From Branchiostoma floridae (Eukaryota > Chordata > Leptocardii > Amphioxiformes > Branchiostomatidae), in NCBI RefSeq assembly GCF_000003815.2, contig NC_049989.1, positions 19,871,870-19,935,869 on the forward strand: a stretch of 64,000 nt of DNA, in the 5' to 3' direction. The position numbers and the translations under genes were made by a program. The notes under the pieces were generated by a model. That model saw nothing but the letters and a program-made list of their open reading frames with translations. It was not told the origin of the DNA and did not search any database. Positions 1 through 64,000 of this stretch are shown here, one piece after another (positions within the stretch are counted from its first letter, which is position 1; each line of letters opens with the position of its first letter).

Positions 1-3000
1 CGTGAACGGTACCAGGTACAGCAGGGCAGGCTGGGCCGCACGGTACACCTCTGATGCTATCGTTGCCGTCAGTAACCCTATGTACAAGAAATAAACATGA
101 ACATTTATTCTACATCAATGAAGCTTAGACATCCAGGTAATCCAGATACACAAAATAGCAGGTAATAAGATATACAAGAAAGCAATTACTCAAGCAACTG
201 GAGTGTCAATGGCAAAAGGTAGTCAGTTCTGCCTGAAATGTCTGACCATTTCCAAGTTCATATCCAGTTGCTTGAGAAACTGCTAGTAGAAGACTGTGAC
301 CTCTCTGGCAGTAATTTTACCCCACAGGATACCTTAGAATGCACTATTTTAATTTGGAAAGTCTCTTAAAGGTGGATGCCTCCGGCACCCCTACAATAGT
401 CGTTCCTACATCACTTACCATGACTCACTAAGAAATTTGGACCCCCTATGATAAAATCCTATAGCTAACAGCCTGGTGAATAGGATTTTAACAGTTAGCA
501 AATGATTGAAACCAGAAGCTCAACTGTCAGACAGTTAAGCAACAGGGACATCAATATCAAAACTTTAGATTATATCAATAAATACCTCTGTAACAGTTAA
601 ATGTTTTGTCTGACCTCTTTTACCTCTTCCTTTAAGACCTCAATGAAAAGAGGCCTGCGAGCCAATTTGAGCTTTCATGAATAAACAAAGATTCAAACAA
701 ACAATAACAGTTAGTGCCTGCCTGCTTTACTGAAACAGAAAGTGACTGAATACGCCCTGTATATAGTGTATGTACTTACCTATGAAGTATCCTATAAGAG
801 AGCAGTGAAAGTAAGTCAGCTTGTGTACAACAGTCAGGTTGGGGACCATGGGTTTGGGCGGCTGTTCCTGGACTCCGTGCTTCTTCTTCCAGTGGTCATA
901 CCGCATCACGAAGCACAGCAACAGGCCTGGCATCACCTGCAACACACAAGTCAACAACTTATCTAGCTATCTATCAATAGGGCTCAAAAGTCATTTTTGG
1001 GAATAGCTGCACTGGTGTTTGAAGACTAAGTTAAAAAGTGAACCTCAAAATATGAATATGTCTGAACTGTCAATTTTTTTGCTTTTAGGTAAGTGGAAAA
1101 TGTACAAGAAAATCTTACAATGTCTCCAAGTCCTAACATCGAGAAGTGTCCGTTGTTGTGGTAACTGGAGAAAAAACAAGACAGAAAACATTATTCTCTT
1201 GTCATGACACAAATCTTTGCAAAAGGTAGAAGCAGAATCATTGTTTGTATATGCCTGACAGTGAGTCACTAACAAGCGCTGATTAATAAAATTTCCTATC
1301 CATATGTGTGATATCATCATTTTGCTTGACTAAGAATTACTCATGTTCAAAATTATGCAAATTGAAATTCTACAATTCATCAAAATGATTGTTTCACAGC
1401 AATTGCTAGCCTGGATACCATACCCCAACCTCAAAATATATCTTTCGTGCACGATAGATACTTGAGATCGGGCTGGGGTTTGGTAACCAGGCTAAGCAAT
1501 TGCACACATAATGAGCATGGAAAAAAACGAGTTAGAAATATATTTCATGTGTTTTAAGGTTAGAATACACTTACTTCATGTAAACAACATCTGAACATTA
1601 CATCTGAATGCATCTACTTTTGCTAGGGTTTCTTTTTGTGTGAGAGATGGAATGTGGAGTATTTGCACTGATATTCTTCTAGCGATAGCGCGATAGCCAC
1701 ACACTGTATTGTTAAGTCCAAAGCTTGATGCACACAGCCTTTAGCACATTGAACATTTGTGGTTAGTTGTCAAGACTGCTTGCAAGAAGACTTGCCATAA
1801 TTTCTATTCTTACTATTGTACAGAGAAACTTGGTTTTCTACAGAAAAAAAAGTAATAAGAACACGACCCACCTCGGGAACACTAGTTTTCCAGGTAAGGA
1901 CAGTTGAGGAGCATCCTTGACAGCCCGCGGCAGGTTCAACTTCTGTGCAACAATTCCAACCTGGGAAGGACAATAAAACAAGTCAAGTTACTTACATGTT
2001 ACTTATACTCCAGCTTTGCTGTGGCTCAGTTGTCATTTCAACATTCATACGACTGCCAGCTCTTAACTCAAAACTGACTCAAGAAATCCAAGATATAAAC
2101 AAGAGTTTTTGTGAATTTCTTAATATCACAGCTCTTATATTATAATAGCAATTTGACACTACACAATAAAGTATAATATCAACCATTTCTATTTCAACAC
2201 TGACAACAGGTACTGTGCATGAAATCATACTCTTGCCATGATTAATTCAGATACAGATGAATTTTCAACTTTACCGGATTTTCTGCAGGTCTTGTTGCCA
2301 CCTTGACCATCACGTTGGCATTAAAGATGTACGTAGAGAAAAACACCTGCAAGTGCAAAAAACAATCCTCATTACACTAACATTTTAAGACGAAACCCAA
2401 CAAGATTCATTGACTATAAATATTCTTACATTTCCACCATCTTATTCACATTTTGGACGATCAAATGGTAACCATAAAAAATGAGAATGAAGCAACCAGT
2501 TCACATTTCCAACGTTGTTGAAAACAAATGAAAAATGCTCTATCTTACAGGTTACAGCTCAAGGTTATAGCTCAATCTTGTAACAATTTTAAGTTTATAG
2601 TTGTTATAATTTTTGTGTTATTTTGCAGTGAATGCTGATTGGCTCACCCAAAAGACGTCATAAATAAGCAGGCCCGACAACAGCAGTGTGGAGACCTTCA
2701 GGCTGGGAAGACGGACAAACGCTATCATGGCCACACACAGGCCCATCGCCAGGGCTGCAAATAAACAAACAACATCAACACATGATCATCTAGAACTGTG
2801 CATGGCTGTGAACACAAGCTTAATTTCGAAGTCTGTTTATGTTTTGTTCTGTTCCATTCATATAATTATTGTTGTGATGACTTTCTGTAATCAATGATTT
2901 TGAGTTATGACATTACACCCTCATCTAGAGAGTCAGGGAGTATGGCATAGGTTTGATCAAACTTGACATTGAGTTACAAAATCTACATGCTAATGATAGT

Positions 3001-6000
3001 CTTCATCCTAGATTAATGTGAATTAATACATTCAACCATATACCAAAGTATTCACACTCCATCTATATGGCTGATAAAGGGAGAGAAAATAGGCCTCTGT
3101 CCCCAAAGGCGCAGTCACATAGTTGGTGCGATCGTCCTACGATCGCTAACTTAGGGCATTCTTTAGGGCAGCCATTCATGTGTCCTACAATGTTCAGCTG
3201 TTTTGCTGCACAAAACGCTCTCTTGGATCCTTGTGTGTGGTTGGCTATGTGACTGCCCGCTTAAAAATCCTATTATCAAAATTGTAAAACGATCGAACTA
3301 CATACATGTGACCGTGCCCTTAGGAATGGCCAAAAAAGTGAGGACCTACCGTCCATAAGTAACCAATGGCCTGTGAAGATCCATATAAATACTATCCCCA
3401 TGGAAATGGCAAACGACATCAGTTCTGCAGCCGTGAATCTGCCACAGCATCCAAACGATATCCTGAAACAAAACATAAATATTCAAATGCGAAACGTTTG
3501 GATTCTGGACTGTACCATTTCATGATCTCTCGAGGGGTGGTTGCTATTTATTGCCTCCCTCATTTCAATTTTTGAGTCCCTATGGATCAAAATATTGATC
3601 ATTCCCAATTGAGTAAAGAAGCCTTAATCCTTTTTTCACACATATGAATGCATAATGAAAAACACATTATTCATTTGCAGTGCCTGGTAGCACATGGGGG
3701 AGTAGGTCTAGAGCTGACTGCAAAGTGTGGAAACCACATGATGCGTGGGAGTGGACTTCAGGGCTAGCTTTTACTTTATGGGGAGGGTTTCACTGGTTCC
3801 CCCCCCCCCCATAAAATAAAAGCAATCCCTGCTAGAAATCTGCAAAGAAGGCTAGCAAATTGCAGAAAAGTCTGGAAAACCACATGGAAGTTGGTGTGGG
3901 GTTGTACTTACTTGGTTCCGCTTGAGCATGGCCGTATAAGGTACTGACACATGGGCAGGAGCAGGAATGCAAACGCCACTGTGGCTAAAACTGGAACATA
4001 CAACAACAAAAAATCATCATCATCATTCATTTATGAAGGTTAGATATCCAGGTAAACAATACTCAAATAAAATTCAATCTCTACATGATGTCTGCGTAAA
4101 AAAACAGAGACGTTCAAGTCTTCTTCATCATTCTTCTTTAGCATCACTAGAATTAGGTAACGCTGAAGAAAAGTGATGGATGTCACTCGATACTTCCGGA
4201 AGTAATTCTCTGCTTTTTATCCAGTTATAGAATTATATTTGAAAATCATCATCACTATAGGGTGTTTCCATTTACAATACAACAAACAAAGTACTATGAC
4301 CCCTAAGTATCGTCCGTGATACCGGATGTATATTTGAAGTTGCATAGGCTAGTACATACATGTACTTCTGAGTAAAAACCGAATAGTTCATAACAACAAA
4401 TCTACAAAAGCGACTGTCTGTCACATTTTTCAGGGCAAAAATGACTGGTTCTACTGCTGCAATTACAAGGGTGGTGGGGTGAGGTGAGATGAGGAAGGTG
4501 ACAGTTTTACTTTTGTGACTCTTGGTACTAAAATTGTACGAGCCAGGCTTATAATTGAAGTTTTTCCACAACTCACCGGCTGTACATAGAGCGAAGACCA
4601 CCTGCATGGAGTCGAAGAAGAAGAACATGACGAGGAGAGAGACAGAGGCTCCGATAGGCAGGAACATGGCCTGGGTGGAGTCAATGGTCTGCACACCTGC
4701 GGGGGAGAACGGACCTTCATCCGTTAGGGACTAGTTTAGTAATCTCCAGGCAGATCCTGATGTAGCATAAGATAGTACCAAAAGCTGGCAGAGGAGTGAA
4801 GCCGGCTTAGGAGTGTGTTTTGCTACATGGCAAATGGACGACTCCTTGGTCAGTTTGGTACTATCTTATGCTACCGTAGGATCTGCTTGGAGATTACTAG
4901 TTTAGTCCAGTTTCGTGTAAGTCCCACCCACAACATGAACAACATATCAAAGATCATACATCTGTAGCCAGTATAACCGCCCTTGGGCGTAACACACCAG
5001 GTTCGCAAGCACACGGCGCGGTAACACTTACAGCTGGTTTTATTACACTGAACGACTGGTCACACTTTCATCCGTTAAGGACTAGTTTAGTCTAGTTTCC
5101 TGCAAGTCCCGCCCACAAGATGAACAACAGTAATCTCCAAGCAGATCCTACAATAGTATCAAACTGGCCAATGAGTGTAGTCAGCCAAGAGGTGTCCATT
5201 TGCTCCTAAGCCAGCGTCACTCCTGTGCCAGCTTTTGATACTGTGTTATGTGACCGTAGGATCTGCTTGGAGATTACTAGTTTAGTTCAGTTTCGTGCAA
5301 GTTCCACCCAACAATACCAACAGCAAAGCAAAAATATCTTATTTACTTTTGTGAAGGTCTTAATTTACTAGCCCCTGTCAATGTAATATATTCACTTTCT
5401 AATCGGTTCAAATTCCAGTCCAACGATTTTATTCAGTTTTTTTTTGTGGGGTGGGGGGTTGGAAGACAATCCAAGAAGAAGAAGAAGCGGTTTTGTACCG
5501 GTATAATGAACCTATCTCCACCCTCTATTCAAGATACATGTACGATAAAAAACTGTCGTTTAAGACATAAAGATGATGCTCTGTACGGCTGCAATAACTG
5601 AAAAAGCTGTTACCCAAAAAATCCAGAAATTCATGATCTCAATGGCTATCATCTGACAAGCTATTTTGCTGCTATATATTGAAAACTGACTCAACACTGA
5701 AACAACAATTTCCTAACAAGGAACTAAAAAAGGACAAGGAGTATAAAAAAAAGCCATGTACCATTTTCATTCTGTTTATTTGCAGGTGTTGCAGATGTGG
5801 AAAGTAGACTATCCTGGTCCTTCTCTTGGTTCTCTTCCTGGTCCATGTTCAGGGACCTATGTGGCAATCAATCAAATATCATCAATCAAAGATTACAGTT
5901 TACATCGAGTTGGGCTTGATATACACACTCAAGAAAAATTTCTTATACATATATCTTAGTTAACAAAATAACAATCAGAACAACATAGCTTGTGAACAAA

Positions 6001-9000
6001 TCAACTTGCAATTATCAAAATGATTCTAACATGTTTTTAAAACATATTTCTTTCTTATCAATATTGTGAAGTTTGCATAATTGTAATTTGTCTATTTTTA
6101 CTTGCAATCTTTTTATTGGATTGTGGGTGGTATTTTGAGCCCTACAGGTTCGTTTTTTTTGTCCTATCCAAAAAGATAAATAACGGTTTTGGTGCAACGT
6201 ACCTGTCCCCACGCCTATTCAAGATACACATATGATTAGAAACAGTTTAAAACATGAAGACAAGGGTCTGACCTGAAACTTCCGTAGACGATGAGAAGTA
6301 TGGAGATGAGAAACGTGGACACCCGTGATGAGTCCACCAGCGAGTACGCCCTGTACAAAAAGAGAGAAAACACACAATGTCAATCATTACTTAAGTTAGC
6401 AACACTTTAGAAACCAACAGTTATGATGGCCAAATCATTGAATTATTTTCCTTCAAAGTTTCAAACAAAATCAATTTTTCACATATCCAAGAGTTATTAA
6501 CTAAGAACAAGAGATATCACAACTCAGAAGTCCTATAGCAGCACCTTAGAAAGCTGCTAGGGGTTCATAAATTTATGTTTTTTTTTCACTTTGCCAAAGA
6601 CTGCGAAGCTATTATCATAAAGATCTATCCACAATTTCGTTTGCTGTTCATCATCAAACTTGAACAGCCTAACACATGGCACATGTGAGCACAATTATGT
6701 TATGCCATAAATTCATAATCTGGTATCAAAATCCATTTGATACATCATCTTTTACTAGAGTTTGAATAAAATTTTTCTTCATTACCAGTAACAAATTGGT
6801 TAGGGAATGCCTAATAATATCTTTTTATTCCCCTCTCCTCCTAACCCCTACATTTGTTCTGCACATATTGCTCACTGCAACTGTAAGTAAGATTTCCAGC
6901 TCCATATGTTCCCAATGCTGTGCATGTATGTTGGCATTACAAACCATCGCATGTGCCCAACTGGAAGTAATACATAATGTTTTCCAGCTGACAAAAGGTT
7001 TGGTCTAACCTAAATATACAACTTGGTACCACACCCATGATGCTATTTTCTAAACCTGTATCTTTATCCTTTTGCAGATACATGTAAAAAAAAAAGTAGC
7101 AATTTAAGCAAAAAAACAGTATATGAGTTGATAACTCAGGTTACAAAAAAAATTAATATTTCACCAAAAAGTGGGTCACCGCTAAAAAGGTCAATCCTGC
7201 ATGAAGTCAGAGTTCAGTTGACAGCTTATTCACACAGTGATATCTAACTACGTGCAAACAGTCAGGGATACAGGGAAATGTTTAATGTGTGACTACGAGG
7301 GGCGTGCAATTAGTAATGGTCCTGACCCATTTCCCATAGCAGGAGATTAATGAAACTTGGCACAGTTATTAGTCTTTCTCTTCATAGGAATCACCCAGAG
7401 TTATGCATTTCTCCCATAGTTTGATGCAGCTCTGGACACCGATTTTGTAGGACACCCCAGGTTGGTCCTCCAACTGATGCCTCATCAATGGCACAAGAGG
7501 GACGACCAGGTCTGGGAGCTGTTTCCACAGACTTCCAGCCACGTTTGAATTCAGGATGCCAGCGTTTTACAAGGTCATATGATGGGGCATCATCACCATA
7601 AGTTTCATTTATTTCATCAAAAGTCTTCTTTGGTGTGCGTCCTTTCAAATACAAAAACCGGATCACTGCGCGACACTCAACTGGTTCCATTTCACACCTG
7701 GTCCATTTCGCACCTGACTCAGTTCAAACACCAGTAAATCAGAAACCACAATTAGTTCAGAGCTGTCTTTTGCAACATAACCCATAGAGCTATGAATTAT
7801 TACACATACAAAATTTCATTTAGATCAGACAACTGGAAGTGGGTCAGGACCATTACTTATTGCACGCCCCTCGTAAACTTCCCCAGGAAACTGTGAAGAC
7901 ATGAGAACATGTGTGAAGCCACGTAACAGTTCTAGAGTTAGCTTCTGTTCTAGACATGAAGTTTCATGCAGAAATTATAAAGTTTCATTAGAGTCTCAAC
8001 AAATTCTTAAGACTGAAGCAAACAGTCTGAAGTTCTGAACCTCAAGACTTCCCTTGAATGACTTGTGGTATACGCAAAGATTGATCATTTGAAAAGTATC
8101 CTCATCTAATATTGGCCATACTGTTCTAATGCATTCATGGCTCGTAGTCGAGGATGTGAGGGAAGTTCTGGAAGGTCTGCAGGCCCTCATACTGTTTTAA
8201 TACTGTTCTAATTAGGGCTGGGTACCGGTACGGTGTACCAGTACAAAACCGTTTTTTTCTTATTGCACCAGTCCAGAAAAACCGGACCTGAAAAAAATCG
8301 GTGGACCGGATGTTGGACCTATTGGAAAATGTTCATATTATATGAACACACATTTTGGGGCTTACCGGTCGGGGAAAACAAGAGCGAAGACTAGGGTATA
8401 GTCTATAGTCATTTCTACCAAGTTTTGCAGTCGTACAAAGGCAGTTAGCTAAATGTAGGATTTCAAAACGCCAGTGGGAGTCAAATATTTCACGAAACAC
8501 ATTTCTTTATAACGAAATGGACTATTGTTTTGAGTATCGTCCATTCACAAGTTTTTAGATATTGAATCAGGTTCAGGTCTGGACCTGAACCTGATCCTCT
8601 GGACCTGAACCGGACCTGAAATTTCTGTACCTTCAACATAATTACAAGTACAAGTAGAAGCCTGTGTGATGATGTTAAATGTATAGACTTATAATGATGT
8701 AGACTGTATCTCCGTGAGTCTGTTATATATTTTGTCTGACCCTTACCTCTTCTCTCATGACCTCAATGAAAAGCAGCCTTGAGGCCAATTTGAGCTTCCA
8801 TGCATAAACAAACATTCAGACGAAAAATCATCCAGAACGGAACAAATTTACACCCATACCAAACATTGTCTGGCTCAGATATGACACAGTATGGCTTGTA
8901 ACTTTTAAACCAAACTTAATTGTCCTATTGAAAAAGTCACTTACTGATTGAGAACCATGTCCATAAATTACCAAGGCCACCTTTGCTTGTTTGTGCCTTT

Positions 9001-12000
9001 AAATTAAACTCGTCACGTGATACTATTTACCATACACAATGTATTATGTAAGCTGTGACTAAAACGTACCTGGACTAATTATAGTGTATGCAGGAAAAGA
9101 CCTTCAACTTCAAATCAAACCTATCCAAACTTAGTTTAGCTCACATACACACACACACACACAAACACACGCATTTGAAACACTGAACCTATTTAGTACA
9201 GTAAAATTCTCATTTGCATACGATCAATTACGTTGTTTTCGTCTGGCACTATTATGACAACATTGCTTCTGTATCCGGTAGCTTTCAAACATGCAGAAAA
9301 AAAAAAGATTATGGAGTGCTCCCAACCCACAACAAATAACGGAATGTATAAAAATGGAAATGGTGGTTTTAAATTGCATCAACATGTAAACTGTGAAAAC
9401 TCCATGAATAAATCCATAGGGAAAATCTAAAGATTACAGTTAATGAATTTAAAAGTATATTGGAAGAAGTGTATCTAATAAGTAATATTTTTCTCTCTTG
9501 GGATGGATGTCGCTTGCTGGATTGGTTCCAAAATTTTATCATCTGAAATTTAGCATAATGCTTCAAGAAATATTATATGTCTTGAGAATATTCATTTTGA
9601 ATAAGGTGTGCTAAAACAACAGTCTCTATAATCATATCATTTCTAAAAGAAAGGTTTGGGGCTGTTATGTCTGTTTGAAAAATAATCAATAAGGTATTCT
9701 ACCATCTACATGTAGCCCTTGAGGTAGATTATTTATGTGTTAGACTTTGAGGGAACTAAAAATATAAAATGGCTACACTGTGAAGTAGCAGGAGTTCATA
9801 TTTAGCCATTGTACGACTTTGTTAATTTAAATTGTATTCATGATTCATCTGCAAATTGAATAAAAGGGTACATGATAGCACAAATCATTAATATTTTCTG
9901 AAAGGAATAATTGCTACCCTTGGGACACAGACTCTCCCAGATATAATCCTCCGTAAGTCTTTCTAGGCCACCACGAAAATCTTGATATGACAGAAGGATC
10001 CTCCTGGGACTAGAGTAAAACTAAAAGGCAAAACATTATCAATTACCAGTCCTAGGCTTATCCAGGCAAATTTTCAATGAAACCACCAAAGGAGATTTTG
10101 AAACTAATATCTGTCTACAATATGAAACAAGAGCCAATTTCTGAAGGGAGACAGTAAAGGTGGTATCTCACTGCACTTAGGGTAGGGCACTGTGGGGTTC
10201 GAAAGATTACTCAACAAATGTCAGAATTTTCTTACGTCTGGTGTATTTTGTCAAACTTTTACGTATTACATAATATCCAATTTATTAAAAAATCAGCTAA
10301 AATAACACAACAGTGGCGCAGTGAACGGACACCCAAGTGCAGTTTTCCTGACATTCTACTTTCTCTGGCAATGTGCAACCAAATTCTTTTTTGTGCACTT
10401 GAATTTCTACACAAGTGCACCTGTTCTCAAAAATGGATTTTGAGCTGTGAAGTGAATCACACGTAATATGCATAGATTCATCACAAATTCAATTTGAACA
10501 CAGCAAACTCCCCAACATTATGCAAACTTGAGCAATTATAATAGTATTTATACGCAGAAACAGTGCGATACAGCTTGCAAAATACCCACTTGCACACTTG
10601 CACATTGCAACCACTTTTTGCTTTGTGCAACTTACTTCTAAACTCAGGTTGCACAGGGTGCAACTTAGATTTCGAGCCTCAGAACTTGATTTTGTTCTCA
10701 ATTTACTTGGAAGAAATAAATGGACAGAGGCAGCTCTCTTTCATATCAGCAAAACATGTATGTATTGTACCTTTTTTTCAGAAGTTAGTGAATTGTAGGT
10801 GGTGCAACTTGAAATTCGGTTGTGCAACCTAGTTTTTGTCCCAGGTTGCACACTGTGCAACTTGGCTCAGAAAAGTATTTTGTACACTGCGATACATATG
10901 ATACATAATACTGTTTCAACATATATATGATAACATATTATATCATAAATACATTCCTTTCAACAGGATACAGCTACAAGGACAGTGTCACAGTTATTAC
11001 TATTCTACATCTCCTCATTCCCTAGAGCACTAATACGATTTCATTGTAACAAAGGCTTTGATGATCAGTTTATCCATAAGGTGCTTATCCCATCGGGAGC
11101 CCCTCTATGTTATTTGATGGAGCCAAACAGATTATGAGCAGAACAAAAGGTGACGTATTATCATATGTAGCAGCTGCTGTCTGTGTGCTGATGAACAAAG
11201 GCCATGTCCTTCCCTCACCGTTATTCGACTCGTGTTTTTGTAGGGGCAGATGGAAAATGCAACAAAGGCATTTCAGGCCACTCAATACCCCCTCAAAAAA
11301 GAAAAGTACCAAAAAGCACCTTTTCAACGCAACCAACAAAGTCTCTTTTTTTCATGATCTTATGTTCAAAAACCAGAATCTCTGCACACTTTCAAACGTA
11401 TTCTTTATGTGTTTTGTAAAGAAAACTTAAAAGCTGGGGAAATTTTTGTTTTGGTCTGGAGTAAACTAGGCCCTAGGCGCTTGATAGGTGGGGACGAGGT
11501 TAGAACAAGTTTTGTAAGATATCCCAAGGACAACTTAGTTTCACTCAAGTACACAACACAGCAAGATTTTTATCATAACACATATGTAATCCTGCACAGC
11601 ATTTGTATAGATTCTGATAAAATTGGATATGCAATTAGTATAATGAGTGTGATTCTGCCAAGTTTTTTTTGTTGTTGTTGTTGGGGGAGGGGGCAGAAAT
11701 GACAACAGGAAAGGGCACAAAGGATTCGATCAGACATTCAAAGTAGCCTTCAGAAGGTGCAAAATATTCAATGCAGTTACCTCTTAGAGTCCATAAACAA
11801 GGCGGAATATACTAAAAAATTGTCAGACTTTTTAAAAAGCATGGCTCGCAACCATGATCATCGATAAACAGTGAAGATGGAAAAACATCATTCTAAGATT
11901 TTCAAAAGTGTTTTGACTATGATTCATCCAACATTTTTCATACTATAATCAAGAATTATTACTTTTGCAAAGAACCAATTACACATTCATCTTCTAAAAA

Positions 12001-12523
12001 AAGAGCTTTGCAGACAGATCCTTTCTGACAGAAGCAGGATATAACTTAATTTTTATAGAGATAACCTACTTTGACCATCATCAATCTTTGTGATTGTGTC
12101 TGGTTTGTTGAAAATGATCTTTCCTGTCTTCACAATCTCTTCCAAATGTGTACATGTAAATGAAAAAAGAAAACCTTTTGAAGCTAAAACTGAGCGTTCA
12201 AATTATTATGACAAATACATTTGCACATTTTTAAAAGGCATGTAAACAAAACCCACATCCATCCAGGAAAACACTTGAATAAACAATGGGGGGCTGCAAA
12301 TGCTTATTCCAACTCCTTTTAAGGTCAGCGATTTGAATGAAACGGAACTGTAAGAATGTTATAAGCCTCTCAAAAACTGCTAGGAGTAAGAAAATGTCTA
12401 GATAAAGGGTAAATATTAAGCTAATTTTGGTGTTAATATATACAAAGACATTCAAAACGTACATACAGTATTAGTATGTGTTATGAAGGACGTTACTTAC
12501 CAGTCATAATTCGTATCCGACAT
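1..12523 (-). CDS. SPPL3: Signal peptide peptidase-like 3 (SPPL3), 3' end outside window
   Basis: Twelve exons, read on the minus strand: 12501-12523, 6273-6350, 5762-5856, 4577-4696, 3912-3990, 3350-3462, 2648-2754, 2275-2346, 1872-1960, 1119-1164, 780-936 and <1-77. All junctions are GT-AG and the frame stays open for 352 codons; about 30 C-terminal residues lie beyond the edge. The protein is a multi-pass GxGD aspartyl protease. Catalytic motifs are visible: YD (Asp about 202), GLGD (Asp about 273, on the 46-nt exon 1119-1164) and the PAL motif (about 343-345). Stretches such as [20 protein letters not shown] and [14 protein letters not shown] match vertebrate SPPL3 nearly residue for residue, rather than SPP or SPPL2. 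Family knowledge: SPPL3 sits in the Golgi and releases type II membrane glycosyltransferases by cutting their transmembrane segments. The start is the ATG at 12523 (MSDTNYDW), aligned with the short vertebrate N-terminus. It is divergently arranged with HNF1. Confidence 0.95.
110..300. repeat. Interspersed repeat with CAAGCAACTGGA / CCAGTTGCTTGAG arms
   Basis: The segment contains ACTCAAGCAACTGGA, then TGTCTGACCATTTCC, then ATCCAGTTGCTTGAG, so its ends are inverted. Related copies lie at 29010-29160, 40070-40205 and 49165-49320. An associated flank, GACATCCAGGTAA or its complement, recurs at 129, 4037, 29130 and 58920. It looks like a short non-autonomous inverted-repeat family; no coding capacity is seen. 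Confidence 0.7.
585..705 (+). repeat. Retroelement-like 3' tail, copy 1
   Basis: A TTTTGTCTGACC...GACCTCAATGAAAAG...CAATTTGAGCTT block followed by CATGAATAAACAAA. The same block recurs at 8727-8825. A conserved 3' block ending in an A-rich tail suggests a LINE or SINE 3' end; the family is not identified. Confidence 0.5.
1405..1503. repeat. Short palindromic MITE
   Basis: The left arm GCAATTGCTAGCCTGG and right arm CCAGGCTAAGCAATTGC are inverted copies. Inside them is a second inverted pair (ACCCCAACCTCA-like and TGAG..CTGGGGTTTGG). The unit is about 100 bp, lies in an SPPL3 intron and has no ORF. Confidence 0.65.
4711..4905. repeat. Foldback element, copy 1
   Basis: The arms TAATCTCCAGGCAGATCCT and AGGATCTGCTTGGAGATTA are inverted, and so are the adjoining GCATAAGATAGTACCAAA and TTTGGTACTATCTTATGC. 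The flank ACTAGTTTAGT follows. A related copy lies at 5068-5285. Both are in SPPL3 intron 3, just upstream of exon 4. Confidence 0.75.
5068..5285. repeat. Foldback element, copy 2
   Basis: Same organisation as 4711-4905, with arms TAATCTCCAAGCAGATCCTA and TAGGATCTGCTTGGAGATTA. The flanking CATCCGTTA.GGACTAGTTTAGT is also shared, so host sequence was duplicated with the element or the element is longer than its arms. Confidence 0.7.
7294..7875 (-). mobile_element. Mariner-type deletion derivative with intact inverted repeats
   Basis: Terminal inverted repeats of about 36 bp begin TACGAGGGGCGTGCAAT at both ends with one mismatch seen, and the outermost TA bases fit the mariner TA target duplication. 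The internal minus-strand ORF (7391-7690) starts [20 protein letters not shown] and contains [14 protein letters not shown] and PRPGRPS, the paired-like HTH of mariner/SETMAR transposases. After it, a shifted frame reads [17 protein letters not shown], which resembles the transposase C-terminus. The DDE catalytic middle is missing, so the copy cannot encode transposase and would need one supplied in trans. Confidence 0.88.
7391..7690 (-). pseudogene. Truncated mariner transposase (N-terminal HTH plus fused C-terminal scrap)
   Basis: The first 65 or so residues match the mariner DNA-binding HTH_48-type region and the GRPS hinge. The frame then enters out-of-frame C-terminal sequence and stops. 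The whole catalytic D,D34D core has been deleted. The ORF lies inside the inverted repeats at 7294-7875. Confidence 0.8.
8214..8640. repeat. GGTACCGGTAC / GGACCTGAACC-rich interspersed element
   Basis: It begins AGGGCTGGGTACCGGTACGG and ends with clustered GGACCTGAACC and GGTCCAGACC-type motifs in both orientations. The density of short inverted motifs near both ends resembles a non-autonomous DNA transposon, but I cannot fix the termini. Confidence 0.45.
8727..8825 (+). repeat. Retroelement-like 3' tail, copy 2
   Basis: Second copy of the block at 585-705, again ending in CATGCATAAACAAACATTCA. It lies in SPPL3 intron 1. Confidence 0.5.
9147..9176. repeat. CA microsatellite
   Basis: A run of about 14 CA dinucleotides with one interruption, in SPPL3 intron 1. 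Confidence 0.9.
10312..10870. repeat. GTGCAAC-motif cluster (probable non-autonomous element)
   Basis: The motifs GTGCAAC, GTTGCAC and AAGTGCA recur more than a dozen times in both orientations, including GGTTGCACAGGGTGCAACTT and GGTTGCACACTGTGCAACTT, each locally palindromic. Subterminal repeats like these are typical of some DNA transposon ends. Exact boundaries are unclear. Confidence 0.5.
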
Positions 12524-13370
12524 CTTCCCAAGCTACCCAGCTCCACACAGAATGAATTGCAAGAGTTTTGGTCGCTATAAAACCGCGGTCATCTGTTCAT
12601 GTGGCGGCTCCGATACACAAAGTCCGGGAAAATGTCACGGGGAAAAAAATGGCCGGACCTTCCCTTCGTCCCCGGTCTCCCTCTATCGTCTGCAGAATTC
12701 GCCGATTTTCCGAGTCGAATCTCTGCACCGGGAAACTCTTTAGAGCTATTCTTCTCCTCTAAATAGACGGGTGGACTCCTGTGGCATCTTCTGCAGCTGT
12801 TCAATTACATGATTTGAGCAAAATACAAGGTAAAAATCTATCTTTTTTACGTCAGGTTTCAGGCCAGGATCAGACCTCGAAGCACCGCTTTGTTTTTGTC
12901 AGCCATGAAAACCTGCTCACGTGATCATCCGCACAGAAAGTAGTTCCTAAATCCCAGTGTCATTTGCAAAACTTATCTTTCCGTTCACCTCCCAAAAATT
13001 CATTCCTTATTGACATTTGTGTTTTGATTCATTTGTACGATACGAAAAGGTCTGATTATCACTTAAAATATAAATATACGCACATATTCGGGTGAAAGGT
13101 CATAGAATGTCAGAGGTCACTGCAGGCGCGTCACACCTCGTAAGGGTATGAACAAGGCCTACCTCATTTACATACATAATGAGGTGACGTAGCCTCATTT
13201 GCGTGTATAATTAGATGACGTAGCCTCATTTGCATATTAAATTCCGCAATGGGGAGTCCGTCTCCGGGCAAAGCCCACGTGTGACGTCAGGAGTAAACTT
13301 TTCCTGGTCTGGCGCGCTCAGCTGATGACTGTTCGGGTAGTGTACACATAAAATGTGAGTCCCGCTCAAC
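12524..13370. promoter_or_regulatory. Divergent SPPL3/HNF1 promoter region
   Basis: This 847-bp interval separates the two start codons. Near the HNF1 side it contains CACGTG followed by TGACGTCA (about 13276-13289; E-box and CRE consensus) and the tandem module at 13161-13241. The SPPL3-proximal part is relatively GC-rich with CpG sites. No TATA box is convincingly placed. Transcription start sites cannot be fixed from sequence alone. Confidence 0.6.
13161..13241. promoter_or_regulatory. Tandem CRE-like / octamer-like module
   Basis: Two full units and one partial unit of about 31 bp: each starts CCTCATTTRCRT and the first two end TGACGTAG. The last unit contains a perfect ATTTGCAT octamer (POU site); TGACGT is the core of a CRE. 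It sits 130-210 bp upstream of the HNF1 start codon. Binding is inferred from motif match only. Confidence 0.5.
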
Positions 13371-16300
13371 ATGGTTCCCGACTTGTCTCCCCTGCAGAAA
13401 GAACTTCTTCAAGCTTTGCTAAACTCCGGGCTCACGAAGGAAGAGTTGATCCAATGGCTCCAGTCCACACAGGTAGATCGGGAAAAGGAGGACCAAGAAG
13501 AGGTCCTGCGAGTGTCCAAACTTGAGGTCGACGTTGACGAAGACGAAGATGAAGCGATGGAGGAAGCGGTCGGCAGAAACCACCACCAGGCCGATCGCGG
13601 TCCCTCGGGACGCAGTCGTACCGGCTCCGAGAAGGAGAACGAGCGCGCCTTCCACGCCAAATTCGCTCACCTCAGATCTAACGGTCAACCCGGCAGCTTG
13701 GTGGAACACCTGTTAAGGTGAGATCCTTTGACTTTCACCACACAGACAGGTAACGATATAAAAACACCTGTTGGAATCGGTGAACTCTGGGTGACCTTTT
13801 CCAAGTTTGTAGAAGGGATGGCCTGAGCTCGGCATGTTGCTAATCGCTTCTGCATGTTTAAAACGGCTTGTCTGATCCGCTTAGTCTACAGATATAGCTA
13901 TGTACTCGGCCGGTTCCTACATAATTCCTAAATTCATGTATTAGACATTTATATAAGATCCCTGCTGGTAGTAGAAGCTTGGCCTACGGAAATGCGGAAT
14001 ATATTCTACTCTCGCTCGTTTTGATCTTCCTTTTTTTCTGTTTTCCTTCTAATCCGACAAGGCATTTCCCCGCCTACTACAGGCACGCAAAAACAATCAT
14101 AAATCAACTCCGTAAAACTGGGTCAGATCAGGCCATTCCCCCTGCCAGAAGTTTTAAATCTGGCGTGACTGACAACAAATAACAAATATCGCTAATCATC
14201 AACAAGGCTTGGTTACTGATACACGACTCAATACTATAACCTTTACAAGGTGTAGTTTTTATCAACGTACGTCCGTTTAGTTGTGGCCCCAAAAGATCCA
14301 AAAGCGAGTAAATTTTTAAGGGTTATCTACTAATCTAGATCTGTTGTTGGGACTAATTGGTTCCATGTAAATGTGAATACCAGATCCTAATTAGTATTTC
14401 CCCCGGAGCCAGGGAAAAAAACGCAAGATGTAGAAAAATGTCAGGACAAAGAAAATCAACATTGTTTACAAGCCGTTGACACATATGCATTCGTACAGCC
14501 CTTCTCTTCTTATGCCATGGTATACTTACTACTAGTAGTACATATTCTGCTTTCTTTTATGACAATCTAACTTCCAATCTTGTATAAAAGTACCCATTTT
14601 ACTTAGGCTTCTGCCCTTGTCTCACTCTCTGTTCTTTACTCTTACTCATTTTCAGTCACAAGTTCATTTTCTATCACTATATGCAGAAATTGAAATGGAA
14701 ACATTTATAGTTTGTAAACCCATATGTATATTTACATCAAATAATTGAAATGCCAATTATCTATACACACATAAGATAATGTCACATTTCCTAAAGTCAC
14801 ATTTCCTTAAGTCTTGTAATTAAGTACCCAGAAACTGTGGCTCCTAGAACTCACTTTCCTTAAAATTTTATCATTCTTCAGAAAGAAAGTATTTCTCTTT
14901 AAGCCTTTTGCTGTACTGTTTTTATTTTTTTTACCTGATTCATCCCCAAAGAGAGATTCTTATTCAATTCTTCCTGTATCAATGACATTAGGCAATTTAG
15001 TTGGCAGCTTTAAGCATTTCCCAGCTGAATCCAATAATTCAAGACTAGGTAATAAATGGCTGTAGTGGTGACAGGGGTTAAGATGGTAGAGTGGATGTAA
15101 TCCCCAACAGCTAGACACAAACCAGCAGGCCTGGACCTGCAACAAATCAATTTCTTGGTTCTTGGGTAAAAGAAATAACACTGATCCCAATGGATGAAAA
15201 GAAAGTTGAAGGAAAAGCACGTACCTTTACAGTTCAATGTGTTAACAGTACACCTCTAAGGGGTTGTGAATTGTAGAATTTTGAAAAACTGGGGAGAATA
15301 ATTGGACAGGAGAGTAAGAGCACATTGTAAGGGTTACATTCCTTGGAAGAGCAAGGAAGTGAAAACCAATGGTGACCAAACACTCCTGGCAATTTATTCC
15401 CCCTTTTGATTAGATTTCATCCAGTGAGGGATCATCTTGGGGAGTGAATACCTACTATCTGCACCTTCTGCAAGTATTTCTCTCAGTCCTCTGTTTCCAT
15501 ACTGATCATGCCTTATGACGATAAATGTTTACTCCAAAATGTCAGCGACCAAAGAAATTTAAAAGACCTTGGTATCTAAAACTGTTAGTTCGGTTATTTC
15601 ATCTAACGTTACTTTCTTTCTTTTCACATTGACACTGTTTTTTTGGCCAATTGATATATTATATTAGAGGGTCTGCATGCCTTTTTCCGTTAAGCGTTAC
15701 AAGCCATTTTAATTCACCGTTAATCGTTACTGACCCACTCTAATTCACCGTTAATCGTTATCGGTACATTCTTCGTGAAGCGTTATTGGTCGTTTTAATT
15801 CAACGTTAATCGTTATTTGTTATCCGGAATTCACCGTTAAGCGTTACCAAGAAATTCTTCGTAACCCGTTATACACACGAAGTCTAATGCATAGAACCCC
15901 TGAGAATGCAGGAAATGGCGTTTCAAAGGGTCCATATTTCAAAATTTCTCCGAGCCTCCCTGCCTTCGGCTCTGGACAGGATAAAATATGTTGCGGAAGC
16001 GTTGCACTCAAAAACTTTATCACTCATACAGATTTCCGTTTCAAGCTTAGTTTCGGGCAAAAAGTACTCCTAGAATGCAGAAAACGAGGTTTCTCCGGAC
16101 CTCCCTTGCGACGGCTTGCACCCTTGGCACATGGCGAAAATAAGTTAGGGGCGTGTGTTTTCGCACAAAAAACCTCTTCTCTCTAAATTAGTCTAATAAA
16201 ATGTTATATCTAATTTAGCTTCGTCTTACAGCAAAATCTGTCCTTCAAAAGGCAGTAAATGGCGTTTCAGACGGTCCAGATTTTAAAATTTCCCCGGACT

Positions 16301-19300
16301 TATATTGTAACGTCTCGTGCCTTCCGAGCTTGAATCTAAATGGTAAAATAGTATGTCGGGGGCTCTGGGGTCGGAGGCCAAAGCTATAACCATGTGTAAT
16401 TTGATAAAAATGTCAAAATCAACCTAGCTTAGTCGGTCGGCAAAATTTGTCGAAAAATGCAGGAAATAGCATTTAAGAGGGTCTTGATTTTAAAATTTTC
16501 CCAGGGGGGGCATACCCCCGGACCCCCCTGGGACGCGTCGCGCCTTTGGCGCTCCATGTGCTGAAACAATAGTTAAATCCCCCCATAAGAAATTTGCTGC
16601 CGCTGTTTCTGTGGCGGGCCGGGAACTCTAGATCTGCCTCCGTCAATTTACAGATGTCATGGACATTGTCCCTGTCATTCCTCCGGGTTCTGGGCACCTT
16701 TTGCTTAACACAATGTGATTAGTCGGATATTTTCACCCATTGATATACTGTAATTGCATTTAAGTTCGCGGGGATTTAATTTCGAGGTAGCGGGAAAAGG
16801 GACTTTTCGCGGTTGTTTTAATTTCGCGGTAACACCATAGACTGCAGTCTAATACAATAATAGAAAATGTTCGCGCTGGTTTTAAGTTCACCGCGAAAAC
16901 AGCGAACATTAATCCACCGCGAACACTTTTTCTGCATTTACCATAACTACTATAGATAGCGCTCTTTGAATAGGAATGCACGTCAATGTTACTTAAGTTT
17001 TATGCGTTGTAACTCCTTCTGAATTTACCGTTAAACGTTACCGGGCCTCCTGAATTTACCGTTAAGCGTTACCGGGCCTCGTGAATTCAACGTTAAGCGT
17101 TACCAAGACCCCCCCATGCAGACCCTCATATTAGATCACCACATACTCTTCTGCTCCTCTTTTTCCAAACCAGATCAATTTCAGGGAGAGTCTGTGGCTG
17201 GCTGTGAAATGCTTGGATACCAATGGTACCAGGCTGATTTAATTGATGAGCCCTAACTCAGATGAAGTCCAGAACCACAAGAGATAGATTACATGTAGCT
17301 TGTCACCACCTTTAGCTTATTACAACACACCAGGCCACATGCAGGGACAAGTGGCGTTGTCAACAGTCCTATTGTCTCCTTCTCACCACCCATTGTTCCC
17401 ATTACAAAGACTATTACATGCTCCATCAAGTTTTCACGCCCAATTTGAGATGACAGCAAGTCTTGGGAACATGATACCATGGTTGTGCACTCTTTACTTT
17501 GGATCAATTCTGGGTTGACTGACATGTGTTGAAAGATCAGGATTTAGGGACTTTGTAAACTTTTGAAAGATTTCTGTTCTTTAATGCGTTAGATGTTTCT
17601 TTGTCCAGGGTGGTGCTTTTTGTTTCCGTTTTCATCATCCTCTTTGTATTGTTATAGAACTGATATCTTTAAAATCTTAATGTAAAGTCTAAGTAGTAGC
17701 ATGTATAACAGTATATCTGATATTTTGTGTTTTATTGTCAAATAGAATAAAAAAGTAAACCCTGGCAGCACTAACTTGAAGATAAGAAGAAAAATTTAAC
17801 TCAGACTGTATTAAGAAATTTAAGCCACGGTAGCCTAAAAGTGATATTCACTTTCCATTGTTGTCTCATTCATGGATTAAGACAGAACTGTTGTACTGAA
17901 TATTGATACCTGGGTACTTCTGCAATGAAACTAATATAGTATGTTTTACATGTGCAAAATAATGAAAGCTTCAAACGTATGCTCGTCGACTTGATATCTA
18001 CTACTTGTAGTTCTTGGTTATTATCAGATACAATTATTTTTGCCTGAGCAAACCAGGAAAATATGTTGCAAACTTAACTTGAAAGTTCATCTGTTTTGGT
18101 AGAAGTCATCATTGAACTAGTTTAACTGTAATATCCAACACAAAAATTGGACCGAAGAGCACCAGTCTTTGTCAAGGAATGTACAAAGGGTGAAACCAAT
18201 TTTTGTGCCGGATATTTAATACAGTTAAACTAGTTCAATAATGTTGCAAACTTTTATAACCTTCTATGAAAAGTCTCTTTTTCACCTTTTTTACAAAATT
18301 ACCCATTACCTTTTTGTGACCTCTTACCAGTCGTTTTGTGATTTTATACCATTCTTTTTGCCTTACATAAACCAGAAAAATATTTTGAAAACTAAGTTGT
18401 GGCCTCCTATGAAAACTCACTTTTTTCACCTGAATGAAAACCCATCACCTTTTTATGATCTCTTATCGGTCATTTTGTGATCTTTTACCGTTCTTTTTGC
18501 CTACATAAACCCAAAAAATATGTTGCAAACTTTGTGACATTCGTGAAAAATGTCACTTTTTTCACCTGGATGAAAACGCATCACCTTTTCGTGACCTTTT
18601 ACCGGTCGTCACCTGTTTGTGACCCCACGCCAGCTCCGCAAGCAAGTCCTCGGTAAACACCATTGTACTGCATTACTTTATGGCCTGCTCTGTGCACATA
18701 TTTTCCACAGAAACAACCTTACCAAACAGACCCCCATTCCTCTGAATCCAAGCCCTGGTTTTCCTTGAAACGTACATTTTGAGGTCAGAGTTGCATAACC
18801 TTTCGAAGAGTTGATAAAAAAAGGGAAGTGTGGTGGGTAAAAAGAAGCGAAAACGGTTAGGTAACTGATTGGTTTGCAGATAAGTGGCTGAACATTGTTC
18901 GGTTACTAATACCCGTGTTTGCACTGGCTACAGGTAGTTACAGGATTTCGCATGCAAGATTTGCTGCAAATGTGCCAGACAACAGTCTGGCACTGCACGG
19001 ACACGTAAACAATGTTCAATTTCCGCGGGGAAAGCCTCCCGGGGTAATCTGAACTTGTATTCACATATTAACAACAATCATCAACTAAGAATTATGGTAC
19101 AATGTGGTTAGATGGCTGACTTATAAAAGGCTTCCACTGCAACAATTGGCTACCCGGGACAGAGATGCGCCACTCATTTACAAACGCTCTGTAAAACTGT
19201 AATTGCTGTAAAAATTTCACTGTTAATAATTGAGCGGGTTTTCCCGTAGTGAAAGTTTCGCCTAACATCTGCCGTTGCGTGCGTGGTGGATTTCTCCTGC

Positions 19301-22300
19301 CTCGTTTCTTGGGCACTTGGACTTTGCTCGGGTTGTTTTCAAGAGTTTTACCTGAATAACAGGGCTGGTTGGTCCAATTTTCTCTGGGTAAATAAGCTAA
19401 AGCGTCCTATTGTTCGTCCGGGAGTTGATTTGGAACGCACGGCGTGTTTGCCCTACTTGACACCACAGTGGTAGCCAGGCATTTTCGTGGACCTGCCCAG
19501 TTGTTTTGCAGGAACTGGCCCAGGGAACCATGGATGTCAAAGGAATGTGAATACATGTACGTCAAAACCAGCACAGTGTGCTTTATGTGTTCTTGACAAG
19601 AGTTCATTGTATTCTCTTTCTTAGAAGTAAAAAGCTTCTAATTAAAATAAAATTTTAATGCTTCATCATTCCTCATTCCATTCATCAATGATTTTCTGGA
19701 AAGACTTATCGTGACTGTCACTAATTCTGTGTATAAGTATTACCAGCAGTTAACATATGTCAACCAATAGGTCAAGGATATAGGGAACAAGCAACGGAAA
19801 AACCTTATTTCTTTATTTTCTTTTCCCTTTTTCCACAAGATGATGCTATTAATAGCCTGTGAGGCAATTCAATCTCTACAACTGGATAAAAATAGGAGAT
19901 TTACTTTCAGACTTTTCAAGTGACATACATCACTCTTCTTCATTTTTTTTGTTACTAGGGAAAAGAAAAGTGAAAAGTGATGGATTTCACCTAAAGTGGC
20001 CAAAAGTTGGTTCAGTCCCTGGCTCAGATACGACACTGTCAGGAATATGACAATGTGATGCTCTCAACTATATAAAAGTGGAGACAATATTTCTGCCAAT
20101 ATTGTCACTGTCTTAAAAAAGGGCAAAAGAATAGTCCAGGCGATTGGTGCAAAATGTAGCTACAATTGCTCAAAATGTGATAAAAGCATGAACTTTTGTA
20201 TGATGAATCTTGAGAACATTTTCAAGGGTGGAGCTAATTCAAAATGCTTGTTTCTTTAATAGCAATGGTTGCTAAGTAACCAATTTCCCCAGCCAATAGC
20301 TTAACATTATTCACGTCTGTGGTATAATAATTACAAGTTATAAGGTCACAACAAAACAATGTCTGACCCCTGAGTGACCGGCTGACCCTCAGGTAGCCTG
20401 GTCAGTCCTGTCTGTCTTATCTCTCTACAAACAAGCTCTGATGGACAAATAAGATAATCTCCTAGAGTAAACCAACACAGCTTGTCCTCAACATCTAATT
20501 AAGAGACACCAGTTATATCACAGTCAGCTAATAACTTAAGTTCACATAGTCATTATATAACATGTTTGTTAGAGTTACAAAGTTTAAGTTTATATCTATA
20601 ATGACACAGCATTCAACATGACAAGTACATTTGTAAGTGAAACAAAGAACGCCCTGAAATGAATAATTCGCTTTTCGATTTAACATTGTTAAGAAAAATT
20701 CAAACAACTTCCAATTTGACAGGCTAAAAATAATATTTTATTATGTGTATACGAAACTTAAAGTACATTGTAAAGTGTATCTTGAATCACGTATCTTACC
20801 AGAAAGAAAGAAAAAACTATTTTGAGTCCAGAAAAGTAATTAAAAAAGACCAATCTTTGTTTGACACATCTATAAGGAAGGAGCCAGTGTCAGTAATTCA
20901 ACTACATTGTACTATTAGAGTCATTGCCTTTCTATCTCTAGGCTTCATGTCTTAGGTTACTGTTGGTTGAAAATGTTGGTTATTAAATGTGTGTAAATAG
21001 ATGACTTTGATGCCAAATCAAACAAAAGATCATAATAGCGTGAATTAACAAGGTAAATTGAGTCTCAATGTGTCAAAGCATCATGTTGAAACATCAGGTT
21101 ATTTGCACATGCCAGCTATGTGTTTGGTAGGGCCCAGATGAACTATAATGTTGATTGACATCCTTGACATTTTAATTGACAGGGCTCAAATGACAATCTA
21201 ATTGGTCAGTGACACTTGTAGGCAAAGTTTGCAACATAGGTATTTTAGATATTCTAGCCTCTTGTGTGCCAAATACAAGGAATGCATTTGATGCACTGTA
21301 CTAAAAAGCATAATTCTCTTACCTACACTAGGGAGATACTGGACCTAGAGCACTAGGGTCATGCTGGCCCTAGAGCCAATGAGTTGTGCTGTATATAGGC
21401 CGAAGAAACAGGCATCTAAGCTAGCATTTCTCTTTCCTGCACCAGAGAGAATCCATGGCTGCATTTTCTAGAATCTTAATCTATTGCCTATTAACATCTA
21501 TTATCATAATACCGGCACGTTTACGACGATTTCTCTAGCCATACTGATTTGACAAATTGTCAACGCATCATTTTCTCCAGTTACATGTTGCTGTTATAGC
21601 TTACCCTTGCCACTTCTTCTGTGTAACTTTTCTGCCACTCTTGTCCTGCTAGAAGCGTAATATCGTAATTGTAACACGCCGCAGAATTACACGGCGAACG
21701 GGCGCGTTGTTGGGAGGGGGTACAAAATACCGGCTGGAAGAAAGATGGCACAATTAACTGTCGCTATGTACCTTTATACATCCTCCATGTTCCTTCCTTT
21801 TCTGTTAGTAAATGCATAAAACATAAACCTGCATGAGCATACAAAATGTCATGAGAAAACGGACGTATACTGTCAAGAATTTTCATTTAACTTTTGTCCG
21901 TCACAACCGCTGTGACGTAACACTTCACTGCTAGCGTAGATATAGAAATGGCGGGAAAATGGCTGCGTACGTTCAATTTTGCCCATTCAGTCGTAGATCC
22001 GGGCTATTATGCAACGGTTCTTCACACTTTTATATGAGTTGTAGGTCACCAACAGAAATTCAAGATTGTTGTTGAATCATGTGCGTCTTGTGCCGTGAGC
22101 ATGTGTAATTATGATGTACAAATTTGGCAATGAATGTGACAGTGTGTTCGTCCAACGACGAGCTGCCTGTTCCGAAAAAGATACTGAAAACTTTTTGCCT
22201 TGTTGTCTTCGAATGCATTGTAATCGATGCTTTGTAAATGATGTATTGGACACCTAGATGTCTGAAGTGTGCATACCTCAGAAATAACTATTGTTGCATG

Positions 22301-25300
22301 ATTGTGTAGATCTCTTTAAATTCCATTATTTTTGATCGGCCGGTATAAGTCTTACGGCCGGTATTATGCCAATGCATGTTACTAGTATTAGAAAAACAAC
22401 ACCCCCTTCTAAAGTGTAAGACTCATTCATAAGAAAAGTCTGAATTAAATCAACCGTTTCTCTACCATACACTAGAGAGGATCCATGGAAGGCAGCCAAG
22501 ATCATCAAGTCCTACATGCAGCAGCACAACATCCCCTTCTTGAGTGTATTACTAGGCTCATTGATAGAAAATTCTGTACTAAATCAGGCATTTCTCTTTC
22601 CTGCACTAGAGAGGATCCATGGAAGGCAGCCAAGATCATCAAGTCCTACATGCAGCAGCACAACATCCCCCAGCGGGAGGTGGTGGACGCTACAGGCCTG
22701 AACCAGAGCCACCTCTCACAGCACCTCAACAAGGGCACTCCCATGAAGAACCAGAAGAGGGCGCTGTTGTACAGCTGGTTCGACAGGAAACAGAGAGAGG
22801 TCCAACAACGTGAGTTTGCAATTTTACTGACCTTTAGATTCATATAAAAAAAATTTTTTTGTACGAAGGTATCACAGGAAAATAAGATCTCTTTCAAACT
22901 TCATGGACAGCTACTAGACATGCTTCTTTCTTTGTAATCAAATGGAAGGAGAAAGTTACCCTTTGATCGTAAAAGGAAACTTAATGCAAAGTTTGGTAGG
23001 CGTTAGCGAGTGAGTCAGTGAGTCACTCAGACAGTCAGTGAGAAAGTCACCGAGTCAGTGAGTAAAGGAAAAGTATCCTCAAATGGATGATAAAGGTGTA
23101 TAGGAGAAGAAGTGAACAAAATGGATTTTTTCAGATCATACCAATCATGCTGTCTCTTCCCATCTACCTTTTTTCCAATGCTGAGCCTTGCCTGTGGCCT
23201 GTTCAATATATCTCGGGGAGGCTTTCCTACACTGAGTAGAGGTTTTCCACTTTGGCTTCAGGTACAGAAAACAAAAGGAGGCCATACCTAAAAGTGGAAA
23301 CCTCAGCCCAGTTAAGCAGAGATTGTATAGACCACGCGTAAGGCTCTGCCTGAAACTTTGCTTCATACCAGATCACCATTTCAATTTCATCCAATATCAT
23401 AATCATCCCTACTCTCCAAGCAGACATTAGGTAAAAAAGAGGAAGCCTGATAAAAATGCCTAAAAAAGAACAAAAACAGTCGGAGCCTAATATCTGCTCG
23501 GTGAGTAAATCATCAACCTCTGCTATTATCTTCTGTTCATGATCAAAACACAAATCACCGACTGATTACCACGATGTGTTTCTAACACCTGAATGGAAGA
23601 TTTCTATGCTGTAGAGTTTGCCGGCACCACCGGGCTGGACCTCGACGACGGGTACGACTACGGACCGGACAGTAAAAGGGCCAGGAGAAACCGGTTCAAG
23701 TGGGGGCCTGCATCGCAGAGGATTCTGTACGAGGCTTACCAGAGACAGCGCAACCCTAGTAAGGAAGAGAGGGAGGCACTGGTAGAGGAATGTAACAGGT
23801 ATGGTATCAAGAAAAGGAATATCATTACAGGGCTCGAAATACTTTTTTCTGCATACCTGCACTGGTGCAGGTAACACTGAAAACTACCTGCAACAGACAA
23901 ATTTCACCTGCACCACTCTGAGTTTGGGAAGTATGGATCATGCTAAAATTGTTGAAGAATATTGCTATTATTTACCCAGTACATGGACCAGTGCAGGTTA
24001 GGTGCAGGTAGACACCAGAAATACCTGCACAGCTCGAATTTTACCTGCACTAACCTGCATATCATCATCTGTCCACCCCCGGGGGATGGGGTTAGTCCAT
24101 GCACCACTGTAGCACATGCCAGTCTGTCTGCCATACACCCAGGTCTTCCTCGGCTAGCTTGGTATCCCTGGAGAGAACCCTCGGGAAGGTCAGATTCCAG
24201 GAGTGAGTTTTTCCACAGGGCGTCCTCAGCAGGAGTGAGGAATAACTAAATTAGCACCAAGGACAGTATCTCACCTGAAGCATTTTGGACTGTAATAACT
24301 TGTTAATGGTGTTATGACTGTTTGAATGTCTTGCCATAGGCTCCCCATACAAGGGAATAGGCCATGGAGAACAAAATCAGCACCAAGGACAGTACCACAC
24401 CTGAAGCATTCACACACACACTCACTCACTATCCGGTTAAGCGTCCGTTGTTCCCTGTCTTGCAAGGGTGGACGTTAATTGGGGAAGTCACTTTGGTCTG
24501 ATTGTTGTTCAGGACAACAATAATTTATTTGTTGACAGTGTTATGACTGTTTGACTGGCTTTAGAAGACCAATATAATTGAGAACTATTATGTAACTCCC
24601 TTCAAATTACATTCAAATAAAGAATTCAAGAATTCAAATAAAGAATTCAAGAATTCAAATAAAGAATTCAAGAATTCAAATAAAGAATTCAAGAATTCAA
24701 ATAAAGAATTCAAATAAAGAATTCAAGAAGTCAAATAAAGAATTCAAGAAACAAGACGTTTGACCAACCATTGATATGAAAACCTCCATGCAAAATTAAA
24801 ATATTGTTTTTGACATGTCTGCCTGTGGATGTGTGTATGTTTGGGGATATATGGGGTCAGCATGCATAGCCTAAGGTCTATTTTTGGCCCCCTTGCTTTT
24901 CATGTAAGGAAGATGTGGTGTAGGTTTGGCCCCCTAGCAGCTTGTTTGCCTTGGTTTATTATGCTGTATAAACATTCCAGCCAGTGCTACCCAACTAGTT
25001 GGTGGCTAGCACTGGTAACTTGACCATGTAGAATATAAAGTACTAATGTCTGCAAAAATGTCCATCTTCTCATCACAGAGCGGAATGCCTGCAGAGAGGA
25101 GTGTCTCCCAGCCAGGCCAGTGGTCTTGGCTCCAACCTGGTGACCGAGGTGCGAGTCTACAACTGGTTTGCCAACCGGAGGAAAGAGGAGGCCTTCAGAC
25201 ACAAGCTGGCCATGGACGCATACCAGCAGCAGCAGATCCCCCAGCAGCCTCAGCAACAACAGGCACCACAGCCACAGCAGCAGACGCAGCAGCAGCAGGT

Positions 25301-28300
25301 ATTACATCAAACTGGAGAAAGCAGTTGAACAATTTTCAAAGTCACTAACTCAGAAGAATTGTATGCTACTGCCACTCTTATGTAAATCATGCTAAGACAG
25401 TTGTTGTTTTTTTTGGCAAGAGACAACACCAAGACAAGACCACAGTGTGTATGTTTTGAAACCTTCCTAGAAGTGTAGCTCCATCTTGTTTTATGGTAGG
25501 CTCTTTTACCATTTCTCCTACTGCAGCTACAACAGCAGCTGCAGCAGAGCCAGGTGCAGCAGCAGCAACAACATCAGCTCCCTCACCAGCAACAGCAGCA
25601 TCAGGTGCCGGCTAGCCTAAAAGGTGAGTCAATGCCTTTGTTTTGCATACCTGAAAAACTGCTTTTAGACAAAATAAATCACCAGTTTTGCACTCTGTCT
25701 GACTGTAGGTACAAGTGTGATATAATTCATGCTCCCCACACAATGATACCTAGATGCAATGTAATGTCCCATTCAAAAAACAACTAAATCAGCACCAAGG
25801 ACAGGACCGTACCTAAAGATTGCAGCTAACAGTAACTTTTGTAACTGTTTTTACTGTTTAAATTGACAGAAGCAGTGTACCAGTCCCAGCACCAATGGAA
25901 TCTAGACACACATTTAATGTCTCATCCAAAAAAACAGCTAAATCAGTACCAAGGGCAGCACCACATCTAAAGATTTTAGCTAACAGTAACTTTTGCAACA
26001 GTGTTTTGACTGTTTGAATCGACAGAAGCAGTGTAACAGGCAGCTAACCAGTCTCAGCACCAATGGAATTTAGTCACAAATGAAATGTCTCATCCAAAAA
26101 ATAGCTAAATCAGTACGAAGGACAGGACCACACCTGGAGATTGTAGCTAACAGCAAGGAGGTTATATAGAGAGTGACCTGTTTTATAACAGTTTTTTTGA
26201 CTGTTTGAAACGACAAAAGCAGTGTACCAGGCAGCTAACCAGTCCCAGCAGCAATAAAATCTAGACACATGTAATGTCGCATCCAAAATAGAGCTAAATT
26301 AGTACCAAGGATAGTGCCACACCTGAAGATCATAGGACAACAATAACTTGTTTTATAACAGTGTTTTGACTGTTTGAATCCACAGAAGCAGTGTACCAGG
26401 CTGCTAACCAGTCCCAGCACCAATGGAATTTAGTCACAAATGAAATGTCTCATCCAAAAAATAGCTAAATCAGTACGAAGGACAGGACCACACCTGGAGA
26501 TTGTAGCTAACAGCAAGGAGGTTATATAGAGAGTGACCTGTTTTATAACAGTTTTTTTGACTGTTTGAAACGACAAAAGCAGTGTACCAGGCAGCTAACC
26601 AGTCCCAGCAGCAATAAAATCTAGACACATGTAATGTCGCATCCAAAATAGAGCTAAATTAGTACCAAGGACAGTGCCACACCTGAAGATCATAGGACAA
26701 CAATAACTTGTTTTATAACAGTGTTAGACTGTTTGAATTGACAGAAGCAGTTTCCCAGGAAGCTAAAAAGTCCCAACAGCAATGGAACCTAGACACACAT
26801 GTTATTTCTCATCCAAAACAGTTAAATCAGTACCAAGGACAGGACAACACCCAAAGATTGTAGCTAACAGTAGCAGTTTTACAGTGTTATTTAGTGTACC
26901 AGGCTGCTAACCAGTCCCAGCAGCAGGAATCTAGACACACATGTAATGTCTCATCTAAAATACAGCTAAATCAGTACCAAGGACAGGATCACATCTGAAG
27001 ATTGTGTTAGCTAACAGCAAGGAGGCTATATAGATAGTGAACTATTTTATAACAGTTTTTTTTACTGTTTGAATCCACAGAAGCAGTGTACCAGGCAGCT
27101 AACCAATCCCAGCAGCCTCCAGTGCAGCCGGTCATGGCCAGTTCAGCTGCCACGCCCACACACCACACCTCTGTTGTCATGGTACCAGGTGAGACGACTC
27201 CTCAGGCAAACCTGTCTGCTGGTCTTTGTATATTTATATCATGTACAGGTAGCATCAATTCTTAGTGTATCTTCTTTATAAATGCATTCTGTCTTAGAAA
27301 TGGTAAGTCATTATCATCCTTCTCATAGGAGTTTTTATCCATAGACATGGCCAAATTAACTACCATTCCATAAATCCTTCTGTACTATCATATAATCAAA
27401 TACCACTGCATATTATTTTGGCTAGTTATGGCTCAATGATGTAAAAAATGCAATGCTTACAAAGGTAGATGTCTGAACTTTTCACGCAAATTGTTGGCTT
27501 TGGTCAATTCTTTGATTGAACTTGTTTTTTTAAATTTTGTTCAGTTGACATTTTTGCTCTTCTAAAGTTGTAGACAGTAAAGCCATAGGTTTGGTGCAAG
27601 CATGTGCAAATGATGACTGTTGAGATGCTGAAAATGCCCTTTATACTCATACAAATTTGAATGTAGTTACAATGCCCATCAGTGAAATGATGACCCTGTA
27701 TTGACTTTAACCCTTCATGTCCATCAGCCCCTCTGTTGATTTTAACCCTTCAGGGACCATGCCATCCAGTGGGCTCCATCGCACTCAGGGGACAACCACA
27801 CTAGCTAACATGGACACAGGGGAGCTACAGGTTAGACAATGGGGACATTTTGTGTTCAATTAGGAGGGGGGGCATGGTCGTGTTACATATCAAGAAAAGG
27901 AAAAACGAGAGTGATCTTGATCCAGTTTTAGCTGACTGAAGAGCTAGTTTTCCACCGGTTGTGACAAAGAGGGTAGATGCTATGTACAGTATTTACAGGT
28001 TCATTGTGCCAGGGAAATTCCCCTAGTTTTTTTTTTTTGACAAGCACAAATGAACAGTGGACCACAGCTTAACGTCCTGTCCTAAGTAAGGACTGCAACC
28101 CTCTCCGGTAGCGTGCATATCGGGTGAGTGACACAGCTGGAATCAAACTCACAGCAAGAAGTAGTGGGCTCTGACATTTACTAACACACTGGTACTAAGT
28201 AAAATAATGATCTTACAAAAAATAAGGTCCTGCACATGCAAGATTAGTTAAGGATGCAATTTTGTTTATCTCTGATGCCATTATGATATGAATAATAACT

Positions 28301-30823
28301 GCTATTCTTTCCTATTTACTCCTGCTTTAGACATTACATACTATGCAATTTTGTTTATTTGTAGCACCATTATGATATACTAACTGCCATTCTTCCCTCT
28401 TTACCCTGCTGTAGACATTGCCCCCTGTGAGTTCGTTGACTCCCATACACCACAACAGCAGCCCCCGCCACACCCAGACACCCGAGCCCTCGTCACAACC
28501 CTCTCACTCCCAGAATCCTCAGCAGCACACACCCCTGCCTGGAGTCCTGTCATTTGCACAGAGTAAGTAGATAATATATAAGATATATAACTGTTTGCAA
28601 AAACGATTTTGAAGGTGATTTAAAAACACATTTTTTGTGCACAATGATAATTGATTTAATTACCCTGAATGGCACATAATAACCTTTTTCATTTTCTTCC
28701 TAATTGACTAGTCTGTGTAACGCAAACTCCGCTGTCCAGGGCTGTAACTGGCCCCTCCCCGTGGCAATGTAGGACGGGCCAATAAGAAGCGCGATTAAAT
28801 CAAGCTACTAATTGTTAAGAAAGAATGAAGCAGCAAATCAAAAACCAAGAGATTGAATCAGTGCAGCGGCTGGCCTAAAATGAATTGGCACACTCTCTTT
28901 AAACACAGGACCTCAACATCTTGAGTCTGACATTTAAGCTTACACCACTGGTGCCAGATTTCCAGCACCTGCCTCTTTGTTTGTTTGAATAACAGAAAAC
29001 ACCAAAAAGCAGTTACTCAAGCAACTGGATAGGATTTTGGAAACGGTCAGACCTTTCAGAGAGCATCCACTTTCTTTTGTCAGTGACATCCAGCTGCTTG
29101 AGTATCTGCTTTTGGGCGTATTTGTTTACCTGGATGTCTAACCTTCATCAATGTAATTAAAGATAACCTTTTCAATTTTCTTTCCCAGGTTTGAGTACAA
29201 CACCACAAGGTCATGTGATCCTTCAAAACGTTCCGACCAATCAGCTTCTTCATCACGGCATCTACAGTCAGCTGGCCGCTCAGCACCAGGCGGCCCTGTC
29301 AGGTCGGAGGTCACCGCCCCCCAGAACACTGACCAGGCAGGAGTTCATGCAGGCGGTAGCTGAGCTGCAAAACCAGTGTAAGTTTGTTTGTTTGTTCGTT
29401 GGTTTATTTGTATCGGATACCTGCAGTGGCCGAGCTGCAAAACCAGTGGAAGGCATTTTGTTTGTTTGTTTGTTTGTTTGTTTCTATTGGTAACCCCCAC
29501 CACAACATAGTAAACATGAAATTGTACTTCGGAGTTCAAGATGCATTTTTGGACATATGTACTCAAAGCCAGCTCACACTAGGAAGAACCCCTGCTCTTA
29601 TCAACAAGTGTCGGGGGGTTCTTTATCCTGTTTTAGGTGTGGATATTATTAGACTCTTCAACTGCTCAAGCATATGGATACCTAACTCTATCGCAGTTAG
29701 GTACTCATTTTCAACTGAGTGAAGTGATGAAAGTCATTTAAAGTGCCTTTCCTCAGGGCACATCAATGAGGAATATTTAGGAATTTCAAACTCAGGACCT
29801 CTGTATGGGGATAAGGTCTGGGCCAAACAGAGTACTATTATGCAACATCAATGCTATGTATTATTGCTCAGCAAAGAGATGAGACAAGCTCTTATTTGTT
29901 GTGTTTGTTTCCAGCTATGGGTTATCACCAGAAGTCAGACCAGACTTCCAACCAGCAGCACATGACACTACAGCAGCACCTGCAGCAGACCAGGGTGCCT
30001 TACAGCGCGCATGTTTCCATGGCAACGGTCACGGAAAACCGCGACGCAAACCACCTGCAGACCAGCAGGACCAACGAGAGCGAGCTGCTGCAGCAAGGCG
30101 CCACAGTGCGGGTGCAGGTGCCCAATAACACAGGTGAGCACCTGTTGCCATGACTACAGGACCACTGACAGAAGACAGATTCCTATAGCTAGGAAGAGTG
30201 CCTAGGGCTGATGATAGGATAAAGCTTCTACCAAGTCTGTCATTCCATTATCTGACTGAATATTTTCTGTATTCTGATGGTACGATCTTTCAAAACCACT
30301 CTCACAATGTTGAGGAGCAAAGATTAGTGGTCTGACTTTTCCATTGATGTCACCTATGCAATGTTGCTGTGACCCCTGGGACACTTACAGTGTATAGGGA
30401 GAGACTGTCAGGATGAAATAGATAATATGGATGGGAGGCTGGATGGATGTGACTTGACAGAATTTAATTGCCTATAGCCATTCTGATAGACAAAATTACC
30501 TACTAGTTGTAAAAGTGGGTACCTCACTGCAGTTTGGGAGGTAAAAGGCAGTGGGAGGAGAGGGATGGGCTACGCCTTCCAATAGTGTGACCAAGACATA
30601 GAGGATAAAAACCGACTGTATCTACATTGTATGGCCTCGAAAAGACTTTAGGAGAACTATCTTTTCCTATACCTTTTACCCTTCCTCCACAGGTATGGTT
30701 ATCTATGAGCACCAGGGCAGTCAGACAGTGGCAGCTGAGGAGACCGTCATGTCCACCAGTGAAGACCCCATGGACAGTTACAATGTTGCACAGGAGGTTC
30801 ATGTATCTACATCCAATATGTGA
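13371..30823 (+). CDS. HNF1: Hepatocyte nuclear factor 1 homeobox protein (HNF1A/B orthologue)
   Basis: Eleven coding exons: 13371-13717, 22610-22809, 23615-23798, 25079-25298, 25527-25623, 27081-27188, 27754-27830, 28415-28562, 29189-29377, 29915-30133 and 30693-30823. They total 1920 nt, 639 aa, in frame with GT-AG junctions throughout. Residues 1-30 ([20 protein letters not shown]...) form the HNF1 dimerisation domain. An acidic linker follows. The atypical POU-specific domain is at about 117-182 ([20 protein letters not shown]..., [16 protein letters not shown]). The extended HNF1 homeodomain runs from about 206 (RRNRFKWGP) to 278, with WFANRR at 273-278 and the long helix 2-3 insertion. 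A Gln-rich region (about 285-350) and a Ser/Thr/Pro/Gln-rich activation tail follow. HNF1 proteins bind GTTAATNATTAAC as dimers and control gut, liver and kidney genes. One gene here would correspond to the pre-duplication ancestor of HNF1A and HNF1B. Several exon boundaries are flanked by partial duplications. Confidence 0.97.
15666..17130. mobile_element. Inverted-repeat DNA transposon derivative with CGTTA subterminal repeats
   Basis: Ends are GAGGGTCTGCATG on the left and CATGCAGACCCTC on the right, exactly inverted over 13 bp, flanked on both sides by ATATTA (possible target duplication). Both ends carry clusters of TTCACCGTTAAKCGTTAY: at least five on the left (15690-15870) and three on the right (17020-17105). 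The middle has several diverged units beginning AATGCAGGAAATRGCRTTT (about 15903, 16070, 16250, 16456), some followed by a CCCCCGGACCCCCC motif. A separate GTTCGCGG element is nested at 16745-16965. No transposase is seen. Confidence 0.72.
16745..16965. mobile_element. Nested palindromic MITE (AAGTTCGCGG family), copy 1
   Basis: It starts ACTGTAATTGCATTTAAGTT and ends CTGCATTTACCATAAC, with inverted TTCGCGG/CCGCGAA motifs throughout. A diverged copy in the opposite orientation lies at 47525-47750. Confidence 0.65.
18048..18640. repeat. Degenerate tandem array, about 140-bp period
   Basis: Units share ATRTTGCAAACTT, then CTTTTTTCACCT, then ATCACCTTTT.TGA and a TTTTACCGTTCTTTTTGCC-like block. 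Starts are near 18062, 18241, 18383 and 18520, and the first unit is interrupted by a MITE at 18104-18241. It is non-coding and lies in HNF1 intron 1. Confidence 0.6.
18104..18241. mobile_element. Palindromic MITE inserted in tandem array
   Basis: The left arm ATTGAACTAGTTTAACTGTA and right arm TACAGTTAAACTAGTTCAAT are perfect inverses. The next bases (CACAAAAATTGG / CCAATTTTTGTG) are also inverted, giving arms of about 40 bp around a 50-bp centre. No ORF is present. Confidence 0.8.
21396..21455 (+). repeat. Decayed copy of HNF1 exon 2 acceptor region
   Basis: GCATTTCTCTTTCCTGCACC followed by AGAGAGAATCCATGG matches the true exon 2 acceptor (CTGCACTAG, then AGAGGATCCATGG) at 22601-22622 with a few changes. 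It is about 1.2 kb upstream of the real exon and is presumed non-functional. Confidence 0.6.
22396..22536 (+). repeat. Partial tandem duplication of HNF1 exon 2 and its acceptor
   Basis: Positions 22476-22536 repeat the first 61 nt of exon 2 (22610-22670) without any mismatch that I can see, preceded by an acceptor-like ACTAG. The offset is 134 bp, not a multiple of three, and no donor follows the copied exon. Upstream, 22396-22475 resembles the spacer at 22531-22609, so an older unit precedes it. The intronic parts of the units have diverged far more than the exonic 61 nt. Confidence 0.85.
22985..23070. repeat. GTCAGTGA short tandem repeat
   Basis: Imperfect repeats of GAGTCAGTGAGTCACT / AGTCAGTGAG occur in HNF1 intron 2, shortly after exon 2. 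Confidence 0.7.
23826..24062. mobile_element. Palindromic element rich in ACCTGCAC / GTGCAGGT
   Basis: It opens GGGCTCGAAATACTTTTTTC and contains CCTGCACTGGTGCAGG. Eight or more ACCTGCA or TGCAGGT motifs occur, ending AGCTCGAATTTTACCTGCAC. The design is inverted ends with subterminal repeats and no ORF. It lies in HNF1 intron 3, just after the exon 3 donor. Confidence 0.6.
24245..24420. repeat. CAGCACCAAGGACAG repeat outlier
   Basis: Two copies of TYAGCACCAAGGACAGTA.C.CACCTGAAGCA, plus GTTATGACTGTTTGAAT. These are building blocks of the tandem array at 25790-27080, here in HNF1 intron 3. A further short match lies near 32699. Confidence 0.6.
24611..24750. repeat. AT-rich minisatellite (AAATAAAGAATTCAAGAATTC)
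   Basis: About seven units of 19-21 bp built from AATAAAGAATTCAAG in HNF1 intron 3. The repeats are directly adjacent, without unique spacers. Confidence 0.9.
25790..27080 (+). repeat. Tandem array derived from the HNF1 exon 6 acceptor
   Basis: About seven units of 150-190 bp precede the true exon 6. Each contains a GACAGAAGCAGTGTACCAGG-like sequence and usually AGCTAACCAGTCCCAGCA, which is the acceptor plus the first coding bases of exon 6 at 27081. Exonic-like segments start near 25870, 26025, 26216, 26385, 26576, 26744 and 26890. A higher-order duplication is visible: 26066-26310 recurs at 26426-26670, offset 360 bp, almost unchanged. The exon-like parts carry acceptor AG in some units (ACAG) and a lost G in others (ACAA). 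Confidence 0.88.
27694..27757 (+). repeat. Short duplication at HNF1 exon 7 acceptor
   Basis: TTGACTTTAACCCTTCA (27701-) and TTGATTTTAACCCTTCAG (27737-) are tandem near-copies; the second carries the true acceptor. This is a weak case because of its short length. Confidence 0.45.
28254..28337 (+). repeat. Duplicate of HNF1 exon 8 acceptor region
   Basis: GCAATTTTGTTTAT..., CATTATGATAT..., TAACTGC.ATTCTT and CCTGCTTTAGACATT match the true region at 28344-28419, which ends CCTGCTGTAGACATT. The copy keeps a polypyrimidine tract, the AG and the first five exon bases, and lies about 84 bp upstream. Confidence 0.75.
29010..29160. repeat. Interspersed CAAGCAACTGGA repeat, HNF1 intron 8
   Basis: It contains ACTCAAGCAACTGGATAGGA, GTCAGACCTTTC, ATCCAGCTGCTTGAG and the flank TTTACCTGGATGTCTAACCT. 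It belongs to the family described at 110-300. Confidence 0.7.
29418..29484 (+). repeat. Duplicate of HNF1 exon 9 3' end
   Basis: GTGGCCGAGCTGCAAAACCA followed by GTGGAAG and a TTTG run copies the end of exon 9 (GTAGCTGAGCTGCAAAACCA, then GTAAGTTTG at 29378). In the copy the donor has become GTGGAAG. The TTTG microsatellite that follows both copies may have promoted the event. Confidence 0.75.
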
Positions 30824-33260
30824 GACCATCACAGACAACAACATTTATCCCTCATGGTAAAATGCATTTTAGTTTGCAGTGATTTCATTTTGCAATATAG
30901 ACAAAATTGAGCATTCGTGGTCATTTTGAGTTCGACAATAAAGCTATTGTCACATACAGTTATAGAAACACCAGCTCCTTTATGGACAGTCAGTATATGA
31001 AACTGACTACCAGCGACTCAGCAAGTGTTTCAGACAGATCGAACAGTTGCCTCTGACACATTATATTTTACTGTACAATGTAGAAAAAGTTCTACTAAGT
31101 TGTAACGCTAACAGAGGGGGGGTAGGCAGGCAGAAAAAATTGCGAATTTGAATTCATTTACTTTAATCATTTTTTTCCGATCTCCTTCTTTGATGTGTGC
31201 TGTTTCAGTGCCCTTATTCTGGGCCCACTTTTCTCTTGTTTGTAACTCGTTGCATTTTTGTGTTCTGACAATCACACTAATCCTTACGCAATAAAACCTT
31301 ACATACGAATGTTATTTGATGTAGATGTATATAATAATGTCATTTTGCATGAAATTGTTGCAATGTTAAGATGATTCAGGGAGTGTTCCATATTTGATAT
31401 AGATAGAAATAATTTGTGTACATAGAGAAAGCTGATATGATCCTATTTCAATGTATGCATACATCAGGCTAGAGAAGTGTGATCTGGCAGCATCACCAAT
31501 AATTATTAATCCTGAGTTTTTAATAAATACATCATTGCGAGGTGACAAAATTGTAGTTGAAGACTAAAAATGTCTTTTATATGTATATCTCTATTCAGGA
31601 TCCCTGCCAATAGAAGTACAGATAGTATATACTGAGAGAGATCCTAACTGGAATCTCTGTCAATGGAGATTTCAATAATTATCTCTGCTTTCAGAATCAG
31701 CAACTCTGTCAGATTCCCATCTCTAGACTCTACCCTGACATATTTTTATGACACAAAATAATTCAAACAACTGGTAAAGTCTCTAGATAGTGTTAACTGT
31801 TGTTGTTTGATATATTTTGAGTATTGTAGTATCTTACCTGTATTTCTAGAATCTTACATATAGTTTTGAATGTAACAAAATAGTTTTTGAAAACAAGTTT
31901 GAATGTTTGAAGCAAGACTCAGTGTTAGTATCTATTCGTTAAATACAATGACTATGGAAAATGCCAGGAAAATTTTAAAGTTGTAAATCATGCTTGTCCT
32001 TTAGACACCAGTTATATCCAGTGCTATATATTACATAACACGATGATAGTATAGTAGCTAGGTTTAAGACAACATTGTGATTTTACTTTTATTGATATTG
32101 TGCAGAGACAATCTGAATTCAAGTGTTGGTATGAGATTTTAAAATTGTACAGATATATGATTATGTGATAAGTGATTACTGGTGCTATACATATTGATCA
32201 TGCTAATGGTTTGCAAGTTCGAGAACTAATGAGATTCCATTTGGGGGTAAATGACATTGAGCCTTGCATGGCTGTTGTGTTGACTGGTCAAGGAGGTAAT
32301 CTGCATCAATGTTGCCTATTGATAGAAGAAGAAACTAAGAATTTGAGGGCAATGGGAACAATATTCAGTTTAGCAAAAGGAATATGTTTTACAGGAGTCA
32401 TTATCCAAGTCCCGAATATGCAAAAAAAGTCACAAAGGTGCCTTCCATTTATAGATCTAAAGCCCTGTTCACACTGGGCATATTTTCAAGTTATTATGAG
32501 TTGCATATTTACACATTTTTGTCTTAGATGCTGTCTTAAGTTTTCAGTTGCAGCCAAATTTTTTTTTCGATATCCAGGCTGCACAACTAACGTACAGTGA
32601 TCAAAATAAATAAAAAAGTCTAGTTAGGTAACTTCTTCTTAATCTTAGCAAAAAAACTGAACAAAAATTTGATGCTGATAAGTCTGAGAATACGACTTCA
32701 GCACCAAGGACAGGAACATATTTTGTACAGGAAATGGCAACTACAATCATACCCCCCCCCCTACACCTGTCCAAACATAGAATTGCAAATATTTGAAGGA
32801 CATGCAACAACTCTCTCTCTCTCATTGGTTCAACCTAGTGTTGCTCTTTTCTCATTGGTTGAACTGCAAACAGTGATGGACCAGCAAGTTTGGTGCTTTG
32901 TGAATGTGGAGTATAGGAAACCTTTGTGTGGTATGTAGCAGATATACTGGCTCTATTGTGGTGTACCAAATAATATCCAATATACCGTTTGAGAGAATAT
33001 ATTATTTGTTTGATGTAAGCTATGTTTTATTCTGTTTCTCAGCAAATGAAATATGCCAGCATCTGAGCTGGACTGAGTGACACAAACATATTTCCTTTTA
33101 TTCCTCCGAATCGAATTAATTTTTTAACCTTAATTGAACTGTAATTGCAATGATATTCTATGTCTTAAACAAATATAGAAATATATATATATTGATGAAT
33201 AAAAAAATCACTTCTATTTTCATAATTTGCTGTTTGCAACATGTGGAAAATAAAGTTTTA
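30824..33260 (+). other. HNF1 3' UTR and downstream flank
   Basis: After the HNF1 stop there is no convincing ORF. AATAAA signals lie at 30937-30942, 31290-31295, 33198-33203 and 33249-33254, so alternative 3' UTRs of about 0.12-2.4 kb are possible. The sequence is AT-rich; a CAGCACCAAGGACAGGA repeat fragment occurs at 32699. Confidence 0.55.
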
Positions 33261-33538
33261 ATCTTAGAAACCTTTGACTATTGTTGTTATTGTTCTCCCA
33301 ATGTGCTGTTCTGTTAAGCAAGAATTACCATAGCGGCTATATTCAATATGTTTATCTCATTTGCAAGATGATGACTTTACTATCTATTGATTTCAGTGAT
33401 GCTCACCATGGTTGCAGAAATATCTTACTACTTTAAGTATAGCTACTAAGAAGCTGCAAATGGACCCAGATAGTATTTGTTATATGTACTGGTACCGGTT
33501 TTAACAAAACAAACAGCATCTTCAAAAAAAAATAACTT

Positions 33539-35914
33539 CTATTCTGTCCCAGCTGTAGCCTGGGTCTGTCCTGTCTCTACTGTAGCCTGGGTCTGTCCTG
33601 TCTCTACTGTAGCCTGGGTCTGTCCTCTCTCTACTGTAGCCTGGGTCTGTCCTGTCTCTACTGTAGCCTGGGTCTGTCCTGTCTCTACTGTAGCCTGGGT
33701 CTGTCCTGTATCTACTGTAGCCTGGGTCTGTCCTGTCTCTACTGTAGCCTGGGTCTGTCCTGTCTCTACTGTAGCCTGGGTCTGTCCTGTCTCTACTGTA
33801 GCCTGGGTCTGTCCTGTCTCTACTGTAGCCTGGGTCTGTCCTGTCTCTACTGTAACCTGGGTCTGTCCTGTCTCTACTGTAGCCTGGGTCTGTCCTGTCT
33901 CCACTGTAGCCTGGGTCTGCCCTGTCTCGACTGTAGCCTGGGTCTGTCCTGTCTCCACTGTAGCCTGGGTCTGTCCTGTCTCTACTGTAGCCTGGGTCTG
34001 TCCTGTCTCCACTGTAGCCTGGGTCTGTCCTGTCTCTACTGTAACCTGGGTCTGTCCTGTCTCTACTGGAGCCTGGGTCTGTCCTGTCTCTACTGTAGCC
34101 TGGGTCTGTCCTTTTTCGACTGTAGCCTGGGTCTGTCCTGTCTCTACTGTAGCCTGGGTCTGTCCTGTATCTACTGTAGCCTGGGTCTGTCCTGTCTCTA
34201 CTGTAGCCTGGGTCTGTCCTCTCTCTACTGTAGCCTGGGTCTGTCCTGTCTCTACTGTAGCCTGGGTCTGTCCTGTCTCTACTGTAGCCTGGGTCTGTCC
34301 TGTCTCTACTGTAGCCTGGGTCTGTCCTGTCTCCTCTGTAGCCTGGGTCTGTCCTGTCTCTACTGTAGCCTGGGTCTGTCCTGTCTCTACTGTAGCCTGG
34401 GTCTGTCCTGTCTCTACTGTAGCCTGGGTCTGTCCTGTCTCTACTGTAGCCTGGGTCTGTCCTGTCTCTACTGTAGCCTGGGTCTGTCCTGTCTCTACTG
34501 TAGCCTGGGTCTGTCCTGTCTCTACTGTAGCCTGGGTCTGTCCTGTCTCTACTGTAGCCTGGGTCTGTCCTCTCTCTACTGTAGCCTGGGTCTTTCCTGT
34601 CTCTACTGTAGCCTGGGTCTGTCCTGTCTCCACTGTAGCCTGGGTCTGTCCTGTCTCTACTGTAACCTGGGTCTGTCCTGTCTCTACTGTAGCCTGGGTC
34701 TGTCCTGTCTCCACCGTAGCCTGGGTCTGTCCTGTCTCTACTGTAGCCTGGGTCTGTCCTGTCTCTACTGTAGCCTGGATCTGTCCTGTCCCGTTTGTAG
34801 CCAGGTTTTGTCCTGTAGGCTGGGTCTGTCCTGTCTCGACTGTAACCATGGTCTGGCCTGTCCCGCCTGTCGCCTGGTATTCTCCCGTCTCGTCTAGATC
34901 TGTAGCCTGGGTTTGTCCTACAGATCCTGCAGAAAGACTTGTTGCGCTGATGGTCTGTATCGTTGTCATTGTGTCCTGTTTACAGCAGAGCATCCTCTTC
35001 AGTTGGTTGCGAAAGTTTCTTCCAAGAAGAGCGTAGAGAAACGGGTTTGCCACTGAGTTGAACACAAGGAAGGAAAGCGCTATAGATACACCGGTTATAT
35101 TGTAGTTTTTGTTCGGATCAAATGAATGAATGAGAAAAGACATGATATAGAAAGGAAGCATTGTGACGAGAAAGAAAATTGTCACGACGAACACAACGAG
35201 AAACGCCTGGTCACCCGACCTGGTCTCTATCACGGCCAGACGGCGAGACCGCCGCACTTGGATCAATATGAGGATGTACAGAGGGATTATAATACAACTG
35301 GGCAAAACGTAGAGGAACAAAAAGGACAAGAGCAACATGACAAAGAAGGGATGACTGGCATCAGACGATTCAATCTTTAACATGACACACGAGGCTCCAG
35401 TGTACAAACTAGCGCCTGTGAAAGTCCAGTCTTCGGTGACAACGTTCCTGGCGATCGTGTCCATAACTGCAGCCAGGACGGCCACCATCCACACCAGAGC
35501 ACTGATCCTTCGCGAGTGTTTCACGGTCCCGTGTTGTCTGCTGCTCAGGGGGTTTGTTATCGCCCTGTAGCGTTCCACGGCGATGACTGTCAGCAAGAAG
35601 ACGCTTGCAGAGCCAAGGAAAACCACGAAGATACGGCCGATGTCACAGCTTCGCATGTAGGACAAACTCAAACCTGAGGACCCTTCCTGTGGCGCAGAAG
35701 GTGGTTCGGAAATGCCAACTATGGACTGGATGAGGGCGAGGAGGCAGAGAGCGAAGTCAGTCGCCGCCAGATTAGCCACGTACACGTTGCAAGCAGTCCG
35801 CATGGCGGGGTAGCGTGTCACGATGAACAAGATGAGCAAGTTCGCCAGCATCCCTATGGCAGAAATGCAGCAGCGAGAAACGTTGGCCGTAATATCCGCG
35901 TCCTCTTCATCCAT
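33539..35914 (-). CDS. Intronless class A (rhodopsin-like) GPCR with giant repetitive cytoplasmic tail
   Basis: A 791-aa single-exon ORF. I chose the ATG at 35914 (AAAATGG context); further upstream the frame is open only from a TTG. The N-terminus is short, with an NVS glycosylation site (residue 11). Seven hydrophobic segments follow. Hallmarks are ANLAATD in TM2, Cys90 before TM3, ERY at 114-116, a second Cys at 176, LPFYIMSF in TM6 and NPFLY at 290-294, then CC at 310-311, a possible palmitoylation site. The look is of a peptide-type receptor, but I cannot name the ligand. From about residue 345 to the stop, the tail is built of nine-residue ATVETGQTQ repeats, about 46 copies. Neither human HNF1A nor CUSTOS has this gene as a neighbour, as far as I know, so it appears to be inserted in an otherwise conserved block. 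Confidence 0.9.
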   Translation of the reverse strand: MDEEDADITANVSRCCISAIGMLANLLILFIVTRYPAMRTACNVYVANLAATDFALCLLALIQSIVGISEPPSAPQEGSSGLSLSYMRSCDIGRIFVVFLGSASVFLLTVIAVERYRAITNPLSSRQHGTVKHSRRISALVWMVAVLAAVMDTIARNVVTEDWTFTGASLYTGASCVMLKIESSDASHPFFVMLLLSFLFLYVLPSCIIIPLYILILIQVRRSRRLAVIETRSGDQAFLVVFVVTIFFLVTMLPFYIMSFLIHSFDPNKNYNITGVSIALSFLVFNSVANPFLYALLGRNFRNQLKRMLCCKQDTMTTIQTISATSLSAGSVGQTQATDLDETGEYQATGGTGQTMVTVETGQTQPTGQNLATNGTGQIQATVETGQTQATVETGQTQATVETGQTQATVETGQTQVTVETGQTQATVETGQTQATVETGKTQATVERGQTQATVETGQTQATVETGQTQATVETGQTQATVETGQTQATVETGQTQATVETGQTQATVETGQTQATVETGQTQATEETGQTQATVETGQTQATVETGQTQATVETGQTQATVERGQTQATVETGQTQATVDTGQTQATVETGQTQATVEKGQTQATVETGQTQAPVETGQTQVTVETGQTQATVETGQTQATVETGQTQATVETGQTQATVETGQTQATVETGQTQATVETGQTQVTVETGQTQATVETGQTQATVETGQTQATVETGQTQATVETGQTQATVDTGQTQATVETGQTQATVETGQTQATVERGQTQATVETGQTQATVETGQTQATAGTE
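33545..34790. repeat. Coding 27-bp minisatellite in GPCR tail
   Basis: The plus-strand unit is GTAGCCTGGGTCTGTCCTGT followed by CTCTACT. It recurs about 46 times with few substitutions (for example CTCTCC, TAACC for TAGCC, TCGACT). The unit is a multiple of three and no indel breaks the frame, so the minus-strand protein repeats ATVETGQTQ. The opposite strand is also open across the array. Confidence 0.97.
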
Positions 35915-38661
35915 TTTTAAAAGCTGTACCGACAGTACATTAGATCGCCATTTAGGATTTAGAACTTTGTTCCAACACAAAAAGTAAACGCATCGAAGTC
36001 GACAATCCTACTGCAGCCTGTTCGGTGACGTTATACCAGCTGGTGACGCGTCAGCAATTGGACAAAACTGCAAGGACGACCGGTTAACCTTACAACATAA
36101 GATCGCACGACGTTCAACATTTATGAGGCCTCCGTTTGATGGTTCATTGGTCTGTGAGATGCAGTTTTGCCGTTCCTTGTGTGTATGCAGCTATGAGTCA
36201 GGGTGCTCTCTGCTATTTATAAGCGACAGACGTCCCATCATCTTCTTGTGTCACGATGTCCCTGCTAAGATCCAACCATTGCCGCAATTTTGCCTGAAAG
36301 ATAAGGAAAAATTATGGCACAGATAAACTACAAAATATACATACATGTACAATGTATATCTATCTATTATATTGCGGAGCCAGAGCCGAACCTCTGCTTG
36401 GAGAGTACCACACGTTTAGGTTACAACTTCTGCACGTCTAACGTTAACCGTAAGCGTTGCTTAATGAGGATACGTCTACAGTACTTGGTGATGACAACGA
36501 GTTCTACACTACGGTAGTTCGAAGGAAAAATGAATAGTTTACTAGTTATTTTGTACACTACATGGAGTTGTTCGTACAGAGTCTGTCAGCTTGGTTCTGT
36601 AATATGTACCATTTCCAGTTTATCTTTGTCTTTTTTACTGTAAGGGTCCCATGCTGTTTTAGTAGTACGTGCCGCTCAAAACCCAGAAAAACAGTTCGAC
36701 CTAAACTAAACAAGTGACACGAGCTACAATTGGATGGATGAGTAACCATGACCGTCACACAGAATGAACCAGAATCAAAGACCCGTGGCGCGAGGGTTGC
36801 CTGTTCGCTGTTGTGATAAACAACACAATGACAATACTTTGCGCTCGTTGAATTCTACCTTAAACTGGCCAAGAATTTTGCCACGGGCAACAGCAGCAAG
36901 GAAGTACTCCCCGACCGTGACCTGGTCTACACTACAGTTTGATTCTAATAAACATATAACGTTAAGCACGGAAAAATCCACAGGAACCCTAGTCCTTTCT
37001 ACCACTACTGAGAGGGTCTTGTTCAAGTTAGACCTTGTCGATTGTGTTCAACGCTACAGGTTGTACCGTACGGTACGGTACGGACATATTCGTCATTAGA
37101 CAGGTGTACGACATTGAAAATGCCTGAGGCGTTCCTTGGACAGTCATGGATGTGCTGTACGGCATTCAGCTGTCGTATGATAAAAATATATTACAGGAGA
37201 ATGAGTAGGTCATTGTCAACGGTCGGCTTTGTGAGTCTTGTTTACTACAGAAAATCGCACAAAGAATGTGACACCACCTTAAACATGACACACCGTTGTC
37301 GTTGAAGTTTTTACCTCTTTCGTATTCCGCCAGAGATCCGACGTCTCTGTGCGTTACAGCATGATTTCTCACTAGAACGCAGAAGTGCTAGGGTCAAACT
37401 TACCTTCGGTTGCAACTCATAACTACCGATTGTTGGCCATCATACGCACAAAAACCTTCGCCCCAGTACTGCATTCCAGTTGTGGACACGGATCAGATCT
37501 AGAAACGCTTTGTTGATTACCTTCGCGAAGATTGTGTTTCCGGGTGTGCGCGTCTGTTTATCTGTGAACAGAATAACTCTAGAAGTTGTGGATGGATCTT
37601 GACGATATTTGTAATGTTGGTTAGGGTTCGTAAAATAAAGAAACGGTTAGATTAGAGCCCCCAAGCGACATTCTAAGGTATTGCGGCGGAACTTCCGTGT
37701 TTGGTACCTCGTATTCTAGACATGATTTTCGAACGGTAGATTGCTCTTGTGTTAGGAAAGATGGGATAGACGTTTGGGCCGGCTAGCAACTTTCTTTTGA
37801 ACTGCAGGGGGCGTTTTAGTTGCAGGCATTGAAATCTGATTTACTTGGATTTCCATGATTTTTTTAGTTGTGCTTAACTTTGAACGTAATGATATGTGAA
37901 TTATGCAAGATAAGGATTTGTAAAAGTAATGAAGAAAATTCATATTGGATTGTGCTAAATGACAGTAACTTCATTGCCCGGAGGCTCTTAAGATGTGCTG
38001 GATACGCTTGCATGCACACAAACAGACCCAAACAACATTCCTCCATTTACACTTACAACATAAGGACACTGTGGCAATGCCACAATAGCAGTCCTGCAAT
38101 TTTGACCAAAATAAGAAAAATTGTTGTTAAAAAGGTTGTGGAAATGGCTGTCAATCACATGTGTGGAAGTTACATAGCCTCCGTCCTCAAACAGGCCTGC
38201 TTTTTTTTTTTTTTAAGGGCATTTGTCATAAGAGAATGTAGCCTAGTCAACGTTGAAAATCACGAACTCCCATTTAAAATTTAAAAAAAAAACAGCCCTG
38301 TTCGAAGAAAAAACAGATTGAAACAAAAAATGGAAAACTAGAATAGGCATCTTTATTTTCCAAAGACAGAGAAAAAGGAGCTTTTTTTGGGATATCTTTT
38401 CTAAAATTGTCATCTCAGGTAATACCCTTGTGATGGATTGATCAAGGAAAGAAAAAACATAAATGACAAAAAAAAAAAAACGGATTGACAGCTTAAGTTC
38501 AAACACAAATTGATACAGCCCCATCAAAGAGAAATCAACTTTTAATAAGAGTATAACAATATTGTCACAAACATAAGAAAACTGTCAATTGACGTTTACT
38601 TTTTGTCTACAAATGTATATAGAGTAAGTTATCAAAAGCCAATTTCTGGACTATATCATAT
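35915..38661. other. Intergenic region between GPCR and CUSTOS
   Basis: It holds the GPCR 5' flank and the CUSTOS 3' flank. I find no recognisable gene. A GTACCGTACGGTACGGTACG stretch sits near 37065. A TTTATT at about 38352 (AATAAA on the minus strand) is a plausible CUSTOS poly(A) signal. Confidence 0.5.
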
Positions 38662-41555
38662 TCAACTGTCATCTGCAATCTTTTTCCTTTTCTTTTTCTG
38701 GTGTTTCTGGTGTTTCCCTTTCTTCTGGTGTTTCTTCAACAAAATGGAATGTTGTGCAAGTTTGCTCTCTTCTTCACCATGTCCATTTTCTTGTTCCTCT
38801 TTACTTTGACCCAGATGTAACTCTTCAGCCGTCAAATCTTTCCTTTTCAGTTTTGACTTCTTTTTCTTTCTTGATTTTTGCTCAGAGTCATCTTCATCAT
38901 TGACGGATGCACAAGTGTTTTCAGTCCTCTGAACAGATGTTTCCTTGCGTTTCTTCTTCTTTTTCTTAGGTGCTGATTGATCAGAAGACCTATTGCTGAC
39001 AGTGTTTGTGGTACTAGATACCACCTTTTCTTGTGTAGATGCTGAATCGCTATTGCTGTGTGGAGTGGCCGTTACTTGTATGGGGGCAGAAGACTGTAGA
39101 ATGTCCTGATGGGTAACTGCCGCCTCTGCTAGTCTGGCCTTCTCTTCCTCAGAATCACTACATGAATGACACATGCAAAATGAACACATTTTTACCATGT
39201 GTGCATGTACTAACATATATTTTCATGCATATTAGTTATGTTGGGACATAGTCACATAACTGGTAGTACATTCCCAAACTAAAGGGAAGAATACATAACA
39301 TTTTCTTTGTCATTTTCAGTAGGAAAGATAATATTAGTTGGCTTCAACTCAGTTGATAGTACTTTTGAAAGATTCATTTGCCCAAATTAGCAAAAACAAA
39401 TTCCCCTGGGAGTGCATGCAGGTATTTCTAGAACATTTGCAACTCAGTTGTAATCAGAGCTGTTTTGATGACCTGTCCCTTTGTCTATGAACAGAAGTTT
39501 GTTTGTTAAAAAAGACAAAAATTTCATTCCCTTCGTCAAAAAAAATCAGAACTTTATGACATGGAAATGACAAAAAGGTATTCTTGTAAACGTAAAATCA
39601 TAGATATGACAATATGGGCTTCCAAACAATAAGTAGGACAAAAACTTGAAAGCTAGACACAGCCCTGAGTGTAAAACCTTCTGGCTCCACCCCTTCGGTA
39701 TCACCAAAAAGTGGCTTAACTATTGATATTTAAAAAGAAACTCCTGTGTGAGACCCCACCTGTCTCCTGAGGAGGAACTCTCCACTGGTCTCCTCCTCCT
39801 GACCTGAGGAGTCACTCCGCTCAGGTTCACTGGTGCAGCAGGGTCAGAGCTGGAGAATACCCTGAAACCTGGCAAGTGACAGACCACGTTACAATGAAAT
39901 CTTTATTGACACGACAATAGTACAGCAACTTTCGTATGGTCTACATGTATAACAACTACTTACAGTGCAACTAAACAGACATATATGGATTTCTACAGGT
40001 ATTAATGAGTCAACATATTGGGTCTAGCATGTCATTTACACTATTACATCAATGAATATCTATAGGCAAGATAACAGTTATTCAAGCAACTGGATAGAAT
40101 TTGGAGATGTTTCAAATGGTTCATACAGTATCTGCTGTCCTTTATCAATGACTGAAGTCAGACAGAGGATCCTGTCTGAAACATCTGACCTTTTCCAAAC
40201 TCTTTAGCCTTTAAAAATAAAACATACACTAACATATATGGAAAAACTTAGCCCACCTACATTATGGCATAAAATTTTTGTGCCATAATGTAGGTGGGCT
40301 TAGTTTAAATAGTTGATAACATACAAAAGATAACTTTCACTGCAACTAATAGGACAAACCAGTGGGAATGACATACCGCAGTCTCTTCCTTCATCAGCAC
40401 TTGTCATCTCTGTGTAACTGTGACTGCGATCCAGGTCTGTGATACAGCTACAGAGAGACAAGACTTAATCTAAGATATATAGCCAGGGGACGTTAACGAA
40501 TCAGCTAGAAGGCCCCATTTCATGTTGGTTATGGCATACCGTAACAGGTGGAAAATCATTAACAATGTGGTATTAAATAGTTGCCGGTTGTTATTTGTTA
40601 ATAATTTTCAAAATAATGAACCAATCAGAAGGACAAATACACAGGACTCTGACAGATCAGAATGAGAGTTTCACCAAACGTTGAAAAGTATGGCCACATC
40701 TGTACAGAAAGGAGAATGAATACAGACACTACAGGGGGTGGTGGTGGCTTCCTTTCTTTGTTTAAAAAAAAAAACTTACTGCAGAATTTTATATTAGTTA
40801 TAATAAATCAATACTTACCTGTCTAGAAATGAAGTCAGCTTTTTGGCCACAAAGTCTCTGACTTCCCCAGATATACCTGTACTGTAGGCTTCCTCATCTT
40901 CCTGTTCTACTCTCCTGGTGTTGTCAAGAAATAGAGGATACACAGTTATGGATTTAAAGGCCCATTAATTATGTAACATTCTGGAGAGCAAAACCTTCAT
41001 GGGAATGGCATATGCAAACACTATCATAAACAGATTAACTTGGTTATAACATTATCTTAGTAATAGTATCGATCAAAAATGTTTACAAAAGCAACTTGGC
41101 AACTTGCCTGAGACTGCGTTTCTGTGAAACTTGTTTCCCTTTCTCATCTTTCCTGGAGGATTTAGATGGCTCTAGAATGCATAATGGTTTAGCAAAAAAT
41201 ATATATAATAGATCATACATCGTATTATACACATGTTTATCATACCAATAAGGTTGAAATAACCTAATAAATATATGTTAACCTCCCTGATCATACATGT
41301 AACGTTACATGTACATGTAAACTTAACTTGGTATTAAAACATGCCATGTGCACCATGCACCACGCCCCTTTCCGTCTGTAAAATACGAGACTAAGTAGAA
41401 TGGTAGCACACTTTGAAATATCTAAAGACATTCTATAGTACTACTAGTTACTACGTATCACCTGTACAGGTCGCAACATCAAATACAGCTTCTTGTAGAC
41501 GTTGTTTTTCGTCCTCATCTTCAGAACTACTTGAAGAACACATGTGGGCAGCCAT
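38662..41555 (-). CDS. CUSTOS: CUSTOS (C12orf43) orthologue
   Basis: Six exons on the minus strand: 41462-41555, 41108-41171, 40819-40914, 40377-40447, 39760-39868 and 38662-39157. The joined ORF is 930 nt, 309 aa, in frame. The N-terminus MAAHMCSSSSSEDEDEKQRL has the Ser-rich acidic start of CUSTOS. The middle EVRDFVAKKLTSFLD corresponds to the conserved EFRAHVAKKLGALLD-type block. SDSEEEKARLAEAAVTHQDI matches the second Ser/acid plus coiled segment (human SDEEWRRCREAAVSASDILQ), and the C-terminus is Lys-rich (KKKKKKRKE, KSRKKKKSKLKRK), suggesting nuclear localisation. In vertebrates CUSTOS modulates Wnt/beta-catenin signalling. The exon 2 donor is GC (CAG, then GCAAGT), a rare but accepted type. 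Convergent with HNF1 apart from the GPCR between them, as for human HNF1A and C12orf43. Confidence 0.86.
40070..40205. repeat. Interspersed CAAGCAACTGGA repeat in CUSTOS intron
   Basis: It contains TTCAAGCAACTGGATAGAAT and CTGAAACATCTGACCTTTTC, blocks of the family at 110-300 and 49165-49320. The right arm is truncated. Confidence 0.6.
40251..40299. repeat. Perfect short hairpin in CUSTOS intron 4
   Basis: GCCCACCTACATTATGGCA (40251-40269) and TGCCATAATGTAGGTGGGC (40281-40299) are exact inverses around an 11-nt AT-rich loop. It could be a tiny MITE or the product of an inverted duplication. Confidence 0.85.
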
Positions 41556-42383
41556 GTTTTCCTCAGACTAGTCCATTTGGTTGGAAGGGGTGATTTTTTC
41601 AAATACGAAAAACCAGATGGCGAAGCAGTTTTTAACGAAAATGGTATACTTAGTGAGAATAGACACGTAATATCGTGATTCACATGAAATCACTGTTGTC
41701 GTGCTTTTATTTGAATGTATAAAACAAAAAAAAGCAATCTGAATTTTGTCTGGACTAGTTCATTAGTTCAATAGGGTGAATTTTTACAAATGAAGAGAAT
41801 ATGTATTAAAGGATCTTTAAACCGAAAATTATTTGTGTTCTAACAAATTATGAACATTTGTTGCCTTCTTTGAGTAAACGTAATTGTTATATTACTGCAA
41901 TATTATATTGTAAAGTTTGGAATTACGCCCCCAAATAATGTAGTGTGATAGTCTGAAATGCCATTGTCATGACGTCACTCCTGGGCGGTCACTTCCGGCA
42001 ACACAGGAACCGGCATGGTGGAATCCCACAACATTTCTTTCTAAGATATCCGTCCAGAAATGACCTTCTAAACGCAACTTTCGTCCTTGATATGTCTTCC
42101 AACTCTCTCCTAGCCATATTAAAGGGGAAGTTTTGATAAAATAATCGTCGCAGCGAATGTAGGACACCTCTGGAGCGCGTGACTCATAAGCACAAGATTG
42201 GCAGCTGTCACCTTGAAGGGTTGTTCTACGTCATCGCCGGCCTCCTTTACATCCAAGTATGACATCACTGCGGAAACTTTATATAGAGCAGACTGCTCTG
42301 GCTTCGTCATCAGTCAGCGACCGGAGGACACAGGAAACAGCCGGCATATTTTCTACGGACGACGAGTATTTTTCACGTTTACA
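41556..42383. promoter_or_regulatory. Divergent CUSTOS / SLC35-like promoter region
   Basis: The two start codons face away from each other across 828 bp. A TGACGTCA (CRE consensus) at about 41970 and CACTTCCGGCA (ETS consensus) at about 41990 lie in the middle, typical of shared housekeeping promoters. No TATA box was noted. Confidence 0.55.
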
Positions 42384-45300
42384 ATGGCGGTGTCCCGCTC
42401 AAGACGTTCTTATTTCAACAACAACAACAGATTCAAGACGGATTGCAAGATGGGTGGAGGAGTGCAGATCATAGGGGCCTTGGACTACGGGTCTTTCGCG
42501 GAGGGACAAGACGCTGGGACCGGGAATAACATGGCGCTNNNNNNNNNNNNNNNNNNNNNNNNNNNNNNNNNNNNNNNNNNNNNNNNNNNNNNNNNNNNNN
42601 NNNNNNNNNNNNNNNNNNNNNNNNNNNNNNNNNNNNNNGAGGTAGCTGTGGATGCCTTTGTGATGTTGGTCAGCGCTAAAATGACTCTTATAGAATGGAT
42701 CTCGATCAGTGTTCCCATGGGAGTAAGGTGAGATAAGTTTATTGTAATTCAAGCATGTGATGCGAAATTGTCATTTTATTCGGGTGTATATAGTTCTATA
42801 CTGGCTGTAGCGCAGTATGTATTACAGAGCTATCTGCAGGGTAGAGACTAATCTATCTCAGGCGAGTGAGGCTATAGTCACACCTAGTGTGTCAGTATAT
42901 TAACAGGCTATTGACACACTGAGTGTGTCGATAGCCTGTTTAGGCTATTGGCACACTGAGTGTGTCGATAGCCTGTTAGGCTATTGACACACCCAGTGAT
43001 AGAAACCACTAAAATGAGGAAATCTTACGATTATATTTGACAATCAACACTCTGAAAAATACAAATGGCATCCTGTGTCCATTATCAACCCAAAATACGC
43101 TCTTTTTCACGTGTTTACGGCACAATTTTAAACATCGGAATCTGCTATCATATAGGGTGCTAGTTTTACTGTCACCGCATGTGATCATGGCAGCCATGTT
43201 AGATCGGTTAGGAACACGTTTTCAGCTGTGTTTACCGACGAATTCCTGCCATATTGGAGAATTTTCGGCCTCAAAACTTATATCACTAAGGAAGCGAAGT
43301 TATAGTTGTTGTTTTACCTCCATTATTTTTAATGTGAAAGAAATATTCTTCCGAGTCGCTGCCGATAGCGCCGGAACCACACGGCCGAAAATTATGACAT
43401 GTTTTGTGGTCAGTGTTATTTTTGGTTTATATTGTTAACAGAAACTTTAAAAGTTGTTTATATATAAAATATTCTTATATCAAATGGATGTTTAAAAAGG
43501 GACAAGAAAAATTGAAAAAAAAAAAAAATTAAAAAAACTCCGGCGCGGACTCGAACCGGGTCGGAGCTGGTAACATGAATTCCCGGGTCAACGCTCTATC
43601 CACTACGCTACGTCATACATACACGATGAAGGCTGTATTATTAGGTATCCAGATGTAGGGCATAACTTGAATACGTCCGTTCATTCCAAGAATCAAAGAT
43701 TCCAATGTCTAATCTTCTGAACAATGTCTAATCAACTATTGCTTGTGTAAAATATTGCCGGAAAGGCATGTTACAAGCTCTGATTGGCTGACTGGCATCT
43801 CGGTGTGTCAATAGCCTGTTTGGCTATTGGCACACTGAGTGTGTCAATAGCCACAGCGATCTAAGAATGAAAAGATACAAAACTGTAACACCTGCTACAG
43901 TACCATAACAAGCTGTTAGGGGATCCCAAATCTAATGATTTTAGTCATTATCGAGGCCTTCCCACACACAGACATAGACACGAATGCTAACTAAAACTCA
44001 ACCTTCTTGGCAAATGTAATAGAATGAACAATGAACATAAGCAAAGAGACCAAGTCCCCCAAATGAATTCTAGAAGTGTGTGTAAATTTCCCTGTACCTT
44101 CAAATTCACAAAGAAAAACACAAATATTTTTCTTGGTCAAGAGGGTTTTGTTTTGGAGTGTTGAGTCATAAAGCAGAGGTGCCCCCAACACATGATGGCT
44201 ATTTTTAGATTTGGACACATGCCTGACCCCTCCCCCTCTATCAACCAATCAGAGCACAGAATTTTTGTAGAGCCACTCTGATTGGTCAATAGGGACAGCT
44301 CAGCACTAAGACCATGTTATCCCATGTGAAGTGTCATGTGTGATGTGATAATAAATCATCCAAGCTCAAGTTTTTTAGTTTTGACATTGACCATGAGTTT
44401 GTTTTTCAATATCTCAGACATGTATGAAAACCATAGATTGAATATATGATTTCCAGTGGTCAGTTGCAGTTACTAACCATGTACATACATGTTCTATATG
44501 GTGACTTGACTAACATAATTCCACCAGATGCCATTATACAGCCACATGAAAAAATCTATTGATTTAAAGTGATTCAAAGAGATGTATAAATTATATTGCA
44601 GCATGCCAGCATCTGTAATTCTGAGGTATATACACATTTCAGATATTCAGGTGTTCACAACAATCTTGAGAAGGCCTATATAACTCATAGCAACGTTTTT
44701 TATGTGGCTGTATTATGGCACCTAGTAGAATTATGATAATTGATATTACTTAGTACTTGTAAGTCACAATGTACATATTTATGGTAAATCGTGATAGGTA
44801 TTTTGGTAATGGTAAAGATACTCCCATAGCCTTTTAGGCTGTTGGGGCATTCAGGCTTTTAGCTAGCAATGCGTACGGGCGTACAATGTACGCCCTTTAA
44901 TAAAAATATCACAAAATGTACGCCCTGTTTTTTGGATGTACGGCTTCTGTACGCCCTTATTTTCCCCCGGAGACTTCGCTCAAAGTTCAAAATTCGCCGA
45001 TTCCGGGCCGAGCGCCGAGCACCGAGCCGCCATTTTGGGTGATTCTACCTCAAGTCTCGCGCAATCTCGCACCAACTCACATCTCGCGAATCGCGAGAGT
45101 CGCACCCCATTGGCCATTTCGGCGTGATGTAGCGCGCCCGGTCGCCATTATTGGTGGAATATCTGATGAGCGAGGCTATTGACACACCCAGTGATAGAAA
45201 CCACTAAAATGAGGAAATCTTACGATTATATTTGACAATCAACACTCTGAAAATACAAATGGCATCCTGTGTCCATTATCAACCCAAAATACGATCTTTT

Positions 45301-48300
45301 TCACGTGTTTACGGCACAATTTTAAACATCGGAATCTGGTATCATATAGGGTGCTAGTTTTACTGTCACCGCATGTGATCATGGCAGCCATGTTGGATCG
45401 GTTAGGAACACGTTTTCAGATGTGTTTACCGACGAATTCCTGCCGTATTGGAGAATTTTCGGCCTCAAAACTTATATCACTAAGGAAGCGAAGTTATTTA
45501 GTTGTTGTTTTACCTCCATTATTTTTAATGTGAAAGAAATATTCTTCCGAGTCGCTGCCGATAGCGCCGGAACCACACGGCCGAAAATTATGACATGTTT
45601 TGTGGTCTGAGTTATTTTTGGTTTATATTGTTAACAGAAACTTTAAAATTTGTTTATATATAAAATATTCTTATATCAAATGGATGTTTAAAAAGGGACA
45701 AGAAAAATTGAAAAAAAAAAATTGAAAAAAACTCCGGCGCGGACTCGAACCGGGTCGGAGCTGTTATCACCAATTCCCGGGTCATCGTTTAATCCACTAC
45801 GCTACGCCAAACATACAGGTATCCAAATCTAGGGCATAACTTGAATTCGTCCATTCATTCCAAGATTCAAAGATTCCAATGTCTAATCTTCCAAACAATG
45901 TCTAATCAACTATTGCTTGTGTAAAATAATGCCGGAAAGGCATGTTACAAGCTCTGATTGGCTGACTGGCATCTCGGTGTGTCAATAGCCTGTTTGGCTA
46001 TTGGCACACTGAGTGTGTCAATAGCCACAGCGATATCTGATATCCCCGCTGTTTTCGCGGGAAAAATCACGCAGGAAAGCGTAAATACTTTGATTTGTTT
46101 ACGAAAACTCGTCGAATGCCTGAAGTCATTGGTGATAAGTACATGTATAGGATTGTTTTGGAGGGTTTTTTTGCTTGTTTGTCGGTGGAATGTGGGAAAA
46201 ACAACAGCTAATGTGACGATGACATACTGGGGAGGGGGGCGGTTTCGGCACTGAATTCGTAGAAAATGTTGAACGGAGGTCGCGATTTTTTCACGGTAAC
46301 TTGAGATATTACTTTTGTTGCAGTCTTTATTTTCAAAATATTGCTAAATGGATGCTGTTTGTTGAGAAAATTTCGCTTAATTTGCCCTTGGAGCACATCT
46401 TTTCTGCTATATATTTTCGATGAATTAAATGTTTGTACACATATTTTTCTGTACTGTGTAAAGTTAACGCTGATGTTACAGGCTACAAGTAACTTTTCAG
46501 TGCATTTATTTTCAGCCATGTTCTTAACAGAGTAGATACACAAAAGAAATATAAGATGTACCTGGCAGTCCTGGCTACACTTTCTCCTCTGTTGGTTTGC
46601 AGATTTTCTTGTAGACTTCTTTAGCTTGCTGTTGTTATATATGTAACATCACCTTTAGCAGTGAGGTTAATTTACTCTCTCTGATTGTATGTATTAACTC
46701 ATGAAACATTATATTGTAAGGAATCAGTGTTATATTACTTGAAAATTACCTCATGTATTCTTTAAGCCATACCCACCTCTAATCAAGAACACATACCTCC
46801 CATTCTCAGGACAAAAGTAGTAATGCAGCAAAGACAAAAATTTGGCTATATTCTACTTCAAAATGCAGGAAATAGCATTTCAGAGGCTTTAAATTTAAAA
46901 ATTTTCCGGGGGAGGATACCCCCGGACCCCCCTACAATGCTCGCGCCTTCAGCGCTCGTCGCGCGGCTCCGCCGCGCAGTGCGGAGAGTACAACACATTA
47001 CAGATGTACACCCTAAAAAAAATTCCTAGCTAAAAGCCTGGGGGCATTACTGGCCCATCGCTCTCATTCCACCACCTCTATCTCCCAGGAATCAAACCCA
47101 TGACCTGTTGATCTGGAGTCCTCTACCCTCCCACCTAGCCATACAATGTCACTGGATTTGGGACTAGGCTTCATTTAGACTGATGGCAAAATTTGTAGCT
47201 GTGTAAATAGGACGATGTTTGCAAATGGGGCTTGTTGATACCATAAGAGTTCACCTCAAAGCTTGGGAAAGAGCAGGGGGCCATCAACCCTGCCCGGTCA
47301 TTCACCTCAGGCTAAGCACCCGCTGTAGCAAGTCCACTCCAGTTCTGACCACTGTTTGGAGTGGAACATTCAACGGGCTCCAGTTAATACGAGATATGAA
47401 TTTTAAATAGTAACAATTGTAAGAAATGGTATCCGAGTCATTCAATCAGGGTTGCCCATTTGCCATATAATGATGATATATATATATATACACTATGCAG
47501 TGAATGTAACCAGGCCCTTAGCCCCAGGGTACAACTGTAAATACAGAAATGTTTGCGGTGTTTTATATTCGCATTTTTTGTGGTGGCCGCTTCACCGAGA
47601 ACTTAAAACCCCCGCAAACATTTCTTACATGGCAGTAAGAGACTACAGTGCATGGTGCTACCACGAACTTAAAGCCACCGCAAACAGTCCTTTTTTCTGC
47701 CACCGCAAAATTGAATCTCTGCTGCGAACTTGCATGCAATTGCAGCATAGTCTCTGAAGGACTATAGCTGTATAAGTGTCTTTCCGAAGGACATTCCTAA
47801 CCAAAGCTAGGTACAAACCAAACCATTTTAACCTTAAGTCAAGTCAGGAAATCTGTGATTTGTACTGTGATTTGTTGGTCAAACAACCAACAACAAAAAA
47901 TGACATTGAAAAATTTGTCACTGCAGATTCCCTGTAATTCGTGATGTTGTGTGCAACAGGCCCAGCAAGTATGTCTACTGCAGTATGGTGCCAATCTGCA
48001 TGGGGGCGCTGCTCAACACAGTGGGAGAGGTGAACTTCCACATGCTGGGGTTCGTCGCAACCCTCCTGTCTACCATTCTCAGGGCGGCAAAGAGTATCCT
48101 ACAAGGTTTGTGTCTCGTTTCAGCCTTCAAACAGTAGTTGTTACTTGAAACAATCATACAGACATATTCTTGTGGATAATTCTTGTGGAGTCAGGCTTTT
48201 CCCTTGTCACTTAGTGTATGATATCAATGGTATTGTAAATAAAGTAGTTTAAAATCTAAATTTTTGAGGGTTGTTTGGGGTTTCCAGAGGATGTCATCCA

Positions 48301-49843
48301 TATACATTTAATCGAATCAACAGGCCTTACTACACAGTGACTGCTCTACAGAAAATATAACAGATAATTCGAGTCTTTTTTTCCATCATGTACATGTCCA
48401 CTCTGTACCAAAAATTCTATCAAATGAAGAGCATTTCTCGTTGCATCTTTCAGTGCCAAATAAGTTGTGAAACAATAATGATGAAGGAGCTAATGTATGA
48501 ATCTTCTTCCTGCTGCTCTTCCTGGCCCTGGTGTTCAAGAGCTAAGTCATGAAACAGTGAGGAAGGAGCTACAGTAACTATTGTATGAATCTTTTCAGGA
48601 GTCTTGTTGAAGGATGAGCGTATGGACTCCATCCGTCTCCTGTACCACATGTCCATCCCCAGCTTCTTCCTGCTGCTGTTCCTGACCCTGGTGTTTGAGA
48701 GCTCGGCTGTGTATGACGAGGACCTTCACAACAACCCCAGACTCTGGCTGCTCATCCTGGTCAGCTGTGCCTGCGCTGTTGGGTACAACACCATGACGTT
48801 CGTCGTGACGTACTACACCTCCGCTGTCACCCTGCAGGTTTGTTTGTTTGTTTCTTTGTTTGTTTGTTTATTCAATGATTATTTCAACCTCCTTGATTTA
48901 TTACTTAGATCTCCATTAGATAATACATTGAATTATTCCTGGAGTCTGTTTAAGAAAAAATAAACAAATGTATATTGTATAACAACACCATGACCTTCAT
49001 TATGACATAATACACCTCCGCCATCACCCTGTAGGTTTGTTTGTTTGTTTATTTAGATAAACACATCCTACTGTAACCCACTGTGATGAACTCATAAGGA
49101 CAATAATTTGTAGGTAACTAGTAAGAGTGAACTGAATGAGAGGAAGGTGTTCAAAAGAAAACAATACAGAGTTGAGAAGTCGCCAACTCAAGCAACAGGA
49201 TATGATTTTGGAAACAGTGAGAGGTTTCAGGTAGTGTCACTGACAAAAGGTAATGGATGGATGCTACCTGAAACATCTGACCATTTCCAAAATCATTTCC
49301 AGTTGCTTGAGTAACTATTATATGACACATCTTATTTACTAGTTGTCTTAAACCTCTCGACCTTTGAATGTTTACGACTGTGAAATCAGGAGGTTTTATC
49401 TGATGAAATCTCCTTGGTGAAATGGACAGTGATCGTTTTGTTATTTATGACGCCTCGGTTTTCTGTGATCTATTGCATGTTGTCCACTGGTGTCATAACT
49501 TTGACTGAATGTGACACATTTTGTTTTGTTTTACATGTATGGTGGGCCCCCTTGAAAATCAACTTTCAAAAGTTGTAGGGGCCACCTACCCGTTTTGAGA
49601 TGAATAGATAAATGAATAAAACCTTCATCACTGTTTCTTTCCATTTCCCAGGTCCTGGGCAACGTGAACATGCTGGTGAACGTGGTGGTGTCTGTCCTGA
49701 TCTTCCAGAACACGGTAACGGGCACGAGTGTGGCGGGGATACTGGTGACACTGCTGGGCGTCCTCATGTACCAGAGGGCCAATCAGATCAAGAAGTTCTT
49801 CCAGATGCTGAACAGGTGCACAGGTGGACACGAAAAGGAGTGA
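42384..49843 (+). CDS. TPT/DMT-family transporter, SLC35E4-like; exon 1 interrupted by assembly gap
   Basis: Exons: 42384-42727 (with 100 N at 42539-42638), 47927-48105, 48599-48837 and 49652-49843. The phases agree: exon 1 ends with two bases of a codon and the remaining exons stay open to TGA. The N-terminus is MAVSRSRRSYFNNNNRFKTD. After the gap come hydrophobic helices and the family blocks YCSMVPICMGALLNTVGEVN, FVATLLSTILRAAKSILQ, LLKDERMDSIRLLYHMSIPS and VLGNVNMLVNVVVSVLIFQN. These match triose-phosphate-translocator-type SLC35 proteins; the QEERLDAVTLLY-like block favours SLC35E4. Several transmembrane helices must lie in the gap, so the true exon is longer. The substrate is unknown. 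An AATAAA at 50627-50632 may be the poly(A) signal. Exons 2 and 3 both use GTTTGT donors. Exon 3 is flanked by decayed partial copies of itself. Confidence 0.78.
42539..42638. other. Assembly gap (100 N)
   Basis: Exactly 100 N, probably a gap of unknown size, inside exon 1 of the SLC35-like gene. Confidence 0.99.
42870..43861. mobile_element. Inverted-repeat element with tRNA-like core, copy A
   Basis: The left end is a cluster of GGCTATTGACACAC / GTGTGTCGATAGCC palindromes (42895-42995); the right end is GTGTGTCAATAGCCTG...GTGTGTCAATAGCC. Between them the sequence from 42983 to 43861 is nearly the same as 45176-46034 (copy B), with only scattered differences. It contains an ATCATGGCAGCCATGTT motif, an A-run and a tRNA-like segment. 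The ORF at 43037-43438 does not resemble a transposase. Confidence 0.78.
43538..43613 (-). other. tRNA-like segment in copy A
   Basis: On the minus strand it reads TAGCGTAGTGGATAGAGCG (A-box like) and, 40 nt later, GGTTCGAGTCC (B-box like). The acceptor and anticodon stems do not pair properly, so this is a tRNA-derived relic or internal pol III promoter rather than a working tRNA. Confidence 0.6.
44860..44965. repeat. TACGCCC-rich repeat
   Basis: GTACGCCC or its complement occurs five times in about 90 bp (GCGTACGGGCGTACAATGTACGCCC...). It looks like the subterminal repeats of a DNA transposon end; the partner end is not found. Confidence 0.5.
45176..46034. mobile_element. Inverted-repeat element with tRNA-like core, copy B
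   Basis: It begins GGCTATTGACACACCCAGTG and ends CACTGAGTGTGTCAATAGCC, so the termini are inverted copies of each other. The interior matches copy A. Both share the downstream CACAGCGAT, so the element may extend slightly further. Confidence 0.8.
45733..45808 (-). other. tRNA-like segment in copy B
   Basis: Same A-box and B-box arrangement as 43538-43613, with substitutions in the presumed D and anticodon region. No proper cloverleaf forms. Confidence 0.6.
46850..46950. repeat. Fragment of the CCCCCGGACCCCCC family
   Basis: AATGCAGGAAATAGCATTTC, then AAAATTTTCCGGGGGAGG and ATACCCCCGGACCCCCC, match the internal units of the element at 15666-17130 (best at 16456-16530). Confidence 0.65.
47525..47750. 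mobile_element. Palindromic MITE (GTTTGCGGTG family), copy 2
   Basis: Reverse-oriented relative of 16745-16965: it starts CTGTAAATACAGAAATGTTT and ends GCGAACTTGCATGCAATTGC. Inverted CACCGCAAA/TTTGCGGTG motifs are scattered throughout. Confidence 0.6.
48467..48545 (+). repeat. Upstream decayed copy of SLC35-like exon 3 sequence
   Basis: CTTCTTCCTGCTGCTCTTCC and GGTGTTCAAGAGCT (48503-48543) copy exon 3 at 48663-48703 (CTTCTTCCTGCTGCTGTTCC, GGTGTTTGAGAGCT). The flank GAAGGAGCTA...TGTATGAATCTT also recurs just before the true acceptor (48560-48596), so intronic and exonic sequence was copied together. Confidence 0.75.
48977..49060 (+). repeat. Downstream decayed copy of SLC35-like exon 3 donor end
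   Basis: AACAACACCATGACCTTCAT...TACACCTCCGCCATCACCCT, then GTAGGTTTGTTTG, copies the end of exon 3 (48782-48850). The copy has an in-frame stop where the gene has TAC, so it is not a usable exon. Confidence 0.8.
49165..49320. repeat. Interspersed CAAGCAAC repeat, most complete copy
   Basis: It has ACTCAAGCAACAGGATATGA, TTTTGGAAACAGTGAGAGGT and the inverted CCTGAAACATCTGACCATTT, CCAGTTGCTTGAGTAAC. Both arms are present, forming a hairpin-capable unit of about 150 bp. Confidence 0.75.
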
Positions 49844-52420
49844 GCTGCACCTGCTAGGTCATAGATAGAGTCATGTGCAAGCACGTAGCAGCTAAGGTCC
49901 ATTTCTTCGATCAGACCCTTGTAGTACCTATTGGCACATAAGGCAGCAAGTTTCTTTGCTGTTTCTGTAGAAGGGTACGTTTCTACAGGGAGGGGTTGCT
50001 AGCCCTTTCCCTTTAATGTGCTGGAGGAACCTCCTTAAACAGGAGACCCCCTTTGTACGTCCCGTCTGAAAGAAAGATTAAGGTTAAGCCCCAACCAGGA
50101 TGGCCATCCAGGGACTGAACCGTGGTCTTCCAGTTACTATCTTATTGGAACCACAACCTCAACTGTGAAGCTACTACCTGAGTTGAGCTACTGTACATGT
50201 ACATCCCTGTTGGTGGCCATTACAACTATCAAGTGGGCTTCTCCTTGACTACAAAGCAACTGATATATCCAGAAAACAGTTACGATTGTAAGACGACTGT
50301 GAATATGGTAAGACACGGGAACCCTGAAGTTGTTACAAGTGCCGAAAGTTTGCTCTGCAGATGCAAGTATACACTGTGAATGCAAAAAGAACTGTAGAGA
50401 TACAGAGACAATGCACAGTATATAGCCACTAATACTTAAAAGTGTGCACTTGCACTTCAAGCACTGTAAATGTACGTACTGTGGCTGCTTGTTCATAGGT
50501 GCAACTGTGCCTTGGGTCATGGTAGAAACCAGGCTGTCCAGTGCTTTGAAATTGGAGAGGAGTTTTAAACATTATAATAATAGCTCCTTCAACAAAGTGG
50601 AAGATCAGAGAAAGCAGCGAGCTGTTGAATAAAAACTGACAAATAGTTAAAGGTTGTTATGTATGGTAATGTTGTGAAGGTTGGAGAAAGGTATTTTCAT
50701 GACACCAAACATAAATGTTTCCAATCAATTACTGCTATTGTTCCGATCACAAACTTTCCTTCTACTGCCAAATTAACTTCCCGGGAAAGAATTAAAAAAC
50801 ATTTCCAAAAATCTGATATCAAAAGCCTTTCTATTCTACTTATTGCTCTGCAGTTGAAATGATTATACCCTGATCTACCTCTAGATGAAAATAGCACTCA
50901 TTGATCGACAAAAAAGACGTTAAAATGAAAAATGTTGCATGTGCTGATATTTTGTGAAGGATTAATTCTATAAATGTTTATGAATGTTATATATTTAATG
51001 TGACATTTGTTTGTGCATTTGTTTTTTTAAGTGCAATTTTACTGAGCTAGTCTCAATATGCAGAGAAGGAAATTTCTTTAATGATTTTATAGCTCAAACT
51101 ATTTATTGTGCAATGTATGTTTCAAAAGAATCATTTTTTGGTGAAATGAAATACAACAAAGTGGTTGTAACTGAATGTTGCAATAGTTTATCTGTATCCT
51201 ACATGTTGTATATTCAGAATTTATGTCATCCTGTAATTGTCAACAGACAAGGAAAGTATGTTTTGGGGGCTTCCAGTTGTAACAAGCTGTCAAACTACCT
51301 GTTGGATATTTTTCTGATTTTCTGATTTGTGAAATGATATATGGGCTTATTCAGAATGAATGTCTTGTAATTTTGTATGATACCTTTAACATTTCAAAGA
51401 TTGGTTGTATATTTAGTTAATGTCACTCTATAGGTAGGTTTTGGTTATGCTATGGTCCCATTTGGAAAAGAGGGCCCTTCACACAGAGTAATTTATAGGC
51501 TGTTTTTGTGCACTTTTGGCCATGACCCCTACATGGCCCCATAGGACACTCTGCGGCAGCCTATTTTAGGGTAAGGCCCCTAGATTTTTTTAACGCCGTG
51601 ACCTAATCATGAAAACACAGTAAGGTAGCCCTGTGATCTCTGGCCATTGGAACAAATTCGTGGCTTCAGAGCCTGGCCAGGGCTTCAGCCACTATATGCA
51701 GGCACTGCCATGATGCAGATGTGAACGTAGCATTCAGAGATACATAAACCATTGTGTGCAATGATGAACAGCAATGTTGTTTTGGGTTGTTTTGTTCTCT
51801 CCAAAAGATGTGTTTCATCTATTGGACAAAAAACAAAGACAGGCCTCTGTGATATATTAAAATGTTGGAAGTCAATTACATTAAGATGTTGATCATCAAT
51901 TAATTCTATGAAACTATTTGATGATGACGGACATTGAAGATCACAATAGGTTTTTTTTCAGATAGCTACTATCTACATGTATGTCAGGGTTACCTTATCA
52001 GCAAAGTAATTGTAGAATCAACAAAGTAATATTATAGCAAGCAGGTACATCACACAAACTCTGTATTTTTTGTATATCACTGTGCAATATGTACAACAAG
52101 CCTTAAGTCTTTATCTCATATTTATTTATTCTGAAAGTCTTCTCAACTTTAAGTTATGTCCTTTTGTACATGTACCACTCAAGAAACTAAGTTATGCAAT
52201 GTTTACGGGTCACAGAAAGAAAATAATAAATGTGCTTTTCGGGGATGTCACAATTAATTCTGTGTTCTTGTTTTTGTTCCTTTTTTAAACCAAGACAGAA
52301 TGGTATGTGATATAAAGGTATGATTGCCTAATAGGTTCAATTCATTCGTTCTTCTCTTAATGCCAAAGTCAGCATACAAAGGTGAAAAATTAGATATATT
52401 ATGATGTGAGATTTTCTCTT

Positions 52421-52468
<48 letters not shown>

Positions 52469-52931
52469 ATCATATATAACTAGAGTCCCACAACCCCATG
52501 CCTTTGCAGAATGATTTTAACCTTTTCAACTGATGTATTATGTGCCTTTTTCACAAGGTTCTCATCTGCATAGATTATGTTAGTTAATCATCTTCTTGGC
52601 CCAAATAAAATTCATTTGCATTAATGTTAATCTATCAATTGTCTTCTCTTTCTCAGTTGGAATAGTCCTAAAATCTAACAATGGGTTTATAGAATTTCTT
52701 TATTGATTATGCAAATAAGATTCCGAATTGCATAATTAATGAAAACCACCACTTAAGCTATTTATATGCCAAAAATCATGACGACCCGTTAACCCCTTCT
52801 TGACCTATTCCTTTTCAACATCTGACACTAAACCGACCCCTGCAGTTAAAAATGATAGCCATAGCGTGTCCAATGTTTCTGTGTCCAATGGCCAAGATCC
52901 TTGCCTCCTGTGATATCTTTCCAAAATGCCT
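49844..52931. other. Intergenic region between SLC35-like gene and Hint gene
   Basis: Convergent genes. AATAAA at 50627-50632 (plus) and TTTATT at 52699-52704 (minus) are candidate poly(A) signals. The interval is AT-rich and contains a CT microsatellite (52405-52468). I see no further gene. Confidence 0.5.
52405..52468. repeat. CT microsatellite
   Basis: About 64 bp of CT repeats with a few TTT interruptions. Confidence 0.95.
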
Positions 52932-55900
52932 TCAACCTGAGTTATCCAAGTACAACTTCAACAGCTCCCCGTACCGCTGCCCCAACTCCAGTGCAAAAGC
53001 CCGCCTGTCGTCGTCGTTCCACGTCTTGGAACGCTTCTGTTCCTCCTGCATCGCTTTCAGGCTCAGCAGCCGGACGTCAAAACTGACCAGCCCGACCTCG
53101 TGCTCATCTTCCTCCCGCAATAAGGCTTCAAACATGCGGTAGTTGTGCTCCAGCGCTCCGGGGACTAGCGCGCGGGCGGTGTAGGGCAGAGGGCGTTTTT
53201 CTCCCAGGTGATGGACGTGGAAGTGAATTTCAACAAGACTCTCATCGTCTACATCCACGTCCTGAAAGTAGAAGACTTTTCGGCAGTGTCGCACGAACGT
53301 GGAGCTGTTTTTGTAATCAGACTCCTCACACCAAGCTTCATTCGATGTTTCTTTGGCCTTAGCTTCGACGTTGACAGCAAGACGCTCGCCCGGGCTATGG
53401 TTAGGAACATCGTGGAAGATTACGTCCAGAATGGAGACAGCCAAGACGTGTTCGCTACCGTCTTTCTCCTCCTTCCCTATCTTCCTCCACCCAAGATCTA
53501 CCATCGCGTCAATCTCTTCGCCGTGGTGCGTAGCGATTTGTTCACAAGCCTCACCCAGCTCACGTCTGTAGGATGTTTGGTTTGGGGCGGTCTTCTCTTG
53601 GACGAAGACTTTCAGGACATCGGCGAGATGGAAAGGCGCGGGGTCTTGAGTTTGCTGGACCACTTCTTGAGCTTGCTGAAGCGGCGACACCAGGGCCAAG
53701 GCGGGTGTCAGCAGCTGGAAGACATGCGGGACTTTGGACGGAGGCTCCCCGTTGTTACGCTGTATCGGTCGTCCATGAAGACTGTCATGTGCCACATGGA
53801 GTGCCTTGAGTACCGTGGTGGCTAGATAAGGCGCTATCTCGATTCTTGGCACCTCTGAGGCGACGAGAAACATCGACGTACCGTCTCCCACAACGTAATG
53901 TGGGAAACCGTCGTCGTCGGTAGGCTCCAAGATCAAGTCATAGATGTAGTCATCGGCATTTTCGGCAGTAGCAGGGTGCTCCTCTAACACACTGACCGGA
54001 GTCGGGTGTGGCTCTCGGTTCTTGAGGGACAAGACGGTCGTTCCTTCCTCCATCTTGGTAACTCCAAGGCGAGAGAGAGTCGGCACCAGGTTAACCAGCG
54101 TCCTGGGAGACACAGCAGCGAGCCCGTGGCCGTCTTCAGACTTGTGTCCTGTTGCCGTCACAAAAGGATGGGTTTCCGTAAAACTGAAGGAGCAACCGTT
54201 GATGGAGTACAAGAGACGCCCCTTCCTCCTTGGGGTGGAGACGACGGCGACTCGTCTTGGACCCTGCAGCGTGAAGACGTCTTGGCCCACCTCGACGGAG
54301 CGGATGGGAAGAAGCGTCGTCCCGTCTGCCAGGAGAACGATCGTGTCTCGGGAAAAACAGCTGGTGAATATGTTACCCCCTCCTCCCCCACCGCCGCCGC
54401 CCCCACTCGTACGGTACCCTCTCCCTGGTTGCCCATCTGCTGTAAACTCGAAGGAGTTCTCTTCCTTCATCATTGTCGGAGGCGCGGGGTATGGACCAGG
54501 GGTGATGACAGTGATGGGTACTGTCTTCAAGATTCCGTTTGCAGAATCACCTTCGATGTCCTGGTGTGTGATTGCCGCCGGGTTCATCCAGGCCATGTAG
54601 CTTGTCCAGCTCCCCACTCCTACCTCCGGTGGGATTGGCAGCTCCTTGCTGCTCAGCTGTTTGATGATGCCGTCTATCTCGTCGTTGCTGGCGCCTAGCA
54701 GGTGCAGTTTTACCCAGTGGTGGTACAGCTCCCACGCTGCGTCTGTCCACATACCTTCTGCCGCAATAGCCCTCTTTGCGGTTATCCAGGCATCCGATGT
54801 CAGTGCTGATACGTAATGCTGCTTCGCTGATGCTTTATCTGTTATCATGTGGTATGTTGTTTTGATAAAGGTGTCGCTGAAAACCTTGGCGTAAAAGAGC
54901 ATAGAGTGTGTCTTGAGCTCGGTGTTTTTGTTGTTCACGGCATTGTTGATGTCGTCCGATTTCAGCTGCTTGCGCAGGTCTTTGGTTAGGTTGTACATGG
55001 CCTGGCACAGGGCTGCCACGGAAAAGTCGGACCACCAGTTGTTGTCGAGGCCGGTGAGGGAGGTGTCTCCCTCGTAAGGTGCTGAGCTGTGGTTGGGGAA
55101 GAAAATATCAACAAACCTGTCTCCGCTCCCGAACATCTCAGTGTGGCGTCCCGGTGTGGAGCTTTTCAGTTTGCTGACGAGGGCACTCCGGGCCGGCTTG
55201 CCGGCGTCGTTCCCTCCAGTAGTCGGGAGCTCCCCAAACAGCTAAAAGACAGGATGGAAAGGTACAACATTTGAATAGAAAGTTTATTTGGGTTTGTTTT
55301 GTCTCATGTCGCAGCTTGAGTCCACTCAGAGTAGACTCCGCCGAAGTCGACTTGGACTCTACAGTGACGTTATAAACAAAAATTTTGGGTACTTAAGTGC
55401 CCTCCCGTGTGTAAACAGAACGCTTCGTGGCCGGGGCCGAAAACGCATGCAAACCTAGCCATAATGTACCGGGATGTCTTTTGACTGGATAACCACTTGC
55501 AACGTGATAGAATGGCAAGCACATGTTCTAAAAAGTAATCGCAAATGTAAATAATAAAAAAGCGTTTTGGCGTCAAAGTCTGACAATAGGCGCTCTAAAA
55601 GATGATTTATTATAGACAGCGCAAGACGCCTCAGGTGTGACTGTTGGCCACAATCTCATTAAGTTTTTACAAAGGGCTGACTTGCCTGTATAGTCGGGAT
55701 CACAAGGTCAGATACCATAACAGTTGAACGATCACAAATAATATGTCTGACGCTCTAAAGTCTGTAAACCCCTGGCAAAATTCGTTGGTGTGTATTATTA
55801 GATCTGTACAAAACACAGAGTGTTGTTAAGCGCACAATAGAGAGGATGCTATCATAGTTAGGTATTTGTCTGAAACCCAAGCTGTATGAAGTTGTCGCCG

Positions 55901-56341
55901 CGCCGCGCAATGCGATTTTCAGACTACCTTAAGTTTATCCACCTTTCCAGTGATGAGTAGTAAATCACTTAGTGGATCAACGACTGGTCTCAAAAGTGTA
56001 TCCCTCTGATACTTTGAGATAAAAGTCAAATAGAAGTGGATAACCTCAAGCCACCCATACACACTCATGCCTTAGCAGTGGGCTTAAATATATTAAGTTC
56101 TAAACGGGAAGTATGCCGCTTCAGCGTCTTTTCTGAAGATGTAGCGTGAGTGTGTACAATTAGTCTGAGTTTTTCCAGTACTTTTTGCCAATAACTTGAG
56201 ATAAAATCAATTTTCAATCAATTTTTTGACAAAATACAATGATTATCGCATTTCTATATTTTTGTCCACACCTACCTGTACCACGGTATCGTTAGGGATG
56301 GCGGCGATTGCCTCCGAAACTCTGGCATACAAGGCGTCCAT
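52932..56341 (-). CDS. Hint-domain (Hedgehog/intein-type) protein of unknown function
   Basis: Two exons, 56276-56341 and 52932-55241, give 791 aa. The intron is GT-AG and phase 0; the first exon adds MDALYARVSEAIAAIPNDTV. Residues 1-290 or so form a largely helical, Trp/Tyr-rich region that I do not recognise. A linker of ten glycines (about 302-311) leads to SCFSRDTIVLLADGTTLLPI, with Cys at about 317. This is the Hedgehog Hog/intein start, with the nucleophilic Cys, followed by the TxxH block FTETHPFV (Thr about 377, His about 380) and the late block YIYDLILE...HYVVGDGTSMFLVA. The His-Asn that ends true inteins is absent, so any autocatalysis should stop at N-terminal thioester cleavage, as in Hedgehog. 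About 300 residues follow that I do not recognise. No N-terminal signal peptide is seen. Most of the protein is on one exon, which may reflect retroposition or lateral origin. Confidence 0.85.
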
Positions 56342-58250
56342 TTATGACGTGTGAAACACGATGTGACTATCAATGATGCTGAAGAAGTCTAAGATGTGGT
56401 ATCTGCAACAGAATAGCATATTTTGTAGTGTGCCCCCGATTTTGTGCCCTTGGGAAAGGAACTTTACACGACATTCCTCACTTCACCCAGGTGTAAAAAT
56501 GAGTACCTGACTTCGGTCGGGGAGGTAAAAATATTCCCTTTACCTTCTGTCTGTACTTTGTATGTGGCACTGTTACTTGAGTGCAGTGCCACATTGTCAT
56601 CGTCTGCCCGTAAGCAAATAAGACACAAACATATTTTTCTAAACAGGAGTTTCAGGAATCTCAGTACGCATGCGCAGTGAAATTCATTGTGGGCAATCTG
56701 TCAAATGTGTAGGCCCGTGGACAGTTCATGTCTCGAGGATTGTCTCGGTTTCCATAGCAATGTGCAGACGTGTTTTGTTATTTGTCTGGGGCCTTCACAT
56801 TTGAAACACGTTCGTACGGCAAACCCAGAGTGCTACGCCTTAAAGCGATTTACCGGGTATGTAAAAACAAACGTACTACAGTACTAGCCTCCATACCAGG
56901 CTATCTGGGGCCTTTTTTGGCTCATAATACACTAGTGCACTTTTGCTGGTCATTTCGTTTTGTACTGGGTCGCCTGACTTCCGGCCCCGTACTTCTCAGA
57001 GAGCTTGCTACAGAGGCTACTACAACACAGTGACACACATTTGTGTACCTGTTGTCTGACAGGGCGTGTTAGCATTGGTGATCTTGACTATGCACCTATT
57101 TCTTAGATTTGACCATGGCGCAACAAAGCCACACGAAAACGTACTAACGTTACATGTAGCTCGATCTGACAGGTGGAATCAAATCAAAGAACTTACCATG
57201 GATAAAGTCCGTCGTTGTTACAAGTACAGCGCTTACTGTAGGCAGCCGTACACTTTGACCCACAAAGCTGGCAGACCAGTTTTCTTGGGGGCGTTTCCAA
57301 AGAACACACATTGACGTAAACACACACACACGCACACACACACACACACACACACACGCGCGCGCGCGCTACGTGTTCGTATGGAGACGGTAATTACCAC
57401 TAACGGATCCTATAAGATTGCCCACATTTCGACACGCAGACAGCACGTAATTGCGCCTACGGCGGGTCGTGCCCTTAGCTTTCATGAACTACTTGAAGGT
57501 GATTTATTGTAAGAGGATACTCAGGCCAGAGCACCAACGAGCCCCGAGAACCAATTACATGACCCGCCCAGACTTAGATTGCACAATGTAAACCCTCGGC
57601 TGGTACAACTGGTTTACCCTTCTTCTTGCATGGCTTGGTAGTGAGGCGTGGTCGTAACATGTTGGACTACCTCTCTTTTTGCATGGGGAGAAGTCATTTT
57701 CAAATATTGTCTTCCTACCCTGCTTGGAGATTAACAGGGCCGCAACTGCGCAGCTACCACACCGGCTAGAGGGGTGGAATTGGGGTGAAGAAGTTGTAGA
57801 ATTATACGTGAATGAATAAAGACTTGGATATCAAGATAGAACGACAACTGTAGCATACGTTTTAAAACGGACAAAACTTCACAAACTGCGTAAAATTCGT
57901 AAAGTGATTTCGTTCTCCTATTTATCCACCCCCATGCAAAATGTAACTGTCGAAGCATTAACCATTAAATGTGAGGGAGTCCATAAAACAACGTTATTTA
58001 ATGTTGACAAATATACCAAGAATAGGACCTTACAGGACAATATATATTTTCTATAAGTCTATAGTAATGTCACGTGTATTAAACTTGCTCATTTTATTTT
58101 GTAGAATTGGCCAATAAAGGTAAACTAATATTCTTACTTTCTTACCAACGTACAAAATATTACAGTCCAGAAGCTCTGCCTCTTTTTCGCGAACCAATAA
58201 GAGGCCTGTATTGAGATGTGGCATTCTTTCAATTTTTTTGGCGCCATTTG
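56342..58250. other. Intergenic region upstream of Hint gene
   Basis: TACGCATGCGCA (56665-56676) fits the NRF-1 palindrome and lies about 325 bp upstream of the Hint gene start. A CA/CG microsatellite is at 57318-57370. No convincing ORF is present. Confidence 0.5.
57318..57370. repeat. CA/CG alternating purine-pyrimidine tract
   Basis: Alternating CACACACGCACACA...CGCGCGCGCG for about 50 bp. Such tracts can adopt Z-DNA under supercoiling (established property). Confidence 0.95.
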
Positions 58251-58741
58251 TGGGCAATTTCTTGACTAAACAACCTGCAGCTGCCGCCCCGGACGCTGCA
58301 AGGCGTGGAGCGGCGGATTGTTAGGTAAGCTTATTCTCATTTTCTAGCCATAAAATACCACTGTTTATCCACATATTACCCTTTACAATCTTCACCGAGA
58401 GAGGGCCACTTCTGAGAATCCTCTCGTAAGATTTCATGGAAAATTCTCTGTGATATTGTTACGTAACGTTACCGTGTGTGCATTGTGTAGGTTTGTGTAT
58501 GTCTGGAATTTTACATTATTCCTGTCAGTAATTTCGTTTAAGTCTATAAACGGTTGCGTTTTTTAATGAACGTGGAACAGATGATATCACCAGGATGGGT
58601 AAAATTGGAGCTTCAATCGAAAGATTGTCGCGGAATTTGAAACGTACAATTTTCGAGCTTGCGTCTCATTTGGAGCAAGCGTACATTTCATTGTGCCATT
58701 TTTGCGCGAGTGTATTTTTTTCGACTACTACTATATATCTG

Positions 58742-58870
58742 CGCGATTCGACCTCTGCTTGGAGAGTACGCTGGAAGACGATCATTAGACGTTTGTATCC
58801 TGGCGCCTGAGGGACCATGAAGCAAGTCCGATGAGCTGGATACAGGACAAGAATTGCAGGTAGCAGGTTG
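58742..58870. repeat. Dispersed direct repeat, copy 1
   Basis: TTAGACGTTTGTATCCTGGC, CTGAGGGACCATGAAGCAAG and TCCGATGAGCTGGATACAGG recur at 60325-60415 with about one change per 40 bp. The leading CCTCTGCTTGGAGAGTAC also occurs near 36394. The peptide RRLYPGA is shared, so this may be a LINE fragment. Confidence 0.6.
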
Positions 58871-58980
58871 GTGAATGGACGTCACTCAAATTCAGTTGTA
58901 GGGATTGAATTTAGATATTGTTTACCTGGATGTCTAACCTTCATAAACATTATTTCTGTACATTTGCTACAGGAAAAGTG

Positions 58981-59225
58981 ATGGCTGGGGGATGGACACT
59001 GACCACTGTACAATACAAAGAAGATTTGGAAGGTACGTTGAAAATTACAATTACCCTTCGATCTGTGTGCTTGTAAAAATATAATTTAGACATTTGTTCC
59101 TTTATTCTGATGATGAATATTGCATAAGTTCACAGACGTTTGGGTTTGAACTTTCAGATGTCAATGCTGTGGGAGTACAGTTTCATTTTCAAGCCCAGAT
59201 GTCTCATGAAGGAAGCAAGCTTTAA
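58981..59225 (+). CDS. Doubtful small spliced ORF (39 aa)
   Basis: ATG at 58981 follows an acceptor-like CTACAG. The first piece (58981-59032, MAGGWTLTTVQYKEDLE) ends at GTACG, and a second piece (59158-59225) starts after CTTTCAG and runs in frame to TAA. A GC-rich segment with donor TAG, GTAAGC near 58323 could be a non-coding first exon. No protein family is recognised; the whole could be a non-coding transcript or chance. Confidence 0.22.
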
Positions 59226-60315
59226 GAAGACGACTGACCAGGTGAGGCTTTTGTTTATTCCGCCAACCCATAGAGTTAGGGTGGGGCGTTTGAAGGAGTC
59301 TTATCAGTTGTTAACAATTTAGTTGTTTTAAGTAGGGAATATTTGGACAAGTGCCTTGTGAGAATTACTCGTATGCTATTTTAACATGTTAAATACATGT
59401 GGGTACAGGGATAGAGTTTCTGAAATGTTAGACATGTAAGTAGAAAGGTCTGAAGACCCAGTAATTTTTATGATTGTTATACTTGTAATGTAAGAGATTG
59501 TACTGAGTCTACCAAAACATGTTTGGCAATCTTGAAAGTGAAAATAAGAATTTCTCTGTGCTATTTCTTGCACCTGTTCATGCCTTGGCTTGGTCCCTGA
59601 TGCTCACATGCACTTGGCTTTAGACTTAGCAAAGGTGAGTTAAACGTAGGGACCGTCAGGGACTTAGTTAGTAGTCGAAGTGCGTGCTGACACAGGGAGC
59701 AAAATCCTGGCCTACCAAATTTGTTTCACATGGCTCTAATATCAGGATGCAATTTGTAGAGCCCTTATATGCATGATTAATAACTAAATTCAACAAGCAT
59801 ATGCATGTTATGAATATGTGTTTATCTAACTGCATTTGCATAATCCCACAAGGCACACAACAAAACTTAGATAGCCTTCGATCTTCAAGAGGAGCACCAC
59901 CGATATTGTATTGTTGTCATCGATGTTGAAGAGGACAAGCAAGGCCCAGCAGTAGATGCCAACGGTGAGCCATGAGTGTATGCCGTACTAACATGTGCTT
60001 TCTCTCCCTTACAACAGCGGGGGGCCTCAAAGCACTCACATAGAGTTAAGGCCAACCCCCACCTCTAATCTATGTCTTCCTCTCTCCGGGCATTGCCCTT
60101 TTATGTTTTTTTTTTCTGCCCCATACCGGGAAGGGAAGTCTTGAAACTGGAGCTGCATGGTTGGGTGATGGTAGGTTTTATTCTGCTCCACCCCACTCCA
60201 GTTTCAAGACGACGGGAAAGCGGGTCCCCCAGGAAAGGGCGTTATATTGCATGTTCTTCTTTAGTTTGGTTGCTAGAATAAGCCACAGGTCGAGGACACT
60301 GGGCACAGATCAGCG

Positions 60316-60415
60316 ATGGAAGACGATTAGACGTTTGTATCCTGGCGCCTGAGGGACCATGAAGCAAGTCCGATGAGCTGGACACAGGACAAGAATTGCA
60401 GAGGTTGGTGAACTA
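60316..60415. repeat. Dispersed direct repeat, copy 2
   Basis: Second copy of the block at 58742-58870, ending GACAAGAATTGCAGAGGTTG. Confidence 0.6.
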
Positions 60416-61327
60416 AGCAGTCTTGCCTAAATCACTGTGCACTTTTCTATAACATCATTAACGTTGTCTGCTTTGTTTTCCCTGCAGAGTCTACTGAAAA
60501 AAAGTCAACAGAACTTCAAGGAAGAAGACCAAATCGTTGAGAGAAGAAAAGAAAAAAAATTAGACTTTCTTTCACGTGTAGCCACTCGGAAATATTCCAT
60601 GAAATATTTAGCCATGGAAAAATTCTAATTGGTTTCGGCGAAATTAACGCTCATCCTGACATGCGCACCAACAGCCTCTACGTGTTGCGTTGAAGGTTGA
60701 TGGTTGTAGAGCAGGATGACGTCCCAAATTCCCTCAGCAATGGAGGTACACCTTGACGTGGTGCTGGGGCTTTTGCTAAGATGCCTCCCCCAAATTCAGT
60801 AAAGATACTGAACATCAGAATCATATAGCGGTGAGAAGCAGAACTCTAGTTAGAAGCTCTGACGAAGGTGTCTGGGAAACATCGAAACGTAAGCAATGTA
60901 AGTACCTGCTGGTTGTGTAAAAGAATTCTCCTATATTCTACCAAACCTGATGAAACTATTTTCGGAAGTATTTTGTTTGTTTTGCATAGCTGATAAACCC
61001 CTTAAGACGTACCACACCAGGTTTGTACTAACAAGTACAAACTGCATATCCGGAAAGATTTATTTGATCCACTCACACCGGCAAGGTCCTCTACTCTTTT
61101 CAATACGTGCGGTGGGTTCTTTGACGTGTTCGAGTTGTGGCTGTCTTCAAACTTCAAATGTGACCTCAATTTAACGTCCTATCCAAGGGACGGTGCAAGC
61201 CGAAGCAAGGTACTCATTTTACCTGAGTGAATGGAGGAAAGTTGTGTGATGCGCCTTTCCCAAGGGCACAAGATCGGTGGCACATAACGGATTTGAACCC
61301 AGAACGTCTTTGTTGTGAATTGAACAC

Positions 61328-61700
61328 CGTGCCCAAACTTATCTGTCAAGACTAATGTCTGTGTACAACGCTTGCGTCCTCAGCACACTTCCATTTGGGA
61401 ACGAAACGTGGTCCACCTATGCCAAGCAGGAGAGCAATGCCTTAAATGCCTTCTACTTGAGGTGTATTCGTCGAATCCTGGGCATATCACAGAAGGACAA
61501 AGTCACCAATGCCGAAGCTAAGTGCTGTCTCGTGCTGGCGTCTCAACCATGATCACCCTTCTCAAACAACGCAGACTACGTATACGTCGCATGTAGGATG
61601 GCCGAATCCCCAAAGCCTCCTGACGCAGACGATCCAATATGGCGAACAGAAATTGCTTCGATCTTGAAAGGATTAACTCGAAATAACTGAAATATACTTA
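61328..61700 (+). pseudogene. Non-LTR retrotransposon reverse transcriptase C-terminal remnant
   Basis: Positions 61355-61552 encode PFGNETWSTYAKQESNALNA and FYLRCIRRILGIS.KDKVTN, which match the late reverse-transcriptase region (YG.ETW...LNAFHLRCLRRILGI). After a stop and a frame change, TLLKQRRLRIRRM and DGRIPKA continue the same family (RQRRLRWLGHVRRM.DGRIPKDLL), with a small deletion. The upstream part is missing and the frame is broken. Confidence 0.82.
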
Positions 61701-62314
61701 GGGATTGCTACATTTTTAATTTCATAAATTCATAAACAATGTATCTGGCAGCCCCATAAAAGGTTGTTGCCCCATCTCTGTACACTACATATATTAGAGC
61801 CATTGGGATCGTTTGAGGTTGAAGTCGTTTTAGGTGTTTAGGCGGATCGCTAGTTGAGGGTTCAAATAAAAATCAACTTCGAAATAATTTGCCATTATAA
61901 TTGTATCTTTGTATATGTCTAGAACCGGCAGCTTGCTAGTATCAATCAAGAAAGAATGTATTTATAGGAAATTCAAGACTTTATTCTTTTACAGTTATAC
62001 AGCTTAATTTTTATGTTGCACAGTGAATTACAGAAAAACCAAATGCAGACATAGGAATATCAACATACATGTATACCATTAACACATTGCAAGTTTATCG
62101 AAAGTTAAGATGTGTATTAGTGTAAAACATAAATAACTATTACGTGCTTCAGTGCTGGACTTATCATGCACATTTACTTTTGTGTGTAGATCACACAGAA
62201 TACAAGAATAATAGCTCTTTTTAAAATGATACTATAAACTGTTCATGAATAATTGCGTAGTTATTGGTAAAACAATTATCAAAGGAATAGTGTTGGGTCT
62301 TACCTTAATGTCTC

Positions 62315-62550
62315 CCTAGCCCTGCTCGAAGGAGTAGTGATCTTACAGCAGGTTGAGTTAAGGTAAAGACAGGTGAGTGTCAAAGGAAACACCCACCAGA
62401 TAACATGACTCCAGGCATTCACCTGAGTAGTCAATTTACAGCAGGTTAAGGTCAGGTAGGGACAGGTGAGTTTCAAAGGAAACACCCAGATCATACAACT
62501 CGTCTCCAGGTATTCACCTATTCACCTGTCTGAGTAGTGATCTTACAGAA
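62315..62550. repeat. 94-bp tandem repeat, about 2.3 copies
   Basis: TTACAGCAGGTT, then GACAGGTGAGTKTCAAAGGA and AACACCCA, recur at 62343 and 62437, with a third partial TTACAGAAGGTT at 62543. Confidence 0.8.
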
Positions 62551-62849
62551 GGTTTATAGTGGAGCCTTCGTCAAGTACACCTTACTGGCAACTTTCACTA
62601 TCAGACGAAGTCTGTGACGTCACAGCTTTGACCTTTGGCCACAAGGTGTCGTGCAGAATTCCAAAACTAGTATGATAGTATCACGCTGATGATTTCATAG
62701 ATGACACCAGCCGCATTGATCGCTTCCAGCCTACGACAGGTTTGAGAAAAAAAACGAGTTTTTGAATCTGAATCCTGAGTTGGACACTCATCCCCTAAAA
62801 ACCTTACCATAACGGACCATAACGGTTAAGCTACCTAATCCAGTAAATG

Positions 62850-63085
62850 ACCAATCAACTTTGTCATATAAAGTACATTTCCTCTTAGAATGCCCATTAT
62901 ACATCGACATGCGCAAATCTCTCATCAATACACTTCAACTAGATAATGAATATGCGTGTTTAAGCAAGGACGGAATGTTCAACTACACTAGTATGTCGAC
63001 TAAGAAATACAACGCACTTGAAAAGATCTGTAAATTTGTATACACAAGTTTCAAAAAGAGAGAAGAGCTAGAGACTCTGTAGTTT
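62850..63085 (+). pseudogene. LINE ORF2 C-terminal remnant
   Basis: KVHFLLECPLYIDMRKSLIN resembles the CCHC-like HFLL.CPLY...R motif found downstream of the reverse transcriptase in L2/CR1-type elements. About 70 codons remain to a stop at 63082. Nothing upstream in this frame is intact. Confidence 0.65.
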
Positions 63086-63539
63086 TTAGACGATATAAGA
63101 TGTAACCTGTTTCACGTATACTTAAGTTATCCAACTCAATGCATTTAGCCCATGTTGGGCAGGAATATGCAATAAAGATCATTGTCATTGACATATCAAT
63201 TGAAACCAACCCCGTAAGAATTCCCCGGCGTGCGCATACTAGCCGGACGGGCAACACTCCCTTCACCGTAGCGGTACTGACGGACACACGATGCTATGGT
63301 TACCAAACACGAAAATTTCGTGGAGCCCGCTGGACTCGGGGCCGTGACAGAAGTATGGGTGTAGTTAATAATATTGTCGCTAGGTGGCTCTCCATCAGCC
63401 AGTCGCAGATGTTCCTGTGACAAAGTTGTTACCATGGTAACAGCCGTCCAAAACTCTGTCCACGACTGAGCCACGGAAGTTACGATTTAACCTACTAGAT
63501 TTAATTATTGGAAAGTTCTGTTTGTTTGGCGTTATAAAC

Positions 63540-63632
63540 CTTGGCATGTTGTTTGTTTACCGTTTTTGGCGGTAACCAGAGGTACCAGAGGTAGATTGTT
63601 CAAAGAGCATGCTGGGTAATCAAAATTCCAAC
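63540..63632 (+). promoter_or_regulatory. Probable promoter of the gene starting at 63633
   Basis: GCATGCTGGGTAAT (63608-63621) resembles part of the ZNF143/Staf site, and AACATGGCGGG overlaps the start with a YY1-like motif. Both are common at housekeeping start sites in animals. Confidence 0.4.
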
Positions 63633-63659
63633 ATGGCGGGGCCCAAGTCTGAAATTTGC
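63633..63659 (+). CDS. Candidate first coding exon of an unidentified gene
   Basis: ATG at 63633 opens MAGPKSEIC, followed by a good donor (TGC, then GTAAGG at 63660). Read through, the frame stops soon after, so splicing is needed. The rest falls in or beyond the N run. There is too little sequence to name the gene. Confidence 0.35.
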
Positions 63660-63703
63660 GTAAGGACACCGTTCACTTTTCCCGCGTAAAGCACGGTAGG
63701 GTA

Positions 63704-64000
63704 NNNNNNNNNNNNNNNNNNNNNNNNNNNNNNNNNNNNNNNNNNNNNNNNNNNNNNNNNNNNNNNNNNNNNNNNNNNNNNNNNNNNNNNNNNNNNNNNN
63801 NNNNNNNNNNNNNNNNNNNNNNNNNNNNNNNNNNNNNNNNNNNNNNNNNNNNNNNNNNNNNNNNNNNNNNNNNNNNNNNNNNNNNNNNNNNNNNNNNNNN
63901 NNNNNNNNNNNNNNNNNNNNNNNNNNNNNNNNNNNNNNNNNNNNNNNNNNNNNNNNNNNNNNNNNNNNNNNNNNNNNNNNNNNNNNNNNNNNNNNNNNNN
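63704..64000. other. Assembly gap (terminal N run)
   Basis: All N to the window edge. Confidence 0.99.

Follow-up and report, generated by a model that had tools for sequence, protein, structure and literature searches.

How does a lancelet come to carry a gene for a Hint-domain protein, and what might that protein do? The gene (B) lies on the minus strand of the 64,000-nucleotide stretch of DNA analysed here (the window). As read from the DNA alone, it has two exons with GT-AG borders and encodes 791 aa. Exon 1 (56276..56341; residues 1-22, MDALYARVSEAIAAIPNDTVVQ) is an open frame up to a CAG/GTAGGT donor, the predicted phase 0 intron (GT...AG) occupies 55242..56275, and exon 2 (52932..55241; residues 23-791 and stop) is an open frame of 769 codons. 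Residue numbers counted on exon 2 alone gain 22 in the spliced protein used below. The open frame of a paralogue on contig C156 begins at the same residue (LFGELP) as exon 2. Elsewhere in the window, an 822-aa open frame at 33539-36007 on the minus strand, by its motifs presumably a rhodopsin-type GPCR, carries at its C-terminus a tail made of several dozen 9-residue repeats that resemble TQATVETGQ.

All parts of B are on the minus strand. AlphaFold2 modelled the N-terminal domain (residues about 23-262; 54522..55241) as all-helical, with pLDDT mostly 70-95 and one ten-residue block at 48, and alignment with bacterial proteins showed that the domain is conserved in them. The fold search barely covered this part, and no fold match for it was among those listed. 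It is followed by a NSFEFTADGQPG motif (54423..54458) defined by alignment, a ten-glycine run (residues 302-311; 54375..54404) five residues before Cys317, and the Hint domain (residues about 317-487; 53847..54359; Cys317 codon 54357-54359). A largely helical linker, partly modelled by AlphaFold2 at low confidence (53460..53846), leads to a C2-like beta sandwich (residues about 618-749; 53061..53456) and C-terminal helices (52935..53060), all as predicted structure. Both regions flanking the Hint domain lacked a significant Pfam match, as an earlier, sequence-only reading of the locus had supposed; the structure prediction it proposed gave the all-helical N-part, and the tail it called unknown contains, by predicted fold, a C2 beta sandwich. 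The ten glycines it placed before the Hint Cys are present, but the run is absent from the C156 paralogue and the bacterial rows and reads GHHGGG in the paralogue at 9.8 Mb on contig C11.

The predicted fold, the position-1 nucleophile and the block B His place B in the Hint superfamily. The core contains Cys317 and T377xxH380 and lacks the C-terminal His-Asn; N-terminal cleavage rather than splicing would thus be expected, in agreement with the sequence-only reading. In the window protein the C-terminal site reads VASE, and Asn was absent in 18/18 rows covering this site. Identification of B as an intein was rejected because the C-terminal His-Asn plus Cys/Ser/Thr is missing, and as a BIL type A domain because of the absent His-Asn. 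Cys, His and Asp of the Hint domain were present in every covering row, bacterial and animal, and the Thr of TxxH was replaced by Ser or Ala in some B relatives. Kyte-Doolittle analysis, which is not a signal-peptide predictor, revealed no hydrophobic segment, consistent with the earlier remark that no signal peptide was visible. Pfam gave window B no match to the Hedgehog signalling domain, CARD or AIG1, and no VWA match was listed at E up to 10.

The top Pfam match of the window protein was Vint (PF14623), for which the core scored 24.7 vs a gathering score of 27; this value was passed in paralogue P0008 (30.7) and in L021 (31.4). Hog (PF01079) was not among the Pfam matches listed for the window protein, and in the scanned B relatives it reached 20.0 bits at best vs a gathering score of 29.7. 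Hedgehog is not the closest relation: BIL and several inteins outscored it by fold, and PI-SceI (VMA intein) was nearest by sequence among solved structures. The family-profile match to PI-SceI / Hom_end_hint (PF05203) had an E of 8.4e-11 and included block A with Cys1, and two bacterial B members passed the PF05203 Pfam cutoff. The earlier assignment of the core to Hint was supported. PADLOC, run on six proteins (two of them the partner A described below), yielded a single match, an intein-like 'homing endonuclease' at the start of the B Hint domain, and none for the two A proteins; together with NCBIfam and PHROGs it gave nothing for the scanned proteins besides intein-like starts and weak matches. 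Comparison of model ma1bd892320f0 with BFVD gave matches (E 1e-4 to 1e-6), presumably over its Hint part, to several phage proteins that carry a Hint annotation.

The layout of N-domain, Hint and tail, which the sequence-only reading did not recognise, is no oddity of this genome: a family of bacterial proteins, each about 800 aa long, has the whole architecture. Its spread is patchy, and we take it to occur in cyanobacteria, Bacteroidota, Pseudomonadota, Bacillota and Actinomycetota. Of the four records listed by a tblastn search against plasmids, two lay at chance level; the others were full-size relatives, with E 1e-36 for Gloeothece PCC 7822 and E 1e-27 for Pantoea At-9b. A first scan of genome contigs with the animal protein alone gave no confirmed locus; a second with four rows, bacterial and animal, gave 10 more loci from 88 pattern matches. 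Five of these were from Methylococcaceae (two), Chitinophaga, Spirulina and an unclassified proteobacterium. The other five form subfamily II (Paenibacillus, Rhizocola, Burkholderia, Actinocrinis and Saccharopolyspora), which is nearest to animal B: four were 34-37% identical over about 490-640 columns, and Saccharopolyspora B was 27% identical over 798 columns. The highest animal-bacterial identity in the alignments made was 37-38%. The family is rare, with 1/396, 1/197, 3/249, 1/292, 2/398 and 1/345 genomes positive at E up to 1e-20 in six samples that may overlap, were scored on the best few candidates per genome and include the six seeds, leaving three new holders. The window protein had no match in the 'phages' collection, and three scans of viral contigs with short peptides, by which divergent members could be missed, confirmed none.

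A homologous partner gene, A, was found just upstream of B on the same strand in 15/15 bacterial loci, a count in which one case rests on weak evidence and two Methylococcaceae loci (L012 and L014) are close relatives with 94.5% identical DNA. Two bacterial A-B pairs (L005 and L006) lie on large plasmids, one of them beside an integrase and a transposase. Complete A proteins are some 1,300 aa long. They contain several hydrophobic segments and appear to have, besides these, a helical region, an Ig-like end and perhaps a beta-trefoil. The trefoil matches were weak, and the structure model was poor (pLDDT 54, pTM 0.37). A known family was rejected for A, since Pfam gave only the Ig-like end for seven A proteins (above cutoff in 1/7, below it in 2/7, absent in 4/7). 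A conserved third gene was likewise rejected: frames of at least 90 aa around 12 bacterial loci showed no general cross-match. Apart from those between the two closely related Methylococcaceae contigs, there were only two cross-matches, weak and of no assigned identity, between L016 and L019.

The animal genome searched (513 Mb, 431 contigs) contains at least three copies of B (four matches, two being pieces of one copy) and at least four of A (five matches, again with two pieces of one copy). In two cases they form a divergent pair about 20 kb apart: A at C156:413287-416862(-) with B at C156:436912(+), and A at C11:9756923-9760216(-) with B at C11:9781483(+). By simple arithmetic, chance would bring any one B to within 25 kb of one of the four A copies about 4 times in 10,000; a duplication may have given both cases a single origin. 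No A was found in the window (best E 1.5), and the nearest found, at 18.61 and 18.63 Mb on C11 (L008 and L009), are 1.3 Mb from window B; A-B adjacency has therefore been lost at this copy. L008 and L009, separated by about 15 kb, point away from each other on opposite strands, and none of the B copies found lies beside them; their dS of 0.20 marks what is, by sequence divergence, a young duplication. The C11 9.78-Mb B copy (L003) is frame-broken, with a change of frame inside the Hint domain (L003 about 1844-1911) that may reflect a pseudogene, an assembly error or a polymorphism.

From the gene, its homology, the bacterial linkage, the conserved catalytic residues, purifying selection and the predicted folds, we infer a direction of transfer, a cleavage, an A-B interaction, a membrane action and a role. 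We favour, with a probability of roughly 0.6, the reading that an A-B operon pair was acquired from bacteria and duplicated, and that B, processing itself at Cys317, acts together with a membrane-inserting A as a defence or conflict module. The B member of the bacterial cassette would have entered an ancestor of the lancelet and then been duplicated. In this intracellular-looking protein a Hint autoprocessing domain would stand between the helical N-domain and the C2-like domain. Cys317 would attack the preceding peptide bond to form a thioester; the N-domain of ~316 residues would be freed by hydrolysis or handed to a nucleophile, and the Hint-C2 remainder would stay at membranes. A likely inserts into membranes, processing of B probably arms, anchors or restrains it, and the two would constitute a cell-autonomous defence or conflict module. 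Such a role is suggested by the patchy spread, by the two plasmid loci, which came from a search of plasmids, and by HINT precedents in the available parts of PMC3482391 and PMC12373286. Nothing in PADLOC speaks for defence, since its sole match was intein-like and at the B Hint start. The favoured reading is further weakened by the loss of adjacency at the window copy, the Ser or Ala replacing the TxxH Thr in some relatives, the poor A model, the frame break in one B paralogue and the close kinship of two of the 15 bacterial loci.

Tentatively, the Hint domain might instead be a conjugation engine, in which a nucleophile on A or on a lipid attacks the Cys317 thioester and the N-domain becomes attached, as happens with cholesterol in Hedgehog. 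The missing Asn for the C-terminal step, the long part after Hint, whose predicted C2-like fold is of a kind often bound to membranes, and the partner gene at every bacterial locus found are consistent with this possibility. So is the stretch before Cys, which fits a functional end of the N-product: small changes aside, the NSFEFTADGQPG motif recurs in subfamily II bacteria and in both other animal B copies, and subfamily I bacteria have a different stretch conserved within that subfamily. However, no sterol-recognition region was identified in B, there is no known acceptor, and plain hydrolysis is simpler. It is unlikely that the Hint domain is degenerate, structural and non-cleaving, with B a scaffold or immunity protein for A. 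Ser or Ala at the TxxH Thr in several rows and the many Pfam scores near or below cutoffs would suit a degenerate domain; against this, the Cys, His and Asp are invariant in covering rows, and Hint is constrained like the rest of B. Nei-Gojobori dN/dS between window B and the C156 copy was 0.21 overall, 0.19 for Hint, 0.20 for the C2-like part and tail, and 0.59 for the linker; between window B and the third-copy pieces it was 0.18 and 0.16, at a dS close to saturation. The paralogues of A had dN/dS of 0.17-0.43. The paralogue dN/dS of about 0.2 indicates that the B gene is in use.

IQ-TREE trees were built from 13 B rows and 14 A rows and rooted at the midpoint. Several of these rows deviate in composition, a single B row is incomplete and the Saccharopolyspora A row is long. 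The animal copies were monophyletic (support 100/99 for B, 100/100 for A) and stood beside bacterial subfamily II (fork 97/93 and 100/98, respectively), with subfamily I apart. The C11 9.8-Mb copy was the first branch among animal copies in both trees. These topologies fit a putative joint acquisition and joint duplication of A and B. A pair that was ancient in eukaryotes and passed from them to bacteria, or that is a vertical remnant, seems quite improbable. The comparison covers bacteria and one eukaryote genome, the lancelet, and the root is only a midpoint, which leaves room for such an origin; however, the bacterial members are more deeply diverged, with two subfamilies and several phyla, adjacency is kept at all bacterial loci found, and the animal clade is shallow. 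Contamination of the assembly by bacterial DNA, to which the clear similarity of the window protein to bacterial proteins might point, is extremely improbable and was rejected, given the intron, the location within a 23.5-Mb contig, the paralogues elsewhere, the identity of no more than 37-38% and the single animal clade.

The interest of B differs from that first seen in it: B is probably one of two partners from a bacterial operon that an animal has retained. Movement of single bacterial genes into animals is well known; joint transfer and retention of both operon partners, with duplication and purifying selection, would be far less common. With a defined Hint family and a partner at each bacterial locus found, a non-Hedgehog, non-intein animal Hint becomes directly testable, and the pair may lead to a membrane-acting module so far unrecognised in chordate cells and bacteria. 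A bolder version, which we consider possible though rather doubtful, is that a chordate captured a whole two-protein bacterial machine instead of one gene and retained it inside its cells as a multi-copy module inherited together. Self-cleavage of B would then unleash or anchor A, an effector that inserts into membranes, and so act as a switch for cell death or against microbes that has no relation to gasdermin, MACPF or inflammasomes.

No description of the A-B pair was present in the available parts of PMC2362128, PMC12373286, PMC3482391, PMC8195603 and PMC4284660, or of the other literature matches listed, subscription journals and preprints aside. Among known systems, Hedgehog/Hog proteins differ from B, which has no visible signal peptide and no Hedgehog signalling domain match and in which PF01079 stays below cutoff. 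VWA-Vint proteins are thought to be processed inside the cell (Burglin 2008, PMC2362128, available text); Vint is the top Pfam match of B, but B has no VWA match and its N-domain is modelled as all-helical. In polymorphic toxins HINT is an autoprocessing peptidase, and the bacterial toxin domain Ntox18 is listed as laterally transferred to Branchiostoma (available parts of PMC3482391). In B, Pfam gave no significant match to a secretion leader or to a known toxin domain in either flank, and the tail is C2-like by predicted fold; the HINT of B lies in the middle of the protein, and the partner is encoded by a gene of its own. Lancelet CARD+AIG1+HINT proteins place HINT in immune-type proteins (PMC12373286, available text) and have an architecture other than that of B, in which CARD and AIG1 are unmatched. 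PI-SceI / Hom_end_hint has block A including Cys1 in common with B, whereas B has no endonuclease match, no C-terminal His-Asn and a location outside a conserved host protein. BIL type A carries a C-terminal His-Asn that B lacks. Compared with the BIL domains of Tetrahymena BUBL1 (BIL2, 6y75) and Clostridium (2lwy), B has other flanks, a C2-like tail and a partner gene.
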